This document shows, piece by piece, positions 1 to 64,000 of a stretch of 64,000 nucleotides of DNA. Source of the stretch: Blastococcus sp. HT6-4 (GTDB lineage Bacteria; Actinomycetota; Actinomycetes; Mycobacteriales; Geodermatophilaceae). The notes below the pieces were generated by a model that worked only from the letters and a program-made list of their open reading frames with translations, made no database searches and had not been told where the DNA came from. Numbering within the stretch: position 1 is the first letter of the stretch; each line of letters begins with the position of its first letter. Both the position numbers and the translations under genes were made by a program. The stretch spans positions 992,001-1,056,000 of the forward strand of contig NZ_CP155551.1 in the NCBI RefSeq assembly GCF_039679125.1. Reading direction: 5' to 3'.

Positions 1-1027
1 CGAGCGCGCAGTGGCTGGCGTTGAGCAGTCTGGTCTTCATCAGCTCGTAGCTGCCGACGTCGGGCACGAATCGCACGCCCACCGCGTCCAGCGGGGGCCG
101 CCCGTGGGAGAACGTGTCCTCGATCACCCACTGCGAGAACGGCTCGGTGATGACCGGCCACCGGTCGTCCACGCCGTAGCGCTGCGCGACCGCGGCCCGC
201 TCCTCGGGTGAGGTGTGCGGGGTGATCCGGTCCACCATGCTGCTCGGGAAGGCCACCCGGTCGGCGATCCACTGTGCGAGCACCTCGTCGCGCAGCCCGG
301 CGAAGCCGACGATCGCGGCCCGGGCGGTGTCACCGTTGCGGTGCATGTTGTCGCAGGAGACGACGGAGAAGGGTGGCATCCCGGCCCGCCGGCGGCGGTC
401 GAGCGCTTCCACGATGAAACCGAACACGGTGCTGGGTCGGGAGGGTTCGTGCACGTCCTGACGGATCTCGGCGTCGTCGGCGTCGAACAGACCGGTGCGC
501 GGATCGATGCGATAGCCGCTGTCGGTGATGGTCAGCGACACCATGCGCGTGCGCTCGTCGGTGAGCAGGTCGAGGACGGCGGTCGGGTCGTCGGGCGCGA
601 AGTGGTAGCCGACCATGACGCCGACAACCCGGGCGCGCTCGCCGTCGGGGCTGCGCTCGACGACCGTGTACAGGTGGTCCTGCGGTGCGAGGGCGTCCTT
701 CATCGTGCGGCTGTGCAGGCCGACGCCCACCACGCCCCAGTCGTCGCTGATCCGGCGCTCTGCGAGCTCGTCGAAATAGAGCAGCTGGTGCGCGCGGTGG
801 AATCCGCCGACGCTGAAGTGGACGACGGCCGGGGTGAGGGCCGAACGGTCGTACGTGGGCACGCTCAGCTGCGCACCGTGCAGGCACAGCGTCTCGTCGG
901 TGAGCGGATGGATCCGCGCGGCCGCCGCTACGTTCTGGGTCACCGTCTGGGTCGGCGTCGCGCTCGGCCGGACGGTCGCGTCGCTCGCGGTGGCCGCCCG
1001 CAGGGGCAGGAGCTCGGCCTGTGACAT
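1..1027 (-). CDS. Mannitol dehydrogenase family protein, C-terminus outside window
   Basis: This is a NAD-dependent long-chain polyol dehydrogenase (mannitol 2-dehydrogenase / fructuronate reductase family), cut by the left edge of the window. The ATG at 1027 follows a strong AAGGAGGG site. The N-terminal Rossmann part contains VHFSVGGFHRAH, then the family blocks SLTITDSGY, SCDNMHRNG and SSMVDRITP, and the open frame reaches the catalytic K-T-R-L-L-N-A-S-H motif at the edge. Compared with its paralogue at 4265-5779 it has about 35 extra N-terminal residues, rich in Ala and Thr. Its polyol substrate cannot be told from sequence. It is divergent from the M23 peptidase gene. Confidence 0.9.
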   Translation of the reverse strand, partial: MSQAELLPLRAATASDATVRPSATPTQTVTQNVAAAARIHPLTDETLCLHGAQLSVPTYDRSALTPAVVHFSVGGFHRAHQLLYFDELAERRISDDWGVVGVGLHSRTMKDALAPQDHLYTVVERSPDGERARVVGVMVGYHFAPDDPTAVLDLLTDERTRMVSLTITDSGYRIDPRTGLFDADDAEIRQDVHEPSRPSTVFGFIVEALDRRRRAGMPPFSVVSCDNMHRNGDTARAAIVGFAGLRDEVLAQWIADRVAFPSSMVDRITPHTSPEERAAVAQRYGVDDRWPVITEPFSQWVIEDTFSHGRPPLDAVGVRFVPDVGSYELMKTRLLNASHCAL

Positions 1028-1299
1028 CGCGTCCCTCCTTCTCTGTCCTGAGCGCGGCGGCACCGACCGGGACCGTTCCGGGTCCCCGGAGGTCGGCAGT
1101 ACACGGGTGTGACCGGGTGTCGCGCAACAAGGTCCGGCGCCGCATCGCGGACGCGGAGGCACCGGACCGGCGCGGAGTGTTTCACGCCGGAGGGTGGGAA
1201 TGCCCGGCACGGCCGGGCTCAAACGCCCTGCGACCTCCGCTGGTGCGTGTCCATGATCACCGATGCTGCCGGGGCTGGTGCACCGGGTCGAGTCCCACC

Positions 1300-1410
1300 G
1301 ATGTCAGTAACTTCTGTGACTGGCGTGGTCGGTGATGTGTTCCACTCGGCGTGTCTCGAGGGACGCGCCGAACGCCCGGTCACGGACGAGTCACGCAGTG
1401 TTTCGATTGG
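1300..1410 (+). promoter_or_regulatory. Candidate promoter/operator with direct repeats before M23 gene
   Basis: GTCACG occurs at 1379-1384 and again at 1390-1395, an 11-base (one helical turn) period, followed by GTGTTT. A second pair, GTCACA and GTTACT with a 9-base period, lies on the minus strand at 1306-1320. The other M23 gene in this window has the same arrangement upstream. Repeats of this kind resemble sites of MtrA, which controls peptidoglycan hydrolases in actinobacteria; that assignment is inference. The remaining 1028-1456 interval shows nothing else I recognise, and no c-di-AMP (ydaO-type) riboswitch could be made out. Confidence 0.4.
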
Positions 1411-1456
1411 TCCGGCCCCGACCGGCCGGAGCCACGGACGCGAGACGGACAGGTGC

Positions 1457-2254
1457 ATGGACGCAGGGATCGGCCCGGAGGCCCGCACGGAACTCCTCGG
1501 TGCGGTGGGCCCTCGTCCCGGCCGGTCCCGGTCCCGGCGGGCCGGGCACCGCCCGTCGCGGGCCCATGTGCGCCGTAGCCCGGCCCTGCTGCTCGCGGCG
1601 GTCATCCTCGGCGGCGTGGCCGCCGCCGGTGTCAGCCTGCACAGCGCGCCGGTCGCCGCTGCGGACGCGACGACGGTGCTGGCGGCCCAGGACGTGCTCC
1701 TCACCGAGGAGGAGGGCGTCGAGATGCTGCCGCAGGCGTCGATCTCCGTCGCGGAGGCGCAGGCCCGCCTGCAGGAGGTGGCCGCGTCGCGCGCGGCCCG
1801 CGCCGAGCGGGAGGCCGCTGCGGCGGCCGCGGCCGCCGCAGCTGCCGAGGCTGCCCGCCCGAAGGCCGTGCTGCCTGTCGCCGGCGCCCGCCTCACCAGC
1901 GGCTTCGGCAGCCGGTGGGGCACGTTCCACTACGGCATCGACCTCGCCGCGCCCATGCGCACGCCGGAGTACGCCGCGATGGACGGGGTGGTGCTGCGGG
2001 CCGGGGCGGCCAGCGGCTTCGGCCTGGTGGTCTACCTCCTCCACGAGAACGGCGACGTCACCGTCTACGGCCACATGGACAAGATCCTGGTGACGCCGGG
2101 GCAGTACGTGGAGGCGGGGGAGACGATCGCCCTGCTCGGCAACCGCGGGCAGTCCACCGGCCCGCACCTGCACTTCGAGGTGCACCAGGGTGGGCTCGAC
2201 GGCAAGCGGGTCGACCCGATCCCGTGGCTGAGGGCGCGCGGCGTCAAGATCTGA
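1457..2254 (+). CDS. M23 family peptidoglycan endopeptidase (LytM domain)
   Basis: A secreted or membrane-anchored zinc metallopeptidase that would cut peptide cross-links of peptidoglycan. I start it at the ATG at 1457, giving 265 residues; longer in-frame starts read through the promoter. A single hydrophobic segment (about residues 40-60) is followed by a charged Ala/Glu helical stretch and then the C-terminal M23 domain. Zinc and catalytic motifs are intact: H-Y-G-I-D and GPHLHFEVH. The last 130 residues are nearly identical to those of the second M23 protein at 48367-49923, while the N-terminal halves differ. No partner gene is adjacent. Confidence 0.88.
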   Translation: MDAGIGPEARTELLGAVGPRPGRSRSRRAGHRPSRAHVRRSPALLLAAVILGGVAAAGVSLHSAPVAAADATTVLAAQDVLLTEEEGVEMLPQASISVAEAQARLQEVAASRAARAEREAAAAAAAAAAAEAARPKAVLPVAGARLTSGFGSRWGTFHYGIDLAAPMRTPEYAAMDGVVLRAGAASGFGLVVYLLHENGDVTVYGHMDKILVTPGQYVEAGETIALLGNRGQSTGPHLHFEVHQGGLDGKRVDPIPWLRARGVKI

Positions 2255-2278
2255 CGCCGCGCGCCGGGATGATCCCGG

Positions 2279-2774
2279 TTGCACCGCCCCGGGCAGGACG
2301 CCGCCCGTCGGCTGCTGCGTGCGCGCGACGCCATGGGTCGCCGTTACGCCGAACCGCTCGACGTGCCGACGCTCGCGCGGATCGCGCTGGTCTCCGAGGT
2401 ACCTTCATCCGCACCTTCCGCGCCACCTTCGGCGAGACGCCGACGCGGTACCTCTAGCGGCGCCGGGTCGAGCGGGCCATGTTCCCTGCTTCGCACTGGG
2501 GATCGCAGCGAGACCGACATCCGCATGGCCGTCGGGTCTGCGGGCCTGGGCGCCTTCAGCCGGGTCTTCCGCGACATCGTGGGGGAGTCGCCGAGTGCCT
2601 ACCGGCGGTCAAGCTGTTCTTCGCCTGCGACGACGCCGCCGCCACCCACGCCGAGCCGGAGGCCACGGGGTGGACCCCACCGAGGACCCGACCGGACAGT
2701 CGTACGGCACCGACTTCGGCCTGCACGACCCGTTCGGCAACCACGTCCGCGTCGCCCAGCTAGAGGAGGCCTGA
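2279..2774 (+). pseudogene. Decayed AraC-type regulator fused to remnants of a VOC (glyoxalase-fold) protein
   Basis: Three reading frames each hold part of an AraC/XylS DNA-binding domain: ARRLLRARDAMGRRY, then FIRTFRATFGETPTRYL, then GLGAFSRVFRDIVGESPSAY. After another frame change comes the end of a VOC-family protein (FGLHDPFGNHVRVAQLEEA, stop at 2772-2774). In living relatives an AraC regulator and a VOC gene often sit side by side, so this looks like one neighbourhood collapsed by frameshifts and deletion. It lies just outside the left end of the tRNA-bounded island. No intact product is possible. Confidence 0.7.
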
Positions 2775-2869
2775 TCCCCCGGCTCGCCACCCCACCCCCC
2801 TCCGCTGGTCGGTTCGTCTCGGGTTGTACAGTTGCCCCCGGCTCGGACACACCAGACCGGGCCGGGTTC

Positions 2870-2942
2870 GGGGCTGTGGCGCAGCTGGTAGCGCACCACA
2901 CTGGCAGTGTGGGGGTCAGGGGTTCGAGTCCCCTCAGCTCCA
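2870..2942 (+). tRNA. tRNA-Ala (anticodon GGC)
   Basis: A complete 73-nt cloverleaf. The acceptor GGGGCTG pairs with CAGCTCC, the D arm is GCGC...GCGC, the anticodon stem CCACA/TGTGG encloses loop CTGGCAG (anticodon GGC, reading GCC), and the T arm is AGGGG-TTCGAGT-CCCCT. CCA is not fully encoded after the discriminator A. The 3' half is the left attachment sequence of an inserted island. Confidence 0.95.
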
Positions 2943-2945
2943 CCC
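2901..2945 (+). repeat. Left attachment repeat (attL), 3' half of tRNA-Ala
   Basis: From the anticodon loop to just past the tRNA 3' end, this 45-base stretch matches 15306-15350 at 42 positions, the first 28 without a break. Tyrosine integrases commonly recombine in exactly this part of a tRNA gene. Confidence 0.85.
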
Positions 2946-2948
2946 TTC

Positions 2949-2980
2949 GGACCAGGGCTTTCATCAGAAGGCCCTGGTCC
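2949..2980. terminator. Perfect 10-bp hairpin directly after tRNA-Ala
   Basis: GGACCAGGGC and GCCCTGGTCC flank a 12-base loop, 6 bases after the tRNA. It could terminate the tRNA transcript, and on the other strand that of the integrase remnant. The trailing T run is weak (GATCTCGTTT). Confidence 0.6.
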
Positions 2981-2983
2981 GAT

Positions 2984-3560
2984 CTCGTTTCTGGTTGCGG
3001 TTGCCTGCCCTTGCCTGTCAGGCAGCATCGCGCCCATGGGGTCGACAGCCTCACGGGCGAGGGCTGGCATGACGGGGCTGTAGATGTCCATGGTTGTGCG
3101 CATCTGGCTGTGGCCGAGCAGCTCCATGACGACCCTCGGGTGCACGTTCTCGCTCAGCAGGAGAGTGGCGGCGGTGTGCCGGCGGTCGTGCAGCCGGCCA
3201 CTCGGAGTCGGCGAGCATCTGCTCGCCGAGCTGCGCGGCCTTGGGCTCGTGCAGCGCGGCGGCCGGCGACAGGGGCAGTGCCAGCGTGCGGTGGCTGTGG
3301 CGGGTCTTGGACTCCTCATAGACGAGCCCGCGGCCGCGGACGCGGTGGATGCTGCGCCGCACGGTGAGGGCGCCGGTGAGCAGGTCGACGTCCTTCCACT
3401 GCAGCGTGAGCGCCTCGGATTGGCGCAGACCGAGTGATCGCGACGGTCCACCGGGCGGAGCTGCGGACGCCGGCGGTCGCAGCGAGGACGGCGCGGGCCT
3501 CGTCCAGGTTCAGTGCGATGGCGATGTCGCTCTGCCGTTGGGCGGGCTGTCCATGCACCG
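2984..3560 (-). pseudogene. Tyrosine recombinase (phage-type integrase) remnant
   Basis: Pieces of an integrase C-terminal catalytic domain occur in three minus-strand frames. Starting from about 3530 one reads LNLDEARAVLAAT, then a segment encoding the usual RQSEAL-type motif in shifted form, then GLVYEESKTRHSHRTLALPL, and finally LHDRRHTAATLLLSENVHP with LLGHSQMRTTMDIYS. The H-x-x-R-H (DRRHTAA) box, LLGHS and catalytic-Tyr (DIYS) motifs are still visible. The N-terminal arm and core-binding domains are missing. No native stop precedes the tRNA, so the gene end has also eroded. It was presumably the enzyme that inserted the island. Confidence 0.8.
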
Positions 3561-3561
3561 C

Positions 3562-3678
3562 GAGCCGCGCCGCCGGATCGACGTCGACTGGCTCAGGACA
3601 CAGACCGCGAAGATCCCATACAGTTCTGTGGACTCCGGTGACCTGGTTCGTCAGATGCGCGACGACGATCGGTACTGA
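3562..3678 (+). pseudogene. C-terminal remnant of a VapB-type antitoxin
   Basis: About 35 residues ending in DSGDLVRQMRDDDRY stop with a TGA that overlaps the ATG of the VapC remnant (TGATG). Such overlap and the short acidic tail are typical of an antitoxin placed directly before its PIN toxin. The N-terminal DNA-binding part is absent; the frame runs upstream into the antisense of the integrase. The identity rests mostly on position. Confidence 0.45.
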
Positions 3679-4107
3679 TGCTCTACCTGGACACCAGCCT
3701 GCTCGTTGCGTTTATCACCACGGAGGAGCGGCCGGGTCGTGCGCACGACTGGCTCGCGGGAGTCGACGACGACCTCGTGACCTCGGGTGGACCAGGGTCG
3801 GGGTGGCGTCCGCGCTGTCGATCAAGCAGCGCCAGAAGTTCTCGACGCCGGCGGGCGGGCGGAGGCCCAGTACGCCTTCGCGGTAATCGCCGACCAAGGG
3901 CTCGACCTCCTGTCGGTCGAGACTCTCGACTTCCGACGAGCCGCCGACTACGTCCGGCCGCCCGGGCGCAACCTGCGCGGCGCCGACGCGGTGCACATCG
4001 CGGTCGCTGGCCGGCTCGGTGTCACCGTGCACTCGCTCGACGATGCTCAGGTGGAGGCCGCCCGAGAGCTCGGCGTGGACGCCGTTGTGACGGTGCCGAA
4101 GGAGTAG
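3678..4107 (+). pseudogene. VapC-like PIN-domain toxin, two frameshifts
   Basis: The product would have been a PIN-domain ribonuclease. The first frame gives MLYLDTSLLVAFITTEE with the first catalytic Asp, the second frame gives RVGVASALSIKQRQK, and the third gives DAGGRAEAQYAFAVIADQG onwards through LRGADAVHIAVAGRLGV and a stop at 4107. Order and spacing match a full PIN domain of about 140 residues, so at least two indels have killed it. Codon usage still looks like that of its neighbours, so decay appears recent. Confidence 0.75.
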
Positions 4108-4264
4108 TCGTTGGTCGTGCGGATGATCGAGGCGGCGACTGAGGACGCTGGGCGGCACGGTCATCGTCGGCGCCGGGGGCCCTTCTCCGGACCGGTGCGG
4201 CAGGGCCGGCTCGCCGCCGGGTCAAGCCGTGAAGACCTCGCCCAGCGGGCCGGCGTGCGGCTGC

Positions 4265-5779
4265 TCAGCCTGCGCCGGCGGGCGCATCGACGAGAGTGGC
4301 GAGGGTGGCCCGTGCGCCGCGTGCACGAAGGACCGCGAGGGCCTGTCGGTAGGGCGCCACGAAGCGCTCGTCGTCCACCAGGTCACCGAAAATGCTGCGG
4401 TCAGCGATGAAGGTGAGTGGGTCTTCGTCGAGTCGGCCGGCGTTGGCGCGGACGCGGTCGGCCTGCCGGTCGACGAGAGTGATGGGACGCGCGTGATCAT
4501 CCCATCCCTCGGCGAACCGGGCCCAGCTGGCGACGACGGCCGCGGCCCGGTGTACCTCGCCGCCCGTGGCGAGGTTGTCGCGGATCACCGGCAGCACGTA
4601 CTTGGGGATCAACGCCGAGGTCTGGCTGCACAGCCGGGTTACCGTGTCCGCGACGGCGGCGCTGGTCAAGCGGCCCAGCAGGGTCCGCTTGTAGTGCTCG
4701 AGGTTCACGCCAGGTACGTCGGGGAGGGTGGGGGTGACCTCCCGGTCCATATAGTCCTGCAAGAACCGGGACCACAGCGGATCCCGGCAGGCGTCGTGCA
4801 CGAAACGGTATCCGGCCAGGTGTGCGAAGTAGGCCAGCGCCTGGTGGCTGCCGTTGAGCAACCGCAGCTTCATGAGCTCATGAGGCGCGACGTCCTCGAC
4901 CAGCTGGACCCCGGCGTCCTCCCACGCCGGGCGGCCGGTGGGGAACATGTCCTCGATCACCCACTGGGCGAAGGGCTCGCACACCACCGGCCACGCATCG
5001 GCGATGCCGAACTGATCGCGCACCCATGCCACGTCGTCGGGTGTGATGAGGGGCGTGATCCGGTCCACCATGCTGTTGGGGAAGGACACCTCGCGTTGCA
5101 CCCAGGCACCCAGCTCCGGGTCTCGCAGGGTGGCGAAGCCGGTGAACGCCCGCCGGGCGACGTCGCCGTTTTTCTGCAGGTTGTCGCAGGAGAGGACGGT
5201 GAACGGCGCGAGTCCGCGGTGCCGGCGGCGAGCGAGGGCCTCGGTGACCAGACCGAAGGTGGTGCGGAGAACTGCGTCGGGGCGCAGGTCGGCCCGGATG
5301 TCGGGGCTGCTGTCGTCGAAGGCGCCGGTCACCGGGTCGGAGTTGTAGCCGCGTTCCGTGATCGTCAGGGACACGATCCGGGTCTCGGGGTTCGTCATCT
5401 TCTCGACCACGGCCTCGGGGTCGTCGGGCGCCAACAGATACTCGACGAGGGAACCGACGACTCGCGGTTCGAGCGACCCGTCCGGGTGCTTCACCACGAG
5501 GGTGTACAGCCCGTCCTGAGCGCTCAAGACCTCCTGCATGCGCCGATCCGAGGGCAGAACGCCAACTCCGCAGATGCCCCAGTCGAGGGCCTTGCCGGCG
5601 TTCATTAGCCGGTCCGCGTACATGGCTTGGTGCGCGCGGTGAAATCCACCGACGCCGATGTGCACCATGCCGGTGCGCACCCGGCGCCGGTCGTAGGACG
5701 GAATCGCGACTGTCGGCGTCAAAAACCCGAGCGTGCTGGCGTTGAGGGGCATCGAAGTGAGCCCAGGACCGTGGGACAC
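4265..5779 (-). CDS. Mannitol dehydrogenase family protein (long-chain polyol dehydrogenase)
   Basis: 504 residues, the normal family length. It would interconvert a polyol or hexonate and the matching keto-sugar with NAD(P). The Rossmann start MVHIGVGGFHRAH is followed by SLTITERGY, SCDNLQKNG and SMVDRITP, and the catalytic K304-x4-N309-x2-H312 motif (KLRLLNGSH) is intact. The start is uncertain: GTG at 5779 or ATG at 5752, neither with a clear Shine-Dalgarno site. It is inside the tRNA-Ala island and is paralogous to the gene at the left edge of the window. An aldo/keto reductase gene follows on the same strand 89 bases upstream. Confidence 0.9.
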   Translation of the reverse strand: MSHGPGLTSMPLNASTLGFLTPTVAIPSYDRRRVRTGMVHIGVGGFHRAHQAMYADRLMNAGKALDWGICGVGVLPSDRRMQEVLSAQDGLYTLVVKHPDGSLEPRVVGSLVEYLLAPDDPEAVVEKMTNPETRIVSLTITERGYNSDPVTGAFDDSSPDIRADLRPDAVLRTTFGLVTEALARRRHRGLAPFTVLSCDNLQKNGDVARRAFTGFATLRDPELGAWVQREVSFPNSMVDRITPLITPDDVAWVRDQFGIADAWPVVCEPFAQWVIEDMFPTGRPAWEDAGVQLVEDVAPHELMKLRLLNGSHQALAYFAHLAGYRFVHDACRDPLWSRFLQDYMDREVTPTLPDVPGVNLEHYKRTLLGRLTSAAVADTVTRLCSQTSALIPKYVLPVIRDNLATGGEVHRAAAVVASWARFAEGWDDHARPITLVDRQADRVRANAGRLDEDPLTFIADRSIFGDLVDDERFVAPYRQALAVLRARGARATLATLVDAPAGAG

Positions 5780-5868
5780 GCATCTACCCTAACGTCAGGT
5801 GAGAGTGGCCGTCGTGCCCCCTCACCGGAGCTGTCGGCGGGCAGGGCCCGCCGGCTCCGTCGCGATCG

Positions 5869-6882
5869 TCAGGCCGCCGCGTCCCTAGCCGCCTTGTCCG
5901 CGGGCAGGAAGACGGTCTTGGGGTCACGTTCGACGACGTCGCCGAGCACCTCGTCGACGCGGGTCATGACGTCGGCATCGAGTCGGATCCCGGCCGCCTT
6001 GACGTTGTCGTGGACCTGCTGGGGCCGGCTGGCGCCGATGATCGCCGCGGCGACGTTCGGGTTCTGCAACACCCAGGCCAGCGCCAGCTGCGCCATTGTC
6101 AGGCCGAGATCATCGGCGATGGGACGCAGCCGCTGCACGCGGACGAGGACGTCGTCGGCGAGGAACCCCTCCACCTGGAAGCCGACTCCGGTGTGGCTGG
6201 CCCGGCTGCCCTCCGGCGGCTGCTCTCCGGGCCGGTACTTGCCGGTGAGCACTCCTTGCGCCAGCGGTGACCAGACGATCTGGGACAACCCCTCTTCCTG
6301 GCAGGTCGGGACGACGTCGGCCTCGATGACTCGCCACAGCATCGAGTACTGCGGCTGGTTGCTGACCAGTTGCACCCTCAGCTCTCGGGCCAGGGAGGCC
6401 GCGGCGGCGATTTGATCGGCCTGCCACTCCGAGACGCCGAGGTAGAGCACCTTGCCGGCCCGGACGAGGTCGGCGAAGGCGGTCATCGTCTCCTCCAACG
6501 GGACCGTGGGGTCGTATCGGTGCGCCTGGTACAGGTCGATGTAGTCGGTGTCGAGTCGCCGGAGTGACGCGTGGCAGCTCTCGATGACGTGCTTGCGGGA
6601 CAACCCACGGTCGTTGGGGCCGGGCCCCGTCGGCCAGTACACCTTCGTGGCGATCTCCAGACCTTCACGGCGCTGGCCGGCAAGCGCGCGGCCGAGCACG
6701 GACTCGGCGGCCGTGCCGGCATACACGTCGGCCGTGTCGAACGTCGTGATCCCGACGTCGAGCGCCGCCTGCACGCAGGCCACAGCGGCGTCCTCCTCGA
6801 CCTGGCTGCCGTGAGTCAGCCAGTTGCCGAAGGCGATCTGCGAGACATTCAGGCCCGACCGGCCCAGTCGACGAAACTCCAC
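5869..6882 (-). CDS. Aldo/keto reductase (K+ channel beta-subunit-like)
   Basis: 337 residues with an NADPH-binding TIM barrel that would reduce an aldehyde or ketose. The catalytic tetrad is complete: D49 and Y54 (FDTADVY), K80 (IATKVY) and H121 (LYQAHRYD). The C-terminal cofactor motif is IIGASRPQQVHDN. Sequence style fits the Kv-beta/YghZ branch. It lies in the island between the polyol dehydrogenase and a divergent glycosyltransferase, so a role in polyol or sugar turnover is plausible but not shown. Confidence 0.9.
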   Translation of the reverse strand: MEFRRLGRSGLNVSQIAFGNWLTHGSQVEEDAAVACVQAALDVGITTFDTADVYAGTAAESVLGRALAGQRREGLEIATKVYWPTGPGPNDRGLSRKHVIESCHASLRRLDTDYIDLYQAHRYDPTVPLEETMTAFADLVRAGKVLYLGVSEWQADQIAAAASLARELRVQLVSNQPQYSMLWRVIEADVVPTCQEEGLSQIVWSPLAQGVLTGKYRPGEQPPEGSRASHTGVGFQVEGFLADDVLVRVQRLRPIADDLGLTMAQLALAWVLQNPNVAAAIIGASRPQQVHDNVKAAGIRLDADVMTRVDEVLGDVVERDPKTVFLPADKAARDAAA

Positions 6883-7037
6883 GCCGTCCGACCGTAGTCG
6901 CAGCTACGCAACCCGGCCCGCGGAGAGGGCGCTGACCACCCGCACGATCACCGGGCGGGTTCAGGGAGCGGATGCTATTGCGTGATCCATCTCTCCCGGC
7001 CATGGTGCGGCCAACGAGAGCAGAGAAGAGGTGGTCG

Positions 7038-8342
7038 ATGGCGACCGCAACCGACGGGGCGCCTGACGGCCTCGACCCCTCGGCAGTGGGGAACTCGTCT
7101 CTCACATCCGGATACGCAGCGAGGGCTCGCCGGCGGCTGTCCATCTGCCTCTACACACCGTCGGTCGATCCCTCCGGCATGGGCGCGCACATGCTCGACC
7201 TGGCTGCAGAGTTCCGGTCGACGTCCGACGTCTCAGTGCTCTGCTGGGGGACAGCGAGCGGGCGCCGGGTCCTCGACCGTGCTGAGGCGCTGGGGGTCGT
7301 CACCTGTGCTCTTCCGCCTCCGCGAGACCCCGGGTTCGGTCAGGTCATCGTCGACTTCCTCACCGCCCACCCGGCGGACGTGTTCCACATCCACGTCGGC
7401 AGTGGGCGGGAGAACTTCGATGGCGCCCGGGCGGCGCGTCGAGCCGGCGTGCCGGCCGTCGTGCAGACCGAGCACCAGCCGTGGCTACTGAACCCGCGGA
7501 AGCGGGCCGCGTTCTTCCGCGCCATCACCGAAGTGGACCGGCTCATCGCCGTCTCCGAGGGCGTGCGGCTCACGCATGAGCGCATCGGCGTGCCGGCCGA
7601 GCGGCTGGTGACCGTCCCGAACGGCATCGTTCCCCGAGGGCCGTCTCCCGGCCGGGCGGCCGCGCGGGAAGCGTTGGGTCTGCGCCCCGACCACATGGTG
7701 GTCATGAACGTTGGCCGGCTGTTCGTGCAGAAGGGGCAGCGCAACCTGGTCGCCGCGATGCCCGACCTTGCGGCACAGTTCCCGGACCTGGCCGTGGTCA
7801 TCGTCGGCGGCGGCTACCTGGCCGATGATCTGGCCCGCCAGGCGGCCGAGCTCGGCGTGGCCGACTTCCTCCACCTGCCGGGCCACCGGAACGATGCACG
7901 CATGCTCCTGGATGCCGCCGACGTGTTCGTCCTGCCATCCCGGCAGGAGGGCATGCCCCTGGCCGCGATTGAGGCAATGGACGCCGCGCTGCCCGTGGTC
8001 GCCACCGACGTCATCGGATCGGCAGAGGTGGTTACCTCCGGAGTCACGGGGACGCTCGTGCTGCCCGAGGACCCGCCCGCCCTCGCCAAGGCGGTGGCCG
8101 AGCTACTCGCCGACCCGGCCCTGCGACAGCGGTACGCGCTCGCCGGGCGCCGCCGGTACGTGGAACTGTTCACCGCGCGTCGGATGGCGCAGGACACCCT
8201 GCGCGTCTACGACGACGTCTTGACGTCGCGCCGAGCGCCGATCCGGAGTGTCTGCCATCGTGCCGAGGCGTCTGCCGAACCGTCCGCCCGGTCACTCGCT
8301 GTGCGCGGCGGAGAGGAACCCGCCTGCCTCACGCCAAAGTAG
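7038..8342 (+). CDS. Glycosyltransferase family 4
   Basis: A GT-B fold retaining glycosyltransferase of 434 residues from ATG 7038, which has a GAGG site 8 bases upstream; ATG codons at 6972 and 7002 are in frame but lack one. The N-terminal acceptor half has PSGMGAHMLDLA, and the C-terminal nucleotide-sugar half has NVGRLFVQKGQRNLV, VGGGYLADDLA and the E-x7-E-type block SRQEGMPLAAIEAM. The last 40 residues look disordered. It has no signal peptide or membrane segment. Acceptor and donor are unknown; it is the only sugar-transfer gene in the island. Confidence 0.88.
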   Translation: MATATDGAPDGLDPSAVGNSSLTSGYAARARRRLSICLYTPSVDPSGMGAHMLDLAAEFRSTSDVSVLCWGTASGRRVLDRAEALGVVTCALPPPRDPGFGQVIVDFLTAHPADVFHIHVGSGRENFDGARAARRAGVPAVVQTEHQPWLLNPRKRAAFFRAITEVDRLIAVSEGVRLTHERIGVPAERLVTVPNGIVPRGPSPGRAAAREALGLRPDHMVVMNVGRLFVQKGQRNLVAAMPDLAAQFPDLAVVIVGGGYLADDLARQAAELGVADFLHLPGHRNDARMLLDAADVFVLPSRQEGMPLAAIEAMDAALPVVATDVIGSAEVVTSGVTGTLVLPEDPPALAKAVAELLADPALRQRYALAGRRRYVELFTARRMAQDTLRVYDDVLTSRRAPIRSVCHRAEASAEPSARSLAVRGGEEPACLTPK

Positions 8343-8609
8343 GAGACCACCTACCCAGGGGCCATGAAGGATCGATGTGCTCGAAACCGCCAACAGCCCC
8401 GCCCACGGACCGCTGCGCTGACTACGCCCCGTCCGCATGATGGCCCCGACCATCGTGGCCCACGGACTCAGGACCGGAGGCCGCTCAGATCACGGCGTTC
8501 GGCGTCTCGTTGCTCACCGGTTCTTGCTGCGGGGCCCGTCGCCCCTCGTCTCCTGCACGGCCCTCGTTCGTCGGCACGACGAGTGGCGCCCCCGGCAGGT
8601 TTCGGTAGG
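8343..8609. other. Intergenic stretch, nothing recognised
   Basis: The space between the ends of two convergent island genes. I see no convincing coding frame, repeat or strong hairpin here. Confidence 0.5.
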
Positions 8610-9716
8610 TCAGCCGGGCCCGAACTGCAGCACCGCCTGCAGCGGTGGGCTCGCCAGCCGCCGACCTGCCAGGTCGGCCAGAAAGTCGGGGCCGTCCTCG
8701 AAGGGGAGGACGTCGGTGACCAGCGATGTGCGGATCTGCTCGCCGCGGTCCCGTAGGAGGTCGAGGGTGGCCGCCGCCAGCGCTGTGCGCGTCCACGCCG
8801 CGGCCATGCCACGTGGCACCCGGCCAATCTGCGCGCAGACAAGTGCCAGGCCGTTGTGGTGGAATTCCTCGCCCAGCCGGACGGCCTCGGCGCCGGCTTG
8901 GTAGAAGCCCAAGTCCACCACGACGCCCTGCGGCCGCAGGGCTTTCAGCGCCGTGGCCAGGGCGATGTCGTGCCCGCGGCACTGCAGGACGACGTCGGCG
9001 CCGGCGTCCCCTGGACCGTGCCGCCAGCGGCGCTTCACCTCGAGCCAGCCACGGCCGTCGGCGTCGTCGACGGCGTCGAGACCCAGGGACTCTGTGACCG
9101 CGCGCCGCTCCCTGGACGGCTCGGCGACGGCCACCGCCGCCGCGCCGTGCCGGACGGCGAGCAGGGCGGTCAGAAGCCCGATGACGCCGGCACCTGTGAT
9201 GAGAACGTGGCGGTCGCGCACGCCGGCGTCGAGTGAAGCGCCGGGCCCGGCAAGGGCCGCGGCAGCATGGAGCAGGCCGTTGACGCAGATCGGCCCCATC
9301 TGCGCGAGGTAGATCGCCAGCAGCGGGTCAAGGTCGTCGGGCACCGGGATCACCGTCGTGCCGGTGGGGTCGGCGCAGCGGCCGGTGCGGTGGCCGTAAG
9401 CCATGGCCACGCGAGATCCCACGGGGAGGGCGTCCGCGTAGCTCTCGGTCACCCGGCCGACCTCCATGTAGCCGAGGCTCCGCTTTGGGTAGCCGTCCGG
9501 GGCGCTGACCCCGAAAGACCGTAGGTCTGGGTTCCAGCCCAGCCGGTGGTGGGGGTCGGTGCCGCGGACGAGGGCGACCTCCGTACCGGCGCTGATCCCG
9601 GACCACTCGGTAGCCACCCACGCCTGCCCCGGTCCCGGCTCGGGCTCCATGTCGTCCAGCAGCACGGGCTGGCCGGGCCCCGCCACGCCGATGGAGCGCA
9701 CGCGCCGCTCAGCCAT
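8610..9716 (-). CDS. MDR-superfamily oxidoreductase (zinc-alcohol-dehydrogenase fold)
   Basis: 368 residues. It resembles the BchC/threonine-dehydrogenase-like group: N-terminal GroES-like domain with EWSGISAGTEVALVRG, then a Rossmann domain with VLITGAGVIGLLTALLA. The four structural-zinc cysteines of classical alcohol dehydrogenases are absent, and the GISAGTE block is typical of relatives that act on cyclitols, sugars or bacteriochlorophyllide. Its ATG overlaps the stop of the Gfo/Idh/MocA gene by 8 bases, so the two are translated together and probably act in sequence on one sugar-like substrate. Confidence 0.87.
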   Translation of the reverse strand: MAERRVRSIGVAGPGQPVLLDDMEPEPGPGQAWVATEWSGISAGTEVALVRGTDPHHRLGWNPDLRSFGVSAPDGYPKRSLGYMEVGRVTESYADALPVGSRVAMAYGHRTGRCADPTGTTVIPVPDDLDPLLAIYLAQMGPICVNGLLHAAAALAGPGASLDAGVRDRHVLITGAGVIGLLTALLAVRHGAAAVAVAEPSRERRAVTESLGLDAVDDADGRGWLEVKRRWRHGPGDAGADVVLQCRGHDIALATALKALRPQGVVVDLGFYQAGAEAVRLGEEFHHNGLALVCAQIGRVPRGMAAAWTRTALAAATLDLLRDRGEQIRTSLVTDVLPFEDGPDFLADLAGRRLASPPLQAVLQFGPG

Positions 9717-10698
9717 CCACGTCGCCGTCCGTCAGCCGCACGGGAACGCCCTGACGGGCGGACCGGTCGGCGGCGCAGGCCAGGGCATGCGTGCGGAGTG
9801 CCTCCTCGTAAGGGACACGGACCTGCTGCACGCGGCCGAGCAGGACGTCGACGAACTCACGGTTCTCCGTGGCGATCGGATTCTGCTCGGATCGCAGGGT
9901 CTCCTCGCCGTCGGCAGTGATCACCCGAAGTTCGTGGTCGGTCAGCCCGCGCTCGGAGAGCTCAATGACGCGCCCGTCCGCCACCACCTGGAGGGCAACC
10001 CGATGCCGCCAGCCGAGCACGCGCGCCGAGGAGATGCTGCCCACCGCGCCCGAGACGAACTGCAACAGCGCGGCGGCCGCGGTAGGAACGCCCTCCGGCC
10101 CGTCCGGGGCGCTCCGCTCGACGGCCGCCACCGTCTCGACCTCCCCGGCGAACTGGCGAGCGAGGTCGAAGATGTGGGTGGTCTGCTCCACCACCTGGCC
10201 GCCGGAGTATGCCCGTTGCGACCACCACGGGACCGGTGGCGTCTTGTCCAGCCAGTAACCGGTGAGGAGTTGGGCGGGCTGTTCGGCGAGGAAGTCCGGG
10301 GCGCGGTGCACGAGGTCGAGGTGCCGCCAGTGGTAGCCCACCGCGGTCGTGAGCCCGGTCCCGTCCAGCCGGTCGCCGATCTTCTCCGCGGTCGGCAGAT
10401 CCAGCGCGAGTGGCTTCTCGACGAAGAACGGCAGCCGGCGGTCGATCGCCGCGAGCTCGAGGGCCCCGTGTGCGAACGGTGGAACGCACAGCCAGACCGC
10501 GTCGAGATCCTCGGTCTCCAGCAACGTCAACCCGTCACCGTAGGGGCGTGCCCCGTACCGGGTGGCGGTTTCCTCGGCCCGCTCCGGTTGGGTATCAGCG
10601 ACCGCCACGATCTCCACGTCCTGCAGGCCGGCGAGAGCCCGCAGGTGTTGGCCGGCGATGAAACCACTGCCCACGCAGGCCACCCGCAGCGGCGTCAC
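9709..10698 (-). CDS. Gfo/Idh/MocA family NAD(P)-dependent oxidoreductase
   Basis: 329 residues from the GTG at 10698; a longer frame starts at 10764 but has no homologous sequence before VTPLRVACVGSG. The N-terminal dinucleotide fold reads CVGSGFIAGQHLRAL, then the family catalytic EKP (FFVEKPLALD) and the C-terminal alpha/beta domain with GGQVVEQTTHIFDLAR, where the His is the usual active-site residue. Members oxidise inositols, glucose-type sugars or nucleotide sugars. It is first gene of a two-gene unit with the MDR oxidoreductase. Confidence 0.88.
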   Translation of the reverse strand: MTPLRVACVGSGFIAGQHLRALAGLQDVEIVAVADTQPERAEETATRYGARPYGDGLTLLETEDLDAVWLCVPPFAHGALELAAIDRRLPFFVEKPLALDLPTAEKIGDRLDGTGLTTAVGYHWRHLDLVHRAPDFLAEQPAQLLTGYWLDKTPPVPWWSQRAYSGGQVVEQTTHIFDLARQFAGEVETVAAVERSAPDGPEGVPTAAAALLQFVSGAVGSISSARVLGWRHRVALQVVADGRVIELSERGLTDHELRVITADGEETLRSEQNPIATENREFVDVLLGRVQQVRVPYEEALRTHALACAADRSARQGVPVRLTDGDVDG

Positions 10699-10808
10699 GC
10701 CGGGCCCCCGCCGTCCACCGCGACCTCCTCGCTGCCGACCAGTCGCCGCGGTCCGGGCTTCCACGCCTCCCCGACGGTGCCTGCACTACGGAGCCTGTGA
10801 CGTACAAG

Positions 10809-10997
10809 TTACCGGCTGAGTCCGTCCGTCGCGCGCTGTGTGCCCCGGACCCACGTGGTCGTGCGCCGGTCGACGCCGGCCTCCTGCACCAGGTGCCGGC
10901 GCAGGCCCTTGACCACGCCGGCCTGCCCGGCCAGCCAGGCGTACACGCCGGAGGACCCCCGCGGGGCGGTGTCGGCGGGCACCTCCCAGAGGATCAT
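10809..10997 (-). pseudogene. Duplicated C-terminal fragment of a siderophore-interacting protein gene
   Basis: Bases 10867-10995 match 17778-17906 with three differences in 129. They encode the same C-terminal stretch ([34 protein letters not shown]) as the intact gene at 17726-18661. Outside the match nothing of that gene remains, so this is a copied or recombined scrap without function. It interrupts a 378-base gap between island genes. Confidence 0.88.
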
Positions 10998-11076
10998 CGA
11001 CGGGGCGGCCCGCCCACGAGGGTCATCGGGCTACTTCCTCGGTGCGCCATGAAGGGCGGATCGGCGAGCAGTTGCA

Positions 11077-12021
11077 TCAACGCTGAGACGCTGCGCAACT
11101 GGGTCGTTCAGGCCCAGGTCGACGACGGGCATCGGCCCGCCACCCACCCCACGAGGGCTGACCTGCGTGGAGGTTGCTCGCCTCCGGCCCTACTTCGTCC
11201 GGGTCGCTCTGCATCTGGGCGAGGCGCTCGGCCGTTCCCGTACCGGGGACAGCGGTGTAGACGACCAGGTCAATGCCGGGGTCGTCTGTCAGGGACAGCC
11301 GGTGGTGAGCCAGATGGAGGTCGCCGACGACGGGATGGCGGAACTGTCGTTCTCGCGCGGAGAACTGCTCCACGCCGTGGCCGGCCCAGCCGGCGCGGAA
11401 GTCTGGGCTCGCCTGCCGCAGTCGCTCGACCAGCCTGGCCACAGGGGGCTGGTGGATACGCGGCCCGGTCTCGGCCCGGAACTGGGCCAGGAAGTGGCGG
11501 CTGTCCACGTCCCAGTGCGTGTGCAGGGACTGCACCTGCTGGTCGGTGAACACCAACCACAAGAGATTGCGGTCCTCGGGCGGCACGGCCGCGATACCGG
11601 GGTAGAACGCCTGGTAAGCGCTGTTCCAGCCGATGATGAACCACGTTGGCGTGATCGCGTAGGCGGGGCTGTCACCCAGCGCGTCGAGCAGCTGCTGCGC
11701 ATGCGCCGGCAGCTGATCGACGTCGTCCTGTGGTCGGGGCGCCGACTGGCCGACGAGACGGAGGACGTAGCTGTGCTCCGCCTCCGTGAGCCGCAAGGTC
11801 TTGGCCAGCGCGTCCACAACCTGCCGCGATGGCGTGATGTCCCGAGCCTGCTCGAGCCAGGTGTACCAAGTGAGGCTCACGCCTGAGAGCAGGGAGACCT
11901 CCTCGCGCCGTAGTCCCGGCGTCCGCCGCCGTCCGTGATCCTCCAGCCCGACTGCCGCCGGGCTGACGTGGTGGCGCTTGGTGCGCAGGAAGTGCGCGAG
12001 TTCAGTGCGGGCCTCGTTCAC
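11077..12021 (-). CDS. XRE-family regulator with MmyB-like ligand domain
   Basis: 314 residues. An N-terminal helix-turn-helix (RREEVSLLSGVSLTWYTWLEQ) is preceded by the RTPGLRREE block typical of this actinobacterial family. A C-terminal PAS-like MmyB domain follows (ITPTWFIIGWNSAYQAFYPG, DRNLLWLVFTD). Members usually control a divergent neighbour, often a dehydrogenase or transporter, and here the BASS transporter lies in that position. The GTG start at 12021 has AGGAGG about 9 bases upstream. The last 30 residues are atypical and may be altered by the adjoining duplicated fragment. Confidence 0.9.
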   Translation of the reverse strand: MNEARTELAHFLRTKRHHVSPAAVGLEDHGRRRTPGLRREEVSLLSGVSLTWYTWLEQARDITPSRQVVDALAKTLRLTEAEHSYVLRLVGQSAPRPQDDVDQLPAHAQQLLDALGDSPAYAITPTWFIIGWNSAYQAFYPGIAAVPPEDRNLLWLVFTDQQVQSLHTHWDVDSRHFLAQFRAETGPRIHQPPVARLVERLRQASPDFRAGWAGHGVEQFSARERQFRHPVVGDLHLAHHRLSLTDDPGIDLVVYTAVPGTGTAERLAQMQSDPDEVGPEASNLHAGQPSWGGWRADARRRPGPERPSCAASQR

Positions 12022-12036
12022 GCGCCCGGCCTCCTG

Positions 12037-12057
12037 GTAGTAGTGCCAGTACCAGTA
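12037..12057. promoter_or_regulatory. Tandem CCAGTA repeat, candidate operator of the XRE regulator
   Basis: CCAGTA occurs twice head to tail at 12046-12051 and 12052-12057, and GTAGTGCCAGTAC at 12039-12051 is an imperfect palindrome. It sits in the 115-base gap between the regulator and the divergent transporter. An operator role is inferred from position only. Confidence 0.35.
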
Positions 12058-12136
12058 TCAGCAGCATCCTTGTCGCCCATGTGTCTGAAGCCCATCGTGT
12101 GGCTCACGTCATACCGGTGAGGGATTGGGGCAACGT

Positions 12137-13114
12137 GTGAGCATCGCAGCGTTCAGTGGCTTCGTCGGACGATGGTTCGCCCTCATCGTGCTCGTGGCGG
12201 GCGGGATCGCCCTCGCCGTGCCTGACGCCTTCGCAGGGGGGACGGTCGCCGTCCCCTACCTGCTGATGGTGATCATGCTGGGGATGGGCATGACGCTGCG
12301 GGTCGCCGATTTCGCCATCGTGGCCCGCCGGCCGTGGGCGCTGCTCGTCGGCGTCGCGGCGCAGTACGTGGTCATGCCGAGCCTTGCCTGGTTGCTCACG
12401 CAGGCTCTGGACCTCCCTGCCGCCGTGGCCGCAGGGGTCATTCTCGTCGGCGCGGCGCCGGGCGGTACCGCGTCGAATGTCATGGTGTATCTCGCGAAGG
12501 GGGACACCGCACTGTCGGTGGCCATGACGTCGGTGTCGACACTGCTCGCACCGCTGCTCACGCCCCTGCTCGTTCTGTGGCTCGCGGGGGAGTACCTGCC
12601 TGTCGACGCCGGAGGGCTGTTCGTCTCGATCGTCCAGATCGTGGTCGTGCCGGTGTTGCTGGGTCTTGTCCTGCGCATCGTCGTCCCACGGGGCGTGGAG
12701 GCCATCTTGCCGGCGCTGCCGCTGGTTTCGGTGGCCGGGATCACCGCCGTCGTGGTCGTCGTCGTCGCCGCCAGCTCCGAGACGATCCTGTCGGTCGGGT
12801 TGCTGGTCGTCGTCGCGGTCGTGCTGCACAACCTGCTGGGCTACGGCGTCGGGTATGCCATCGGGAAGAGCTTCGGGATGCCGACGACCGCGCGGCGGGC
12901 CATCGCCATCGAGGTCGGCATGCAGAACTCCGGCCTCGCGGCCGGCCTGGCCACGATCCATTTCAGCCCCGCGGCCGCCTTGCCGGCGGCGATCTTCTCC
13001 GTCTGGCACAACGTCTCGGGATCGCTGCTCGCCAGCTACTGGGCCCGGCGGGACCCGGATGAGGACCGTGGGGTGGGCATCAGCGCGGCGCCGGTGCAGG
13101 AGACCGGACGGTGA
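12137..13114 (+). CDS. BASS family (bile acid:sodium symporter-like) transporter
   Basis: About 325 residues with roughly nine to ten hydrophobic segments. It carries the family's crossover signature [19 protein letters not shown] and the second [11 protein letters not shown] block, so a Na+-driven uptake role for an organic anion is expected. I prefer GTG 12137 (GGGG 6 bases upstream); TTG 12125 is in frame. Its TGA overlaps the GTG of the dehydratase by 4 bases (GTGA). The tight coupling suggests that it brings in the dehydratase's substrate, a sugar acid or branched hydroxy-acid. Confidence 0.87.
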
Positions 13115-14844
13115 CCGCGGGACCGTCGGTCCCGGAGCCCGCCCGGCGGCAAGGTGGGGTCGATCCCCGGGCGCGGAGTCGGGCGGTGACCGACGGGCTG
13201 GAGGCGACCGCGGCCCGAGGATTGCTCCGGGCAGCCGGCCTGGACGATGACGACCTGAGGAAGCCGCAGATCGGGGTTGCCTCGTCGTGGAACGAGATCA
13301 CCCCCTGCAACCTGAACCTGGATCGGCTGGCACAGGCCGTCAAGGAAGGGGTGCACACCGCCGGCGCCTACCCGCTGCAGTTCGGCACCATCTCGGTCAG
13401 CGACGGCATCGCGATGGGACACCTGGGGATGCACTACTCGCTGGTGTCCCGCGAGGTCATCGCGGACAGTGTCGAAACCGTCCTCCAGGCCGAGCGCATG
13501 GATGGAACAGTTCTGCTCGCCGGCTGCGACAAGTCCCTGCCCGGCATGCTCATGGCGGCCGCCCGGCTGGATCTGGCGACGGTCTTCCTGTACGCCGGGA
13601 CCGCGCTGCCCGGCCGGACCGCGCTGTCGGACGGGTCCGAACAGGTGCTGACGATCGTGGACGCCTTCGAGGCGGTGGGCGCCTGCACGGCCGGGACGAT
13701 GACCCGTCAGGACGCCGAGGCGATCGAACGCTCCTACTGTCCCGGCGAAGGCGCGTGTGCCGGCATGTACAGCGCCAATACGATGGCCAGCCTGGCCGAG
13801 GCCATGGGGCTCGCGCTGCCGGGAAGTGCCTCTCCCCCCGCGATCGACCGCCGCCGGACAGGCCTCGCCCATAGATCTGGGGAAGCCGTGGTGCGGCTGC
13901 TCGAGCAGGGGATCACCGCCCGGGACGTCCTGACCCGCGAAGCGTTCGAGAACGCCGTCTGCGTCCTCATGGCCCTGGGCGGCTCGACCAACGCGGTTCT
14001 CCACCTGCTGGCCATTGCCAACGAGGCCGAGGTGCCCCTGGATCTCGACGACTTCCGCCGCATCGGCGCGACCGTGCCGCACCTTGCTGATGTCCGGCCC
14101 TTCGGCCGGCACGTCATGGCGGACGTCGACCGGGTCGGCGGCATCCCGGTGGTCATGAAGACCCTGCTCGACGCCGGCCTCCTGCACGGCGGCGCCCTGA
14201 CCGTGACCGGCCGCACGGTCGCCGAGAACCTTGCCGCCATCGACCCGCCCGACCCGGACGGCCGGGTCCTGAGAAGCATCGAGACACCGATGCATCCGAC
14301 CGGTGGCCTGACCATCCTGCGCGGTTCCCTTGCCCCGGACGGCGCTGTGGTCAAGAGCGCCGGGTTCGACACCACCCAGTTCACCGGCACCGCCCGGGTC
14401 TTCGACGGCGAAAGAGCCACGCTCGACGCCCTCGCGGCCGGTGCGATCCAGCCCGATGACGTCGTCGTCATCCGCCACGAGGGCCCCAGAGGAGGCCCGG
14501 GGATGCGAGAGATGCTCGCCATCACCGCAGCGATCAAGGGCGCCGGACTCGGCAAGGACGTCCTGCTCGTGACCGACGGCCGGTTCTCCGGGGGGACCAG
14601 CGGCCTCTGCGTCGGGCACATCGCTCCCGAAGCCACCGACGGCGGGCCGATCGCCCTTGTCCAGAACGGCGACCGCATCCACCTCGACGTCCCGGCCGGA
14701 ACCCTGGACATCCTGGTGGCCGACAGGGAGATGGCAGGTCGGCGCTCGGCATGGACGCCGCCCCAGCCCTCAGCCCGGCGGGGTGTGCTGGGCAAGTACG
14801 CGCGCGCGGTCGGCACCGCGTCGGCCGGAGCCGTCTGCGGCTAG
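13111..14844 (+). CDS. IlvD/Edd family dehydratase (dihydroxy-acid or sugar-acid dehydratase)
   Basis: 577 residues, full length. It removes water from a 2,3-dihydroxy acid using an Fe-S cluster and Mg2+. The three cluster cysteines are present in [17 protein letters not shown] and EGACAGMY, the Lys of CDKS is the Mg-binding residue, and the C-terminal substrate region [18 protein letters not shown] is intact. Family members are either the branched-chain amino acid enzyme (ilvD) or sugar-acid dehydratases. Coupling to a transporter inside a polyol island favours the second use; sequence alone does not decide. Confidence 0.88.
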
Positions 14845-14923
14845 GGCCGACTTCGACCCACGGCTTCACTCGGGCATCCGACCCCGGTCGAGTCACCACC
14901 CGGCTCAAGAACGGGCTCCGGCC

Positions 14924-15260
14924 TCACACCCTGAGTCTCCGGACTCGCCGCGGCGGCTCAGCTCGCTGTTCCCCGCGTTCACGCGCGTCGGCGAGGCATT
15001 CTTGGTGGAAGCGGAGCATGGTGCGATCGGGTCCTGCTGGGGTGACGGCGACCTGGACGGTGCTGTCGTGGGTCGAGCCCGGTGGCCGCCATGTCAAGCG
15101 GATCCGGTCGCGGGGACGAAGGCTCCGGAGCTCTCCGGTGGTGCCCTCCGGAGCCTGGTAGGGCTGGCCCGGTTCTTCGAGGACTGTCCACCTCGTGGCC
15201 CAGGCAAGCGCGATGGCAGGGGAGTCCCCGGTCCGTTGCAGCGCCTCCGCCTCTGACCTC
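14924..15260 (-). pseudogene. SRPBCC/AHSA1-type protein, N-terminus lost at island boundary
   Basis: About 110 residues of the C-terminal half of a START-like (SRPBCC, AHSA1) domain, with TGELRSLRPRDRIRLTW, STVQVAVTPAGPDRTMLRF and ECLADARERGEQR. The first half of the fold is missing: upstream the frame runs into the attR copy of the tRNA, which is not coding. The original gene was probably cut by the integration or by a deletion at this end of the island. Confidence 0.72.
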
Positions 15261-15305
15261 CACGGTCGTGCGGTGGCGGACCTCCGCGAAGGCCCATCAG
15301 CCGCC

Positions 15306-15350
15306 CTGGCAGTGTGGGGGTCAGGGGTTCGAGGCCTCTCAGCCCCACCC
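15306..15350 (+). repeat. Right attachment repeat (attR-like partial tRNA-Ala copy)
   Basis: It matches 2901-2945 at 42 of 45 positions. It begins inside the anticodon loop and ends three bases past the acceptor stem. It cannot fold as a tRNA because the 5' half is absent and the T-arm pairing is changed (GGCCT for GTCCC). The rest of 14845-15542 holds only the SRPBCC remnant. Confidence 0.85.
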
Positions 15351-15542
15351 GGATCACCAGGCCGCACTCCCGCGGGGAGAGCGGCTTCCGGCGGGTCGGG
15401 GCCCGCCGATGCCATGAGGGTGTGGCGGTCTCCCCGGGCGGGATGACGATCCGCTGGTCAGCGGCCGGTCGGCGATCATGCACGGACGATCCGGGCACTC
15501 CCCGGGGAGAAGTGCTGGAGCGAGTGGAACGGGGCAGCCGGG

Positions 15543-16091
15543 ATGACCGACCGAGAGGGCGAGCGCCGGTCCCGCGGCGGGCGCGACGCCACGGGCGGGG
15601 AGACCCGCAAGGAGCGGATCGACCGTGAGCTGTCGGAGCTGCTCCAAGAGCTCCGGGTGGCCCTTCCCGGCGTCCAGTTCCTCCTGGCCTTCCTGCTGAT
15701 CGTCCCGTTCCAGCCGCGGGTGAGCCAGATGACGCAGTTCCAGCAGGACGTCTACCTGACCAGCCTCGTGGCGGCTGCAGTCGCCACCGGGCTGCTCATC
15801 GCACCGGCCGCCCAGCACCGGCTGCTGTTCCGCCAGCGGGACAAGGAGTCCTTGCTGCGGCGCAGCAACTGGTCGGCGCTCGCCGGCCTGGTCGTCCTCA
15901 CGGTGGCGATCGCCGCCGCGCTCCTCCTGGTCGTCGACATGCTCTTCGGCCGGACCCTGGCGTGGGGCGTGACCGCCGCCATCGCTGCGCTGCTGCTCTG
16001 CTGGTGGATCGCGGTTCCCGTCTGGATCCGGAGGCGCAACCCTCAGGATTCGCTGGACGAGCCCTCCGGACGCGAGGGCGACGCCACCTGA
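15543..16091 (+). CDS. DUF6328-type membrane protein
   Basis: 182 residues. A charged cytoplasmic N-terminus is followed by the family hallmark ELLQELRVALPGVQFLLAF, and then by about four hydrophobic segments, the last ending in WWIAVPVWIRRRNP. Function of the family is unknown. It is the first intact gene to the right of the island, with no operon partner. Confidence 0.78.
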   Translation: MTDREGERRSRGGRDATGGETRKERIDRELSELLQELRVALPGVQFLLAFLLIVPFQPRVSQMTQFQQDVYLTSLVAAAVATGLLIAPAAQHRLLFRQRDKESLLRRSNWSALAGLVVLTVAIAAALLLVVDMLFGRTLAWGVTAAIAALLLCWWIAVPVWIRRRNPQDSLDEPSGREGDAT

Positions 16092-16358
16092 CCCCCCGGT
16101 CGACCGTCCGGGGCCACCGCCGCATCGGCACACCGATCCTGTCCGGCGGCGCTTCGATCCTCCGGACGAGCGGGCAGGGAACCTGGACCGGGGCCAGGCG
16201 TTCAGCGGGGCTCGAAGCGCATCGGCACAGCGAGGCCGCCGCCGCAACGGCTCCGGTGGACGCCAGGCCCTGGCCGCACGGAGGGGTGTGGTCGGCGTGA
16301 CCGCGGCGTCGGTCGCGCGTTGTTCCGCGCACAGTGCCCCCACTTACCTGGAGGAGAC

Positions 16359-17225
16359 GTGCGCCGTTTCGCTACCTGCGTCCTGGCCGTTCTCGCCGTC
16401 CTGGCCGGCGTCGTCGTCGCCCCCGTCGCACAGGCCGTCCCGGCGCCGCTGCGGTACGTCGCCCTGGGCGACTCGTACAGCGCGGCGTCCGGCGTGCTGC
16501 CGCCCGACCTCACCGCGCCACCCGCGTGCCTGCGCTCGACCCGCAACTACCCGCACCTGATCGCGGGAGCCACCGGCGCCCGGCTCACCGACGTCACCTG
16601 CGGGGGAGCCGACACCGGTGACTTCTTCACCGGGCAGCACCCCGGGGTCGCCCCGCAGCTCGACGCGCTCGACCGCGACACCCAGTTGGTGACCCTGACC
16701 ATCGGCGGCAACGACAGCGGCGTCTTCATCAGCTCGATCCTGGCCTGCACCGCCGCCGGGCTGTCGACCGTCGGCCGGGGCAGCCCCTGCCAGGACCGGT
16801 ACGGCTCCTCGTTCGAGGACACGATCCGCACCACGACGTACCCGGCGCTGGTGGAGACCCTCCGGGCCGTCCGGACGGCGGCACCGAAGGCGGAGGTCGC
16901 GATCCTCGGCTACCCCTGGATCATGCCGGCGAGCGGTGGCTGCTTCGACCGCATGCCGATCGCCGAGGGGGACGTGGCCTACCTGCGCAGCCTGCAGGCG
17001 ACGCTCAACGACGCCGTGCAGCGCGCGGCCGGGCGGACCGGCGTGACCTACGTCGACCTGAGCGCCGCCTCCGAGGGGCACGATGCCTGCCAGCCGCTCG
17101 GTGTCCGCTGGGTCGAGCCGGTGCTGCAGGGGACCAACGCGGTGATCGTGCACCCGAACGCGCGGGGCGAGGCGGCGATGGCGGCGCTGACGATCGAGGT
17201 CCTGCGCCTGGACCGCGGCCGCTGA
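16359..17225 (+). CDS. Secreted SGNH/GDSL hydrolase (lipase/esterase)
   Basis: 288 residues from the GTG at 16359, which follows GGAGGAGA; an earlier in-frame ATG at 16320 would place extra residues before a clear signal peptide (RRFATCVLAVLAVLAGVVV, likely cleaved after AQA near residue 26). The four SGNH blocks are present: Ser39 in ALGDSYSA, a Gly in block II, GGND, and the catalytic His in VHPNARGEAAM. Several Cys pairs suggest disulfides, as in streptomycete extracellular lipases. It would cleave ester bonds outside the cell. Confidence 0.88.
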   Translation: MRRFATCVLAVLAVLAGVVVAPVAQAVPAPLRYVALGDSYSAASGVLPPDLTAPPACLRSTRNYPHLIAGATGARLTDVTCGGADTGDFFTGQHPGVAPQLDALDRDTQLVTLTIGGNDSGVFISSILACTAAGLSTVGRGSPCQDRYGSSFEDTIRTTTYPALVETLRAVRTAAPKAEVAILGYPWIMPASGGCFDRMPIAEGDVAYLRSLQATLNDAVQRAAGRTGVTYVDLSAASEGHDACQPLGVRWVEPVLQGTNAVIVHPNARGEAAMAALTIEVLRLDRGR

Positions 17226-17227
17226 TC

Positions 17228-17249
17228 GCCGGCCCGGGTCCGGGCCGGC
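17228..17249 (+). terminator. GC hairpin after SGNH hydrolase gene
   Basis: GCCGGCCCGG and CCGGGCCGGC are perfect 10-base arms around GT, starting 3 bases after the stop. There is no T run, as is common in actinobacteria. Confidence 0.6.
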
Positions 17250-17296
17250 GCGGTCCGGGTTGCGGCGCCGTCGTCCGGGGGTGACCGGGCGCGGGA

Positions 17297-17572
17297 TCAG
17301 TCCTGCGCGGTGGTGGCGATCGTGACGTGTGGGCGGACCAGTCGGGGCGCGGGCGGTGTGGCGGCGAGGCCGTTGGCCAGGCCGGCCCGTGCGGCGAGGA
17401 CGCCGGCACGGTCGTCGACGATGGAGCGCAGGACGTCGTCGAACGTCGCCTCGACGACGTAGTGGGTGCCGTCGACGAGGTGCAGCACGGTGTCGGCGCG
17501 GTGCTCGATGCGCTCGATGTGGTCGGGGTCGACGGAGAAGTGCTCACCGTTGCGGCAGGTCACTGCGATCAC
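17297..17572 (-). CDS. FlbD-like small protein
   Basis: 91 residues with a GTG start at 17572. The first 55 residues match the FlbD pattern: CRNGEHFSVDPDHIERIEH, then DTVLHLVDGTHYVVEATFDDV. The rest is a low-complexity tail. FlbD occurs in flagellar clusters, but no flagellar gene lies here, and similar orphan copies occur in non-motile bacteria, so its role is open. It may share a transcript with the siderophore-interacting protein gene 153 bases upstream. Confidence 0.72.
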   Translation of the reverse strand: MIAVTCRNGEHFSVDPDHIERIEHRADTVLHLVDGTHYVVEATFDDVLRSIVDDRAGVLAARAGLANGLAATPPAPRLVRPHVTIATTAQD

Positions 17573-17725
17573 GAGGGCGGTCCTTTCGCGCTCGGCGGGC
17601 AGTGGCCGGTGGGTGCCGGTCCTGCACCCCTCCCATCGGCGTCCCCGGACCGCTTCTGGAGTGCCGTGGAGCGGCCTGCCCGAACGGGTGAGGGAGGCCA
17701 GCGCCCGGTGCCGGGCCCGGGAGCC

Positions 17726-18661
17726 TCAGTCGGAGCCGCGGCCCTCGCGCCAGTACCCCATGAAGGCGACCGAGCAGCGGTCGACGCCGGCCTCCTGCAC
17801 CAGGTGCCGGCGCAGGCCCTTGACCACGCTGGCCTCCCCGGCCAGCCAGGCGTACACGCCGGAGGACCCCTGCGGGGCGGTGTCGGCGGGCACCTCCCAG
17901 AGGATCTCGGTGTCGACGTCCACGTCGGCCAGCTCGGCAGCGGGGGAGGGGGTGAGCAGGGGCCCCAGCTCGCGCACGGTCGCCACGACGGCGGCGGTGA
18001 GCAGCTGCCCGCGCGGGGCGGGGGGAGCACCGTGGGCGGGTGAACGGGGCAGCCAGGTGACCTCGACCCCCGCCGGAGCGGCCACGTCCAGCGCGTCGGC
18101 CGCCGTCGGCACCTCGAGCAGCACCCGGGCCAGCCGGCCTGCGGGAAGGCTCTCCACGATCGCGCAGACGGCCGGCACCGCCGTCTCGTCGCCGGCGACC
18201 AGCAGGCAGGAGGCGTCGGCCGGCGGGTGCCACTCGTAACCGCCGGTCGGGCCGGGGAAGCGGGCGTTCGGGCCGACCAGCACGACCTCGTCACCCGTCG
18301 TGGCCTGCTCGGCCCAGGCGGAGGCGGGGCCGGTGGCGCCGTGCAGCACGAAGTCGACGTCGACCTCGAGGCGCTCCGGGCGGAAGCCCCGGACGGTGTA
18401 GGTGCGGATCGGCATCTGCCGCTCCGGGGGCAGCGCGCGCCACGCCCCGTACCAGTCGTCGCCGGCCGGGCAGTCGAGGATGCCGCGGCCGGGGAGGGGG
18501 AGCATCACCTTGATCCGCTGGTCCCACCCGTTGCTGGCGAAGGCGTCCAGCTCGGGGCCGGTGAAGGTGACCCGGACGAAGCCGGGGCTCAGCCGCTGCA
18601 CCCGGGCCACCCGCACCGGGAACGTGCGGTAGGCGGGGACCTGCACGGTTTCGACGGTCAT
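17726..18661 (-). CDS. Siderophore-interacting protein (ferric-siderophore reductase, ViuB-like)
   Basis: 311 residues. It has an FAD-binding beta-barrel (residues about 15-130, with RTYTVRGFRPERLEVDVDF for flavin binding) and a C-terminal NAD(P)H-binding SIP domain ([35 protein letters not shown]). It would reduce Fe3+ in imported siderophores in the cytoplasm. It is divergent from a siderophore-binding lipoprotein, and an IdeR-like box lies between them. A 129-base piece of its 3' region is copied inside the nearby island. Confidence 0.93.
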   Translation of the reverse strand: MTVETVQVPAYRTFPVRVARVQRLSPGFVRVTFTGPELDAFASNGWDQRIKVMLPLPGRGILDCPAGDDWYGAWRALPPERQMPIRTYTVRGFRPERLEVDVDFVLHGATGPASAWAEQATTGDEVVLVGPNARFPGPTGGYEWHPPADASCLLVAGDETAVPAVCAIVESLPAGRLARVLLEVPTAADALDVAAPAGVEVTWLPRSPAHGAPPAPRGQLLTAAVVATVRELGPLLTPSPAAELADVDVDTEILWEVPADTAPQGSSGVYAWLAGEASVVKGLRRHLVQEAGVDRCSVAFMGYWREGRGSD

Positions 18662-18701
18662 GACGACTCTCGGCTCGGGCAGGTGCAGGCCGTCTCTCGA
18701 C

Positions 18702-18720
18702 TTAGGCTAGCCTCACCTAG
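18702..18720. promoter_or_regulatory. IdeR/DtxR iron box
   Basis: TTAGGCTAGCCTCACCTAG matches the 19-base IdeR consensus (TTAGGTTAGSCTAACCTAA) at about 16 positions. It lies between the two divergent iron-uptake genes and would repress both when iron is plentiful. Confidence 0.85.
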
Positions 18721-18801
18721 CTCCCGGCAGTCTTGCACACGCCTGCCGGACGATCCAGCCGCGCGTCCTCCCGGCCGTGCGCCCCTGTTCTAAGGAGAAC
18801 G

Positions 18802-19761
18802 ATGACGATCCGCGTCCTACGGGCCACCGCCCTCTCCGTGGCGGCAGCCCTGGCCCTGACCGCGTGCGGCGACAGCTCCGAGCCCGACGCCGGGTCGGCC
18901 GGTCGGACGCCGGCCGAGGACGCGGCGTTCCCGCGCACGGTGGAGCACGCCATGGGCAGCACGGAGATCCCGGAGCAGCCCGAGCGCGTCGTCGTCCTGG
19001 ACACCGGGGAGCTGGACGCGGCGCTCTCGCTCGGGGTCACGCCGGTCGGCGCGGTGACCACCGACGTCTCCGGGGAGTTCCTGAGCTACCTGGCCGACGA
19101 CGCCGAGGGCATCGAGGTCGTCGGCACGATCGCCGAGCCGAACCTCGAGGAGATCGCCGCGCTGGAGCCGGACCTGATCCTGTCCAACCAGGTCCGCCAC
19201 GAGGCGATCTACGACCAGCTGTCGCAGATGGCGCCGACCGTGTTCGCCGCCGACCTCGGTGACACGTGGAAGGAGAACTTCCTCCTCGACGCCGAAGCGC
19301 TCGGCAGGGAGGACCAGGCCGAGGAGCTGCTCGCGGAGTACGAGCAGCAGGCGGACGAGCTCGGCGAGGTGATCGGCGACCCGGCGAGCACGACCGTGAG
19401 CCCGCTGCGCTTCGTCCAGGGCGCCATCCGCGTCTACCAGCCGGAGTCGTTCGTCGGCACGGTCCTGGCCGACATCGGCCTGGACCAGGTGGAGCTGCCC
19501 ACGGACCGGACGCCGACGTTCGCCGAGCTCGGCCTCGAGGAGATCACCCGCGCCGACGCCGACGTCATCCTGTACTCGTCCTACGGGCCGGTGTCGGACT
19601 CCGGTGAGGCCGACGTCGTGGCGGGGCCGCTGTGGCCGATGCTGACGGCCGTCGCGGAGGGCCGGGCGTACGCCGTGGAGGACGACGTCTTCTACACCGG
19701 CATCGGGCCGATGGCCGCCCAGCTGCAGCTCGACGCGCTCGAGGGCTTCCTGGCCGGCTGA
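18802..19761 (+). CDS. Iron-siderophore ABC transporter substrate-binding lipoprotein
   Basis: 319 residues from ATG 18802, preceded by AAGGAGAA. The signal peptide ends in a lipobox LALTAC with Cys22 for lipid anchoring. The periplasmic-binding fold of the FepB/FecB type follows (PERVVVLDTGELDAALSLG, LEEIAALEPDLILSN, WPMLTAVAEGRAYAV). It would capture ferric siderophores outside the membrane for an ABC importer; no permease or ATPase gene is adjacent. The IdeR box 80 bases upstream gives iron control. Confidence 0.92.
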   Translation: MTIRVLRATALSVAAALALTACGDSSEPDAGSAGRTPAEDAAFPRTVEHAMGSTEIPEQPERVVVLDTGELDAALSLGVTPVGAVTTDVSGEFLSYLADDAEGIEVVGTIAEPNLEEIAALEPDLILSNQVRHEAIYDQLSQMAPTVFAADLGDTWKENFLLDAEALGREDQAEELLAEYEQQADELGEVIGDPASTTVSPLRFVQGAIRVYQPESFVGTVLADIGLDQVELPTDRTPTFAELGLEEITRADADVILYSSYGPVSDSGEADVVAGPLWPMLTAVAEGRAYAVEDDVFYTGIGPMAAQLQLDALEGFLAG

Positions 19762-19764
19762 CCT

Positions 19765-19818
19765 CTGACGCACCGAGGGCCCCTTCCCGGGATCGGGAGG
19801 GGGCCCTCGGTGCGTCAG
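19765..19818. terminator. Large bidirectional terminator
   Basis: Perfect 19-base arms (CTGACGCACCGAGGGCCCC and its complement), extended inwards by TTCCC/GGGAG, sit between the convergent ends of the lipoprotein and bacterioferritin genes. Confidence 0.88.
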
Positions 19819-19828
19819 GCGGGTGCGG

Positions 19829-20311
19829 TCAGGGAGTCTCGGTGGTGATCTGCGCGGCGAGGTACTGCGGCGAACCCACCCGCTCGATGGCGGCGAGCTG
19901 CGCCTCGAACCAGTCGGCGTGCTTCTCCTCGTCGCGGACCATCTCCTCGAAGACGGCGGCGGTGCCGTGGTCGCCGAGGTCGTGGCACTCCTTGGCGGAG
20001 GTGTTGAACTGCGCGACGGCCGCCTTCTCGCTGTCGAGGGCGAGCACGAGCATCTCCTCGGCCGTCTCGCCGACCCGGATGGCGCCGAGGCGCTGCAGGT
20101 TGGGGTGGCCGTCGAAGAGCAGGACGCGCTGGATGATGTCGTCGGCGTCGCGCATCTCGTCGATCGACAGATCGTAGAAAACCTTGCCGAGCTTGGGCAG
20201 GCCCCATGCGTCGAGCATGCGGGCGTTCAGGAAGTAGGTGTTGGTGACCGTCAGTTCGAAGGTCAGCGCGTCGTTGAGCAGTTCGACCACGCGGGGGCTA
20301 ACGGGCTGCAC
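19829..20311 (-). CDS. bfr: Bacterioferritin
   Basis: 160 residues from GTG 20311 (TTGGAGT site upstream), the normal length. It forms a 24-subunit iron-storage cage. Four-helix landmarks align well with E. coli Bfr: FELTVTNTYFLNARM, DLSIDEMRDADDIIQR, LDSEKAAVAQFN and RDEEKHADWFE. The ferroxidase ligands E19, E52, the Glu of LDSE, and the Glu and His of DEEKH are kept, as is Met53 for haem, but the ligand expected as His (E. coli H54) is Asp55. Its start overlaps the end of bfd by 14 bases. Confidence 0.92.
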   Translation of the reverse strand: MQPVSPRVVELLNDALTFELTVTNTYFLNARMLDAWGLPKLGKVFYDLSIDEMRDADDIIQRVLLFDGHPNLQRLGAIRVGETAEEMLVLALDSEKAAVAQFNTSAKECHDLGDHGTAAVFEEMVRDEEKHADWFEAQLAAIERVGSPQYLAAQITTETP

Positions 20312-20528
20312 CGGATACTCCAAGCTCTCGCTCGGCCGAACGCTCGGTGGCGCGCTCGGCCCGTACCGGGCAATGCTGGCACACCAGGTCGCGCAGCGAA
20401 TCCACGCAGTTGCCGCAGGTGCGGCCCGCCCCGGTCGCACGCGCCACGTCGGCGACGCACCGGGCCCCGTTGGCGATGGCCTCGAGGATGTCGCGGTCGG
20501 TCACCACGCTGCAGTGGCACACGTACAT
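20298..20528 (-). CDS. bfd: Bacterioferritin-associated ferredoxin
   Basis: 76 residues, a small [2Fe-2S] protein that passes electrons to bacterioferritin to release stored iron. Cluster ligands are the C-x-C of YVCHCSVV and the C-x2-C of GRTCGNC. The ATG at 20528 is chosen because the protein begins directly at the cluster motif; longer frames extend into the promoter. The C-terminal tail (about 15 charged residues) is longer than in E. coli. It is first in a two-gene operon with bfr. Confidence 0.92.
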   Translation of the reverse strand: MYVCHCSVVTDRDILEAIANGARCVADVARATGAGRTCGNCVDSLRDLVCQHCPVRAERATERSAERELGVSGAAR

Positions 20529-20593
20529 GAGCTGATCGCCTAACCGGGAGCGCGAACGGGGCAAGCTCCCGGAGGCATCTCCGGGTGCTAGGT

Positions 20594-20612
20594 GCAGGTT
20601 AGCCTTACCTGA
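20594..20612. promoter_or_regulatory. IdeR/DtxR iron box upstream of bfd-bfr
   Basis: GCAGGTTAGCCTTACCTGA matches about 15 of 19 consensus positions, with a strong core GGTTAGCCT. It lies 66 bases before bfd. In mycobacteria IdeR activates bacterioferritin genes from upstream boxes; whether this site activates or represses cannot be read from sequence. Confidence 0.78.
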
Positions 20613-20719
20613 GTGTGTGCGGTCAAGTGCGCAGGTCGGCCGCCTGTGTCGGCGGGCCGTCCTACGGTCGGCGGTACGCCGGCCTCGCCGTCGGCGCTGT
20701 CGAGCCCCGGGAGGTCGAC

Positions 20720-21244
20720 GTGCGGGCATCGGAACGGCTGGCCTGGGCGGCGGCCGTCGTCGATCCCGCCCCCGCGGAGCGGGTGCTCGAGGTCGGCTGC
20801 GGCCACGGCGTGCTGGCCGGGCTGCTCGCCGACCGGGTCGGCCACGGGCAGGTGGTGGCTGTCGACCGCTCGCCGACGATGGTCGCGGCGGCGGCCCGCC
20901 GCAACCGCGCGGCCGTCGCCGTCGGCCGGGTCGTCCTGCAGGCCGTGGCGCTGGCCGACGCCGAGCTGCCGGAGAGCTGGTTCGACGCCGTCGTGTCGTT
21001 CGACGTGCGGGCCTTCTGGACGCCGCCGGCCCCCGAGTGGGACGTCGTCCGCCGGGTGCTGGCCCCCGGCGGACGGGTGGTCGTCGCCTTCTCGGTGATG
21101 GGCCCGGGCGCCGACGACCGCATCCGGACGGCGGTGCACCGGCTGGCCGGGGAGCGCGGCCTCACCGAGCACGCCGTGCACCGGGCCGGCACGGCGCCCA
21201 CCCCGTCGGCGGCGATCGAGTTGCGAGCCGGTCCGGCCGGGTAG
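20720..21244 (+). CDS. Class I SAM-dependent methyltransferase
   Basis: 174 residues from GTG 20720 with GGGAGG five bases ahead; a longer frame from 20615 crosses the iron box. It shows motif I VLEVGCGHGVLAGLL, an acidic residue after strand 2 (VVAVDRSPTM) and post-motif LAPGGRVVVAFSV. It is short for the family and has no substrate-defining domain, so the substrate is unknown. Confidence 0.82.
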   Translation: MRASERLAWAAAVVDPAPAERVLEVGCGHGVLAGLLADRVGHGQVVAVDRSPTMVAAAARRNRAAVAVGRVVLQAVALADAELPESWFDAVVSFDVRAFWTPPAPEWDVVRRVLAPGGRVVVAFSVMGPGADDRIRTAVHRLAGERGLTEHAVHRAGTAPTPSAAIELRAGPAG

Positions 21245-21275
21245 GGCCCGGAGGGACATCGACGAGAGGACGCAC

Positions 21276-22454
21276 ATGACCGACGACCTGATCCCCGGGG
21301 ATCTCTACGCCTACGAGTCACTGCTGTCGGCCGAGGAGCGCAAGGAGCTCGCCGGCATCCGCGAGTTCCTGCAGACCGAGGTGAAGCCCCGGGTCAACGA
21401 GCACTGGGAGGCCGCCACCTTCCCGATGGACCTGATCCCGCGCTTCGCCGAAGCCGGGCTGGTCGGCCGCAGCTACGACACCGAGGGCTCGCCCCGCGGC
21501 TCCCGCCTGTTCACCGGCTTCATCGCGCTGGAGACGTCGCGCGTCGACCCCTCGATGGCCACCTTCCTCGGCGTGCACAACGGCCTGGCGATGGGGTCGA
21601 TCGTCAACCTCGGCTCCGAGGAGCAGAAGCGCCGCTGGCTGCCCGGCATGCTCGCCCTGGACAAGATCGGCTGCTTCGCGCTCACCGAGCCGCACGGTGG
21701 CTCCGACGTCGCGCTCGGGCTGGAGACCACGGCCCGGCGGGACGGCGACGAGTGGGTGCTCGACGGCGCCAAGCGGTGGATCGGCAACGGCACCTTCGCC
21801 GACCTCGTCGTCGTCTTCGCCCGGGACGTCGCCGACGACTCGGTGAAGACGTTCGTGGTGGAGAAGGGCACCCCCGGGTTCACGGCGACCAAGATGGAGG
21901 GCAAGTACGCGCTGCGCACGGTGCAGAACGCCGACATCAGCTTCGAGGGCTGCCGCATCCCGGCGGAGAACAAGCTCGAGGGCGGCAACACGTTCAAGGA
22001 CGTCAACCGGGTGCTCAAGCTGACCCGCGGCGGCGTCGCCTGGAGCGCCGTCGGCTGCCAGATGGGGGCGTTCGAGGCCGCGCTGGCCTATGCCAAGGAG
22101 CGGGAGCAGTTCGGCCGCCCGATCGGCGGCTTCCAGCTGATCCAGGACCTCCTGGCGCGCATGGCCGGCAACGTCACCGCCAGCCTGGGGATGGCCGTGC
22201 GCGTCGCCCAGCTCCAGGAGGAGGGCATCTTCCGGGACGACCACGCCGCGCTGGCGAAGAGCTACGTGACAGCCCAGGCGCGGCAGACCGTGGCCTGGGC
22301 ACGCGAGCTGTTCGGCGGCAACGGCATCCTCATCGAGCGCGACGTCGTCCGGTTCTTCAACGACGCCGAGGCGCTGTACTCCTACGAGGGCACCCGGGAG
22401 ATCAACCAGCTGATCGTCGGCCGGGCGCTGACCGGCATCAGCGCCTTCGTCTGA
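21276..22454 (+). CDS. Acyl-CoA dehydrogenase, glutaryl-CoA dehydrogenase-like
   Basis: 392 residues, an FAD enzyme. Family blocks are CFALTEPHGGSDVALGL (flavin contact), RIPAENKLEGG, EREQFGRPIGGFQLIQ and FGGNGILIERDVVRFF, and the catalytic Glu is in YSYEGTREINQLIVGRALTG. The arrangement resembles glutaryl-CoA dehydrogenase more than straight-chain enzymes, but the substrate is not certain. Its stop lies 2 bases from the stop of the convergent small membrane protein gene. Confidence 0.87.
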   Translation: MTDDLIPGDLYAYESLLSAEERKELAGIREFLQTEVKPRVNEHWEAATFPMDLIPRFAEAGLVGRSYDTEGSPRGSRLFTGFIALETSRVDPSMATFLGVHNGLAMGSIVNLGSEEQKRRWLPGMLALDKIGCFALTEPHGGSDVALGLETTARRDGDEWVLDGAKRWIGNGTFADLVVVFARDVADDSVKTFVVEKGTPGFTATKMEGKYALRTVQNADISFEGCRIPAENKLEGGNTFKDVNRVLKLTRGGVAWSAVGCQMGAFEAALAYAKEREQFGRPIGGFQLIQDLLARMAGNVTASLGMAVRVAQLQEEGIFRDDHAALAKSYVTAQARQTVAWARELFGGNGILIERDVVRFFNDAEALYSYEGTREINQLIVGRALTGISAFV

Positions 22455-22456
22455 GT

Positions 22457-22699
22457 TCAGCCGAGGACGGCGGTCCGCACCAGGTACAGCGCGACGACGA
22501 CGACGACGGCGACGGCGAGCCCGAGGTAGAGCCGGCGCTCGCTCAGCCGGTCGGCCTCGGTCTCGTCGGCCAGCGCGAGCGGGTCGGCCCACACCGGGAC
22601 GACCCCGCCGCGCCGGTCGAGTTCGTCCTCGGTGAGGACCACCGGGGGGCTCACGCGGAACGGCTGCCCGGCCCCCGCCAACTGGTGCAGCGCGCTCAT
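22457..22699 (-). CDS. Small single-span membrane protein, last gene of GT2 operon
   Basis: 80 residues, no family recognised. An acidic cytoplasmic part (VVLTEDELDRRGGVVPVWAD) precedes one C-terminal transmembrane helix (LAVAVVVVVALYLV). Its ATG overlaps the stop of the GT2 synthase by 4 bases (ATGA), so it is made together with the synthase and may be a small partner subunit. That role is inferred from the coupling. Confidence 0.75.
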   Translation of the reverse strand: MSALHQLAGAGQPFRVSPPVVLTEDELDRRGGVVPVWADPLALADETEADRLSERRLYLGLAVAVVVVVALYLVRTAVLG

Positions 22700-24180
22700 A
22701 CGGTGACCCTCCCGGTCTTCTCGGTCTTGTCCCAGGTCATCGCGGCCCCGCGGAACTCCTTGACGTAGGCGTCCACGGTGATCGCGCACATCATCGGCCC
22801 GAAGCCGACCAGGTACAGCGCCAGCGGCGTCAGCGGCCGGCCCCAGCGGGTGCCCTCCAGCTTCCGGACGCCGTAGGCCAGGGGGATGCAGAGCACCAGC
22901 CAGCTGTAGACGAACAGCGTCCACACGGTCTCCGCGGTGGCCGACAGTGGCACCGCCCCCGGGAAGGCGGCCGACAGCAGCACCACGAAGGAGATCGTGC
23001 CGGGGAACAGCAGCGCCTCCCGCCAGACCGCGAACCCGGTGCGCGGATCGACGGAGATCGTCAGCGTGATCATGAAGACGAACGTCGCGATCGGCACGAA
23101 CACCGCCGCCCCGAACACCTGCGAGGCCAGCTCGCTGTCGAGCAGGTAGAGCCCGATCAGGCCGATCGAGGTGAGCAGCATCGCGACCGGCAGCAGCAGG
23201 ATGGCGAACCAGAAGATCCCGAAGAAGACGCCACCGAGCCCCGGGTGCACCGATCGGCGGAACCACAGGTGCCGGTACATCGAGGTGATCTGCACGTTGC
23301 CGCGCGCCCAGCGCAGCCGCTGCTTCCACAGCGCGTCCACGCCGGCCGGCTCCTCGGCCAGCACACGGGCGTGCGGCTCGAAGACGACCCGGCGCCCGGC
23401 GAGCTGGGTGCGGAACGTGGTGACGGTGTCCTCGGCCAGCGACGAGGTGTCGATCTGGCCGCCGATCGCCAGCAGGTTCTCCCGGCTGTGCAGCTGCGCG
23501 CCGCCGGCGAGGCAGGCCATGGCGCCGGCGACGTTCTGCGCCCGGCGCGACGCGGCCTGCGCCGCCAGGTAGTCGAAGCCGATGAACCGGGTGATGCCCT
23601 GCGGGTCGCCGCTGCCCTCGCGGATGTAGGCGGTGACCGCGCCGACCGTGGGGTCGGCGAGGTGGCGGGTCATCTTGCGCAGCGACGCCGGCTCGTAGAT
23701 GACGTCGGCGTCCATGATCAGGAGCGCCTCCATCCAGTCGTCGGCGAGGATCTCGCGCAGCCCGTGGTTGAGCGTGTGCGCCTTGCCCTCGCCGCCCTTC
23801 TCGCGGCGCAGGTGCACGACCCGGCCGGGGAACCGCGCGGCGCAGGAGGCGAGCACCGCGGGGGTGTCGTCGGTGCTGGCGTCGTCCACGACGTAGATCC
23901 GCAGCCGGTCCGGCGGGTAGTCCAGGGCCATCAGCCGCTCGATCGAGGTGGTGAGCACCGCGGCCTCGTTCCAGGCCGGGATCACCACCGCGACGTTGGG
24001 CAGGTAGGGCCCGGTCTCCCGGTAGTGGTTGCGCACCGCGTGCAGCGGGATGACCAGGAACTGCGCCAGCCCGGCGACCACGGGGACGGCGCCGATGCCG
24101 ACGAGGACGAGCAGGACGACGGTCAGCACCGTCTCCCCGATGCCTGCGACGTCGGTGCCGGCGGCCAGGACCGCGGTCAC
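22696..24180 (-). CDS. Membrane glycosyltransferase family 2 (processive-synthase type)
   Basis: 494 residues from GTG 24180, which overlaps the stop of the PHP gene (GTGA). One N-terminal membrane helix is followed by the GT-A domain: VVIPAWNEAAVL, YVVDDASTDDT, the D-x-D block LIMDADVIY, and the acceptor/translocation motif QRLRWARG in the Q-x-x-R-W form of cellulose, hyaluronan and poly-GlcNAc synthases. Four to five membrane helices close the protein. It would polymerise or transfer a sugar at the membrane. A PIG-L deacetylase in the same operon points to N-acetylated sugar, as inference. Confidence 0.88.
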   Translation of the reverse strand: MTAVLAAGTDVAGIGETVLTVVLLVLVGIGAVPVVAGLAQFLVIPLHAVRNHYRETGPYLPNVAVVIPAWNEAAVLTTSIERLMALDYPPDRLRIYVVDDASTDDTPAVLASCAARFPGRVVHLRREKGGEGKAHTLNHGLREILADDWMEALLIMDADVIYEPASLRKMTRHLADPTVGAVTAYIREGSGDPQGITRFIGFDYLAAQAASRRAQNVAGAMACLAGGAQLHSRENLLAIGGQIDTSSLAEDTVTTFRTQLAGRRVVFEPHARVLAEEPAGVDALWKQRLRWARGNVQITSMYRHLWFRRSVHPGLGGVFFGIFWFAILLLPVAMLLTSIGLIGLYLLDSELASQVFGAAVFVPIATFVFMITLTISVDPRTGFAVWREALLFPGTISFVVLLSAAFPGAVPLSATAETVWTLFVYSWLVLCIPLAYGVRKLEGTRWGRPLTPLALYLVGFGPMMCAITVDAYVKEFRGAAMTWDKTEKTGRVTV

Positions 24181-24926
24181 CGGGCACCCACGAGCCGGGT
24201 CGCCGAGGCCGCGTCGGCGACCCAGGAGTACCGGCCCACGGTGGTGGCCGCGTGGCTGTCGGTGGACCCGACGAGGGAGACGCCGGCGGCGTCGAGCGCC
24301 AGCACCACGCGCGGGCCGGGGCAGCGCCACTTCTCGTTGACCTCGACCGTCGTCCCGGTGCGGACGGCGGCGGCGGCGATCGCGGCGACGTGCTCGTCGA
24401 GCAGCTCGCTCTCGTGCAGGCCGATCTTGGGCAGCAGTGAGAACAGGTGGGCCAGCTGACCGCGCCCGGCCCGCTCCATCGCCCGGACGGTGGCGTCGAC
24501 GAGGATCGACAGCGCGTCCTCCCCGGACAAGCCGCCGGCGATCTCCTCGAGCGTGCGCCGCGGGCTCCACGGGCCGTCCGGCCCGGGGAACTGGTGGTCG
24601 GCGATGAGGATGCGGTCGACGCCGCCCGGGCCGACGACCAGGTCGTCGGGCACGTCGAGCCGGCCGGAGGCGTCGAGGATCTTGGCCTCCACGCCGGTCA
24701 GCACCTCGAGGCCGTCGATCCGGGGGAGCGCGGAGACCTCGGCGAGGAAGCCGGGCACCCACGTCGTCGACGTCCGGACGTGGTCGACCATGCGGATGCT
24801 GGCCAGCCCGGTGTCCCGCGCGGCGACCAGGTTCTCCAGGGGGGCGCTCACGGCGTCGTCGGACCACGTGGAGTGCACGTGGTGGTCGGTGAGCAGCAGG
24901 TCCAGCTCACCCAGGGCGGTGGTCAT
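24177..24926 (-). CDS. PHP-domain metal-dependent hydrolase
   Basis: 249 residues. The polymerase-and-histidinol-phosphatase fold is marked by DHHVHSTWSDDA at the N-terminus, the RMVDHV block, GVEAKILD and the C-terminal STDSHAA metal ligands. Members remove phosphate from small sugar or amino-alcohol phosphates, or act as nucleases in polymerases; this stand-alone size suits a phosphoesterase. It overlaps both neighbours by 4 bases. In this operon it could dephosphorylate an intermediate of the glycan or conjugate. Confidence 0.87.
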   Translation of the reverse strand: MTTALGELDLLLTDHHVHSTWSDDAVSAPLENLVAARDTGLASIRMVDHVRTSTTWVPGFLAEVSALPRIDGLEVLTGVEAKILDASGRLDVPDDLVVGPGGVDRILIADHQFPGPDGPWSPRRTLEEIAGGLSGEDALSILVDATVRAMERAGRGQLAHLFSLLPKIGLHESELLDEHVAAIAAAAVRTGTTVEVNEKWRCPGPRVVLALDAAGVSLVGSTDSHAATTVGRYSWVADAASATRLVGAR

Positions 24927-25912
24927 CGGTCGGCCTCCTCGGCCACGAGGCCGGCCGGCGGGACGAAGACGTCCTCCAGGTACCGGACGACGGCGAGCTC
25001 GGTGAACGGCACCGCGGCCGGCAGCGGCCGGCCCAGCGCCAGGTCCAGGGCCAGCGACGGCATGTCCACGCCGGCGGCGACGGTCAGCGGCATGGCGCCG
25101 GGGAACCGCGGGTTGACCTCGAGCAGGGCGGGCCGGCCCGCGGCGTCACGACGCAGCTGGACGTTGGCGACCCCCACCAGACCGATCGCGGCGGCCACCC
25201 GGCGGGCGGTGTCCTCCAGCTCCGGGTCGGACACGGTGGCGCCGGCGACCGAGACCCCGGAGTCGACCCGCAGCCGGGACCGCGGGACGGCGGCGACGAC
25301 GTGCCCGTCGGCGTCGGCCAGGGTGTCGACCGAGTACTCGTCGCCGGGCAGGTGGGCCTGCACGAGGATGTCCTCGTCGCTGCCGAGGGCGCGCAGCGCG
25401 GCGGCGTCCTCGACCAGGTGCACGCCGCGGGAACCCGCGCCGCGCCGCGGCTTGACGATGACCGGGTAGTCCCAGCCGTCGGGGTCGGTCGTGCCCAGCA
25501 GCGCGGTGCGCGGGGTGGGCAGCACGTCGGCGCACTGCTGGGCCAGCGCGTACTTGTCCAGGCAGACCTCGAGGGTCTCCAGGCTGGGCGCGGCCAGCGT
25601 CGTGCCGACCTCGTCGAGGCGCTTGCGCTCGGCGGCCAGCCGGGGCAGCTCGACGTCGACGGTGGAGAACAGGACGTCGACCCGCTCGCGCTCGCAGAGC
25701 TCGACGAGGTGGTCGACGAACTCCTCGCCGAGGCCGGGGCGCACCAGGTGCCGCGCGGGGGCGTCGACGAGGTAGAGGCCGCTGGCGTAGCGGTCCATGT
25801 CGGCGGCGAGCAGCTCGACGTCGTCGCGCCGGGCCAGTGACCGGAGGACGGCGATGCCGGCCGGGCCGCCGGCGCCGGTCACGAGGACGCGGGTGGGGGT
25901 GGGGTCAGACAC
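24923..25912 (-). CDS. ATP-grasp ligase (carbamoyl-phosphate-synthase-like)
   Basis: 329 residues from GTG 25912. A pre-ATP-grasp Rossmann part (RVLVTGAGGPAGIAVL) is followed by the ATP-grasp core: YPVIVKPRRGAGSRGVHLV for the nucleotide, ILVQAHLPGDEYSVD, and the Mg-binding E-x-N pair in ALLEVNPRFPGAMPLTV. Such enzymes join a carboxylate to an amine through an acyl phosphate. The amine might be the sugar amine freed by the PIG-L enzyme upstream; that is a proposal. It overlaps the fusion gene by 8 bases and the PHP gene by 4. Confidence 0.88.
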   Translation of the reverse strand: MSDPTPTRVLVTGAGGPAGIAVLRSLARRDDVELLAADMDRYASGLYLVDAPARHLVRPGLGEEFVDHLVELCERERVDVLFSTVDVELPRLAAERKRLDEVGTTLAAPSLETLEVCLDKYALAQQCADVLPTPRTALLGTTDPDGWDYPVIVKPRRGAGSRGVHLVEDAAALRALGSDEDILVQAHLPGDEYSVDTLADADGHVVAAVPRSRLRVDSGVSVAGATVSDPELEDTARRVAAAIGLVGVANVQLRRDAAGRPALLEVNPRFPGAMPLTVAAGVDMPSLALDLALGRPLPAAVPFTELAVVRYLEDVFVPPAGLVAEEADR

Positions 25913-26987
25913 CGAAGGGCTCCCGGGTGCTCGAGGTGGTGGACGGGGCGGACTGGAAGGCGGACCCGCTGGTGGCCCCGACGACGCCACCGGCGTCCCG
26001 GACCACCTCGAGCGGCTCGCAGTACCGGCCGCCGGTGCCGTAGCGGGACCAGTAGCGGGCGGTGGAGAGGATGAAGTCGTCCTCGAGGTAGGCGCGGATG
26101 CCCGCCTGCGAGGCGAAGCTCTTCAGCAGGTCCAGCTTCGTGCGGGTGAAACCGTCGATGCTCACGAACCGGCTGGGCCGGAAGTCGATCGTGGCCGAGG
26201 GGCTCTGGAAGCAGGCCACGGTCGGCACGCTGCGGGTGGCGACGCTGGCCGCCTGGTGGACCGCGCGGTGGTCCTGGTGCCGGTCGTTGGGCGAGTGCGT
26301 GTAGACGATCGTCGGGCGCACTTCCTGCACGACCCGCTCGATGATCGACATGGTCGGGTCCATCGGGCTGATGCGGGTGTCCTCGAGGTCCTCGAGGAAC
26401 AGCCGGGCGCCGATGAGCTCGGCGGCGGCCAGCGACTCGTCCTGCCGGTCGCCGGCCTCGCCGCCGCGGGCGCCGCGGGAGAGGGTCAGGATGACCACCT
26501 GGTCGCCGGCGGAGCGGTGGGCGGCGAGGGTGCCGCCGACGCCGATCTCCACGTCGTCGGGGTGCGCGCCGATGGCGAGCACCGTCTGGCGTGCGGGAGC
26601 CGCGGCGCGCCGGGCCTGGGCCGTCTCGGCCAGCCGGCGGATCGTCGCGGCGAGCGTGTCCTTGGGCACCGGCTTGACCAGGAACTCGTCGGCCTGCCGG
26701 CGCAGCGCGTCCACGGCGTAGTCGACCGACGCGTGCGCGGTCATCACCGTGATCGGGAGGTCGGCGCGCAGCTGGCGCAGCCGGTCGAGGAACTCCAGAC
26801 CCGTCATCCCCGGCATCTCGATGTCGGTGATCGCCGCGTCGAACTCCACCCGCGAGGCCAGGGCCAGCGCTTCCAGAGGGTCGGCGCACGTGGTCACGGT
26901 CATGCCGCCGCGCTGCAGCACGATGCGCACGAAGAGTGCGGTGTCGGGGTCGTCGTCGACGACCAGGACGTGCAGTGCACCGTCCAC
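25905..26987 (-). CDS. Receiver domain fused to PIG-L (LmbE-like) deacetylase
   Basis: About 360 residues from GTG 26987 (GGGAG 8 bases upstream); ATG 27080 and TTG 27149 extend it by low-complexity sequence. Residues 5-120 are a complete CheY-type receiver: acidic DDD, phospho-acceptor D55 (ITDIEMPG), T83 and K105. Residues 135-340 are a zinc deacetylase of the GlcNAc-PI/MshB family with AIGAHPDDVEIG and the C-terminal zinc His pair in NDRHQDHRAV. The fusion implies that phosphorylation acts directly on an enzyme that removes acetyl from an amino sugar. It is first gene of a five-gene coupled operon. Confidence 0.9.
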   Translation of the reverse strand: MDGALHVLVVDDDPDTALFVRIVLQRGGMTVTTCADPLEALALASRVEFDAAITDIEMPGMTGLEFLDRLRQLRADLPITVMTAHASVDYAVDALRRQADEFLVKPVPKDTLAATIRRLAETAQARRAAAPARQTVLAIGAHPDDVEIGVGGTLAAHRSAGDQVVILTLSRGARGGEAGDRQDESLAAAELIGARLFLEDLEDTRISPMDPTMSIIERVVQEVRPTIVYTHSPNDRHQDHRAVHQAASVATRSVPTVACFQSPSATIDFRPSRFVSIDGFTRTKLDLLKSFASQAGIRAYLEDDFILSTARYWSRYGTGGRYCEPLEVVRDAGGVVGATSGSAFQSAPSTTSSTREPFGV

Positions 26988-27234
26988 GGGTCCGGCTCCC
27001 GTCGGTGGGGTCCCCCGGTTCGCCGGGAGGGGGACGGGTGCGTCCCCGCCGGAGTTGACGGCCGTGCCCGCCGGCCGCATGAGCCGGGCCCGGGTCCCCT
27101 CACCCCTCCGGGTGGGGTCGCCCGACCGGGCGATCCGGCCGCTGCTCAAGCCGGCGGTCCGCGGTGCCGATCACCCGGTCAGGTGACGGGAGGCCCGTCC
27201 GTACCCAGCGCTGCGCACCGGAGGAGGAGACGTC

Positions 27235-27945
27235 GTGCCTGATCGGTCCGTGCTCGTGGTGGAGGACACCCAGGAGATCCGCGAGCTCGTGACCACGGTG
27301 CTCGAACGCGCCGGCTTCGCCGTGCGGGCCGTGGGCACCGGCGGCGAGGCGCTCGCGGAGGTGCGGCGCGACCCGCCGGACCTCATCGTGCTGGACCTCG
27401 GCCTGCCCGACGCCGACGGCACCGAGGTCTGCCGGCAGATCCGCGCCGAGACGCCCTGCTACGTCCTGATGCTCACCGCCCGCGCCGAGGAGGTCGACCT
27501 GCTCATCGGGCTGGCCGTCGGCGCCGACGGGTACATGGCCAAGCCGTTCTCGCCGCGCGAGCTCGCCGCCCGCGTGCAGGCGATGCTGCGGTTCCCCCGG
27601 ACCGTGCAGCCGGCTGCACCCGGAGCCGTCCCGGAGCCGGAGTCGGTGCGCCGGCTCGCCGAGCTCGAGGTGGACGAGGACAGCCGCGAGGTGCGGGTCG
27701 ACGGCACCGTCGTCGACCTCACCCGGACCGAGTTCGACCTGCTGGCTGCCCTGGCCTCGCGGCCGGGCCGGGTGCTGCAGCGCGAGACCCTCCTGCGGGA
27801 GGTCTGGCAGACCGACTGGGAGGGCAACCTGCGCCTGGTCGAGGCGCACATGTCCAACCTGCGCCGCAAGCTCGTCGCGGCGGGGCTCAACTCGCCCGAG
27901 ATCCGCACCGTCCGCGGGGTCGGCTACCGCCTCGTGGCCGCCTGA
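27235..27945 (+). CDS. OmpR/PhoB-family response regulator
   Basis: 236 residues, GTG start after GGAGGAGGAG. The receiver has E10-D11, phospho-acceptor D54 (IVLDLGLPDADG), LTAR and KPFSPRE. The C-terminal winged helix has TRTEFDLLAALASRPGRVL, EAHMSNLRRKL and RTVRGVGYRL. It is transcribed away from the fusion operon across a 247-base gap and towards the matrix-protein operon. No kinase is next to it; the histidine kinase at 30265-32049 is the nearest candidate partner. It may control both neighbouring operons. Confidence 0.93.
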   Translation: MPDRSVLVVEDTQEIRELVTTVLERAGFAVRAVGTGGEALAEVRRDPPDLIVLDLGLPDADGTEVCRQIRAETPCYVLMLTARAEEVDLLIGLAVGADGYMAKPFSPRELAARVQAMLRFPRTVQPAAPGAVPEPESVRRLAELEVDEDSREVRVDGTVVDLTRTEFDLLAALASRPGRVLQRETLLREVWQTDWEGNLRLVEAHMSNLRRKLVAAGLNSPEIRTVRGVGYRLVAA

Positions 27946-27952
27946 CCTCTGC

Positions 27953-28020
27953 CCCAGGCATAGGAGGCTATGCACCCGCATCCGGGGCGCGAACCATAGG
28001 TAGAGCCTCCTATGCCTGGG
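27953..28020. repeat. Perfect 17-bp inverted repeat between convergent genes
   Basis: CCCAGGCATAGGAGGCT at 27953-27969 is the exact complement of 28004-28020, with a 34-base loop. The inner segment CATAGGAGGCTATG (27959-27972) is itself a short hairpin, and a partial copy (CCATAGG) lies in the loop. Position between converging stop codons suggests a bidirectional terminator, but it is less GC-rich than the other terminators here and contains AGGAGG, so a different role is possible. Confidence 0.75.
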
Positions 28021-28040
28021 CGGGTCGTGTCGTACCGCGC

Positions 28041-28472
28041 TCAGGTGCCGGCGAGCTCCTGCAGCCGCTCGACGCGGGAGTGAGCCAGCACGCCACGGCG
28101 GGCGTCGGCGGCGATCGCGCGGCACAGCGACGCGACCTCCGGGTGCCCGAACTGGCCGCTGGTGCCGGCGAGGGTGGTGGCGGCCGAGGCGACGGCGCTC
28201 GTGTCCCCGGCCCGCGTGTGCCGGTCGATCGCCGAGAGCCGGTGCGGGAGCGCGTCGGCGTAGAGGCCCTCGAGCCGGGCCATCAGCGCCGGGTCCACCA
28301 GGTCGTCGTCCACCGTCCCGCCGTCGTCCCTGGGACCGCCGGGGAGTTCCGCCTGCGCGGCCGGCCCCGTGGTCCGGCCGCGCAGGAAGTCGAGGAGGGG
28401 CCCGTCGGCCACCGGGGAGACGGAACGGCCGGGGGCAGGGGCCGTGGCGTCCCCGATCAGGAGGCTCAGCAC
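28041..28472 (-). CDS. Hpt-like domain protein lacking the phospho-histidine
   Basis: 143 residues from GTG 28472, overlapping the stop of the FN3-like gene by 7 bases. Residues 60-130 have the helical pattern of histidine phosphotransfer domains (LMARLEGLYADALPHRLSAI, then LAGTSGQFGHPEVASLCR). Where active domains read AHTLKGS this one reads ATTLAGT, so the His is Thr99 and the Lys is Ala102. It cannot relay phosphate but might still bind a receiver or kinase. It is last gene of the signal-peptidase operon. Confidence 0.65.
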   Translation of the reverse strand: MLSLLIGDATAPAPGRSVSPVADGPLLDFLRGRTTGPAAQAELPGGPRDDGGTVDDDLVDPALMARLEGLYADALPHRLSAIDRHTRAGDTSAVASAATTLAGTSGQFGHPEVASLCRAIAADARRGVLAHSRVERLQELAGT

Positions 28473-28879
28473 CGGAACCCCTCCGACGGTGCGGACGTCG
28501 CCGTCCAGCCGTAGGGGGTCTGCGCGGTGACGGTGAAGGTGTGGACGCTGCCGGAGGCCCAGTACGTCTGGCTCGCGGTGACGGCGTCGGGCCCCGTCCG
28601 GGCCACGACGAACGTCGTGCCGTTGGACCGGTGGCCGGTGACGACGTACCCGCTGACGTCGGGGGAGGGGCTCGGCGTCCACGAGACCCGGGCGCCGAAG
28701 CCGAGGAAGCACCAGCTCCCGGCTGTGCCCACCGCGGTGGGCGGTGCGACGGTGGCGGTCGAGACGGTGGTGGGCACCGAGGCGGTGTCGCCGAAGCCGG
28801 CCGAGGCGGGGAGCACGCCCGCGACGACGGTGACGACGGTCAGGCCGATCAGGACGAGGGAGCGGTGGAGCGCGGTCAT
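28466..28879 (-). CDS. Exported FN3-like protein with SipW-type signal
   Basis: 137 residues. A hydrophobic leader (LVLIGLTVVTVVAGVL) is followed by ASAGFGDTASV, which resembles the alternate signal peptide (AaFsDt-type site) of TasA/camelysin proteins. The remainder looks like one fibronectin-III-style beta domain (ARVSWTPSPSPDVSGYVV, HTFTVTAQTPYGW) with Cys near both ends. Its ATG overlaps the stop of the signal peptidase gene, so the peptidase and this likely substrate are made together. Confidence 0.75.
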   Translation of the reverse strand: MTALHRSLVLIGLTVVTVVAGVLPASAGFGDTASVPTTVSTATVAPPTAVGTAGSWCFLGFGARVSWTPSPSPDVSGYVVTGHRSNGTTFVVARTGPDAVTASQTYWASGSVHTFTVTAQTPYGWTATSAPSEGFRC

Positions 28880-29487
28880 GGCCGGGCCTCCTCGTTGCGG
28901 GTGGGGCGCCAGATGGTCAGCAGCAACCAGCCGGCGAGCAGGGCGGGGGCGCCGTAGAGCAGCACCTGGTTGAGCACCGGCGTGCGGAGCAGCTGCAGGA
29001 CGTGGCCCAGCCCGGGGACCACGGCCTGCACCTCGTAGACGGTGTCGCCGACCAGGCCGGCGGTCCACGGGTCGACCGTCTCGTTGCCGTCGCCCTTGGT
29101 CTGCACCGTCACGCCGCCGTCGGCCGCCCGCTCCACCGTGACCACGCGGTGGGTCACGAGGCTGCGGGGGCCGATCGGCATGTGGTACGTGATCACCATG
29201 CCCTCGGTGATCTCCGCGACGGGGATCGGGGTGGCGACGGTGACGTCGCCGGGCTCGATCTCCGGGGCCATGCTGGCGGTGAGCATGGTCATCGTGCGGT
29301 AGCCCAGCAGGTGCGGTCCGACGGCCAGGACGGCGAACATCACGACGGCGAAGCCCACGATCCCGCGGACCAGCCACGGGGCCAGCCGGCCCGCGATGCG
29401 GTGGGCCCGGCCGGCGGCGGAGTGCTCGTCCGTGGCCCGGGACGACGCGGCTCCCACCGGGTGGCGGGCGGGGAGGACGGCGGTCAT
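28876..29487 (-). CDS. Signal peptidase I, SipW/archaeal type
   Basis: 203 residues. A long Ala/Arg N-terminus precedes a membrane helix (GIVGFAVVMFAVLAVG), then the catalytic Ser72 in LTASMAPEIEPGDV and the ER-type catalytic His113 in SLVTHRVVTVER (bacterial housekeeping enzymes use Lys). KGDGNETVDPW matches the next conserved block, and a C-terminal helix anchors the protein. It would cleave the alternate signal peptides of the TasA-like and FN3-like proteins on either side. Confidence 0.88.
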   Translation of the reverse strand: MTAVLPARHPVGAASSRATDEHSAAGRAHRIAGRLAPWLVRGIVGFAVVMFAVLAVGPHLLGYRTMTMLTASMAPEIEPGDVTVATPIPVAEITEGMVITYHMPIGPRSLVTHRVVTVERAADGGVTVQTKGDGNETVDPWTAGLVGDTVYEVQAVVPGLGHVLQLLRTPVLNQVLLYGAPALLAGWLLLTIWRPTRNEEARP

Positions 29488-29519
29488 GACGGGATCTCCG
29501 AGTGGTCGTCGGGCCCGGA

Positions 29520-30104
29520 TCAGCGGGCGGTGCCGGTCTTCTGGACGGCGTCGAACTGCAGCGAGACCATGCTCTGCTGCCCCTGGAACTGGTTGCCGGC
29601 CGTCCCGGGCAGCGACACCGTGAGCAGGAAGTGGTCGGCCTGGCCGGCCTTCATCGCCGACGAGGCGGCCAGCGGGACCTGGCCGGTGAGGCCGCCGGTG
29701 CGCACGACGGTCGGGGTGCCGGCGCAGCTGTTGGCCGCCGTCCAGGCCACCGGGCAGGAGGTGACGGTCAGCTGCAGACCACCCGGTCCGGTGAGCACGC
29801 CGGAGCCGGTGGCGCCGATGGTCATCGACAGGGCACCGAGGTCGAGGCTGCCGGTGTTGGCCAGCGTGACCGCGCGGCTGACCGAGGCACCGGGGACCAG
29901 GCCCGAGGCGTCGACCGGGACGGTGGCGGTGGTGGTGGCGTCGATGTTGATCGTGCCGGTCGCCACGGGCACCGAGACCGGGGTGGTGCTGTCGCTGAAG
30001 CCGCCGAAGGTCCCCATGCCGGCGACGGCGGCGGCGGCCGCGAGAACGCCGAGCGAACCGACGACCTTGGCGGTGGTGGTCGATCCGGCCGTGGTGATGC
30101 CCAT
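29520..30104 (-). CDS. TasA/camelysin-like exported protein (alternate signal peptide)
   Basis: 194 residues. The leader KVVGSLGVLAAAAAVAGMG and cleavage region GTFGGFSDSTT fit the SipW-dependent signal family. The mature part is a Thr/Val/Gly-rich beta-sandwich (RAVTLANTGSLDLGALSM, HFLLTVSLPGTAG) of the camelysin/TasA type, with two Cys (TSCPV, NSCAG) likely forming a disulfide. Relatives assemble into matrix fibres in Bacillus; whether this one does is unknown. It opens an operon: this gene, 32-base gap, signal peptidase, FN3-like protein, Hpt-like protein. Confidence 0.82.
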   Translation of the reverse strand: MGITTAGSTTTAKVVGSLGVLAAAAAVAGMGTFGGFSDSTTPVSVPVATGTINIDATTTATVPVDASGLVPGASVSRAVTLANTGSLDLGALSMTIGATGSGVLTGPGGLQLTVTSCPVAWTAANSCAGTPTVVRTGGLTGQVPLAASSAMKAGQADHFLLTVSLPGTAGNQFQGQQSMVSLQFDAVQKTGTAR

Positions 30105-30216
30105 GTCTGTGTCTCCTCGTCAGTGCGGGTGGCGCCGGGTGCGGTGGCGACACGGCCGACTCTGGAGGCCGAACCGCAGCCCCCCGCCGGTGAACCGCAA
30201 GGAATGCGCAAGAAAC

Positions 30217-30246
30217 GGCCCCCCGTCCCGGTCGGGACGAGGGGCC
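30217..30246 (-). terminator. Terminator of the kinase operon
   Basis: A 13-base stem with one mismatch (GGCCCCCCGTCCC against GGGACGAGGGGCC, loop GGTC) lies 18 bases past the kinase stop and separates it from the TasA-like operon downstream. Confidence 0.72.
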
Positions 30247-30264
30247 GGTGACCGGTACCAGGAG

Positions 30265-32049
30265 TCAGGCGGTGCCGCGGGGGAGCGTCATGGTGAAGGT
30301 GGTGCCCTCGCCCTCGACGCTGACCAGGTCCAGCGAGCCGCCGTGGGCGGTGGTGATGGCCTTGGTGATGGTGAGGCCGAGCCCCACCCCGGGAACGGCG
30401 TTGCGCTGGGCGGTGGACGACCGGAAGAACCGGGTGAACAGCTGCCCCCGCTCGCCGGCCGGGATGCCCATGCCGGTGTCGGCGACCGAGAGGAGGGCCA
30501 CGGGGGCCGCGTCGGGGCGGTGCTCGGCGACCAGCTCGCCGTCGGGCAGCTGCCAGCCCGGCCGCAGCGACAGGCGCACCTGGCCGCCGGCGCGGGTGAA
30601 CTTCACGGCGTTCGACACCAGGTTGTCGCAGGCCTGGCCGAGCCGCACCGCGTCGCCGGACACCACGAGGCCGTCGGGCGGCACGTCGACGACGATCTCC
30701 ACACCGGCGGCGGCCGCGGCCACGCGGGCCGTCTCCTCGGCGGCGCGGACCACGGCGGCGAGGTCGACGTCGGCCGGCTGGAGAGAGAACCGGCCGCTGT
30801 CCACCTGGGCGGTGAACAGCAGGTCGCCGACCAGGCGCAGCAGCCGCTGCGCGTTGCGCTCGACGGTGGACAGGTACTGCCGCTGCTCGTCGGTCAGCGG
30901 CTGGTCCTCGTCGTCCATGACCAGCTCGAGGTATCCGAGGATCGAGCTGAGGGGGGTGCGCAGTTCGTGGCTGATGAGGCTCACGAACTGGTCCTTCATG
31001 CGCTCGGTGGCGCGCGCCTCGGTCATGTCGGTGCCGACGAAGTTCCAGCCGGCGTGCACCCCGCGGTCGTCCGAGCGGGGCGTGACGGCGACCGAGACGG
31101 TGCGCCGGCTGCCGTCGGCGGCGACGTAGGTCCAGTCGCGGACGTCGCTGCCCTCCTCGCGGGCGACGTGCACCAGGGCGGACAGCGGGGTTGCGGCGCC
31201 GGTGCTCCCGGCCGCGGCGGTCAGCTCCTCGGACAGGTGGAAATCGAGGATCGAGCGCCGGCGGACGACGTCGGGTCGCAGCACCCCGAGCATCTTCTCC
31301 GCGCCGGGGTTCCAGACCCGGATCGTGCCGTCGAGGTCGGTGCCGATGATCGACTGCTCGGTGACCGCGTCGATGACGCTGGTCATCGTCTGGGCGCGAG
31401 CGGCCAGGATGCGGGAGGCGGTGTCGAGCTCGTCGGCGCGGCTCCGGACCTGGGCGAGCAGCGCCGCCTGCTCCCGCTGCAGCCGCTCGATGTCACGGGC
31501 CTGGTCGGCCACGCGGCGGGTGTTCTCGTGGATCGCGATGCTGCCGACGGCGACGACCAGGGGGCCGAGCAGCAGGGCGCCGGGCACGATGGCCGCGGCG
31601 GCGGGGTCGCCGAGCAGGTACGGCACGGCGAGCACCGCCGTCGTCCCGGCCACGGCGACGGCCACCCCGCGGCGGGTCGCGGCGGTGGACAGCACCCACA
31701 ACGGGCTGAGGAGGAGGAACAGCGTCGTCGGGGAGGCGGTGCCGGCGTACAGCAGCCCGACGGCGAGCAGGTGAGCGGTCGGCACGGCCGGCGAGCCCGC
31801 GACCGCGGGGGAGCGGCGGGCCGTCCAGGCCACCGCGGTGGCGGTGAAGGCGACGGCGAGGCCGGCGTGCACCAGGGTGGGCTCGGCCACCGGCAGCGCT
31901 CCCGCGAGCAGCAGCACGGCGGCCACGCCGAACACGACGGCGGAGGACAGCGTGCCGCGCCCGGCCTCCCGCCCCGGGCGCAGCGCGGTCGGCCGGCGCG
32001 ACGGACCCGCGCGGTCCGGCGCGGGGCGGTCGAGGACGGCGACGCTCAC
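30265..32049 (-). CDS. Membrane PAS-domain sensor histidine kinase
   Basis: 594 residues from GTG 32049, overlapping the receiver gene stop (GTGA). Six hydrophobic helices (residues about 35-210) are followed by a short coiled coil (IERLQREQAALLAQVRSRAD), a PAS domain (IIGTDLDGTIRVWNPGAE), HisKA with LISHELRTPLSSILGYLEL and an HATPase_c domain with N box LVSNAVKFT, DTGMGIPAGERGQLF and GLGLTITKAI. All catalytic boxes are intact. It forms a two-component unit with the receiver-only protein; the OmpR-type regulator at 27235 may be a second target. Confidence 0.93.
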   Translation of the reverse strand: MSVAVLDRPAPDRAGPSRRPTALRPGREAGRGTLSSAVVFGVAAVLLLAGALPVAEPTLVHAGLAVAFTATAVAWTARRSPAVAGSPAVPTAHLLAVGLLYAGTASPTTLFLLLSPLWVLSTAATRRGVAVAVAGTTAVLAVPYLLGDPAAAAIVPGALLLGPLVVAVGSIAIHENTRRVADQARDIERLQREQAALLAQVRSRADELDTASRILAARAQTMTSVIDAVTEQSIIGTDLDGTIRVWNPGAEKMLGVLRPDVVRRRSILDFHLSEELTAAAGSTGAATPLSALVHVAREEGSDVRDWTYVAADGSRRTVSVAVTPRSDDRGVHAGWNFVGTDMTEARATERMKDQFVSLISHELRTPLSSILGYLELVMDDEDQPLTDEQRQYLSTVERNAQRLLRLVGDLLFTAQVDSGRFSLQPADVDLAAVVRAAEETARVAAAAAGVEIVVDVPPDGLVVSGDAVRLGQACDNLVSNAVKFTRAGGQVRLSLRPGWQLPDGELVAEHRPDAAPVALLSVADTGMGIPAGERGQLFTRFFRSSTAQRNAVPGVGLGLTITKAITTAHGGSLDLVSVEGEGTTFTMTLPRGTA

Positions 32050-32468
32050 GTCACCGGCTCCCGCACGGTCAGGGCCCGGACCTGGTGGACCAGGCCGGCG
32101 ACGGTGAACGGCTTGGCGAGGTAGGCGTCGGCGCCGGCCGACAGGCCCCGGGCCACCTCGTCGGGGGAGGCTCCGGCGGAGAGCAGCAGGATGCGGATGC
32201 CTGCGGTGGCCGGGTCGTCGCGCAGCGCCGAGCAGATCTCCAGGCCGGTGGCGCCGGGCATCGAGACGTCGAGCACGGCGAGGTCGGGCAGCTGCGCCCG
32301 CGCGGCCGCCAGCGCCGCCGAGCCGTCGGAGGCCGACGTGACCACCTGGCAGCCGGCCTTGCGGACGGCGAGGCAGACCAGGTCCCGGATGTCGGCCTCG
32401 TCGTCGGCCACGAGCACCCGGACGATGCCGGCGGGTCCGCTGCCGGGGGCGTGCAGAACCGCGTCCAC
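32046..32468 (-). CDS. Single-domain response regulator (receiver only)
   Basis: 140 residues, GTG start with GGGAG upstream. A CheY-like receiver: RVLVADDEADIRDLV, phospho-acceptor Asp in LAVLDVSMPGATG, LLLSAG and AKPFTVAGL. It has no output domain. Coupled by 4 bases to the kinase downstream, so it is probably its direct phosphate acceptor or a regulator of its activity. The 202 bases before it show nothing recognised beyond its own start site. Confidence 0.9.
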   Translation of the reverse strand: MDAVLHAPGSGPAGIVRVLVADDEADIRDLVCLAVRKAGCQVVTSASDGSAALAAARAQLPDLAVLDVSMPGATGLEICSALRDDPATAGIRILLLSAGASPDEVARGLSAGADAYLAKPFTVAGLVHQVRALTVREPVT

Positions 32469-32670
32469 GAGGGCTCCCGTCGATCGTGGTCCCGGACCGC
32501 TGGTGCGGTGGGACCGGTGGCGTCGTCCCGTGGAGGAACGGCGCCCCGGCCGGGGGGCTGCAGTACGGGGCGCGGCGCGTCACCCCGTGGGGGTGGGCCT
32601 CGAACAGCAGTGCGCCCCGCCGGGGGACCCGGCGGGGCGCACTGCGTGGGACGGGACGGGCCCGCCGGTG

Positions 32671-33489
32671 TCAGGAGCCGGACTTGTTCTGCACCTGCTC
32701 CTTGGACTGCTGGGCCTGGCCCTGCACGGACTGCTTCGACTGCTGGGCCTGGCCCTGCACGTGCTCCTTGGACTGCTGGGCCTGGCCCTGCACGTGCTCC
32801 TTGGACTGCTGGGCCTGGCCCTGCACGTCCTGGGCCGCGGACTGGCCTTCCTGCTTCACGGTCTCGGCCGCACCCTGCGCGGAGGACTTGACCTCCTCCA
32901 TCGCGTGCTGGGCGGCCGGCTTGAGCTGGTCACCCATCTCCTGCGCGGCGTCCTTGGCCGGCTGGATGAGCTGGTCCTTGTGCTCCTTGAACGAGCTCTC
33001 GGCCTGCTGGGCCAGCTGCTGCTCGCGCTGCGAGGCGGGCAGCAGGCTGGAGACCAGCCACCCGACACCGAAGGCGATCAGCCCGGCGGCCAGGGGGTTG
33101 CCCTGGGCCTGCTGGCTGAGCTGCTGCGGCATCTGCTGCATGGACTCCTTGGCGCTGGACGCCTTGTCCTGCATGGAGTCCTGCATGGAGTGCATGGAGT
33201 TCTGCAGGGACCCCGCGGTCTCGGAGGCCATGCCCTGGGCGTCGTGCATCGTGCCCTGGGCCTGCGACTGGGCGTGGTGCATCTTGCCCTGGGCCTGGGA
33301 GATGGCGTGGTCGGCCTGCCCCATCACCTTGTCCTTGAAGCCGCTCATGCGGCCCTTGGCGGCGGTCACCCTCCGGTCCACGACGCGGGACGGGTTCACC
33401 TTCTCGTTGAGGGCGTCGACGTCGTAGCTGAGCTCGCGCCGCGTGTCCTCGATCTGCCGCCGGATGACGTCCGGGTCACTGCTGGTCAT
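32671..33489 (-). CDS. DUF3618 protein with 11-mer repeats
   Basis: 272 residues. The N-terminus is a DUF3618 domain (DVIRRQIEDTRRELSYDVDA). A long Gln/Met/Ser-rich helical stretch follows, then one hydrophobic segment (GLIAFGVGWLVSSLL) and a C-terminal tail with four tandem 11-residue repeats, V-Q-G-Q-A-Q-Q-S-K-E-H and variants. Eleven-residue amphipathic repeats are typical of group-3 LEA and related stress proteins. With the next two genes on this strand it forms a membrane-linked set. The stress role is inferred. Confidence 0.82.
   Translation of the reverse strand: MTSSDPDVIRRQIEDTRRELSYDVDALNEKVNPSRVVDRRVTAAKGRMSGFKDKVMGQADHAISQAQGKMHHAQSQAQGTMHDAQGMASETAGSLQNSMHSMQDSMQDKASSAKESMQQMPQQLSQQAQGNPLAAGLIAFGVGWLVSSLLPASQREQQLAQQAESSFKEHKDQLIQPAKDAAQEMGDQLKPAAQHAMEEVKSSAQGAAETVKQEGQSAAQDVQGQAQQSKEHVQGQAQQSKEHVQGQAQQSKQSVQGQAQQSKEQVQNKSGS
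32695..32826 (-). repeat. Four 33-bp tandem coding repeats
   Basis: They encode residues 222-265 of the DUF3618 protein, one 11-residue unit per 33 bases. The units are almost identical at DNA level, which suggests recent expansion and possible length variation. Confidence 0.85.
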
Positions 33490-33534
33490 GTCTATCGGCT
33501 CCTGCCGTGTCGAGATAAGTCAGCGGTCGGGGGG

Positions 33535-34059
33535 TCAGTGGGGCTTGAGGGCGCCTGGCACCTCTTGCAAGGTGTCCACGGTGCGCTCGGGCTTGGGGTT
33601 CACCTGCCGGAACTTCTTCTTGCCCATGGTGAAGGCGACGGCGCCGACGATCCCCCAGAGGACCGCGACGATCAGTGCGCCCCAGGCGGGGCCGACGAGG
33701 TAGGCCAGGCCCCACATCAGTGCGAGCGAGACGAACAGCGCCACCATGTAACCGGCGAAACCGGCGGCGCCGAACATGCCGGCGCCCTCCCCGGCCTTCT
33801 TGGCCTCGACCTTGAGCTCCACCTTCGCCAGCTCGAGTTCCTGGCGCATCAGGGTGGAGAGGTCCTTGGTCACCTCGCCGATGAGCGCGCCGACCGAGAC
33901 GCCTTCGACGTCGGGGTTGCCGGCCGCGGTCCTGGGCGTGCCCATGTCACCGCTGTGGGTCTGGTCCTCGGAGTAGTCGGCCGCGTAGTTCTGCGCATCC
34001 GGCTCCGCGTAGCCCTGAGGCGTGCCCGCGGCGGAGGCGCCGGAGTAGGGGGTGCTCAT
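33535..34059 (-). CDS. Holin-X (PF07332-type) membrane protein
   Basis: 174 residues from ATG 34059. An N-terminal disordered part (about 60 residues) precedes VGALIGEVTKDLSTLMRQEL, the family helix, a second amphipathic helix KVELKVEAKKAGEGAGMF, and two membrane helices (GYMVALFVSLALMWGLAYLV and LIVAVLWGIVGAVAF). Despite the family name such chromosomal proteins are not phage lysis factors as far as known. It begins 1 base after the stop of the LEA-like gene, so the two are coupled. Confidence 0.85.
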   Translation of the reverse strand: MSTPYSGASAAGTPQGYAEPDAQNYAADYSEDQTHSGDMGTPRTAAGNPDVEGVSVGALIGEVTKDLSTLMRQELELAKVELKVEAKKAGEGAGMFGAAGFAGYMVALFVSLALMWGLAYLVGPAWGALIVAVLWGIVGAVAFTMGKKKFRQVNPKPERTVDTLQEVPGALKPH

Positions 34060-34060
34060 G

Positions 34061-34945
34061 TCAGCGCACCTCGCCGGGGCGGCGGGTCGGGTCGTCCCAG
34101 CCCGCGGCCGCGTTGGGGGGAACCGCGGTGCCGGCGGGCGGCACGGTCCCGTACGGCGGCGGGGGTAGCGGAGCGGCCGTACCGGCTCCGACGCCGGCGC
34201 CGGTCGTGGCGCTGGAGTAGTCGGAGTAGGTCGGCGCCGCGTCGACGAAGTTCTGGCTGCCGCGCTGGTCGCCGCGGGACTGCGACGCGCTCCCGGACTG
34301 CGACCCGGAGTCGCTGTGCGCAGCCTTGGCGCCGCTCGTGAGCCGGCCGGCCGCGATACCGGCGACGGCGGCACCGAGCAGGAACATGCCGGGCTTGCGG
34401 CGGGCGAAGCGGCGCACCTCGTCGAGCAGCTCGGCGGGCTCCTTGTTCTGGAGCATCGAGGCGAAGTTCTCGACCGAACCCGACGCCTGCTGGAGCACGT
34501 CGCGGACGGGGCCGGGGGCGCCCTCGCTGCTGCCGTCGGCCAGCCCGCGCATCTGCTGGGCCAGGGAGTTCAGGCCCTCGGCCGCCTTGTGCTGCTGCGA
34601 GACGGCCTGCTCCTTGAGCTGCGAACGGCCCTGGTCCAGGAGGTCCATGGCCTGCCGCTGCGTCTCGTGCGCGACCTCCTTGGCCTGGTCGGCGGCGGTC
34701 GCGGCGACCTGGCTACCGGCCTGCGCAGCGGTGTGCCCGACGTTGCGGGCCTCGTTCGCGGCGACGTCCTTGGTCTGCTTGGCCTCGCCCTTGGCGACGT
34801 CCTTGGTCTGCTGGGCCTCGCCCTTGGCGACGTCCTTGGTGTGCTTGGCCTCGCCCTTGGCGGCGTCCTTGGTCGACGAGTTGTCGTCGGTGGTGCCCGT
34901 CGTGGCCGGAACCGGTGGGAACGGGGCATCGATGGAGTGAGTCAT
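34061..34945 (-). CDS. LEA-like 11-mer repeat protein with membrane segment
   Basis: 294 residues from ATG 34945 with GAGGAGG upstream. Residues 25-68 are four 11-mers of the type T-K-D-V-A-K-G-E-A-K-Q, close to the group-3 LEA motif. A longer amphipathic helix follows (LLDQGRSQLKEQAVSQQHKA), then a helix pair ending in FARRKPGMFLLGAAVAGIAAG, which looks like a membrane anchor, and a Gly/Ser/Pro-rich tail. LEA proteins protect membranes and proteins during drying. It is first gene of the stress set. Confidence 0.8.
   Translation of the reverse strand: MTHSIDAPFPPVPATTGTTDDNSSTKDAAKGEAKHTKDVAKGEAQQTKDVAKGEAKQTKDVAANEARNVGHTAAQAGSQVAATAADQAKEVAHETQRQAMDLLDQGRSQLKEQAVSQQHKAAEGLNSLAQQMRGLADGSSEGAPGPVRDVLQQASGSVENFASMLQNKEPAELLDEVRRFARRKPGMFLLGAAVAGIAAGRLTSGAKAAHSDSGSQSGSASQSRGDQRGSQNFVDAAPTYSDYSSATTGAGVGAGTAAPLPPPPYGTVPPAGTAVPPNAAAGWDDPTRRPGEVR
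34742..34873 (-). repeat. Four 33-bp tandem coding repeats (LEA-like)
   Basis: They encode residues 25-68 of the LEA-like protein. Adjacent units differ by only a few bases. The period equals that in the DUF3618 gene although the encoded motif is different. Confidence 0.85.
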
Positions 34946-35240
34946 CGGTCCTCCTCGGCGTGCTTCGTGGTCGGTGGAGGCGCTACCCCGACGCTGTTGC
35001 GACAACCATCCGGACGGCTGCTTCGTCGGCCGGAGGGCCACGACAACGGTGGGTGAGCGCCGCTGTGTCGGGCGGGGAGCTGCTGGGGGTCCACCCGGCG
35101 CGTCCATGCGTCTCGGGGGCGGGACCGGGGGGGCAGGGGAGAGCAGCGTCACGCGCTGCGCCGTCCCGTTGCCGCTCGTCAGAGCACCGTTCCGCGCAGC
35201 GGGAGGGGTACCCCGGGGAGGGGGCCGGTGAAACCGGAGA
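34946..35240. other. Intergenic stretch, no gene seen
   Basis: It holds the start region of the LEA-like operon on the right-hand side of that gene and the area upstream. I see no convincing frame, RNA or strong hairpin. Confidence 0.5.
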
Positions 35241-36020
35241 TCAGCCGCGCCACGGGAACCGCGGGGGACGACGCTCGGCGAAGGCCGCGACGCCCTCGGC
35301 GAGCTCGCCGGCGGCGATCGTCTCGCGGTACCGGGCGGCGGCGAGGGCCTCGCCGTCCCCGCCGTCGGTCAGCGCGGCGACGGTCTCCTTGGTGGACCGC
35401 TGGGTGAGCGCGGACCGGGAGGCCAGGACGTCGGCGAAACGGCGCGCCTCGGTGTCCAGCCCGTCGGCGTCCACGAGCCGGTCCACGAGGCCGGTCCGCA
35501 GCGCGGTCGGTGCGTCGACGAGCTCACCGCTGTAGAGGAGGTACTTGGTCGTCGCCGGGCCGACGAGGTCGAGCAGCGCCTTCGTGGACGACGGGGTGTA
35601 GACGATGCCGACCTTCGCGGGCGTGACGCCGAAGACCGCCGTCGGATCGGCGAACCGCAGGTCGCAGCAGGTCGCGAGCTCGACGCCGCCGCCGATGCAG
35701 TGCCCGCGGATCACGGCCACGGTCGGAGCGGGGAAATTCCGCAGCGCCGCCTGCGCGGCCAGGTTGTGCCGGCGCACGTCGGCCATCGGGTCGCCGGGGT
35801 CGTCGCCGTCGAGCAGGTCGGAGATGTCGGCGCCGGCGCAGAAGCTGGGACCGGCGCCGGTGACCAGCAGCACCCGGACCCCGGGGTCGTCGGCCAGCGG
35901 CGCCAGCACCTCCGGCAGCGCGGCCCACATGCCGACGGTCATGGCGTTGCGCTTGTCGGGACGGTCGATGGTGAGGACGGCGACGTGCCCGTCCCGTGTC
36001 ACGGTGAGGTGGTCGGTCAT
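35241..36020 (-). CDS. Enoyl-CoA hydratase/isomerase family protein
   Basis: 259 residues, crotonase fold. The oxyanion-hole blocks are SFCAGADISDL and HCIGGGVELATCCDLRFA; the second catalytic Glu position of classical hydratases is occupied within GVTPAKVGIVYTP. It would hydrate or isomerise an enoyl-CoA. Isolated gene without pathway partners, so substrate is open. Confidence 0.9.
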   Translation of the reverse strand: MTDHLTVTRDGHVAVLTIDRPDKRNAMTVGMWAALPEVLAPLADDPGVRVLLVTGAGPSFCAGADISDLLDGDDPGDPMADVRRHNLAAQAALRNFPAPTVAVIRGHCIGGGVELATCCDLRFADPTAVFGVTPAKVGIVYTPSSTKALLDLVGPATTKYLLYSGELVDAPTALRTGLVDRLVDADGLDTEARRFADVLASRSALTQRSTKETVAALTDGGDGEALAAARYRETIAAGELAEGVAAFAERRPPRFPWRG

Positions 36021-36160
36021 CTCGTCCCAGGTCGTCGGTGGCGAAGTCGCAGCCCGTGGGCCACCTGTCGGTCCGGCCGTCGGAACCGTGCCACCGGCCC
36101 GGTCCGGCCGCGACTCGGACCGGCGTGCCGGGCCGACCCGTGTCTCATAGATTCGGGTGC

Positions 36161-36607
36161 ATGCCGCTGCAGGGGGAGTACGAGCCGAGCCCGCAGAAGT
36201 GGGTCCGCGACCAGGTCGAGCGCTACGAGGCCACCGGTGGCCGCGAGGCGAACACGCTCCGGGACACCGGCCTGCCGGTGGTCGTCTTCAGCACCCGGGG
36301 TGCCAAGAGCGGCAAGGTGCGCAAGCAGCCGCTGATGAGGGTGGAGCACGACGGGGTCTACGCGATGGTCGGCTCCCAGGGCGGGGCACCGACCGACCCG
36401 GCCTGGGTGGCCAACCTGCGTGCCCACCCCGATCAGGTCACCGTCCAGGACGGTCCCGAGCCGCGGGACGGCGTCGCCCGCGAGATCACCGGCGCCGAGC
36501 GCGACCAGTGGTGGGAGCGCGCCGTCGCCGTCTACCCCGCCTACGCCGAGTACCAGCAGAAGACCGACCGGCAGATCCCCGTCTTCCTCGTCGAGCCGCG
36601 CGGCTGA
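36161..36607 (+). CDS. F420-dependent nitroreductase-family (DUF385) protein
   Basis: 148 residues from ATG 36161; an earlier in-frame ATG at 36038 has no similarity before MPLQGEYEPSP. The split beta-barrel of the deazaflavin-dependent nitroreductase family is marked by VVVFSTRGAKSGKVRKQPLMRV, YAMVGSQGGAPTDPAWVANL and RDQWWERAVAVYPAYAEYQ. Members use coenzyme F420 to reduce quinones and other acceptors. Intact and single. Confidence 0.9.
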   Translation: MPLQGEYEPSPQKWVRDQVERYEATGGREANTLRDTGLPVVVFSTRGAKSGKVRKQPLMRVEHDGVYAMVGSQGGAPTDPAWVANLRAHPDQVTVQDGPEPRDGVAREITGAERDQWWERAVAVYPAYAEYQQKTDRQIPVFLVEPRG

Positions 36608-36613
36608 GCCGGC

Positions 36614-37675
36614 TCAGGGCAGGGCCGCGGCGAGGCGGGGGATCGCCGCGGCGACGTCCGGTCCCCAGCCGGTGAACGGCTCGGCGACGACGGCGCGCGC
36701 GCTGCCTCGCCCGCTCCACCGCCAGGTGCCGGCGATGCGGCCGTCGACGACCACCGTGGGCCGGAAGACGCCGTTGCGCCCCGGGACGATCCGGTGGGCG
36801 AAGGCCGGGTCGAGGATCGCCCCGCGGTCGCCGTAGCCGAGGACGAACTCGTCGAACCCGGGCAGCAGCAGCGGCTCCCGCGCCTGCTCGCGGTGCGCGG
36901 CGCAGCGCTCGACGGTGTCGGGGTCGAGGAAGAACTCGGTGTCGCCGACGCGGAGGCACGCGAGCTGGTGCCGCACGGCGGCGAGCCCGGCGCGCACGTC
37001 CCGCACCGTGCTGCCCGCCCAGCGGACGAGATCGTGGACGGTGGCCGGGCCGTGGCCGCGGAAGTACCGCAGCGCCAGCTCCGCCAGTGCCTCACCCCCC
37101 GACAGCCGGCGGGGCTCGCGCACCCACTCGTCGAGGAGCACGAACAATTGCTCGCCGTCGTCGGTCGGGCCGAGGCAGAGCGTTCCGGTCTGCGCCAGGA
37201 ACCACAGCAGGTGGTAGCCGCGCTGGCCGGTGGTGTCCACGCCACCGTCGCCGATGGCGGAGAGCAGCGCGGCGCGCCGGAGCCGCCGGCCACCGGACAG
37301 CGCGCCGACGGCGAGGTCGCGGGCCCGCTCGGCATCGGCCTCGGTGAGGCCCAGGCTCGCGCGCCGGCCGGCGAGCCCGGCCAGGGCGCGGGGCCCGAGC
37401 AGCTCCAGCAGCCAGGGCAGGTCCTCGGCCGGGACGAGGTGCAGCGTCCCGCGCATCGGCCACGACCGGACGACGGTGCCCGCGTCGAGCGCGGCCAGCA
37501 CCTCCGCGCGCCGCCGTCCCGGGGTGCGCAGGGCCACCGACGTCACGGCGCCGGGGAGGTCCTGGCCCTGGGCCGCGGCGAGCCGGCGTACCGCCTCCGC
37601 GACGTCCGCGGCCGGTGGCCCCGCGAGCCGCTGGGCCACCAGCCGCATCAGGGCGACGTCGTGCAGCGTCGTCAT
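36614..37675 (-). CDS. Winged-helix DNA-binding protein, AlkZ/YcaQ-like
   Basis: 353 residues, ATG 37675. The HTH_42 (AlkZ) family includes bacterial DNA glycosylases that open interstrand cross-links and remove bulky alkyl adducts; their catalytic Q-x-Q is here Q36-G-Q38 in RLAAAQGQDLPGA. Further landmarks are RSWPMRGTLHLVPAEDL, LLLPGFDEFVLGYGDR and RNGVFRPTVVVDGRIAGTW. A DNA-repair role fits a stress-tolerant organism but is inferred. Confidence 0.86.
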   Translation of the reverse strand: MTTLHDVALMRLVAQRLAGPPAADVAEAVRRLAAAQGQDLPGAVTSVALRTPGRRRAEVLAALDAGTVVRSWPMRGTLHLVPAEDLPWLLELLGPRALAGLAGRRASLGLTEADAERARDLAVGALSGGRRLRRAALLSAIGDGGVDTTGQRGYHLLWFLAQTGTLCLGPTDDGEQLFVLLDEWVREPRRLSGGEALAELALRYFRGHGPATVHDLVRWAGSTVRDVRAGLAAVRHQLACLRVGDTEFFLDPDTVERCAAHREQAREPLLLPGFDEFVLGYGDRGAILDPAFAHRIVPGRNGVFRPTVVVDGRIAGTWRWSGRGSARAVVAEPFTGWGPDVAAAIPRLAAALP

Positions 37676-37725
37676 GGGCTCACGGTGGCAGGTGGGTACG
37701 ATCGATCGGGGCCTGGTGCGCGTGG

Positions 37726-38490
37726 CTACCGGCGTCGCCGCTGGACGACCTCCACCGGTGGGGTGGCCGCGTGCCAGGCGCGCGACCGCTCGCTGGCCTC
37801 CTCGCCCTCGTCGCCGTGCAACCGGTCGGTGATGTCGTCGAGGATCGCCTGCCGGCCGTAGAGGGTCACCACGTCCCCGGCGCGCAGCCGCAGGTCCTCG
37901 CTCGGCGCGCCGATCCAGCCGTCGTCCCGCTCCACGCCCAGCACGGCGACGCCCTCCTCGGGCAGGCGCAGCAGGCCGAGCGGCCGCGAGGTGATCCAGT
38001 CGTCGTCCTTCACCGGCAGCTGCACCACCCGCCAGCGGCCGCGCAGGTGGAGGAGGGCGGCGTAGTCGCGGACGTCCAGATCGGCGACCCGGCTCAGCAC
38101 GCGCTCGATGACCCGGCGCAGCAGCCGGTCGACGCGGTCGTTCTTGGCGAGCCAGAGCAGCCCCGCCATGGAGCCGATGATCACGACGGTGCGGCGCAGC
38201 CCGCCGCCGGTGGAGTCCACCCCCGCATAGCTCAGGATCAGCGTGCCGAGCACCGACACCGCCCCCGCGCCGCTGACCAGCATCAGCACCATCACGATCC
38301 GCCGCCGCACCGGGTGCGAGACCACCGCCTCGGCCTCCGACGTGGTGAACCCGGTGCCCGTGAACGCCGAGCGCGCCTGGAACCGGGCGTGCTCGAGCGA
38401 CATGCCGGTCATCGTCAGCGCGACGGTCGCGATCCGGGTGACGAGCAGGCCGATCGTGACGATGACGACGAGGGAGACGACGGCGACCAC
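37726..38490 (-). CDS. Membrane protein with TrkA-C (RCK_C) domain
   Basis: About 254 residues; GTG 38490 is preferred to TTG 38496. Two to three membrane helices (VVSLVVIVTIGLLV, IVMVLMLVSGAGAVSVLG, VVIIGSMAGLLWL) surround a conserved AFTGTGFTTSEAE segment that resembles potassium-transporter pore regions. A C-terminal TrkA-C domain (GVAVLGVERDDGWIGAPSEDLRLRAGDVV) would bind a small ligand such as c-di-AMP. The partial pore suggests a regulator of ion transport rather than a full channel. Confidence 0.8.
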   Translation of the reverse strand: MVAVVSLVVIVTIGLLVTRIATVALTMTGMSLEHARFQARSAFTGTGFTTSEAEAVVSHPVRRRIVMVLMLVSGAGAVSVLGTLILSYAGVDSTGGGLRRTVVIIGSMAGLLWLAKNDRVDRLLRRVIERVLSRVADLDVRDYAALLHLRGRWRVVQLPVKDDDWITSRPLGLLRLPEEGVAVLGVERDDGWIGAPSEDLRLRAGDVVTLYGRQAILDDITDRLHGDEGEEASERSRAWHAATPPVEVVQRRRR

Positions 38491-38547
38491 GCACAAGCCT
38501 TACCGCGCGCGGCCGCTGCGGGCGACTCCGCCTGGGAGACTGCCGGC

Positions 38548-39144
38548 ATGCGGGCCGAGGACTGGGACCGGCGGTACGCCGAGCGGGCGCAGTGGTCCGA
38601 CGGGCCCAACGCGCTGGTCGGGGACCTGCTCACGGACGTGGCGGCGGGCTCCGCCGTCGACCTCGCGGCCGGGGAGGGCCGCCATGCGCTCTGGCTGGCC
38701 GGCCGGGGGTGGCGGGTGACCGCCGTCGACTTCTCCGGCGTCGGCCTGGACCGGGGCCGGTCCCGTCCGGGGGCGGACCGGGTCGCCTGGGTGACCGCGG
38801 ACGTGCGTACCTGGGCGGCGGCGCCCGCGTCGCTGGATCTCGTCCTCGTCGCCTACCTGCACCTGCCCGCGGCGGAGACGGCCGGGCTGCTGGCCCGGGC
38901 GGTGGACTGGCTGCGCCCGGGCGGCCGGCTGCTGGTCCTCGGCCACGACCTCGCGAACCTGACCGAGGGCGTCGGCGGGCCCCAGGACCCGGACATCCTC
39001 CACAGCGTCGGCCGCCTGGCGCCGGTCGCACGGCTGCTCGACGTCGACCGGCTCGAGCAGGTCCGCCGCAGGACGGCCGCCGGCACCGCCGTGGACACCC
39101 TTCTCTGGGGGCGGCGACCGGGCCGGGCGGCTCGGACGGCGTAG
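38548..39144 (+). CDS. Class I SAM-dependent methyltransferase (TehB-like)
   Basis: 198 residues, ATG 38548. DWDRRYAERAQWSDGPN is the usual N-terminus of this group, then motif I AVDLAAGEGRHALWLAGRG, VTAVDFSGVGLDRGR and LRPGGRLLVLGHDLANL. Complete and without a fused domain. Related proteins detoxify tellurite or methylate small molecules; substrate unknown. Confidence 0.87.
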   Translation: MRAEDWDRRYAERAQWSDGPNALVGDLLTDVAAGSAVDLAAGEGRHALWLAGRGWRVTAVDFSGVGLDRGRSRPGADRVAWVTADVRTWAAAPASLDLVLVAYLHLPAAETAGLLARAVDWLRPGGRLLVLGHDLANLTEGVGGPQDPDILHSVGRLAPVARLLDVDRLEQVRRRTAAGTAVDTLLWGRRPGRAARTA

Positions 39145-39157
39145 CGTCGCGGCCGTG

Positions 39158-39280
39158 ATGGGGATGGGTGGGGCCGGCGATCCCGATGCCGCGCGTCGGC
39201 GGCGGCTGGTCGCCGCGCTGGTGGTGCTCGCGATGGTCCTGGCGGCCGGCGCGACGGTGCTGTCCATCGCCTTGTCCTGA
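39158..39280 (+). CDS. Short single-span membrane peptide, hypothetical
   Basis: A 40-residue frame from ATG 39158. It has a charged start (DPDAARRRR) and one hydrophobic helix (LVAALVVLAMVLAAGATVL). Arg-then-helix topology and the position 13 bases after the methyltransferase stop make it plausible as a real small membrane protein. There is no family evidence and the ribosome site is weak. The next 190 bases hold no other clear feature. Confidence 0.4.
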   Translation: MGMGGAGDPDAARRRRLVAALVVLAMVLAAGATVLSIALS

Positions 39281-39473
39281 GGGTCCACGTCGGGTGACCG
39301 ACGGCCGGCGTGGCGGACGTCGCCACGCCGCCCCTCCCGAGGCGGGGACCTTGGTCCCTGGCCCTCGACGCCCCCGGGGTGCCACCGTTGGTTCCGCGCC
39401 GGTCCGGTTCCCGGTGGGCCGAGCAGGGGGAATGTCCACGCCGCCCAGGCGGCACGCGCCCGGAGGACCGTCC

Positions 39474-39683
39474 GTGACGCCGACAGCCGCGCCCACCGTC
39501 CACGATCCGGCAGTCCGTTCCGCGATCGTCCGGCTCAGGCAGGAGTTCCCCGAGCTCGGCGCCGCTCCGATCGTGCACGTCGTGCGTACGTGCCGGGAGG
39601 AGCTGCGCGGATCGCCCGACGGCGCGCTGCCGGAACTCGTCGAGCGCCTGGCGCGTCACCGGCTGGACCGGAACGTCGCCTGA
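39474..39683 (+). CDS. Three-helix-bundle small protein
   Basis: 69 residues from GTG 39474, which has GGAGG six bases ahead; ATG 39432 is in frame as an alternative. It looks entirely helical: AVRSAIVRLRQEFPELG, IVHVVRTCREELRGS, LPELVERLARHRL. This resembles the three-helix dimerisation family common in actinobacteria, of unknown role. It precedes the ABC-F gene by 39 bases. Confidence 0.7.
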   Translation: MTPTAAPTVHDPAVRSAIVRLRQEFPELGAAPIVHVVRTCREELRGSPDGALPELVERLARHRLDRNVA

Positions 39684-39722
39684 GGGAGCCGGGCCGGTTG
39701 CCGGGCCCGGCAGGATGGGTGC

Positions 39723-41359
39723 ATGGGCTACGTCGACGTGACCGGGGTGCGGCACACCCTTCCCGACGGTCGCGTGCTGCTCGGCGACGTGTCCTTCCGG
39801 GTGGGCGAGGGAGCCCGCGCCGCCCTGGTCGGCGAGAACGGCGCCGGGAAGACGACGCTGCTGCGGATCGTCTCCGGCGACCTGGTCCCCGAGGCGGGGT
39901 CGGTGGCGCGTACCGGCGGCCTGGGCGTCATGCGGCAGTTCATCGGCCCGGTCCGCGACGACACGACGGTGCAGCGGCTGCTGGTCGACCTGTCGCCACC
40001 GGCGGTCAGGACGGCGTGGGAGGCGGTGGAGGCCGCCGAGCTGGCGCTCATGGAGACCGACGACGAGCGCAGGCAGATGCCCTACGCCGATGCGCTGGCG
40101 CAGTGGGGCGACGCCGGCGGCTACGACGCCGAGGTCACCTGGGACACGGTGACGGTGGCGGCGCTCGGGGTGCCCTACGACCGCTGCAAGTACCGCGAGC
40201 TGTCCACCCTCTCCGGCGGTGAGCAGAAGCGACTGGCCCTCGAGGCGCTGCTGCGGGGGCCCGACCAGGTCCTGCTGCTCGACGAGCCGGACAACTACCT
40301 GGACGTCCCAGGGAAGCGCTGGTTGGAGGAGCGGCTGCTGCAGACCCGCAAGACCGTCCTGTTCGTCAGCCACGACCGGGAGCTGCTCGCCCGGGTCGCC
40401 GACCGGGTGATCACCGTGGAGGGCGGGACGGCGTGGGTGCACGGCGGCGGGTTCGCGAGCTACCCCGAGGCACGCACGGCCCGCCACGAGCGGCTGGCCG
40501 AGCTGCGCCGGCGCTGGGACGAGGAGCACCAGCGCCTGGTCGACCTGGTCCGCACCCTGCAGCAGCAGGCGGCCAACTCGCCCGACATGGCCAACCGCTA
40601 CCACGCGATGCAGACCCGGCTGGCGAAGTTCGAGGCCGCCGGACCGCCCCCGGAGCGACCACCCGAGCAGAAGGTCTCGATGCGGCTCCGTGGCGGGCGC
40701 ACCGGCGTGCGGGCGGTCATGGCCGAGCAGCTGGAGCTGACCGGGCTGATGCGGCCGTTCGACCTGGAGGTCTGGTACAGCGACCGGGTCGGCGTCCTGG
40801 GCGCCAACGGGGCGGGCAGTCGCACTTCCTCCGTCTGCTGGCCGGCCAGGACGTCGCGCACACCGGGAGGTGGCGGCTCGGTGCGCGCGTCGTCCCCGGC
40901 TTCTTCGCCCAGACCCATGCGCATCCGGAGTGGCAGGACCGGACGCCGGTCGACCTGCTCTGGCACGGTGAGCCGGGCGGGGCCGGGCGTGGCGGACGGC
41001 AGGGCGTCGACCGCGGCCGGGCCATGGCGGCGCTGCGGCGCTACGGGCTGACCGACTCCGCCGACCAGCTGTTCCGGACCCTGTCGGGCGGTCAGCAGGC
41101 GCGGTTCCAGATCCTGCTGCTGGAGCTGTCGGGCGCCACCCTGCTGCTCCTCGACGAGCCGACGGACAACCTCGACGTCCTCTCCGCCGAGGCGCTGGAG
41201 GAGGCGCTGGCCGCCTTCGAGGGCACCGTGCTGGCCGTCACCCACGACCGCTGGTTCGCGCGCTCCTTCGACCGCTTCGTCGTGTTCGGGGCGGACGGCC
41301 GGGTGTACGAGTCGGCCGATCCGGTGTTCGACGAGGCGCGGGTGGCCCGCGCCCGCTGA
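39723..41359 (+). pseudogene. ABC-F ATPase with a one-base deletion in the second Walker A
   Basis: Two ABC domains joined by the ABC-F linker. The first is intact: GENGAGKTTLLRI, LSTLSGGEQKRLALEALL, LLLDEPDNYLD. In the second, the expected GANGAGKSHFLRLL is broken: the codon after GGC (40815-40817) has lost one A at 40818, shifting frame at the invariant Lys. Reading on in the +1-corrected frame gives HFLRLLAGQDVAHTG, LSGGQQARFQILLLEL and LLLDEPTDNLDVLSAEALEE to a stop at 41359. Without a sequencing error the product stops early at 41051 and is inactive. The family protects ribosomes or regulates translation. Confidence 0.85.
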
Positions 41360-41364
41360 CGCGA

Positions 41365-41396
41365 CCGGCCGGCCACCATCGGGGGTGGCCGGCCGG
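41365..41396. terminator. Bidirectional terminator
   Basis: Perfect 13-base arms CCGGCCGGCCACC and GGTGGCCGGCCGG around a 6-base loop lie between convergent genes, 6 bases after the ABC-F stop. Confidence 0.82.
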
Positions 41397-41418
41397 CCGC
41401 GCTGTCGGGTCGGGCGCC

Positions 41419-42252
41419 TTACTGGATCGCGTAGAACACCCGGTCGTCGGAGTCGAAGCTCATCGTCGGCTCGACCGAGAGCCGGCCACCGGCGAGGGCG
41501 GCCGGGGGCACGTCCATGCAGAACTGGAAGGTGTCGGTGCCGCCGGGGTTGAGGGTCGGCGCCTCCATGGCGTCGTCCGGCAGGACGGCCGAGCAGTCGC
41601 TGTCGCTGTACTGCCGGTTGTCCGTGCCGTGGAACACGGCGCTCAGGTCCCACCCCGGCGTGCCCTCGGCGTCGCCGGTGTAGGTCACCGTGAGCTGGGT
41701 GAGGACGTACTGGCCGGTCGGCGGCTCGTTGAACTGGTTCGCGCCGGCCACCACGGCGTCGGCGTCCAGGGTGACCGCGTCCACCGTGACCTGGTAGTCG
41801 CCGACCTGCGCCGGCACGCCCCAGGCGACGGGTGCCGTGGCCGGCGCCCCCGGCGCCGGGTCGGCGGGTGCCCCGGAGCCGGGGGAGGAGGTCGCCTGGT
41901 CCATGCCCTCGTCGATGCTGCGCTCGACCTCCTCGATGACCTCCGAGTAGAAGGCCGCCGTGGCGATCACCACCAGGATGGCGATCGTGGACGTGCCCAG
42001 GCCGCTGATCGCCATGCCCATGCCGCCGTGGGTCCCGCGACGGGCGCGGAGCAGGGCCGGGATGCCCAGGCCGAGGCCGATCACTGCGAGGACGGCGGCG
42101 GCGATGTTGATGAACGGCAGCCAGCTCAGCAGCAGCGCGATGATGCCCAGGACCATCGACGCGATGGCGAGGCCGGCGCCCTTCCTGGGCGGCGGGAAGT
42201 AGGGGGGTGGCGGGCCGTACGGCTGGTGCGGCGCCTGGGCGGGGTGGGACAC
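41419..42252 (-). CDS. DUF4190/DUF4352 membrane-anchored protein
   Basis: 277 residues. A Pro/Tyr-rich cytoplasmic start (PYGPPPPYFPPPRKG) is followed by two or three helices of the DUF4190 type (GLAIASMVLGIIALLLSWL, AIAILVVIATAAFY region) and an extracellular DUF4352 immunoglobulin-like domain (YVLTQLTVTYTGDAEGTPGW, TFQFCMDVPPAALAGG) with two Cys. Relatives are surface proteins of unknown role. Confidence 0.82.
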   Translation of the reverse strand: MSHPAQAPHQPYGPPPPYFPPPRKGAGLAIASMVLGIIALLLSWLPFINIAAAVLAVIGLGLGIPALLRARRGTHGGMGMAISGLGTSTIAILVVIATAAFYSEVIEEVERSIDEGMDQATSSPGSGAPADPAPGAPATAPVAWGVPAQVGDYQVTVDAVTLDADAVVAGANQFNEPPTGQYVLTQLTVTYTGDAEGTPGWDLSAVFHGTDNRQYSDSDCSAVLPDDAMEAPTLNPGGTDTFQFCMDVPPAALAGGRLSVEPTMSFDSDDRVFYAIQ

Positions 42253-42493
42253 GTACGGCTCCTCGGGAGGGCGGTCGGATACGGATCGGGACCGTATGTG
42301 GCGCGCCGCCCGGCAGCCCGGACCTCGCCGCCGACATGATCATCGGCTCACCACGCGCCCCACCCACCTCGCCGGCCGACGACGGGGTGCCCGCGGGTGT
42401 CGTCGGCGCCGGTCGGCGGAGCTGCTCAGCAGGCCTCCCCGGCGGGCGCGGGGTCGGTGTCGGCGCGCGACCGGCGGTGAGGCATCATGCAAC

Positions 42494-42508
42494 TGGGAAT
42501 CATTACCA
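42494..42508. promoter_or_regulatory. Zur-like box
   Basis: TGGGAATCATTACCA has dyad symmetry (TGGnAATnATTnCCA) and resembles actinobacterial Zur sites with an AATCATT core. It lies 20 bases before the ZnuA-like gene and would repress it when zinc is plentiful. A Fur/Zur gene lies 3 kb away. Nothing else is seen in the 275-base gap. Confidence 0.62.
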
Positions 42509-42527
42509 ATACCGCCTGGAGACCCCG

Positions 42528-43568
42528 ATGCGCCGCCGCCCCCGTTCCGCCGCCCTGGCCCTCGCCGGGGCCGTCACCCTCGTCCTCGCCGCCTGCGGAG
42601 GCGGCGACGCGGGCGGTCCGACGACCAGTGCGGGCGACGCCGACGCCTGCCCGGGCGAGGTCGTCGACGTGGTGGTCTCGGTGGGGCAGTGGGGCGACGT
42701 GGTGGAGACCCTCGGCGGTGACTGCGCCTCGGTGACCACCGTGATCAGCTCGACCGCCGTCGACCCGCACGACTTCGAGCCGACCACCGGCGACATCGCG
42801 GCCTTCCAGGAGGCCGAGCTGGTCGTCCTCAACGGCGCCGACTACGACCACTGGGCCGAGGACGCCGCGACGGGCGTGGATGCTGCGCCGGTGGTGCTCG
42901 ACCTCGCGGAGGTCGTGGGCCTCGGGGAGGCCGAGCACGCCGGGGAGGCCGAGCACGCCGAGGAGGCCGAGCACGCGGAGGAGGAAGCCGAGCACGCCGG
43001 GGAGGGCGAGCACGCGGAGGAGGAGGGGCACGGCCACGGCGGGGTCAACCCGCACATCTGGTATTCGCCGGAGTACGTGCAGCAGGCCGCCGAGGCGGTC
43101 ACCGCCGAGCTGAGCGAGCTCTCGCCGGATGCGGCGGACTACTTCGCTGAGCGGGCCGCCGCCTGGGAGGAGGAGCTCGCTCCCTACCTCGCCGAGATCG
43201 AGTCGCTCCGGACCACCGCCGAGGGGCGTACGTACGCGGCGACCGAGTCGGTGTTCGAGTACATGGCCGAGGCGATCGGGCTGACCGATGTCACCCCGGA
43301 GGGATACCGGGAGTCCGCCAGCAACGAGGGGGAGCCGGCTCCCGGTGATCTGGCCGCGTTCGAGGCCGCGCTGTCGGCCGGCGAGGTCGACGTGCTGATC
43401 TACAACACGCAGACCGAGGGCGGGGTGCCCGAGCAGTTGCGTGCCGCCGCCGAGGACGGTGGAATTCCGGTCGTCGAGGTCACCGAGTCGGCGCCCGACG
43501 GCGCGTCCTCGTTCATCGACTGGCAGTTGAGCCAGCTGCGCGCGCTGTCCGACGCCCTGCGGGCCTGA
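42528..43568 (+). CDS. Zinc ABC transporter substrate-binding lipoprotein (ZnuA-like)
   Basis: 346 residues, ATG 42528 after CTGGAGA. The lipobox VLAAC places a lipidated Cys at 23. The cluster A-I fold shows the metal His in AVDPHDFEPTTGDI, a second in GVNPHIWYSPEYVQQAA, and a third region near YNTQTEGGVPEQL. An inserted loop of about 40 residues (around 135-175) is built from EAEHAGE-like repeats plus GHGHGG, a typical zinc-collecting loop. Permease and ATPase genes are not next to it. The Zur-like box upstream supports zinc rather than manganese. Confidence 0.9.
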   Translation: MRRRPRSAALALAGAVTLVLAACGGGDAGGPTTSAGDADACPGEVVDVVVSVGQWGDVVETLGGDCASVTTVISSTAVDPHDFEPTTGDIAAFQEAELVVLNGADYDHWAEDAATGVDAAPVVLDLAEVVGLGEAEHAGEAEHAEEAEHAEEEAEHAGEGEHAEEEGHGHGGVNPHIWYSPEYVQQAAEAVTAELSELSPDAADYFAERAAAWEEELAPYLAEIESLRTTAEGRTYAATESVFEYMAEAIGLTDVTPEGYRESASNEGEPAPGDLAAFEAALSAGEVDVLIYNTQTEGGVPEQLRAAAEDGGIPVVEVTESAPDGASSFIDWQLSQLRALSDALRA

Positions 43569-43599
43569 TCGCCCGTCACCCCGACGACCGGGGCCTCGA

Positions 43600-44325
43600 T
43601 CAGTCCTCGTAGGTGTCCGCGGGCGGCTCGATCGGCCGGACCGACACCGGGTCGATGACCGCCTCGGGGTAGTCGCCGGCGGGATGCCGCACGGGCGGGG
43701 CCCAGGTGCCGATCACCTCGACCCACTGGTCGGCGGCGAGGCCGCCCCGCTCGCCGTCGACCACGACGGTGATGCCGACGGCGTCGGCGGCGCAGCAGGC
43801 GATGGCGATCCGGCTGACGTACCAGCCGCCGCCCTCCCGCGGGGTGACGAAGCCGGTCAGCCGGATCCGCCGGCCCTCGAGCGTCGAGGCGTCCGGGGCC
43901 AGCGCGGCCAGGCGGTACGTCATGACGGGGACGGTCCGGTGGTCCCGGCCCGGGTCGTCCGGGCCCAGGGCCGGTGCGGCGAGGGTGTCGGCGGTGAGCT
44001 GCGCGGGCTGGGTCTGCCGGGCGACGGTGAACGAGCCCAGCGCCGGTGGGGCCACGAGGGCGAGCACCACGGCCGGCAGGACCAGGAGCCAGGAGACGCG
44101 GGGTGCCCCGTGCTCGTGCGCGGGAACGCCGTCGCCGTCCCGCTGCCGGGCGCGCCAGGCGCGGAGCAGGCCGAGGAGCGCGACGCCCAGCAGGACGACG
44201 GCGGCGATCAGCAGGAACGGGCGGAAGCCGGCCTGGACGTAGGCGAGGTGGGCGTCGGTGAGCGCCACCTGCAGGACGTAGGCGCCGAGCAGCAGCAGGA
44301 CGCCGTGCTGGGTCATCCGGTCCAC
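43600..44325 (-). CDS. TIGR03943 family membrane protein (permease partner)
   Basis: 241 residues. Two N-terminal helices (GVLLLLGAYVLQVALTDAHL, FLLIAAVVLLGVALLGLL), another helix (WLLVLPAVVLALVAPPALG) and a beta-rich extracellular part with LTGFVTPREGGGWYVSRIAIACCAADAV (positions 150-180), whose Cys-Cys is conserved in the family. It is always paired with a YraQ-type permease, found 7 bases upstream here. In other bacteria such pairs often lie near zinc or metal regulators; transported substrate is not known. The GTG at 44325 and ATG at 44316 are both usable. Confidence 0.85.
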   Translation of the reverse strand: MDRMTQHGVLLLLGAYVLQVALTDAHLAYVQAGFRPFLLIAAVVLLGVALLGLLRAWRARQRDGDGVPAHEHGAPRVSWLLVLPAVVLALVAPPALGSFTVARQTQPAQLTADTLAAPALGPDDPGRDHRTVPVMTYRLAALAPDASTLEGRRIRLTGFVTPREGGGWYVSRIAIACCAADAVGITVVVDGERGGLAADQWVEVIGTWAPPVRHPAGDYPEAVIDPVSVRPIEPPADTYED

Positions 44326-44332
44326 GGGAGCC

Positions 44333-45232
44333 TCACAGCAGGACGGCGCCGACGCCGACCGCGGCGAGCACGGCGACGACGAGGGTCACGGGAGCGAAGC
44401 GGGCGGCGAACCGCGGGCCGAAGGTGCCGGCCTGCAGGGCGATCAGCTTGACGTCGACCGCCGGACCGACGACCAGGAAGACCAGCCGCGCGGTGGGGGA
44501 GAACCCGACGAGGCTCGCCGCGACGAACGCGTCGGCCTCCGAGCAGACCGCCAGGACGACGGCGAGGGCGGCCAGCACGAGCACCGCCAGCACGGGGGAG
44601 CCGGCCACCGCGTCCAGCCACGCCCGCGGGACGACGGTGCTGAGCGTCGCCGCGGTCAGCCCGCCGACCACCAGGAACCCGCCCGCGTGCAGCAGGTCGT
44701 GCTGCACGGCGGCCCGGAACGACTCGCCCCGGCTCTCGCCCGGCGCGGCGACGTGGCCCGCGCGGACCCGGAGCCAGGCTGCCCGGCCGAAGGACGCCCA
44801 CAGCCAGCCCATCACCAGCGCCACCAGCACCGAGGCCAGGAAACGGGCCAGGACCATCTCCGGCTGGCCGGGGAACGCGACGGCGGTGGCCACCAGCACG
44901 ACCGGGTTGATGGCCGGCGCGGAGAGCAGGAACGCGAGCGCGGCGGCCGGTGCGACGCCGCGCCGGATCAGGCTCCCGGCCACGGGCACCGACGCGCACT
45001 CGCAGCCGGGGAGGACCGCGCCCGCCAGCCCGGCCACCGGCACGGCCGCCGCCGGGCGGCCCGGCAGGGCGCGGGCGAAGAAGGACGCCGGCACGAACGT
45101 GCTGATCGCGGCAGACAGCAGCACGCCCAGTACCAGGAACGGCAGGGCCTGCAGGCAGACCGCCACGAACACCGTGGACCACGCCTGGACGACCGGCTCC
45201 TCGAAGACGGCGGGCCGCAGGACGTAGAGCAC
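44333..45232 (-). CDS. YraQ/DUF318-type permease
   Basis: About 300 residues and eight or more helices. Two inverted halves carry the family signatures LPGCECASVPVAGSLIRRG and AVCSEADAFVAASLVGFSP, with SAPAINPVVLVATAVAF between. GTG 45232 is the only usable ATG/GTG/TTG downstream of the regulator gene, yet the same frame continues upstream into an apparent first helix (ALLAVLAAIAVLYVLRP), so the true start may be non-canonical near 45300. The 245 bases up to the Fur-family gene hold nothing else. It pairs with the TIGR03943 protein. Confidence 0.8.
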   Translation of the reverse strand: MLYVLRPAVFEEPVVQAWSTVFVAVCLQALPFLVLGVLLSAAISTFVPASFFARALPGRPAAAVPVAGLAGAVLPGCECASVPVAGSLIRRGVAPAAALAFLLSAPAINPVVLVATAVAFPGQPEMVLARFLASVLVALVMGWLWASFGRAAWLRVRAGHVAAPGESRGESFRAAVQHDLLHAGGFLVVGGLTAATLSTVVPRAWLDAVAGSPVLAVLVLAALAVVLAVCSEADAFVAASLVGFSPTARLVFLVVGPAVDVKLIALQAGTFGPRFAARFAPVTLVVAVLAAVGVGAVLL

Positions 45233-45477
45233 GGCGATGGCCGCCAGGACGGCGAGCAGCGCGTCCCCGGAGCGGGGCCCCCGGCGCCGCGGCTCGTCCC
45301 GGCGGTCTGGCTGACGGGGATGCAGGGGGCCGAACGAGCCGCGCAGCTGCGCCGGTGGCTCGCCCGAGGAGGTCCGGCGGACGATCCGCGGCGCGACGTG
45401 CCGGCCGAGCTGCGCGACGCCGTCGCCGGGTTCGGGCCACCCCGGAGGTGCGCCCGGCCGCCCGGCGGGTCTGACGG

Positions 45478-45873
45478 TCAGCCCGCCGGGCGGCAGGTGG
45501 CGCAGGTACCGAAGATCTCGAGGGCGTGGCTGACGTCGGCGAAGCCGTGCTCGCCGGCCACCTCGTCGGCCCAGCGCTCGACGGCCGGGCCGGCGACCTC
45601 GACCGTGCGGCCGCAGGACCGGCACACGAGGTGGTGGTGGTGCTGGCTGCTGCAGCGCCGGTACAGGGCCTCGCCGGTGTCGGTCCGGATGGAGTCGAGC
45701 TCGCCGTCGTCGGCCAGTGACTGCACCGCGCGGTAGACGGTGGACAGACCCACCCGGCCGCCGGCGGCGCGGAGCCGGGCGTACACGTCCTGGGCGCTGT
45801 GGAAACCCTCCAGGTCGGTGAAGAGCGTCCGGATCGCGTCGCGCTGCGGGGTGGGGCGGGTCACGCGCCCCAT
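45478..45873 (-). CDS. zur: Fur-family regulator, probably Zur
   Basis: 131 residues, ATG 45873. The N-terminal winged helix has TPQRDAIRTLFTDLEGFHSAQDV, and VGLSTVYRAVQSLADDGEL is the recognition helix. The C-terminal domain has HHHHLVCRSCG and CATC, the two Cys-x2-Cys structural zinc pairs. Position beside a metal permease, close to the ZnuA-like gene with its Zur-like box, argues for zinc sensing; Fur-type iron control in this organism appears to be done by IdeR. Confidence 0.85.
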   Translation of the reverse strand: MGRVTRPTPQRDAIRTLFTDLEGFHSAQDVYARLRAAGGRVGLSTVYRAVQSLADDGELDSIRTDTGEALYRRCSSQHHHHLVCRSCGRTVEVAGPAVERWADEVAGEHGFADVSHALEIFGTCATCRPAG

Positions 45874-45940
45874 CGTGGCACGGCGGTCGCCGGCCGCGGT
45901 GTCAGCCCGGGGAGCTGCCCGGGCTGACACCGGCGGGTGG

Positions 45941-46834
45941 TCACAGGTCCACCACGGGCTCCCCGGTACCGCCGATGCGGTCGAGCTCCTCCAGCTCCAG
46001 GGGCCCGAGCACACGCGCGGCGGCCTGCAGGTTCTCCTCCAGGTGGGCCACCGACGACGTGCCGGGGATGAGCAGCACGTTGGGGGACCGGGCGAGCAGC
46101 CAGGTCAGCGCCACCTGCATGGGCGTGGTCTCCAGCCGTCGCGCCACGGTCTCCAGTGCCGCGGACTGCAGCGGGGTGAACCCGCCCAGGGGGAAGAACG
46201 GGGTGTAGGCCACACCCTCCCGCGCGAGGGCGTCGATCAGCGGATCGTCCTGCCGGTGCACGAGGTTGTAGTGGTTCTGCACGCAGACCACCGGGGCGAT
46301 GGCCTGCGCCTCGGCGAACATCTGCGGGGTCGCGTTGCTGACGCCCAGGTGCCGGACGAGGCCCTCCTGCTGCATGGCTGCGAGCGCCTCGAACGGCTCG
46401 GCCAGTGAGCGCTGCACCGGCTCGGCGAACCCGGGCATCCGCAGGTTCACCACCTCGAGGGCGTCCACGCCCAGGTGGTCGATGTTCTCCTGCACGGCGC
46501 GGCGCAGGTCCGCGGGATCGAGCGCCTCCGGCCAGCCGCCGTCCGCGTCCCGCCGGGCCCCGACCTTGGTCACGATGACGAGGTCGTCGGGGTAGGGATG
46601 CAGCGCCTCCCGGATCAGCTCGTTGACGACGAACGGTCCGTAGTAGTCGCTGGTGTCGATGTGGTTGACCCCCAGCTCGACCGCCCGCCGGAGGACGGCG
46701 AGGGCGGCGTCCCGGTCGGCCGGCGGGCCCATGACATGAGGGCCGGTGAGCTGCATGGCCCCGTAGCCCAGGCGGAAGACCTCACGGTCGCCGAGGCGGT
46801 AGGTGCCGGACTTCTCCGCGGTGGTGATCGTCAT
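45941..46834 (-). CDS. Aldo/keto reductase family protein with Asn in place of catalytic His
   Basis: 297 residues, TIM barrel. D and Y are in HIDTSDYYGP, Lys in VIVTKVGA, but the fourth residue lies in VVNLRMPG, so Asn stands where His is usual. The cofactor motif is IPGTSSVAHLEENL. This Asn form occurs throughout one actinobacterial/proteobacterial branch, so the enzyme may still be active with altered chemistry. It follows the formaldehyde-dehydrogenase-like gene on the same strand but a hairpin separates them. Confidence 0.87.
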   Translation of the reverse strand: MTITTAEKSGTYRLGDREVFRLGYGAMQLTGPHVMGPPADRDAALAVLRRAVELGVNHIDTSDYYGPFVVNELIREALHPYPDDLVIVTKVGARRDADGGWPEALDPADLRRAVQENIDHLGVDALEVVNLRMPGFAEPVQRSLAEPFEALAAMQQEGLVRHLGVSNATPQMFAEAQAIAPVVCVQNHYNLVHRQDDPLIDALAREGVAYTPFFPLGGFTPLQSAALETVARRLETTPMQVALTWLLARSPNVLLIPGTSSVAHLEENLQAAARVLGPLELEELDRIGGTGEPVVDL

Positions 46835-46868
46835 GGGTGCTGGCGTACCCGTCCACGGCGGGACATGC

Positions 46869-46906
46869 GCGGCCGGCCGGCGGGCGGTCGCACACCGGCC
46901 GGCCGC
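46869..46906 (-). terminator. GC hairpin between dehydrogenase and reductase genes
   Basis: Perfect 12-base arms GCGGCCGGCCGG and CCGGCCGGCCGC with a 14-base loop, 5 bases after the dehydrogenase stop. Confidence 0.65.
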
Positions 46907-46910
46907 GGGC

Positions 46911-48092
46911 TCACGGCTGGAGCAGCACCTTGACGGCGCCGTCCTTCTTCTCCCGGAAGTTGGCGTAGGCCTGGGGGGCCTGCTCGAGCGGCACCCGGTG
47001 CGTGGCGAACTCGTCCACGCCCAGCGGATCGCCGTCGATCAGCAGCGGCAGGATGTCGGGGACCCACCGCCAGACGTTCGCCTGTCCCATCCGCAGCTGG
47101 ACCTGCTTGTCGAACATGCGCATCAGCGGCAGCGGATCGGTCGCCCCGCCGTAGACGCCGGACAGCGAGATGGTGCCGCCGCGGCGGACCGCCTCGATCG
47201 CGGTGTTCAGCGCGGCCAGCCGGTCGATCCCGGCCACCGTCATGACCCGTTCCATGATCGCGTCGGGCACCACGGCGCTGGCCTTCTGGGCGATGGTCGC
47301 CAGAGGGGACCCGTGTGCCTCCATGCCGACGGCGTCGATGACCGCGTCGGGCCCGCGCCCGTCGGTGAGGTCGCGAACCTGGGCGACGACGTCGGCCTGG
47401 TTCGTCGAGTCGATGACGGTGATGCCGTTGCGCCGGGCCCGGGCCAGCCGCTCGGGCACCACGTCGGAGGCGATGACCTGGCCGGCACCCAGGTGCTTGG
47501 CGATGCGGGTGGCCATGTCGCCGATCGGGCCGAGCCCCAGGACCAGGACGCTGCCCCCCTGCGGGATGCCGGCGTACTGGACGGCCTGCCAGGCGGTGGG
47601 CAGCACGTCGGAGAGGTAGACGTAGCGGTCGTCGAGCGGGGCGTCGGGCACCTTGATCGGCAGGGTGTTGCCGAACGGCACCCGCAGGTACTCGGCCTGG
47701 CCGCCCGGCACCTGGCCGTAGAGCTTCGTGTAGCCGAACAGCGAGGCGCCCATGCCCTGCTCGCGGTTCTGCGTCGTCTCGCACTGCGACTGCAGCCCCT
47801 GCGCGCACATCCAGCAGGTGTTGCAGGAGATGTTGAAGGGGACGACGACGCGGTCGCCGGGCTTGACGGCGGTGACGTCGGCACCGACCTCGCGGACGAT
47901 GCCCATCGGCTCGTGACCCATGACGTCGCCGGTGGTCATGAAGGGCGCCATCACCTCGATGAGGTGGAGGTCGGAGCCGCAGATGCCGCTCGACGTGATC
48001 TCGACGACGACGTCCGTCGGATCCTGGATCGTCGGGTCCGGGACGGTCTCCACCCGGACGTCTCCCCGTCCGTGCCAGGTCACTGCGCGCAT
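46911..48092 (-). CDS. Zinc-dependent alcohol dehydrogenase, formaldehyde-dehydrogenase-like
   Basis: 393 residues from ATG 48092 with GAGGAG upstream; longer frames lack a site. Catalytic zinc ligands are Cys in SSGICGSDLH, His and Glu in MGHEPMGIV; the structural zinc set is CNTCWMCAQGLQSQCE. The NAD-binding fold is VLVLGLGPIGDMATRIAKHLG. Length and the extended insert after the structural zinc match glutathione-independent formaldehyde dehydrogenases. It would oxidise an aldehyde or alcohol; the true substrate is unknown. Confidence 0.9.
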   Translation of the reverse strand: MRAVTWHGRGDVRVETVPDPTIQDPTDVVVEITSSGICGSDLHLIEVMAPFMTTGDVMGHEPMGIVREVGADVTAVKPGDRVVVPFNISCNTCWMCAQGLQSQCETTQNREQGMGASLFGYTKLYGQVPGGQAEYLRVPFGNTLPIKVPDAPLDDRYVYLSDVLPTAWQAVQYAGIPQGGSVLVLGLGPIGDMATRIAKHLGAGQVIASDVVPERLARARRNGITVIDSTNQADVVAQVRDLTDGRGPDAVIDAVGMEAHGSPLATIAQKASAVVPDAIMERVMTVAGIDRLAALNTAIEAVRRGGTISLSGVYGGATDPLPLMRMFDKQVQLRMGQANVWRWVPDILPLLIDGDPLGVDEFATHRVPLEQAPQAYANFREKKDGAVKVLLQP

Positions 48093-48263
48093 GCGGAATC
48101 TCCTCGATCGGGCCGTTGGGAAAGGGCTGAACCCTCTTCGTGAGCCGGATCGCGTGACTCTCAACCAAACGCCGCGTGTTCGTGACTATGCGTCAAGCAA
48201 TCCTAACGCTGCGCTGAAGTGAGTGTGCGCATTGTGGTGATCCGGTTCACAGAACTGCTGCTC

Positions 48264-48311
48264 ATTACCCCGTTACCTAGATCACGAACCCATCACGGCG
48301 TGTTTACATGG
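48264..48311 (+). promoter_or_regulatory. Candidate operator shared with the first M23 gene
   Basis: ATTACC (48264), GTTACC (48272), ATCACG (48281) and ATCACG (48292, 11-base period) stand in a row, followed by GCGTGTTTACATGGG. Aligned with 1379-1410, the blocks TCACG, TCACG, GTGTTT and AT-GG fall at the same spacing. MtrA-type control of cell-wall hydrolases is the leading idea, unproven. Confidence 0.45.
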
Positions 48312-48366
48312 GCCCCGCTCCTCTCCCCGGGGGCACCGGAAATGTCGGCCGACGGAAGTCAGGTGC

Positions 48367-49923
48367 ATGAGCTCGCTCCACCAGGACCGCCTCCTCGACG
48401 AGGGCGCGGCATCGGCCGGGACAGTCGTCCCGGCAGCTGCCGCCGACCCCGCTCCGGCCGCCGTGTCGGCCGGGATCGCCGAGGACACGTCCACGTCCAC
48501 CGCTCCCTCGCGGCGTCCGGGGAAGACGCCCTCGACGAGGGCTCGCGCGACCGTCGACCCGGCCACCCGGGCGACCGCCAGGAACTCCGCGCGCGGCACC
48601 GCGGCCACGGGGTCGCGCGCCGCCCGGGCCACGGCTGCCCGCACGGCCAAGGCGGCCGGCGCCACGGCCACCCCGGCGACCGCCGAGGCGGCGAGGACCG
48701 CGGCCGTGAGCGCCACGGCCGCGACCCGGAAGGCCACCGCCGCAACCCGGAAGGTGGCCACCGCCGCGACCCGGAAGGCGGCCGTCGCCGCCGCGGCGAA
48801 GCCGGCGGCCACGCGTCGTCGGCAGGCCGCCCCGGCGCCCGCCGCCGCGACGGTCCGCGCCGCGCGCGCCGCCGTCGTCCGGGCCATCGCAGCCAAGGTC
48901 GCGGCCGACGCAGCCGCCGAGCGTTCCCGGATGGCCCGGCCGACGCCCCACCGGCGCTCCCGCGTGGACCTGGCCGCCCTGGAGCCGGTCACGGATGTCA
49001 CCGCGCTGGTCCAGCGCCCGACGCACGCCCCTGGGGCGGTCGTCGTCGTCAAGGACGTCCCCGCATCGGCGGCCCCGGCCACCGTCGTCGTCGCGCCCGT
49101 GGTGGTCGCCTCCGGCCGGCCCGCCGGCGCGGAGGACGAGTCGGCCCGCGCGGCCGGTGTCGTCGCGGCCCTGGCCCGCGGGCTCCGCCCCTCGCGCCTC
49201 CCGCGTCCTCCGTCGGCGCGGCGCCGGTCGGCCTTCTGCCTCGCCGCCGCCCTGGTGGGGGCCCTGAGCATCGGCGGCGCCGCCGCGGAACCGGCGGCCG
49301 TCGAGACCCGGACGGTCAGCCACTCGGTCAGCGTGGCCGAGCAGCTGGGGATCGAGGGGTCGGCCCCGGCCGATGTCGTCGACGACGAGGACACCTCGCG
49401 GCTGCAGGAGCTCGTGGCCAGCCGCAGCGCCCGGGACGCCGAGCGGACCGCTGCCGCGGACGCGCAGGCCGAGGCCGACCGCCTCGCCGTCGAGGCGGCC
49501 GACCGCGCCGCCGCCGAGGCCGCCCGGCCGAAGGCCGTGCTCCCGGTCGAGGGCGGCCGGCTCACCAGCGGCTTCGGCGCGCGCTGGGGCACGCTGCACG
49601 CCGGCATCGACCTGGCCGCGCCCATGCGCACCCCGGAGTACGCGGCGATGGACGGCGTCGTGCTCGAGGCCGGTCCGGCCAGCGGCTTCGGCCTCGTGGT
49701 CTACATCCAGCACGACAACGGCGACGTCACGGTCTACGGGCACATGGACGAGATCCTGGTCGAGCCGGGCCAGATCGTCCGCGCCGGGGACACCATCGCC
49801 CTGCTGGGCAACCGGGGGCAGTCGACCGGCCCGCACCTGCACTTCGAGGTGCACGTCGGCGGCATCGACGGGGAGCGCGTCGACCCGCTGCCCTGGCTCC
49901 GGGAGCGCGGCGTCCAGATCTGA
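48367..49923 (+). CDS. M23 family peptidoglycan endopeptidase with Ala/Arg-rich N-terminal region
   Basis: 518 residues, ATG 48367. The first 280 residues are extremely rich in Ala, Thr, Arg and Val, with short repeats such as TAATRKATAATRKVATAATR, resembling a histone-H1-like tail. A membrane helix follows near 285-305 (AFCLAAALVGALSIGGAAA), then a charged helix (ERTAADAQAEADRLAVEAA) and the C-terminal LytM domain with H-A-G-I-D and GPHLHFEVH zinc motifs. The basic region would be cytoplasmic and the peptidase outside. The catalytic half is nearly the same as in the protein at 1457-2254. Confidence 0.9.
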   Translation: MSSLHQDRLLDEGAASAGTVVPAAAADPAPAAVSAGIAEDTSTSTAPSRRPGKTPSTRARATVDPATRATARNSARGTAATGSRAARATAARTAKAAGATATPATAEAARTAAVSATAATRKATAATRKVATAATRKAAVAAAAKPAATRRRQAAPAPAAATVRAARAAVVRAIAAKVAADAAAERSRMARPTPHRRSRVDLAALEPVTDVTALVQRPTHAPGAVVVVKDVPASAAPATVVVAPVVVASGRPAGAEDESARAAGVVAALARGLRPSRLPRPPSARRRSAFCLAAALVGALSIGGAAAEPAAVETRTVSHSVSVAEQLGIEGSAPADVVDDEDTSRLQELVASRSARDAERTAAADAQAEADRLAVEAADRAAAEAARPKAVLPVEGGRLTSGFGARWGTLHAGIDLAAPMRTPEYAAMDGVVLEAGPASGFGLVVYIQHDNGDVTVYGHMDEILVEPGQIVRAGDTIALLGNRGQSTGPHLHFEVHVGGIDGERVDPLPWLRERGVQI

Positions 49924-49937
49924 GCGCCGCCGTCCAC

Positions 49938-49973
49938 GACGCCCCCTGCCGGACCTTTGCGGCCGGGGGCGTC
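49938..49973 (+). terminator. Hairpin after M23 gene
   Basis: GACGCCCCC and GGGGGCGTC arms around an 18-base loop that contains CCGG...CCGG, 14 bases after the stop. Confidence 0.65.
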
Positions 49974-50022
49974 GGGCATGGGGGAGACTCGCGGCGTCGT
50001 GGGAGAGGGGCGGGAGAAGGTC

Positions 50023-50940
50023 ATGGGGCACGGTCACGCGCACGGACCGGCGACCGCAGCCGGCCCGCAGCGCCGCCGGCTCGCCGTCGTCCTCGGCCTG
50101 ACGGTCGCTGTCCTCGTCGCCGAGGTCGTCGGTGCGGTCCTGTCCGGCTCCCTGGCCCTGCTGGCCGACGCCGGGCACATGGCCACCGACGCCGCCGGCA
50201 TCGCGCTGGCGCTCGGCGCCGTGACTCTCGCGCAGCGGCCGGCGGCCGGACGGCGGACGTTCGGCTGGGCGCGGGCGGAGATCCTGGCCGCCGTCGCCAA
50301 CGGCCTGCTGCTGCTGGCGGTGGCCGGATACGTGCTCGTCGAGGCGGTGCGCCGGATCGGGAGCCCGACCGAGGTCGGATCCGGGCTCATGCTGGTGGTC
50401 GCCTCCGCCGGCCTGGCGGTCAACCTGGTCGGCCTCGCGGTGCTGCACCGCGGGCGGACCGAGTCGCTCAACGTGCGCGGGGCCTACCTCGAGGTGCTGG
50501 CCGACGCGCTGGGCTCGGTCGCGGTCATCGTCGCCGCCGTCGTCATCGCCACCACCGGCTGGACCCCCGCCGACACCCTCGCCTCGGTGCTCATCGGCTT
50601 CCTCGTCGTGCCGCGGGCCTGGCACCTGCTCCGGGAGGCGCTCGACGTCCTCCTGGAGGCGGCTCCGCGCGGGGTCGACCTCGACGAGGTGCGCGCGCAC
50701 ATCCTGCGCGTCGACGGCGTCCGCGGCGTGCACGACCTGCACGCCTGGACGATCACCTCCGGGCTGCCGGTGCTCTCGGCCCACGTCGTCGTCTCCGACG
50801 ACGCCCTGGCGGCCGGGCACGGTGGACGCGTGCTGGACGCGCTCTGCTCCTGCCTCGGTGACCACTTCGACGTGGAGCACTGCACGTTCCAGCTGGAGGG
50901 CGAGGCGCACGCCGCCCACGAGGCCCCGGTCCACGACTGA
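50023..50940 (+). CDS. Cation diffusion facilitator (zinc-type exporter)
   Basis: 305 residues from ATG 50023 (GGAGAAGG upstream). The N-terminus GHGHAHGP is His-rich. Six helices carry the metal site: H52-x3-D56 in ADAGHMATDAAG; the paired site in helix 5 reads EVLADALGS, with Glu where zinc exporters usually have His. The cytoplasmic domain ends in HFDVEHCTFQLE, typical of CzcD/ZitB. It would export Zn2+ (or Co2+/Cd2+) in exchange for protons. Confidence 0.9.
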   Translation: MGHGHAHGPATAAGPQRRRLAVVLGLTVAVLVAEVVGAVLSGSLALLADAGHMATDAAGIALALGAVTLAQRPAAGRRTFGWARAEILAAVANGLLLLAVAGYVLVEAVRRIGSPTEVGSGLMLVVASAGLAVNLVGLAVLHRGRTESLNVRGAYLEVLADALGSVAVIVAAVVIATTGWTPADTLASVLIGFLVVPRAWHLLREALDVLLEAAPRGVDLDEVRAHILRVDGVRGVHDLHAWTITSGLPVLSAHVVVSDDALAAGHGGRVLDALCSCLGDHFDVEHCTFQLEGEAHAAHEAPVHD

Positions 50941-51034
50941 TGCCGGACCCCTCCTGCCGGGAGCGGGGCCACCGGCGGCACCGCGCCGAGTGGGACAGTT
51001 GAGCGGCACGACCGGCCGGCAGGAGGAGATCGCG

Positions 51035-52036
51035 GTGGAGCACGGGCACCACTCGGGCATGTGGGTCCCGGACGAGCCGCCGACCTGGGGGCGGCTGTTC
51101 CTGCCGCACCTGGACGGCTGGTCGGTCCTCGCCGTCCTCAGCATCGTGGGCCTGGTCGTCTACCTCGCCGCCGTCGTGCGGCTGCACAGCTCGGGGGTGG
51201 CGTGGCCGTGGTGGCGCACGGCGGCCTGGGTCGGCGGCACCGTGTCGCTGTTCGCGGTCACCGGCACCTGGTTCAACGGCTACAGCATGGTGATCTTCAG
51301 CGTCCACATGACGCAGCACATGGTGCTGTCGCTCATCACGCCGCTGCTCCTGCTGCTCGCGGCCCCGGTGACCCTCGCTCTGCGCACGCTGCCGCGGGGC
51401 CGGGGCCTCGCCGGTACGCCCCGGGCGCTGCTGCTCGATGCCCTGCACAGCCGGTTCGCCCGGTTCGTCGCGTCCCCGCTGTTCACCGTGCCGCTGTTCA
51501 TCGCCAGCCTCTACGGCATCTACTTCACGCCGCTGTTCGACGCGCTGATGTCCGACCCGGCGGGGCACCAGTTCATGCTGGCCCACTTCGTGGTCACGGG
51601 CCTGCTCTTCTTCGGCCCGATCGTCGACCAGGACCCGTGGCCCCGGTCGGTGGGCCACCTCGGCCGGATGCTGGAGCTGTTCCTGCCGGTGCCGTTCCAC
51701 GCGTTCTTCGGTGTCGCGGTGATGATGGCCGGAGGCCTGGTGGTCGACACCTTCGCCTCCCCGCCCGAAGGCTGGGGCATCGATCCGATGGTCGACCAGG
51801 GCGTCGCCGGCGGCATCGTGTGGGCCTTCGGGGAGCTCCCCACCGTGCTGGTGCTGGCCGTCGTCTTCTTCTCCTGGGCCCGCTCGGACGACCGGCGCGC
51901 GCGCACCCTCGACCGGGCCGCCGACCGCACCGGCGATGCGGAGCTCGCGGCCTACAACGCGCGGTTGCGCGCGATGGCGACGGCACCGCCGTCCGCCGGC
52001 CGGCAGCCGTCCCCCAGCGGCGCGGAGCCGGTCTGA
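51035..52036 (+). CDS. ctaG: Cytochrome c oxidase assembly protein, CtaG (caa3 type)
   Basis: 333 residues from GTG 51035 after AGGAGGAG. Seven helices; family blocks are SVHMTQHMVLSLITPLLLLL, ASPLFTVPLFIASLYGIYF and HQFMLAHFVVTGLLFFGPI, whose His residues likely handle copper. It assists insertion of copper into cytochrome oxidase. The subunit I gene lies 1.5 kb downstream on the same strand. Confidence 0.9.
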   Translation: MEHGHHSGMWVPDEPPTWGRLFLPHLDGWSVLAVLSIVGLVVYLAAVVRLHSSGVAWPWWRTAAWVGGTVSLFAVTGTWFNGYSMVIFSVHMTQHMVLSLITPLLLLLAAPVTLALRTLPRGRGLAGTPRALLLDALHSRFARFVASPLFTVPLFIASLYGIYFTPLFDALMSDPAGHQFMLAHFVVTGLLFFGPIVDQDPWPRSVGHLGRMLELFLPVPFHAFFGVAVMMAGGLVVDTFASPPEGWGIDPMVDQGVAGGIVWAFGELPTVLVLAVVFFSWARSDDRRARTLDRAADRTGDAELAAYNARLRAMATAPPSAGRQPSPSGAEPV

Positions 52037-52114
52037 CCCGCCCGGTCCGGCGCCAGCAGCGCGGCCGCCCACGTGGACGCCGTGGTGCAGCCCCAGCAGG
52101 GGCACCATGTCGTC

Positions 52115-52624
52115 GTGCCTGTCTCGCTGGTGTTCACGTCCGACACGCACGTGCCGAAGCGTGCGCGTGACCTACCTGATCGCCTGTGGACGGCGATCTC
52201 CGAGGCCGACGTCGTCGTCCACGCCGGCGACTGGGTCGACGCCGCCCTGCTCGACCGGTTCGAGACCCGCTCCCGGCGGCTCGTCGCCGTGTACGGCAAC
52301 AACGACCACGGAGCGCTCCGCGAGCGGCTGCCCGAGATCGCCCGCGCCGAGATCGAGGGTCTGCGCTTCGCGGTCGTGCACGAGACGGGTGACGCCAAGG
52401 GGCGGGAGGAGCGCTGCGCGGCCCGCTTCCCGGATGCCGACGTCCTGGTGTTCGGGCACAGCCACATCCCGTGGGACACCACCGCGTCCACCGGGCTGCG
52501 GCTGCTCAACCCGGGGTCGCCCACCGATCGGCGGCGGCAGCCGCACGGCACCTACGTCACCGCCGTCGCCGACGACGGACGGCTGCACGACGTGACCTTC
52601 CACGCCGTGCCGCCCCGCCGGTGA
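52115..52624 (+). CDS. YfcE-type metallophosphoesterase
   Basis: About 169 residues from GTG 52115; GTG 52073 is an in-frame alternative and neither start has a strong site. Calcineurin-like motifs are complete: TSDTHVP, VHAGDWVD, YGNNDHG and VFGHSHIPW. Such enzymes cleave phosphodiesters in a metal-dependent manner. Its stop overlaps the GTG of the methyltransferase by 4 bases. Confidence 0.87.
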   Translation: MPVSLVFTSDTHVPKRARDLPDRLWTAISEADVVVHAGDWVDAALLDRFETRSRRLVAVYGNNDHGALRERLPEIARAEIEGLRFAVVHETGDAKGREERCAARFPDADVLVFGHSHIPWDTTASTGLRLLNPGSPTDRRRQPHGTYVTAVADDGRLHDVTFHAVPPRR

Positions 52625-53481
52625 GCGGAGCTCCGCCGCTCGATCCGCGTGCCGTCGCGCTGCTGGCCTGCCCGGTCTGCCACCGGCCAGTGGCTGCCGA
52701 CCCCGACGGCGCCGGTCTGTCGTGCGCTGCCGGTCACCGGGTGGACCGTGCCCGGCAGGGTCACCTCACGCTGCTGCCCCCGGGACGGCGCCCGGCGACC
52801 GGTGACTCCGCCGAGATGGTCGCCGACCGGGTCGCCTTCCTCTCCGCCGGCCACTACGACCCCGTCACGGCGGCGCTGCGCGCGGCCGCGTGCGCGCCGG
52901 GGGAGCCGGCGGCACTGCTCGACCTCGGCGGTGGCACCGGCCACCACCTGGCCCGCCTGCTCGATGGCCTGCCGGACGCGGTCGGCGTGGTGCTGGACGC
53001 CTCCCGCTACGCCGCGCGGCGTGCCGCCCGGGCGCACCCGCGCGCCGTAGCGGTGGTCGCCGACACCTGGGCGAGGCTCCCGGTGCTCGACGCGGCCGTC
53101 GACCGGGTGCTCGTCGTCTTCGCGCCGCGCAACGGGCCCGAGATCGCGCGGGTGCTGCGCCCCGACGGGCAGCTCGTCGTCGTCACCCCCGGTCCCGAGC
53201 ACCTCGCGGAGATCGTCGGCCCGCTGGGGCTGCTGCGGGTCGACCCCGGCAAGGCCGAGCGGCTGAGCGCCACGCTGGAGCCGCACCTGGAGCCCGTGTG
53301 CGCCAGCACGCACCGGCAGACCCTCGTCCTGGACCACGCCGCCGTCGCCACGCTGGTCGGGATGGGGCCGCACGCACGGCACCTCAGCGCCTCCGGTCTC
53401 GCCGCGTCGCTGCACCGCCTGCCGGCGTCCGTGCAGGTGACCATGGCGGTCGACGTGGCCGTCTACCGCCGGTCCCGGTGA
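52621..53481 (+). CDS. 23S rRNA guanine-N1 methyltransferase, RlmA-like
   Basis: 286 residues from GTG 52621. An N-terminal zinc knuckle (LLACPVCHRPV and LSCAAGHRVDRARQGHLTLL) is followed by the SAM domain with LLDLGGGTGHHLARLLDG and RVLRPDGQLVVVTPGPEHL. This order is specific to RlmA(I)/RlmA(II), which methylate G745 or G748 in helix 35 of 23S rRNA, the latter giving resistance to some macrolides. Which base is modified cannot be read here. Confidence 0.88.
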   Translation: MSGAPPLDPRAVALLACPVCHRPVAADPDGAGLSCAAGHRVDRARQGHLTLLPPGRRPATGDSAEMVADRVAFLSAGHYDPVTAALRAAACAPGEPAALLDLGGGTGHHLARLLDGLPDAVGVVLDASRYAARRAARAHPRAVAVVADTWARLPVLDAAVDRVLVVFAPRNGPEIARVLRPDGQLVVVTPGPEHLAEIVGPLGLLRVDPGKAERLSATLEPHLEPVCASTHRQTLVLDHAAVATLVGMGPHARHLSASGLAASLHRLPASVQVTMAVDVAVYRRSR

Positions 53482-53544
53482 CCGTCCGGCGCGCCCGTAC
53501 CGCCCGCCCTGAGCCGCGGGTTGGCACGGTCTAAGCTGCGACCC

Positions 53545-55302
53545 GTGACGATTGCACCGGCGCCCATCGTGAGCCGGCCGAGCCCGGCTCACGTGGTGGA
53601 GAAGGGTTCGCGGCTCTCCAACCTGCTGCGGACCACGGACCACAAGACCATCGGCCTGATGTACATGGCCACCTCGTTCGCCTACTTCGTTCTGGGCGGA
53701 CTGATGGCCATGCTGATGCGTGGTGAGCTGGGTCGGCCGGAGCTGCAGTTCCTCTCCCCGGAGCAGTACAACCAGCTGGTCACCATGCACGGCACGGTCA
53801 TGCTGCTGATGTTCGCGACGCCGCTGTTCTTCGCGTTCTCCAACCTGATCATGCCGCTGCAGATCGGTTCGCCCGACGTGGCGTTCCCCCGGCTGAACGC
53901 GCTCTCCTTCTGGCTGTTCTTCTTCGGCAGCCTGATCGCGGTCGGCGGCTTCCTGACCCCGGGCGGCGCGGCGGACTTCGGCTGGTACGCCTACGTGCCG
54001 CTGTCCGACGCCGTCCACTCCCCGGGTGCCGGGGCCAACATGTGGTTCGCCGGCCTCGCGGTCAGCGGCCTCGGGACGATCCTCGGCGCGGTCAACTTCA
54101 TCACCACGATCGCCTGCCTCCGGGCGCCGGGCATGACGCTGTTCCGGATGCCGATCTTCACCTGGAACACCCTGATCACCAGCCTGCTGGTGCTCTTCGC
54201 CTTCCCGATCCTGACCGCGGCGATCGCGGCGATGATCGCCGACCGCAACCTCGGCTCGCTCATCTACTCGGAGGAGAACGGGGGGCCGATGTTGTGGCAG
54301 CACCTGTTCTGGTTCTTCGGGCACCCCGAGGTCTACATCATCGCGCTGCCGTTCTTCGGCATCATCACCGAGGTCATCCCGGTGTTCGCCCGCAAGCCGC
54401 TGTTCGGCTACAAGGGCATGGTGTTCGCGACGATGTCCATCGCCGCGCTCTCCGTGGCCGTGTGGGCGCACCACATGTACGCCACCGGTGCGGTGCTGCT
54501 GCCGTTCTTCGCCTTCCTGACGTACCTGATCGCCGTGCCCACCGGCATCAAGTTCTTCAACTGGATCGGCACCATGTGGCGCGGCCAGATGACCTTCGAG
54601 ACGCCGATGCTGTTCGCCATCGGCTTCATGATCACCTTCCTCCTCGGTGGCCTGACCGGCGTGCTGCTCGCCAGCCCGCCCCTGGACTGGCACGTCAACG
54701 ACAGCTACTTCGTCGTCGCCCACTTCCACTACGTGGTCTTCGGCACCGTGGTGTTCGCCGCCTACGCCGGCATCTACTTCTGGTTCCCCAAGATGTGCGG
54801 CCGGATGCTGGACGAGCGGCTGGGCAAGCTGCAGTTCTGGATGACGTTCATCGGCTTCCACGGCACGTTCCTCATCCAGCACTGGCTGGGGAACACCGGC
54901 ATGCCGCGCCGCTACGTGGACTACCTCGAGACCGACGCGTTCACGACCATGCACGCGATCTCGACGATCTTCTCGTTCGTCCTCGGGGCCGCCACCATCC
55001 CGTTCATCTACAACGTGGTGCGGTCGTGGAAGTACGGGCAGCTCGCGCTGCGCGACGACCCGTGGGGCCACGGGAACTCGCTGGAGTGGGCCACCAGCTC
55101 GCCCCCGCCGCGGCACAACTTCGTCGAGATCCCGCGGATCCGCTCGGAGCGACCGGCGTTCGAGGCGCACTACCCGCACCTGCTGGACCGGCTCGAGGCC
55201 GAGGCGCACGCGGGCAAGCGGCACGAGCCCTACGCCGGCGTCAGCGAGCTGGTCGAGGACAGCGGTCCCCGCCAGGGGTCGAAGGACCCCGACCCGACCT
55301 GA
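53545..55302 (+). CDS. ctaD: Cytochrome c oxidase subunit I
   Basis: 585 residues from GTG 53545, twelve helices. It holds haem a, haem a3 and CuB of the aa3-type terminal oxidase. Low-spin haem ligands are in MHGTVMLLM and HFHYVVFG; CuB ligands are the H-x3-Y of [11 protein letters not shown] (cross-linked Tyr) and the His pair in [11 protein letters not shown] soluble C-terminal extension of about 60 residues is charged. Subunits II and III are not nearby. Confidence 0.97.
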
Positions 55303-55360
55303 GCGACGCCCCTCCTCCCGGTCCGGACACGTCCGGGCAGGGAGAGGGGAGAACCTCCAC

Positions 55361-55394
55361 GACGCCTCGTCGGCCTCCGGGCCGGCGGGGCGTC
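55361..55394 (+). terminator. Terminator after ctaD
   Basis: GACGCC...GGCGTC outer arms with CG and CGGC/GCCG inner pairs and two G-T wobbles; a second hairpin with CCCCTC/GAGGGG arms precedes it at about 55311-55350. Confidence 0.65.
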
Positions 55395-55449
55395 GGTCGT
55401 TCCCGGGCCGTCTCTCCGCGGAGGGGGACCGGCCGGGGCCTCGGACGCC

Positions 55450-56742
55450 GTGCGGCACGATGGCGCCGTGCCGCTCCAGCCCATGCCCCGCCAGCTCCCG
55501 GAGTCCACGCCGTCCGCCGTGCGTGCGCTGCTGACCGTCACCGGCGCCGACCGGCCCGGGGTGACGGCGGAGCTGTTCGGCGCGCTCGTCGCCGCCGCGC
55601 CCGGCAGCCCGGCGGTGGAGGTGCTCGACGTCGAGCAGGTGGTCGTCCACGGTCACCTGGTGCTCGGCGTCGTCGTCGGGGCCCTGGACGGCGACGGCGG
55701 AAGGACCGGCGAGGCTGAGCTGCTGAGCCATCTCGAGCGGGTCGCCGAGGAGGTCGGATCGGCCGTGGGGGTGCGGGTGCGGGTGGAGTCGGCGACCGAG
55801 CCCGGGGCGGCCCCCGTGCCGGCCCCGGTCGCGGCCGGTCGCCCGCACCACGTGATCGTGCTCGGCCGGCCGATCCCGCCCGAGGCGGTGGCCGGGGCCG
55901 CCCGCGCCGTCGCGGGCATCGGCGGCAACATCGACGCCATCCGCCGGCTGTCGGACTACCCGGTGACCAGCTTCGAGCTCACCGTCTCCGGTGCGGAGGC
56001 GACGGCCCTGCGCACCGCGCTCGCGTCGGTGGCCGCGACGACCGGCGCCGACATCGCCGTCGAGCAGGTCGGGCTGGCCCGCCGCAGCAAGCGGCTGATC
56101 GTGCTCGACGTCGACTCGACCCTCGTCCGCGGCGAGGTCATCGACGAGCTGGCCGCTCGGGCCGGCCGGGCGGCCGAGGTCGCCCGGATCACCGCCGCCG
56201 CCATGAACGGGGAGCTGGACTTCGCCGAGTCGCTGCGGGCCCGGGTCGCCGTCCTGGAAGGGCTGCCGGCGGAGGTGCTGGACGAGGTCCGGGAACACCT
56301 CGTGCTCACCCCGGGCGCCCGGACGCTGATTCACACGCTCAAGCGGCTCGGTTTCCGGTGCGGCATCGTCAGCGGTGGCTTCACCCAGATCACCGACCCC
56401 CTCGCCGAGAGCCTCGGGCTCGACTTCGCCGCGGCCAACACCCTCGAGATCGTGGACGGCCGCCTCACCGGTGGTCTCGTCGGCGAGATCGTCGACCGGC
56501 CCGGCAAGGCCCGCGCCCTGGCCCGGTTCGCCGCGCAGTACGGCATCCCGCTGGAGCAGACCGTGGCCGTCGGCGACGGCGCCAACGACCTGGACATGCT
56601 CAACACCGCGGGTCTCGGGATCGCCTTCAACGCCAAGCCGTTCGTGCGCGAGCAGGCGCACACCGCCCTGAACCAGCCGTACCTCGACGCGGTGCTCCAC
56701 GTGCTCGGCTTCACCCGGGACGAGGTGCTCGACGCGGTGTAG
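55450..56742 (+). CDS. serB: Phosphoserine phosphatase
   Basis: 430 residues from GTG 55450 (GTG 55468 equally possible). Last step of serine synthesis. An N-terminal regulatory part of two ACT-like domains (LLTVTGADRPGVTAELFG; IVLGRPIPPEAVAGAARAVA) is followed by the HAD phosphatase: nucleophile Asp in VLDVDSTLVRGEVIDELA, SGGFTQI, the Lys of RPGKARAL, and AVGDGANDLDML. All catalytic residues are present. Confidence 0.95.
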   Translation: MRHDGAVPLQPMPRQLPESTPSAVRALLTVTGADRPGVTAELFGALVAAAPGSPAVEVLDVEQVVVHGHLVLGVVVGALDGDGGRTGEAELLSHLERVAEEVGSAVGVRVRVESATEPGAAPVPAPVAAGRPHHVIVLGRPIPPEAVAGAARAVAGIGGNIDAIRRLSDYPVTSFELTVSGAEATALRTALASVAATTGADIAVEQVGLARRSKRLIVLDVDSTLVRGEVIDELAARAGRAAEVARITAAAMNGELDFAESLRARVAVLEGLPAEVLDEVREHLVLTPGARTLIHTLKRLGFRCGIVSGGFTQITDPLAESLGLDFAAANTLEIVDGRLTGGLVGEIVDRPGKARALARFAAQYGIPLEQTVAVGDGANDLDMLNTAGLGIAFNAKPFVREQAHTALNQPYLDAVLHVLGFTRDEVLDAV

Positions 56743-56777
56743 CCGGCCCCCAGCCCCGGCCCACCCCGCGGCTCCCG

Positions 56778-56806
56778 CGCGATGATCAGGGGACCTGATC
56801 ATCGCG
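56778..56806. terminator. Perfect 13-bp palindrome between convergent serB and pncA
   Basis: CGCGATGATCAGG and CCTGATCATCGCG are exact complements around GGA. It lies 36 bases past serB and is likely a bidirectional terminator; the ATGATCAGG core may also be a dispersed element. Confidence 0.7.
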
Positions 56807-56807
56807 T

Positions 56808-56859
56808 GTCCACCCTCATCGTGGGCGCTGAGGGAGGACGCCGCGGGGTGAGGGTGGAC
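56808..56859. repeat. Second inverted repeat next to the first
   Basis: GTCCACCCTCA (56808-56818) and TGAGGGTGGAC (56849-56859) are perfect 11-base arms with a 30-base loop that contains a further GCTGAGGGAGGAC partial copy. It starts 1 base after the previous palindrome and ends 17 bases before the pncA stop. Confidence 0.65.
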
Positions 56860-56875
56860 GTCGTGGCGGCGCCGT

Positions 56876-57448
56876 TCAGGCCGTGCGGGGCGACCCCTCC
56901 AGCGCGACGCCGGCGGTGCGCAGCTGATCCAGCGCCGCGTCCGTGGTGGCCTCGGAGACGCCGGCGGTGAGGGGGAGCAGCACGCGGGTGCCGAACCCGG
57001 CGGCGACGGCGTCCAGGGCCGTGGCCCGCACGCAGTGGTCGGTGGCGATGCCGACGACGTCGACGGCCTCCACCCCGCGCTCGCGCAGCCAGTCGGCCAG
57101 CTCGACGCCGTCGGCGGCGCCCTCGAAGCCGGAGTAGGCGGCGGCGTACTCGCCCTTGTCGAACACGGCCTCGATCGGCTCCCGGTCCAGCGCCGGGTGG
57201 AGCTCCACGCCGCCGGTGCCGACGACGCAGTGCGCGGGCCACGTCTCGACGAAGTCCGGCGAGGCGGAGAAGTGGGAGCCGGGGTCGATGTGGTGGTCCC
57301 GGGTGGCGACGACGTGGTCGTACCCGCCCGCCGCCGTCCGCACGTGGTCGGTGATGGCCGCCGCGACCGCGGCCCCGCCGGCGACGGCGAGGCTGCCGCC
57401 TTCGCAGAAGTCGTTCTGCACGTCGACGACGATCAGTGCGCGGGTCAT
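56876..57448 (-). CDS. pncA: Nicotinamidase/pyrazinamidase
   Basis: 190 residues. It hydrolyses nicotinamide to nicotinate for NAD recycling, and would activate pyrazinamide. Catalytic triad D9 (IVVDVQNDF), K98 (VFDKGEYA) and C139 (ATDHCVRA); metal ligands D51, H53 and H59 in the segment RDHHIDPGSHF, plus H73. Next gene upstream is pncB, the following step in the same salvage path, 15 bases away. Confidence 0.95.
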   Translation of the reverse strand: MTRALIVVDVQNDFCEGGSLAVAGGAAVAAAITDHVRTAAGGYDHVVATRDHHIDPGSHFSASPDFVETWPAHCVVGTGGVELHPALDREPIEAVFDKGEYAAAYSGFEGAADGVELADWLRERGVEAVDVVGIATDHCVRATALDAVAAGFGTRVLLPLTAGVSEATTDAALDQLRTAGVALEGSPRTA

Positions 57449-57463
57449 GGGGGCTCCTCCCGG

Positions 57464-58747
57464 TCAGGCGGTCACGGTCTCCAGCACCGGTTCCCCGCGG
57501 GACAGCGCCCACGCCTCGGCGGGCAGGGCTTCCCGCACCTTTGCGTGGTGCTCGCGGGCCAGCCGCAGCGCCTCGGCAGGGGAGAGCTGCGCGCAGAGCT
57601 CGCCGGCGCGAACCAGCGGCAGCACCAGGTCGCGGTCGCCGGCGCCGGGCTCGATCGGCTCGCTGCTCACGACCTCCGCGGTGGCCGTGCCGTCGGGACC
57701 GTGCCGGCGGACGGCGAACTTGCGGCCCCCCACGGAGTTCTTGCCCTCCGACCGCTTCGCCACCTGGACGCCGTCCCGCTCCACCAGCTTGTAGACCATC
57801 CCGGCCGTGGGCGCCCCCGAGCCGGTGACCAGCGAGGTGCCGACGCCGTAGCCGTCGACCGGCGCGGCCATGAGACCGGCGATGGCGTACTCGTCGAGGT
57901 CGCTGGTCACGATGACCCGGGTGCCGGTGGCGCCCAGCTCGTCGAGGAGCTCCCGGGCGCGGGTGGCGAGAGTGGGCAGGTCGCCGGAGTCCAGCCGGAT
58001 CGCGCCGAGTTCCGGCCCGGCCACCTCGATGGCCGTCCGGATGCCCTGCTCGACGTCGTAGGTGTCCACGAGCAGCGTCGTCCCGACGCCGAGGGTGTCG
58101 ACCTGGGCGCGGAAGGCGGCCCGCTCGTCGTCGTGCAGCAGGGTGAAGGCGTGCGCGCTGGTGCCGGTGGTCGGGACGCCGTAGCGCCGCCCGGCCTCCA
58201 GGTTGGAGCTCGCCGCGAAGCCCACGAGGTGAGCGGCCCGGGCGGCCGCCACCGCCGCCTGCTCGTGGGTGCGCCGCGAACCCATCTCGATGCACGGCCG
58301 CTCGCAGGCGGCGGCCACCATGCGCGCCCCCGCCGAGGCGATCGCGGAGTCGTGGTTGAGGATCGACAGGGCCAGGGTCTCCAGCAGCACCCCCTCGCCG
58401 AACGGTGCCCGGACCGTGAGCACCGGCGAGCCGGGGAAGAACAGCTCGCCCTCGGTGTAGCCGTCGATGTCACCGCTGAAGCGGAAGTCGGCCAGCCAGT
58501 CGAGCAGCCGCTGGTCGGTCAGCCCCTGCTCCCGCAGGGCGGCGAGCTCGACGTCGCCGAACCGGAAGCCCGGGAGCTCCTCCAGCAACCGCCCCGTGCC
58601 GGCCAGGACCCCGTACCGGCGGCCGTGGGGGAGCCGGCGGGCGAAGACCTCGAAGACGCAGTCCCGCGCCGCCGTGCCGTCGGCCAGCGCCGCGGCCAGC
58701 ATCGTCAGCTCGTAGCGGTCGGTGAGCAGCGCGGGAGCCGTCGGCAT
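57464..58747 (-). CDS. pncB: Nicotinate phosphoribosyltransferase
   Basis: 427 residues from ATG 58747. It makes nicotinate mononucleotide from nicotinate and PRPP. Signatures are LLTDRYELTMLAAAL, EMGSRRTHEQAA, GTSAHAFTLLHDDE with the autophosphorylated His, IRLDSGDLPTLA and VYKLVERDGVQVAKRSEGK. Together with pncA it forms a two-gene NAD-salvage operon. Confidence 0.95.
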   Translation of the reverse strand: MPTAPALLTDRYELTMLAAALADGTAARDCVFEVFARRLPHGRRYGVLAGTGRLLEELPGFRFGDVELAALREQGLTDQRLLDWLADFRFSGDIDGYTEGELFFPGSPVLTVRAPFGEGVLLETLALSILNHDSAIASAGARMVAAACERPCIEMGSRRTHEQAAVAAARAAHLVGFAASSNLEAGRRYGVPTTGTSAHAFTLLHDDERAAFRAQVDTLGVGTTLLVDTYDVEQGIRTAIEVAGPELGAIRLDSGDLPTLATRARELLDELGATGTRVIVTSDLDEYAIAGLMAAPVDGYGVGTSLVTGSGAPTAGMVYKLVERDGVQVAKRSEGKNSVGGRKFAVRRHGPDGTATAEVVSSEPIEPGAGDRDLVLPLVRAGELCAQLSPAEALRLAREHHAKVREALPAEAWALSRGEPVLETVTA

Positions 58748-58807
58748 GGCACGGGAGCGTATGCGCCGGCCGGATCGACGGGCGGCGCGACGTCCTAGAG
58801 TGGAGCC

Positions 58808-59104
58808 GTGGCCGGACCGCTCGCTCCCACTCGGGCACCCGAGACGACGGAAGAGGTCCTCGGCGACCTCGACCGCCCGTGGGTGACCATCGTCTGGAAC
58901 GACCCGGTGAACCTGATGAACTACGTGACCTTCGTGTTCCAGGAGCTGTTCGGCTACGACGAGCCGACGGCGACCACGCTGATGCTGCAGGTGCACCACG
59001 AGGGCAGGGCGGTCGTCAGTTCGGGGCCCAAGGAGCGCATGGAGCACGACACCAGCCGCCTGCACGCCTACGGCCTCTGGGCCACGTACCAGCGCGACTC
59101 ATGA
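58808..59104 (+). CDS. clpS: ATP-dependent Clp protease adaptor ClpS
   Basis: 98 residues, GTG start. It delivers N-degron substrates to ClpAP/ClpCP. The family core is [20 protein letters not shown], with the substrate pocket Asn-Asp in NDPVN, and the ClpA-contact region [13 protein letters not shown]. Its TGA overlaps the ATG of the DUF2017 gene (ATGA), a pairing conserved in actinobacteria. Confidence 0.95.
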
Positions 59105-59592
59105 AGCCCTTCCGCGCCAAGGGCGGCCGGTACGTCGCCCGCTTCATCGCCGCCGAGGCCGGGGTCACGGGGCTGCTCCTGGACCAGCTCGAGCAGTTGC
59201 TGCAGGACGACAGCTCCGGTGGCGATCCGGTGGTCGCCCGGCTGTTCCCGGACGGCCACCGGAGCGATCCGGAACTGGCGGACGACTACCGGGGCATGAC
59301 CGAGTCCTCCCTGCGCAGCGGCAAGGCCGACGACCTGGCGGTCGTGCGGGCGACGCTGCCGGCCGACGGCGGTGAGGTGCGGCTCGACGAGGACGAGGCC
59401 GGCGCCTGGCTGCGGACGCTCAACGACCTCCGCCTGGCCCTGGGCACCCGGCTGGACATCGGCGAGGACAGCGAGTTCCCGGAGGACGCCGACGGCGAGG
59501 AGGGCCACCAGATGGCCGTCTACTACTGGCTCACCGCCGTGCAGGGGTCGCTCGTCGACGCGCTGGCCGCCGCTCGCGCCGGCCGAAGGTGA
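59101..59592 (+). CDS. DUF2017 protein
   Basis: 163 residues, translated together with clpS. Mostly helical: [60 protein letters not shown]. Function unknown; constant linkage to clpS suggests a part in regulated proteolysis. Its end overlaps the convergent membrane-protein gene by 62 bases. Confidence 0.9.
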
Positions 59593-59884
59593 CCAGGACC
59601 AGCGCCGCGAGCAGCAGGTCGAGGGCGAACAGCACGTAGACCATGCCGTGCAGCTCCACGTCGACGACCAGCGCGCCGACGGTGGAGAGCAGCACCACGG
59701 CCGAGACCGTCACGAGCAGGAGGATCAGGAGCAGCCGCAGGGCCACGATGACCGCCACCGACCCGCGGTCGCCCGGCTCGGCGGCGCTGTACCCGCGGTG
59801 CCGGAACAGCCCCCGGCAGCCGAGCACCACGGCGGGCAGGGCCAGCAGCACGACGCCGGCGATCAGCAGTGACGGGACCCACAC
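59531..59884 (-). CDS. Small three-helix membrane protein
   Basis: 117 residues from GTG 59884. Helices LLIAGVVLLALPAVVLGC, VAVIVALRLLLILLLVTVSA and a third, [19 protein letters not shown], with a basic tail. No family recognised. The tail overlaps the DUF2017 gene on the opposite strand, so either the true stop is unusual or both frames are used there. Confidence 0.65.
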   Translation of the reverse strand: MWVPSLLIAGVVLLALPAVVLGCRGLFRHRGYSAAEPGDRGSVAVIVALRLLLILLLVTVSAVVLLSTVGALVVDVELHGMVYVLFALDLLLAALVLVTFGRRERRPARRRATPARR

Positions 59885-59978
59885 GGAGCCGACCGTATCG
59901 GTCCTCGGTCGTCTCCCGACGGGGGGCCGACCGGGGGCGACGCCGGGACGCCCGCACGGGGCGGCCTAGACTGGCCCC

Positions 59979-60464
59979 GTGCTGCGCATCGACCGCGCGA
60001 CCTACGACGCCATCGTGGCCCACGCCCGGAAGGACCATCCGGACGAGGCCTGTGGCGTCGTCGCCGGCCCGGAGGGGACCGAGCGCCCCGAGCGCTTCGT
60101 CCCGATGCTGAACGCCGCGCGGTCCCCGACGTTCTACGAGTTCGACAGCGCCGACCTGCTGGCCCTGTACCGCGACCTCGACGACCGGGACGAGTGGCCC
60201 GTCGTCGTCTACCACTCGCACACCGCCACCGAGGCCTACCCGTCGCGCACCGACATCGGGTACGCCTCGGGACCTGCCGCGGACCCGCGCACCCACTACG
60301 TGCTGGTGTCCACCCGCCACCACGGGCCGGAGACCGGCCTGGCCGGTGACGAGGTCGAGTTCCGCAGCTACCGCATCGTCGACGGGGAGGTGTCCGAGGA
60401 GGAGGTCGAGATCATCGAGTCCCACCTGTTCGGTCACTCGCCGACGACAGTCGTCTACGACTGA
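59979..60464 (+). CDS. mec: JAMM-type metallopeptidase (Mec+ family)
   Basis: 161 residues, GTG start. In Mycobacterium, Mec+ releases cysteine from the CysO-cysteine adduct. The JAMM site is complete: Glu23 in DEACGVV, H79-S-H81 in VYHSHTATEAYPSRTD with Ser89 and Asp92. It lies just before cysO and cysM, giving the whole O-phosphoserine/CysO cysteine pathway in order. Confidence 0.92.
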   Translation: MLRIDRATYDAIVAHARKDHPDEACGVVAGPEGTERPERFVPMLNAARSPTFYEFDSADLLALYRDLDDRDEWPVVVYHSHTATEAYPSRTDIGYASGPAADPRTHYVLVSTRHHGPETGLAGDEVEFRSYRIVDGEVSEEEVEIIESHLFGHSPTTVVYD

Positions 60465-61862
<1,398 letters not shown>

Positions 61863-61888
61863 GCGGCTCCGTCGCCCGATGCCTGCGT

Positions 61889-61928
61889 GCCGAGCGCCCC
61901 CTCCTGTCCCCGGGAGGGGGCGCTCGGC
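61889..61928. terminator. Strong terminator after cysM
   Basis: Perfect 16-base arms GCCGAGCGCCCCCTCC and GGAGGGGGCGCTCGGC with an 8-base loop; GATGC/GCATC pairs extend it outward with a bulge. Confidence 0.85.
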
Positions 61929-62006
61929 GCATCGGGCCCGGCGGACGCGCCCGTCCGTGGGTGTGGTGCACGCCCGTCGGTGGCGCCGTCTAGCCTGGCC
62001 CGCGAC

Positions 62007-62834
62007 ATGGGGACGACGCGGCGGGGTGCGGATGCACCCATCGGCATCTTCGACTCGGGCGTCGGTGGGCTCACCGTCGCCCGCGCGGTGCTGGACCAGT
62101 TGCCGCACGAGGCGGTCCGCTACATCGGGGACACGGCGAACGGGCCCTATGGCCCGCTGCCGATCGCCGAGGTGCGCCGGCACTCGCTCGCGGTGATGGA
62201 CGAGCTCGTCGACAGCGGCGTGAAGCTGCTCGTGGTCGCCTGCAACTCGGCCAGCGCCGCCTCGCTGCGCGATGCCCGCGAGCGCTACGACGTACCGGTG
62301 GTGGAGGTCGTGCTGCCCGCCGCCCGCCGGGCGATCGCCGCCACCCGCAACGGCCGGATCGGCGTGATCGGCACCCAGGCCACGGTCACCAGCGGCGCTT
62401 ACGACGACGCGTTCGCCGCCGCCGCGCACGTGACCGTCACCTCGGCGGCGTGCCCGAGCTTCGTCGACTTCGTCGAGCGCGGGGTGACCAGCGGCCGGCA
62501 GCTGCTGGGCCTGGCCCAGTCCTACCTCGACCCGCTCCTGGTGGCCGGGGTGGACACCGTCGTGCTCGGCTGCACCCACTACCCCCTGCTCACCGGCGTG
62601 CTGTCGGTGGTGCTCGGCGACGAGGTCACGCTCGTCTCCAGCGCGGAGGAGACCGCCAAGGACGTGTACCGGGTGCTCACCCGTACCGACCTGCTGCGCG
62701 ACCCCGGCGCGGCACCCCCGGAGCACGTCTTCCTGGCCACCGGCGACCCGGAGCCGTTCGCCCGGCTGGGCCGGCGGTTCCTCGGCCCCGAGGTCGGCGC
62801 GGTGCTCAGCGCCGGACGGGTGGGGGCCGCGTGA
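62007..62834 (+). CDS. murI: Glutamate racemase
   Basis: 275 residues, ATG 62007. It makes D-glutamate for peptidoglycan. The two catalytic Cys are in [12 protein letters not shown] and [27 protein letters not shown] and [11 protein letters not shown] are the other hallmarks. Its TGA overlaps the GTG of the MBL gene (GTGA), a conserved actinobacterial order. Confidence 0.97.
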
Positions 62835-63574
62835 AGCTCACGGTCGTCGGGTGCTGCGGCAGCGGCCCCGGTCCCGACTCGCCCGCGTCCTGCTACCTGG
62901 TCGAGCACGACGGCTTCCGGTTGGTGCTCGACCTGGGCAACGGCTCCTTCGGTGCCCTGCAGGGCCTGGTCGACCCGGGGAGCATCGACGCGGTCTTCCT
63001 CTCGCACCTGCACGCCGACCACTGCCTCGACGTGGCGCCGTTCGTGGTGTGGCACCGCTACTCGGGCCGGTCGCGCGGTTCGGTCGTGCCGCTGTACGCG
63101 CCGGTGGGTGCCGAGCGCCGGCTGGCGCTGGCCTACGACCTGGACGGCGACGGGCTCACCGACGTCTTCGACTTCGTGCCCGTGGGTCCGGGGGCGCTGA
63201 CCATCGGGCCGTTCGAGGTGGCGCTCGCGCGCACGGCCCATCCGGTCGAGACCTACGCCATCCGGCTCACGGCCGGAGGCCGGTCCCTGGTCTACACCGG
63301 CGACACGGGGCCGTGCGACCGCGTCGTCGAGCTGGCCCGGGGCGCCGACGTGCTGCTGGCCGAGGCCGCGCATCCCGACAACGTCCCCGAGCAGCCGCCG
63401 GGGCTGCACCTGACCGGCCGGCAGGCCGCCCAGCACGCGGCGGCGGCCGGGGTGGGCCGGCTGCTGCTCACGCACATCCCCGCCTGGGTCGACCACATCG
63501 GGCAGCTGTTCGCCGCGAGCTCGGTGTTCCCGGAGACCGAGCTGGTGCAGCCGAAGGCTGTGTACGAGCTCTAG
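62831..63574 (+). CDS. MBL-fold metallo-hydrolase (RNase Z-like)
   Basis: 247 residues, GTG 62831. Metallo-beta-lactamase motifs: [32 protein letters not shown] and a late His in LLLTHIPAW. Members of this murI-linked group are of unsettled function, possibly a phosphodiesterase or RNase Z relative. Complete and coupled to murI. Confidence 0.9.
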
Positions 63575-63656
63575 GCGACCCGTCACCGGTGACGCGGCCG
63601 CGGCCTGTCGGCCGTCGGGCCGCGAGCGGTTGCCGCGGCCCCGGCGGCCGGGCAGC

Positions 63657-64000
63657 GTGACCGGCGTGGCCGACGAGGAACGCGACGGTGTGGCGCTGAC
63701 CAGCCTGGACTCACCTCTCGGTGACGGGCTGGGGGTGACCAAACGGGCGCTGGTGGACCACCTCGACGCCGTCGCCGACCGATTGGTCCCGCTGCTCGCG
63801 GGGCGCCCGCTGTCGGTGGTGCGGGTACGCCCCGGGCAGGCGCCGTTCATGCAGCGCAACGTGGCGAAGGGAGCGCCGCCCTGGGTGCGCACGGTGGCGG
63901 TGTGGGCGGAGTCGGCGCACCGCGAGGTGCACCAGGTGCTCTGCGACGACCGCCGGACGCTGCTGTGGCTGGCCAACCAGCGGGCGGTGGAGTTCCACGT
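63657..64000 (+). CDS. LigD-type polymerase-domain protein, C-terminus outside window
   Basis: 114 residues visible before the right edge. GTG 63657 and GTG 63666 are both possible. PLSVVRVRPGQAPFMQRNV, PWVRTVAVWAES and TLLWLANQRAVEFH match the start of the archaeo-eukaryotic primase/polymerase domain of LigD, which fills and joins ends in bacterial non-homologous end joining. Whether a ligase domain follows is not visible. Confidence 0.75.
   Translation, partial: MTGVADEERDGVALTSLDSPLGDGLGVTKRALVDHLDAVADRLVPLLAGRPLSVVRVRPGQAPFMQRNVAKGAPPWVRTVAVWAESAHREVHQVLCDDRRTLLWLANQRAVEFH

What the first reader, a model, noticed from the sequence alone, without database searches (positions are those of the whole stretch)
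22457..26987. Five fully overlapping genes: receiver-PIG-L fusion, ATP-grasp, PHP, GT2 synthase, small membrane protein
Every junction overlaps (8, 4, 4 and 4 bases), so the five proteins are made as a unit. Together they offer an amino-sugar deacetylase, a carboxylate-amine ligase, a phosphohydrolase, a membrane sugar synthase and a small membrane partner. That is the same logical set as mycothiol assembly (glycosyltransferase, phosphatase, MshB deacetylase, ligase), but with a processive-type membrane GT2. I propose a pathway that builds a deacetylated glycan or glycoconjugate decorated by amide ligation and switched by phosphorylation. I know of no described system with this exact combination.
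Basis: partly seen in the sequence, partly recalled or inferred. Interest (0 to 1): 0.88.

Follow-up and report, generated by a model that had tools for sequence, protein, structure and literature searches.

The report
Kinase-wired glycan-building gene cluster
Five overlapping genes in a soil actinomycete belong to a kit, shared with many other actinomycetes and usually lying near its own sensor kinase, that probably builds an amino-sugar glycan at the membrane and may be switched by phosphorylating one of its enzymes directly.

Summary
In detail: five minus-strand genes overlap by 8, 4, 4 and 4 bases. The module is larger than described. In 79 named actinomycete loci found through the PHP gene (80 of 170 relatives kept), 76 keep PIG-L/ATP-grasp/PHP/GT2 in order on one strand; a receiver is fused to PIG-L in 74; a histidine kinase homologous to the window's own (30265-32049) lies near it in 73. 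Of the other 6, four are cut by a contig end where the kinase is expected; two have none downstream and are cut upstream. The small membrane protein is a constant partner: a 4-base-overlapping single-TM ORF follows 65 of 69 GT2 genes and 0 of 832 control genes. It is not mycothiol: MshB and MshC lie elsewhere in the genome. Best reading: a sensor kinase and receivers control, at enzyme level, a membrane pathway that makes a GlcNAc-type glycan or glycolipid, frees its amine and amidates it. A sister exosortase cluster shows similar chemistry with another phosphatase-type enzyme, and one genome carries a hybrid. Product, processivity and phosphotransfer are inferred. My paper searches found no description.

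The parts
25905..26987 (-). Receiver domain fused to PIG-L (LmbE-like) GlcNAc-type deacetylase
   Evidence: Pfam Response_reg and PIG-L; D55, T83, K105 and H142, D144, D145, H240 invariant in 29 sequences, D12/D13 at least 90% (A12); fold match to BshB/Dac
24923..25912 (-). ATP-grasp ligase (PRK12767 / ATPgrasp_Ter type)
   Evidence: PDB 2pn1 1e-43; alignment A14
24177..24926 (-). PHP-domain metallohydrolase, probable phosphatase
   Evidence: H16, H18, D24, H49, E80, H111, H160, D223, H225 invariant in 10 sequences (A10)
22696..24180 (-). Membrane GT2 synthase (PgaC/HAS-like) with C-terminal W-x-K-T-E-K motif
   Evidence: D100, D157/D159, E250-D251, Q287-R288-x-R290-W291 invariant in 33 sequences; model pLDDT 83.9, fold search
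22457..22699 (-). Single-pass small membrane partner of the GT2 (E-x7-E motif before the TM stretch)
   Evidence: equivalent ORF after 65 of 69 GT2 genes with a 4-base overlap versus 0 of 832 controls; E-x7-E in 77 of 77 such ORFs
30265..32049 (-). Membrane PAS histidine kinase; its homologue lies after the GT2 in other genera
   Evidence: HisKA, HATPase_c, PAS; homologues at 59 loci downstream and 14 Blastococcus loci upstream
32046..32468 (-). Single-domain (CheY-like) receiver overlapping the kinase gene by 4 bases
   Evidence: Response_reg 85.9 bits only; aligned with receivers of other loci
27235..27945 (+). OmpR-type response regulator, divergent; neighbour in Blastococcus, not part of the shared module
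   Evidence: Response_reg + Trans_reg_C; conserved in Blastococcus loci
28041..28472 (-). HPt-domain protein (neighbour)
   Evidence: Hpt 29.9 bits
28466..28879 (-). Small secreted-looking protein, weak FN3 match below cut-off (neighbour)
28876..29487 (-). SipW-like signal peptidase I (neighbour)
   Evidence: TIGR02228 60 bits, cut-off 51.85; blastp cluster shared with 16 of 24 Cellulomonas loci
29520..30104 (-). M73/camelysin-family, TasA-like secreted protein (neighbour)
   Evidence: Peptidase_M73 42 bits, cut-off 22.5; TasA model 22.7 bits, cut-off 450, so not TasA proper

Best explanation
A two-component-controlled pathway that assembles an amino-sugar glycan or glycolipid at the membrane. 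Step 1 (inferred): the membrane GT2, held or gated by its single-TM partner, transfers a GlcNAc-type sugar from a nucleotide sugar to a lipid or growing chain. Step 2 (inferred from family): the PIG-L domain removes an acetyl group on the cytosolic face and exposes an amine. Step 3 (inferred): the ATP-grasp enzyme joins a carboxylate to that amine as an amide. Step 4 (inferred): the PHP enzyme removes a phosphate from a precursor or product. Control (inferred): the membrane PAS kinase phosphorylates stand-alone receivers and the receiver fused to PIG-L, so that the sensor acts on the enzyme itself and not only through transcription. Shown: the gene set, its order, the kinase linkage, intact catalytic and phospho-acceptor residues, and a genome whose PIG-L and ATP-grasp resemble those of an exosortase-linked sister cluster.
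For: Core order in 76 of 79 loci; receiver fused in 74 of the 77 loci that have PIG-L (2 of the other 3 cut inside it by a contig end, 1 in two frames); kinase near it in 73 of 79. Families found in 12 or more genus labels at these loci by blastp clustering are only ATP-grasp, GT2, PIG-L, PHP, kinase and single-domain receivers; the next has 5 (the small protein is too short and diverged to cluster). Small partner 65 of 69 versus 0 of 832. Outside the class, G865 and G669 also have the module beside a more distant kinase. Sister cluster: GT2, exosortase-family protein, ATP-grasp, UDP-GlcNAc 2-epimerase, HAD hydrolase, PIG-L. G214 hybrid: PIG-L and ATP-grasp nearer the sister type (50-53% and 50%) than five module members (42-47% and 33-37%), GT2 and PHP of the module type. 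PIG-L model nearest BshB-type and diacetylchitobiose deacetylases. G011's isolated PHP has lost H49, D110, D223 and H225 equivalents.
Against: No biochemistry was possible; each substrate is unknown. G038 (L010) has the fusion and one receiver but no kinase in its 19.9 kb stretch, and Sanguibacter L085 and Janibacter L099 have none downstream of GT2. In Blastococcus the kinase lies 3.3 kb upstream behind other genes, a DNA-binding OmpR regulator sits in between, and the kinase survives in genomes that lost most of the operon (G018, G011, G014), so it has other targets or the wiring is looser. G053 keeps receiver-PIG-L with a cellulose-synthase-like GT2 but shows no ATP-grasp (E 1e-25), PHP (1e-10) or module GT2 (1e-60) in its genome, so PIG-L can work without them. 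G018 retains a PHP alone with nearly intact residues. Between genera the distance correlations of the proteins are only 0.16-0.69. PIG-L has no predicted export route here, so it could hardly trim an exported polymer (inference).
Confidence: 0.4

Rival explanations
1. A PNAG/chitosan-like exopolysaccharide synthase of the biofilm matrix: the GT2 is processive, the small protein is its PgaD-like partner, and the neighbouring TasA-like and SipW-like genes supply protein fibres.
For: Best NCBIfam hit of the GT2 is PgaC/IcaA (122 bits); fold resembles hyaluronan synthase over about 500 columns (TMq 0.58); an M73 gene and a SipW-like gene lie nearby in Blastococcus and the SipW-like family occurs in 16 of 24 Cellulomonas loci; G053 couples receiver-PIG-L to a cellulose-synthase-like enzyme.
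Against: 122 bits is far below the PgaC cut-off of 422; the top Foldseek hit is an archaeal mannosyltransferase; the partner has one hydrophobic stretch by the scan, where PgaD has two (recall); no CE4 deacetylase among the module's shared families; no reason for an ATP-grasp; M73 genes also occur in relatives without the module (33 of 60 genomes hold one).
Confidence: 0.27
2. A soluble low-molecular-weight product (pseudo-thiol or natural product) built by mycothiol-like steps.
For: Deacetylase, ligase, phosphatase and glycosyltransferase are the mycothiol set (recall); the PIG-L domain is nearest BshB.
Against: MshB and MshC are elsewhere in the genome; the GT2 is an integral membrane protein with a constant membrane partner; the ligase is ATP-grasp, not the CysRS-like MshC (recall).
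Confidence: 0.1
3. The receiver on PIG-L is not a switch but a dimerisation or docking module, or a phosphate sink for the kinase.
For: One natural variant (G214, L037) has PIG-L without a receiver and no kinase in its stretch, so the chemistry does not need it; G038 has the fusion without a kinase nearby.
Against: Asp55, Thr83 and Lys105 are invariant in 29 sequences; kinase and fusion occur together at most loci examined.
Confidence: 0.15

Closest known systems
Exosortase-linked sister cluster (L141-L143: two Blastococcus genomes and one other of the family; found here)
   Same: PIG-L, ATP-grasp and PgaC-like GT2 with a hydrolase of phosphatase type; in L143 ATP-grasp is 37% and PIG-L 40% identical to the window's
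   Different: HAD instead of PHP, UDP-GlcNAc 2-epimerase and exosortase-family protein present, no receiver
PgaC/IcaA poly-GlcNAc synthases with PgaD/IcaD
   Same: GT2 catalytic motifs and a small membrane partner
   Different: Score far below cut-off; partner has a single TM stretch; no CE4 deacetylase among shared families
Mycothiol (MshA-D) and bacillithiol pathways
   Same: PIG-L-family deacetylase followed by amide ligation logic (recall)
   Different: Separate mycothiol genes in the same genome; membrane GT2 here
PorX and other response regulators with enzyme outputs
   Same: Receiver joined to an enzyme domain instead of a DNA-binding domain (PorX architecture from recall; PorX 8tef is row 49)
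   Different: Output here is a sugar deacetylase within its own biosynthetic operon
B. subtilis tapA-sipW-tasA matrix operon (recall)
   Same: M73/TasA-like protein and SipW-like peptidase near the operon
   Different: TasA and SipW models are not met (22.7 of 450 and 50.9 of 190 bits); neighbours only

Membership tests
PIG-L/LmbE deacetylase | PIG-L domain with His, Asp and distal His metal ligands and an Asp base | tested here: met
   Pfam 90 bits; H142, D144, D145, H240 invariant in 29; ligand pattern read in passages of PMC4101496
PIG-L/LmbE deacetylase | Deacetylates a GlcNAc substrate | not testable with these tools
   needs an assay
Two-component system | Kinase with HisKA and HATPase; receivers with Asp, Thr/Ser, Lys | tested here: met
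Two-component system | Phosphotransfer between these partners | not testable with these tools
   genomic linkage only
Mycothiol biosynthesis | PIG-L over the MshB cut-off | tested here: not met
   20.6 bits against 224.35; a protein over the cut-off is at C1:853066
PgaC/IcaA PNAG synthase | NCBIfam equivalog cut-off | tested here: not met
   122.2 of 422.3 bits
PgaC/IcaA PNAG synthase | Makes a polymer (processive) | tested here: inconclusive
   HAS-like fold but another kind of GT ranks first; QxxRW also occurs in non-processive GT21 (recall)
CpsB-type PHP tyrosine phosphatase (recall) | Match to a CpsB/CapC family model | tested here: not met
   only PF02811 listed for the PHP protein at E 0.1 and no such NCBIfam hit among 11 listed
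Exosortase-associated glycan cluster | Exosortase gene in the cluster | tested here: not met
   5 operon proteins and 10 neighbours gave no exosortase hit in Pfam; the whole genome was not searched for one

The most novel reading that the evidence does not exclude
A new kind of two-component output: a sensor kinase whose shared, module-encoded receivers carry no DNA-binding domain and whose effector is a receiver-fused sugar deacetylase, so that the cell turns glycan N-deacetylation, and with it amide decoration of a membrane glycan, on and off without new transcription. The product may be an amine-bearing glycolipid anchor, as the exosortase-linked sister cluster hints.
Probability: 0.28. Interest if true: 0.82.

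Novelty: new variant of a known kind. Interest (0 to 1): 0.63.

Why it matters
A conserved gene module of many actinomycetes, for which my searches found no description, has a compact set of parts that can be tested one by one. If right, it adds a biosynthetic enzyme to the outputs of two-component systems, gives the PRK12767-type ATP-grasp proteins a defined chemical setting, and points to an unknown surface glycan or glycolipid in genera such as Cellulomonas and Microbacterium.

Tried and rejected
Mycothiol-like pathway: rejected by separate MshB and MshC. MmpA as a relative of the small protein: a 14.4-bit hit did not recur for six homologues; two paper searches gave no match or, in the listing, nothing apt. 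Distance correlation of the proteins (62 loci): r 0.87-0.95, 0 of 500 permutations as high, but mostly genus structure; between genera 0.16-0.69, so weak evidence. TasA/SipW as part of the module: kept as neighbours only, since M73 genes occur without it. Isolated PHP decay as a sign of dependence: G011's copy has pN/pS 0.65-0.66, but two in-module PHPs of that clade give 0.46, and G018's lone copy gives 0.18, so this is weak.

Literature: 10 searches, open-licence library only. Seven bear on the module: 16, 38, 43 and 87 returned no paper; 44 (23 papers, 20 listed) and 74 (4 listed) gave censuses, unrelated papers and family reviews by their listings; one gave one paper, not opened. One search matched 4,398 papers, of which I saw only the 10 listed. 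Of PMC4101496 I read the outline and 12 passages.

Searches used an out-of-frame reference for the PIG-L part and are void; replace them. The 'HK upstream 15' printed includes L122, where the kinase precedes a second receiver-PIG-L; one search gives 14 upstream and 59 downstream.
Full report
Observation. The five genes are real and lie as stated, on the minus strand, with overlaps of 8, 4, 4 and 4 bases. Domain searches give receiver + PIG-L in one protein, a PRK12767/ATPgrasp_Ter ATP-grasp protein, a weakly scoring PHP protein, a GT2 of the PgaC type and an 80-residue protein without a Pfam family. The proteins keep their active sites: phospho-acceptor Asp55 with Thr83 and Lys105, and PIG-L His142, Asp144, Asp145 and His240, are invariant in 29 sequences; the GT2 DD, DAD, ED and QRxRW motifs are invariant in 33; nine PHP metal-ligand-type positions are invariant in 10.

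Co-inheritance near the window. The names of the closest relatives place the window in Blastococcus. Of 23 genomes of the genus (own included), 15 hold all five genes by gene calls on fetched stretches (for G009 the small gene), 5 hold parts (G006 lacks GT2 and the small gene; G008 is decayed; G014 keeps only receiver-PIG-L at this place; G018 and G011 keep only PHP), G007 shows a piece of PIG-L with a stop, and G004 and G020 gave no module gene. The PHP marker is in 19 of 112 family genomes, all of this genus, in 8 of 394 class genomes, two of them Blastococcus, and in 4 of 396 phylum genomes, the own one included and one weak. Such a patchy spread fits horizontal transfer and repeated loss (inference). 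In G011 the lone PHP has lost several metal-ligand residues and its pN/pS is 0.65, but in-module PHPs of that clade give 0.46; in G018 the lone PHP looks nearly intact (0.18). So dependence of PHP on its partners is not established.

The real extent of the module. A scan of one genome per species found 170 relatives of the PHP; the best 80 were kept (79 loci), and by their names all are Actinomycetota; the rest were not seen. Six-frame profile searches show PIG-L, ATP-grasp, PHP and GT2 in this order on one strand in 76 of 79. The 3 misses are L049 (no GT2) and two loci cut by contig ends (L067, L113). A receiver is in the same frame as PIG-L in 74. Of the 5 others, L067 and L113 lack PIG-L through contig ends, L085 and L109 are cut inside it, and L121 has the two domains in different frames. 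A kinase homologous to the window's 30265-32049 protein is downstream (0-2 receivers between) in 59 and upstream in 14 Blastococcus loci. Of the 6 without one, L047, L048, L067 and L118 are cut by a contig end on the side where it would lie; L085 and L099 have none in the 6 kb after GT2 and are cut on the other side. Blastp clustering of all called genes at these loci finds only the six module families in 12 or more genus labels; the next has 5. The intervening receivers aligned are of two single-domain types without a DNA-binding domain.

Loci outside that set: G865 and G669, outside the class, have a more distant kinase beside the full core; G059 has one divergently upstream; G038 has receiver-PIG-L, the core and one receiver but no kinase in its 19.9 kb stretch. 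In G386 ATP-grasp and PHP lie on one contig, and kinase, receiver, receiver-PIG-L, GT2 and a 65-residue protein on another.

The small protein. A single-TM ORF of 43-92 residues follows the GT2 in 77 of 79 loci; all 77 hold an E-x7-E pattern, 76 with Arg at the fifth or sixth place between, and 73 overlap the GT2 by exactly 4 bases. With a control, 65 of 69 GT2 genes have it with exactly a 4-base overlap, against 0 of 832 other genes in the same loci (68 of 69 against 22 of 832 for any start between -25 and +80).

What the parts look like. The AlphaFold model of the GT2 (pLDDT 83.9) matches the mannosyltransferase PcManGT first by E-value (TMq 0.50) and hyaluronan synthases over about 500 columns (TMq up to 0.58), so polymer or glycolipid are both open. 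Receiver-PIG-L (pLDDT 86.8, pTM 0.70) matches BshB-type and diacetylchitobiose deacetylases; by sequence B. subtilis BshB (6p2t) is first. The ATP-grasp protein is nearest 2pn1, deposited under a carbamoylphosphate synthase name.

Two informative comparisons. First, a sister cluster in two other Blastococcus genomes and one further genome of the family (L141-L143). In L143 it holds a PgaC-like GT2, an exosortase-family membrane protein, a related ATP-grasp (37% identical to the window's), a UDP-GlcNAc 2-epimerase over the WecB cut-off, a HAD hydrolase and receiver-less PIG-L genes; L141 and L142 carry matching genes, though there only the exosortase/ATP-grasp ORFs were run against families. 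In L142 exosortase-family and ATP-grasp domains are one 753-residue ORF. Similar functions with a different hydrolase suggest that PHP acts as a phosphatase and that PIG-L and ATP-grasp act on an amino sugar of a membrane or surface glycan. Second, G214 (L037) is a hybrid: its PIG-L and ATP-grasp are nearer the sister type, its GT2 and PHP the module type, and its stretch has neither receiver nor kinase. So the chemistry can run without the switch. G053 shows the reverse: receiver-PIG-L, receivers and kinase beside a cellulose-synthase-like GT2, STAS and SpoIIE proteins, with no module GT2, ATP-grasp or PHP found in the genome at E 1e-60, 1e-25 and 1e-10.

Not mycothiol. The genome carries MshB at 412 bits and MshC at 640 bits elsewhere.

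Neighbours. In the window and in Blastococcus relatives an M73/TasA-like gene, a SipW-like peptidase and a small secreted-looking protein lie between the operon and the kinase; 16 of 24 Cellulomonas loci carry the same SipW-like family, in L060 with an M73 gene beside it. This favours an extracellular-matrix setting but rests on two lineages, and M73 genes also occur in relatives without the module.

Mechanism and its limits. The linkage, order, partners and residues are shown; the order of steps, the sugar, the carboxylate, processivity and phosphotransfer are inferred. Against exclusive wiring: the kinase persists in Blastococcus genomes that lost most of the operon, a DNA-binding OmpR regulator lies beside it there, and G038 has no kinase nearby.

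Verdict. In the papers I could search (10 searches, open-licence library) I found no description, which does not exclude one in subscription journals.

Noticed in passing
L141, L142, L143: Exosortase-linked sister cluster with PIG-L, PgaC-like GT2, ATP-grasp, UDP-GlcNAc 2-epimerase and HAD hydrolase; in L142 (5638-7899) exosortase-family and ATP-grasp domains share one 753-aa ORF.
   Followed up: partly
L009:5751-13483: Receiver-PIG-L with a cellulose-synthase-like GT2, STAS, HATPase-receiver-SpoIIE protein, two receivers and a PAS kinase: a different synthase under the same signalling set.
   Followed up: partly
window 28041-28472: HPt protein of 143 aa; several Blastococcus relatives have about 220 aa with receiver similarity (10 of 15 labelled REC), so the window's copy may have lost that part.
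   Followed up: no
L018:11242-15252: In G014 the M73 and HPt genes of the neighbouring cassette occur twice next to the lone receiver-PIG-L.
   Followed up: no
window 10809-10997: A 62-codon ORF closely resembles part of the protein encoded at 17726-18661 (seen by eye), apparently a partial duplication.
   Followed up: no
L122: Agrococcus locus has a second, diverged receiver-PIG-L (331 aa) right after the kinase.
   Followed up: no
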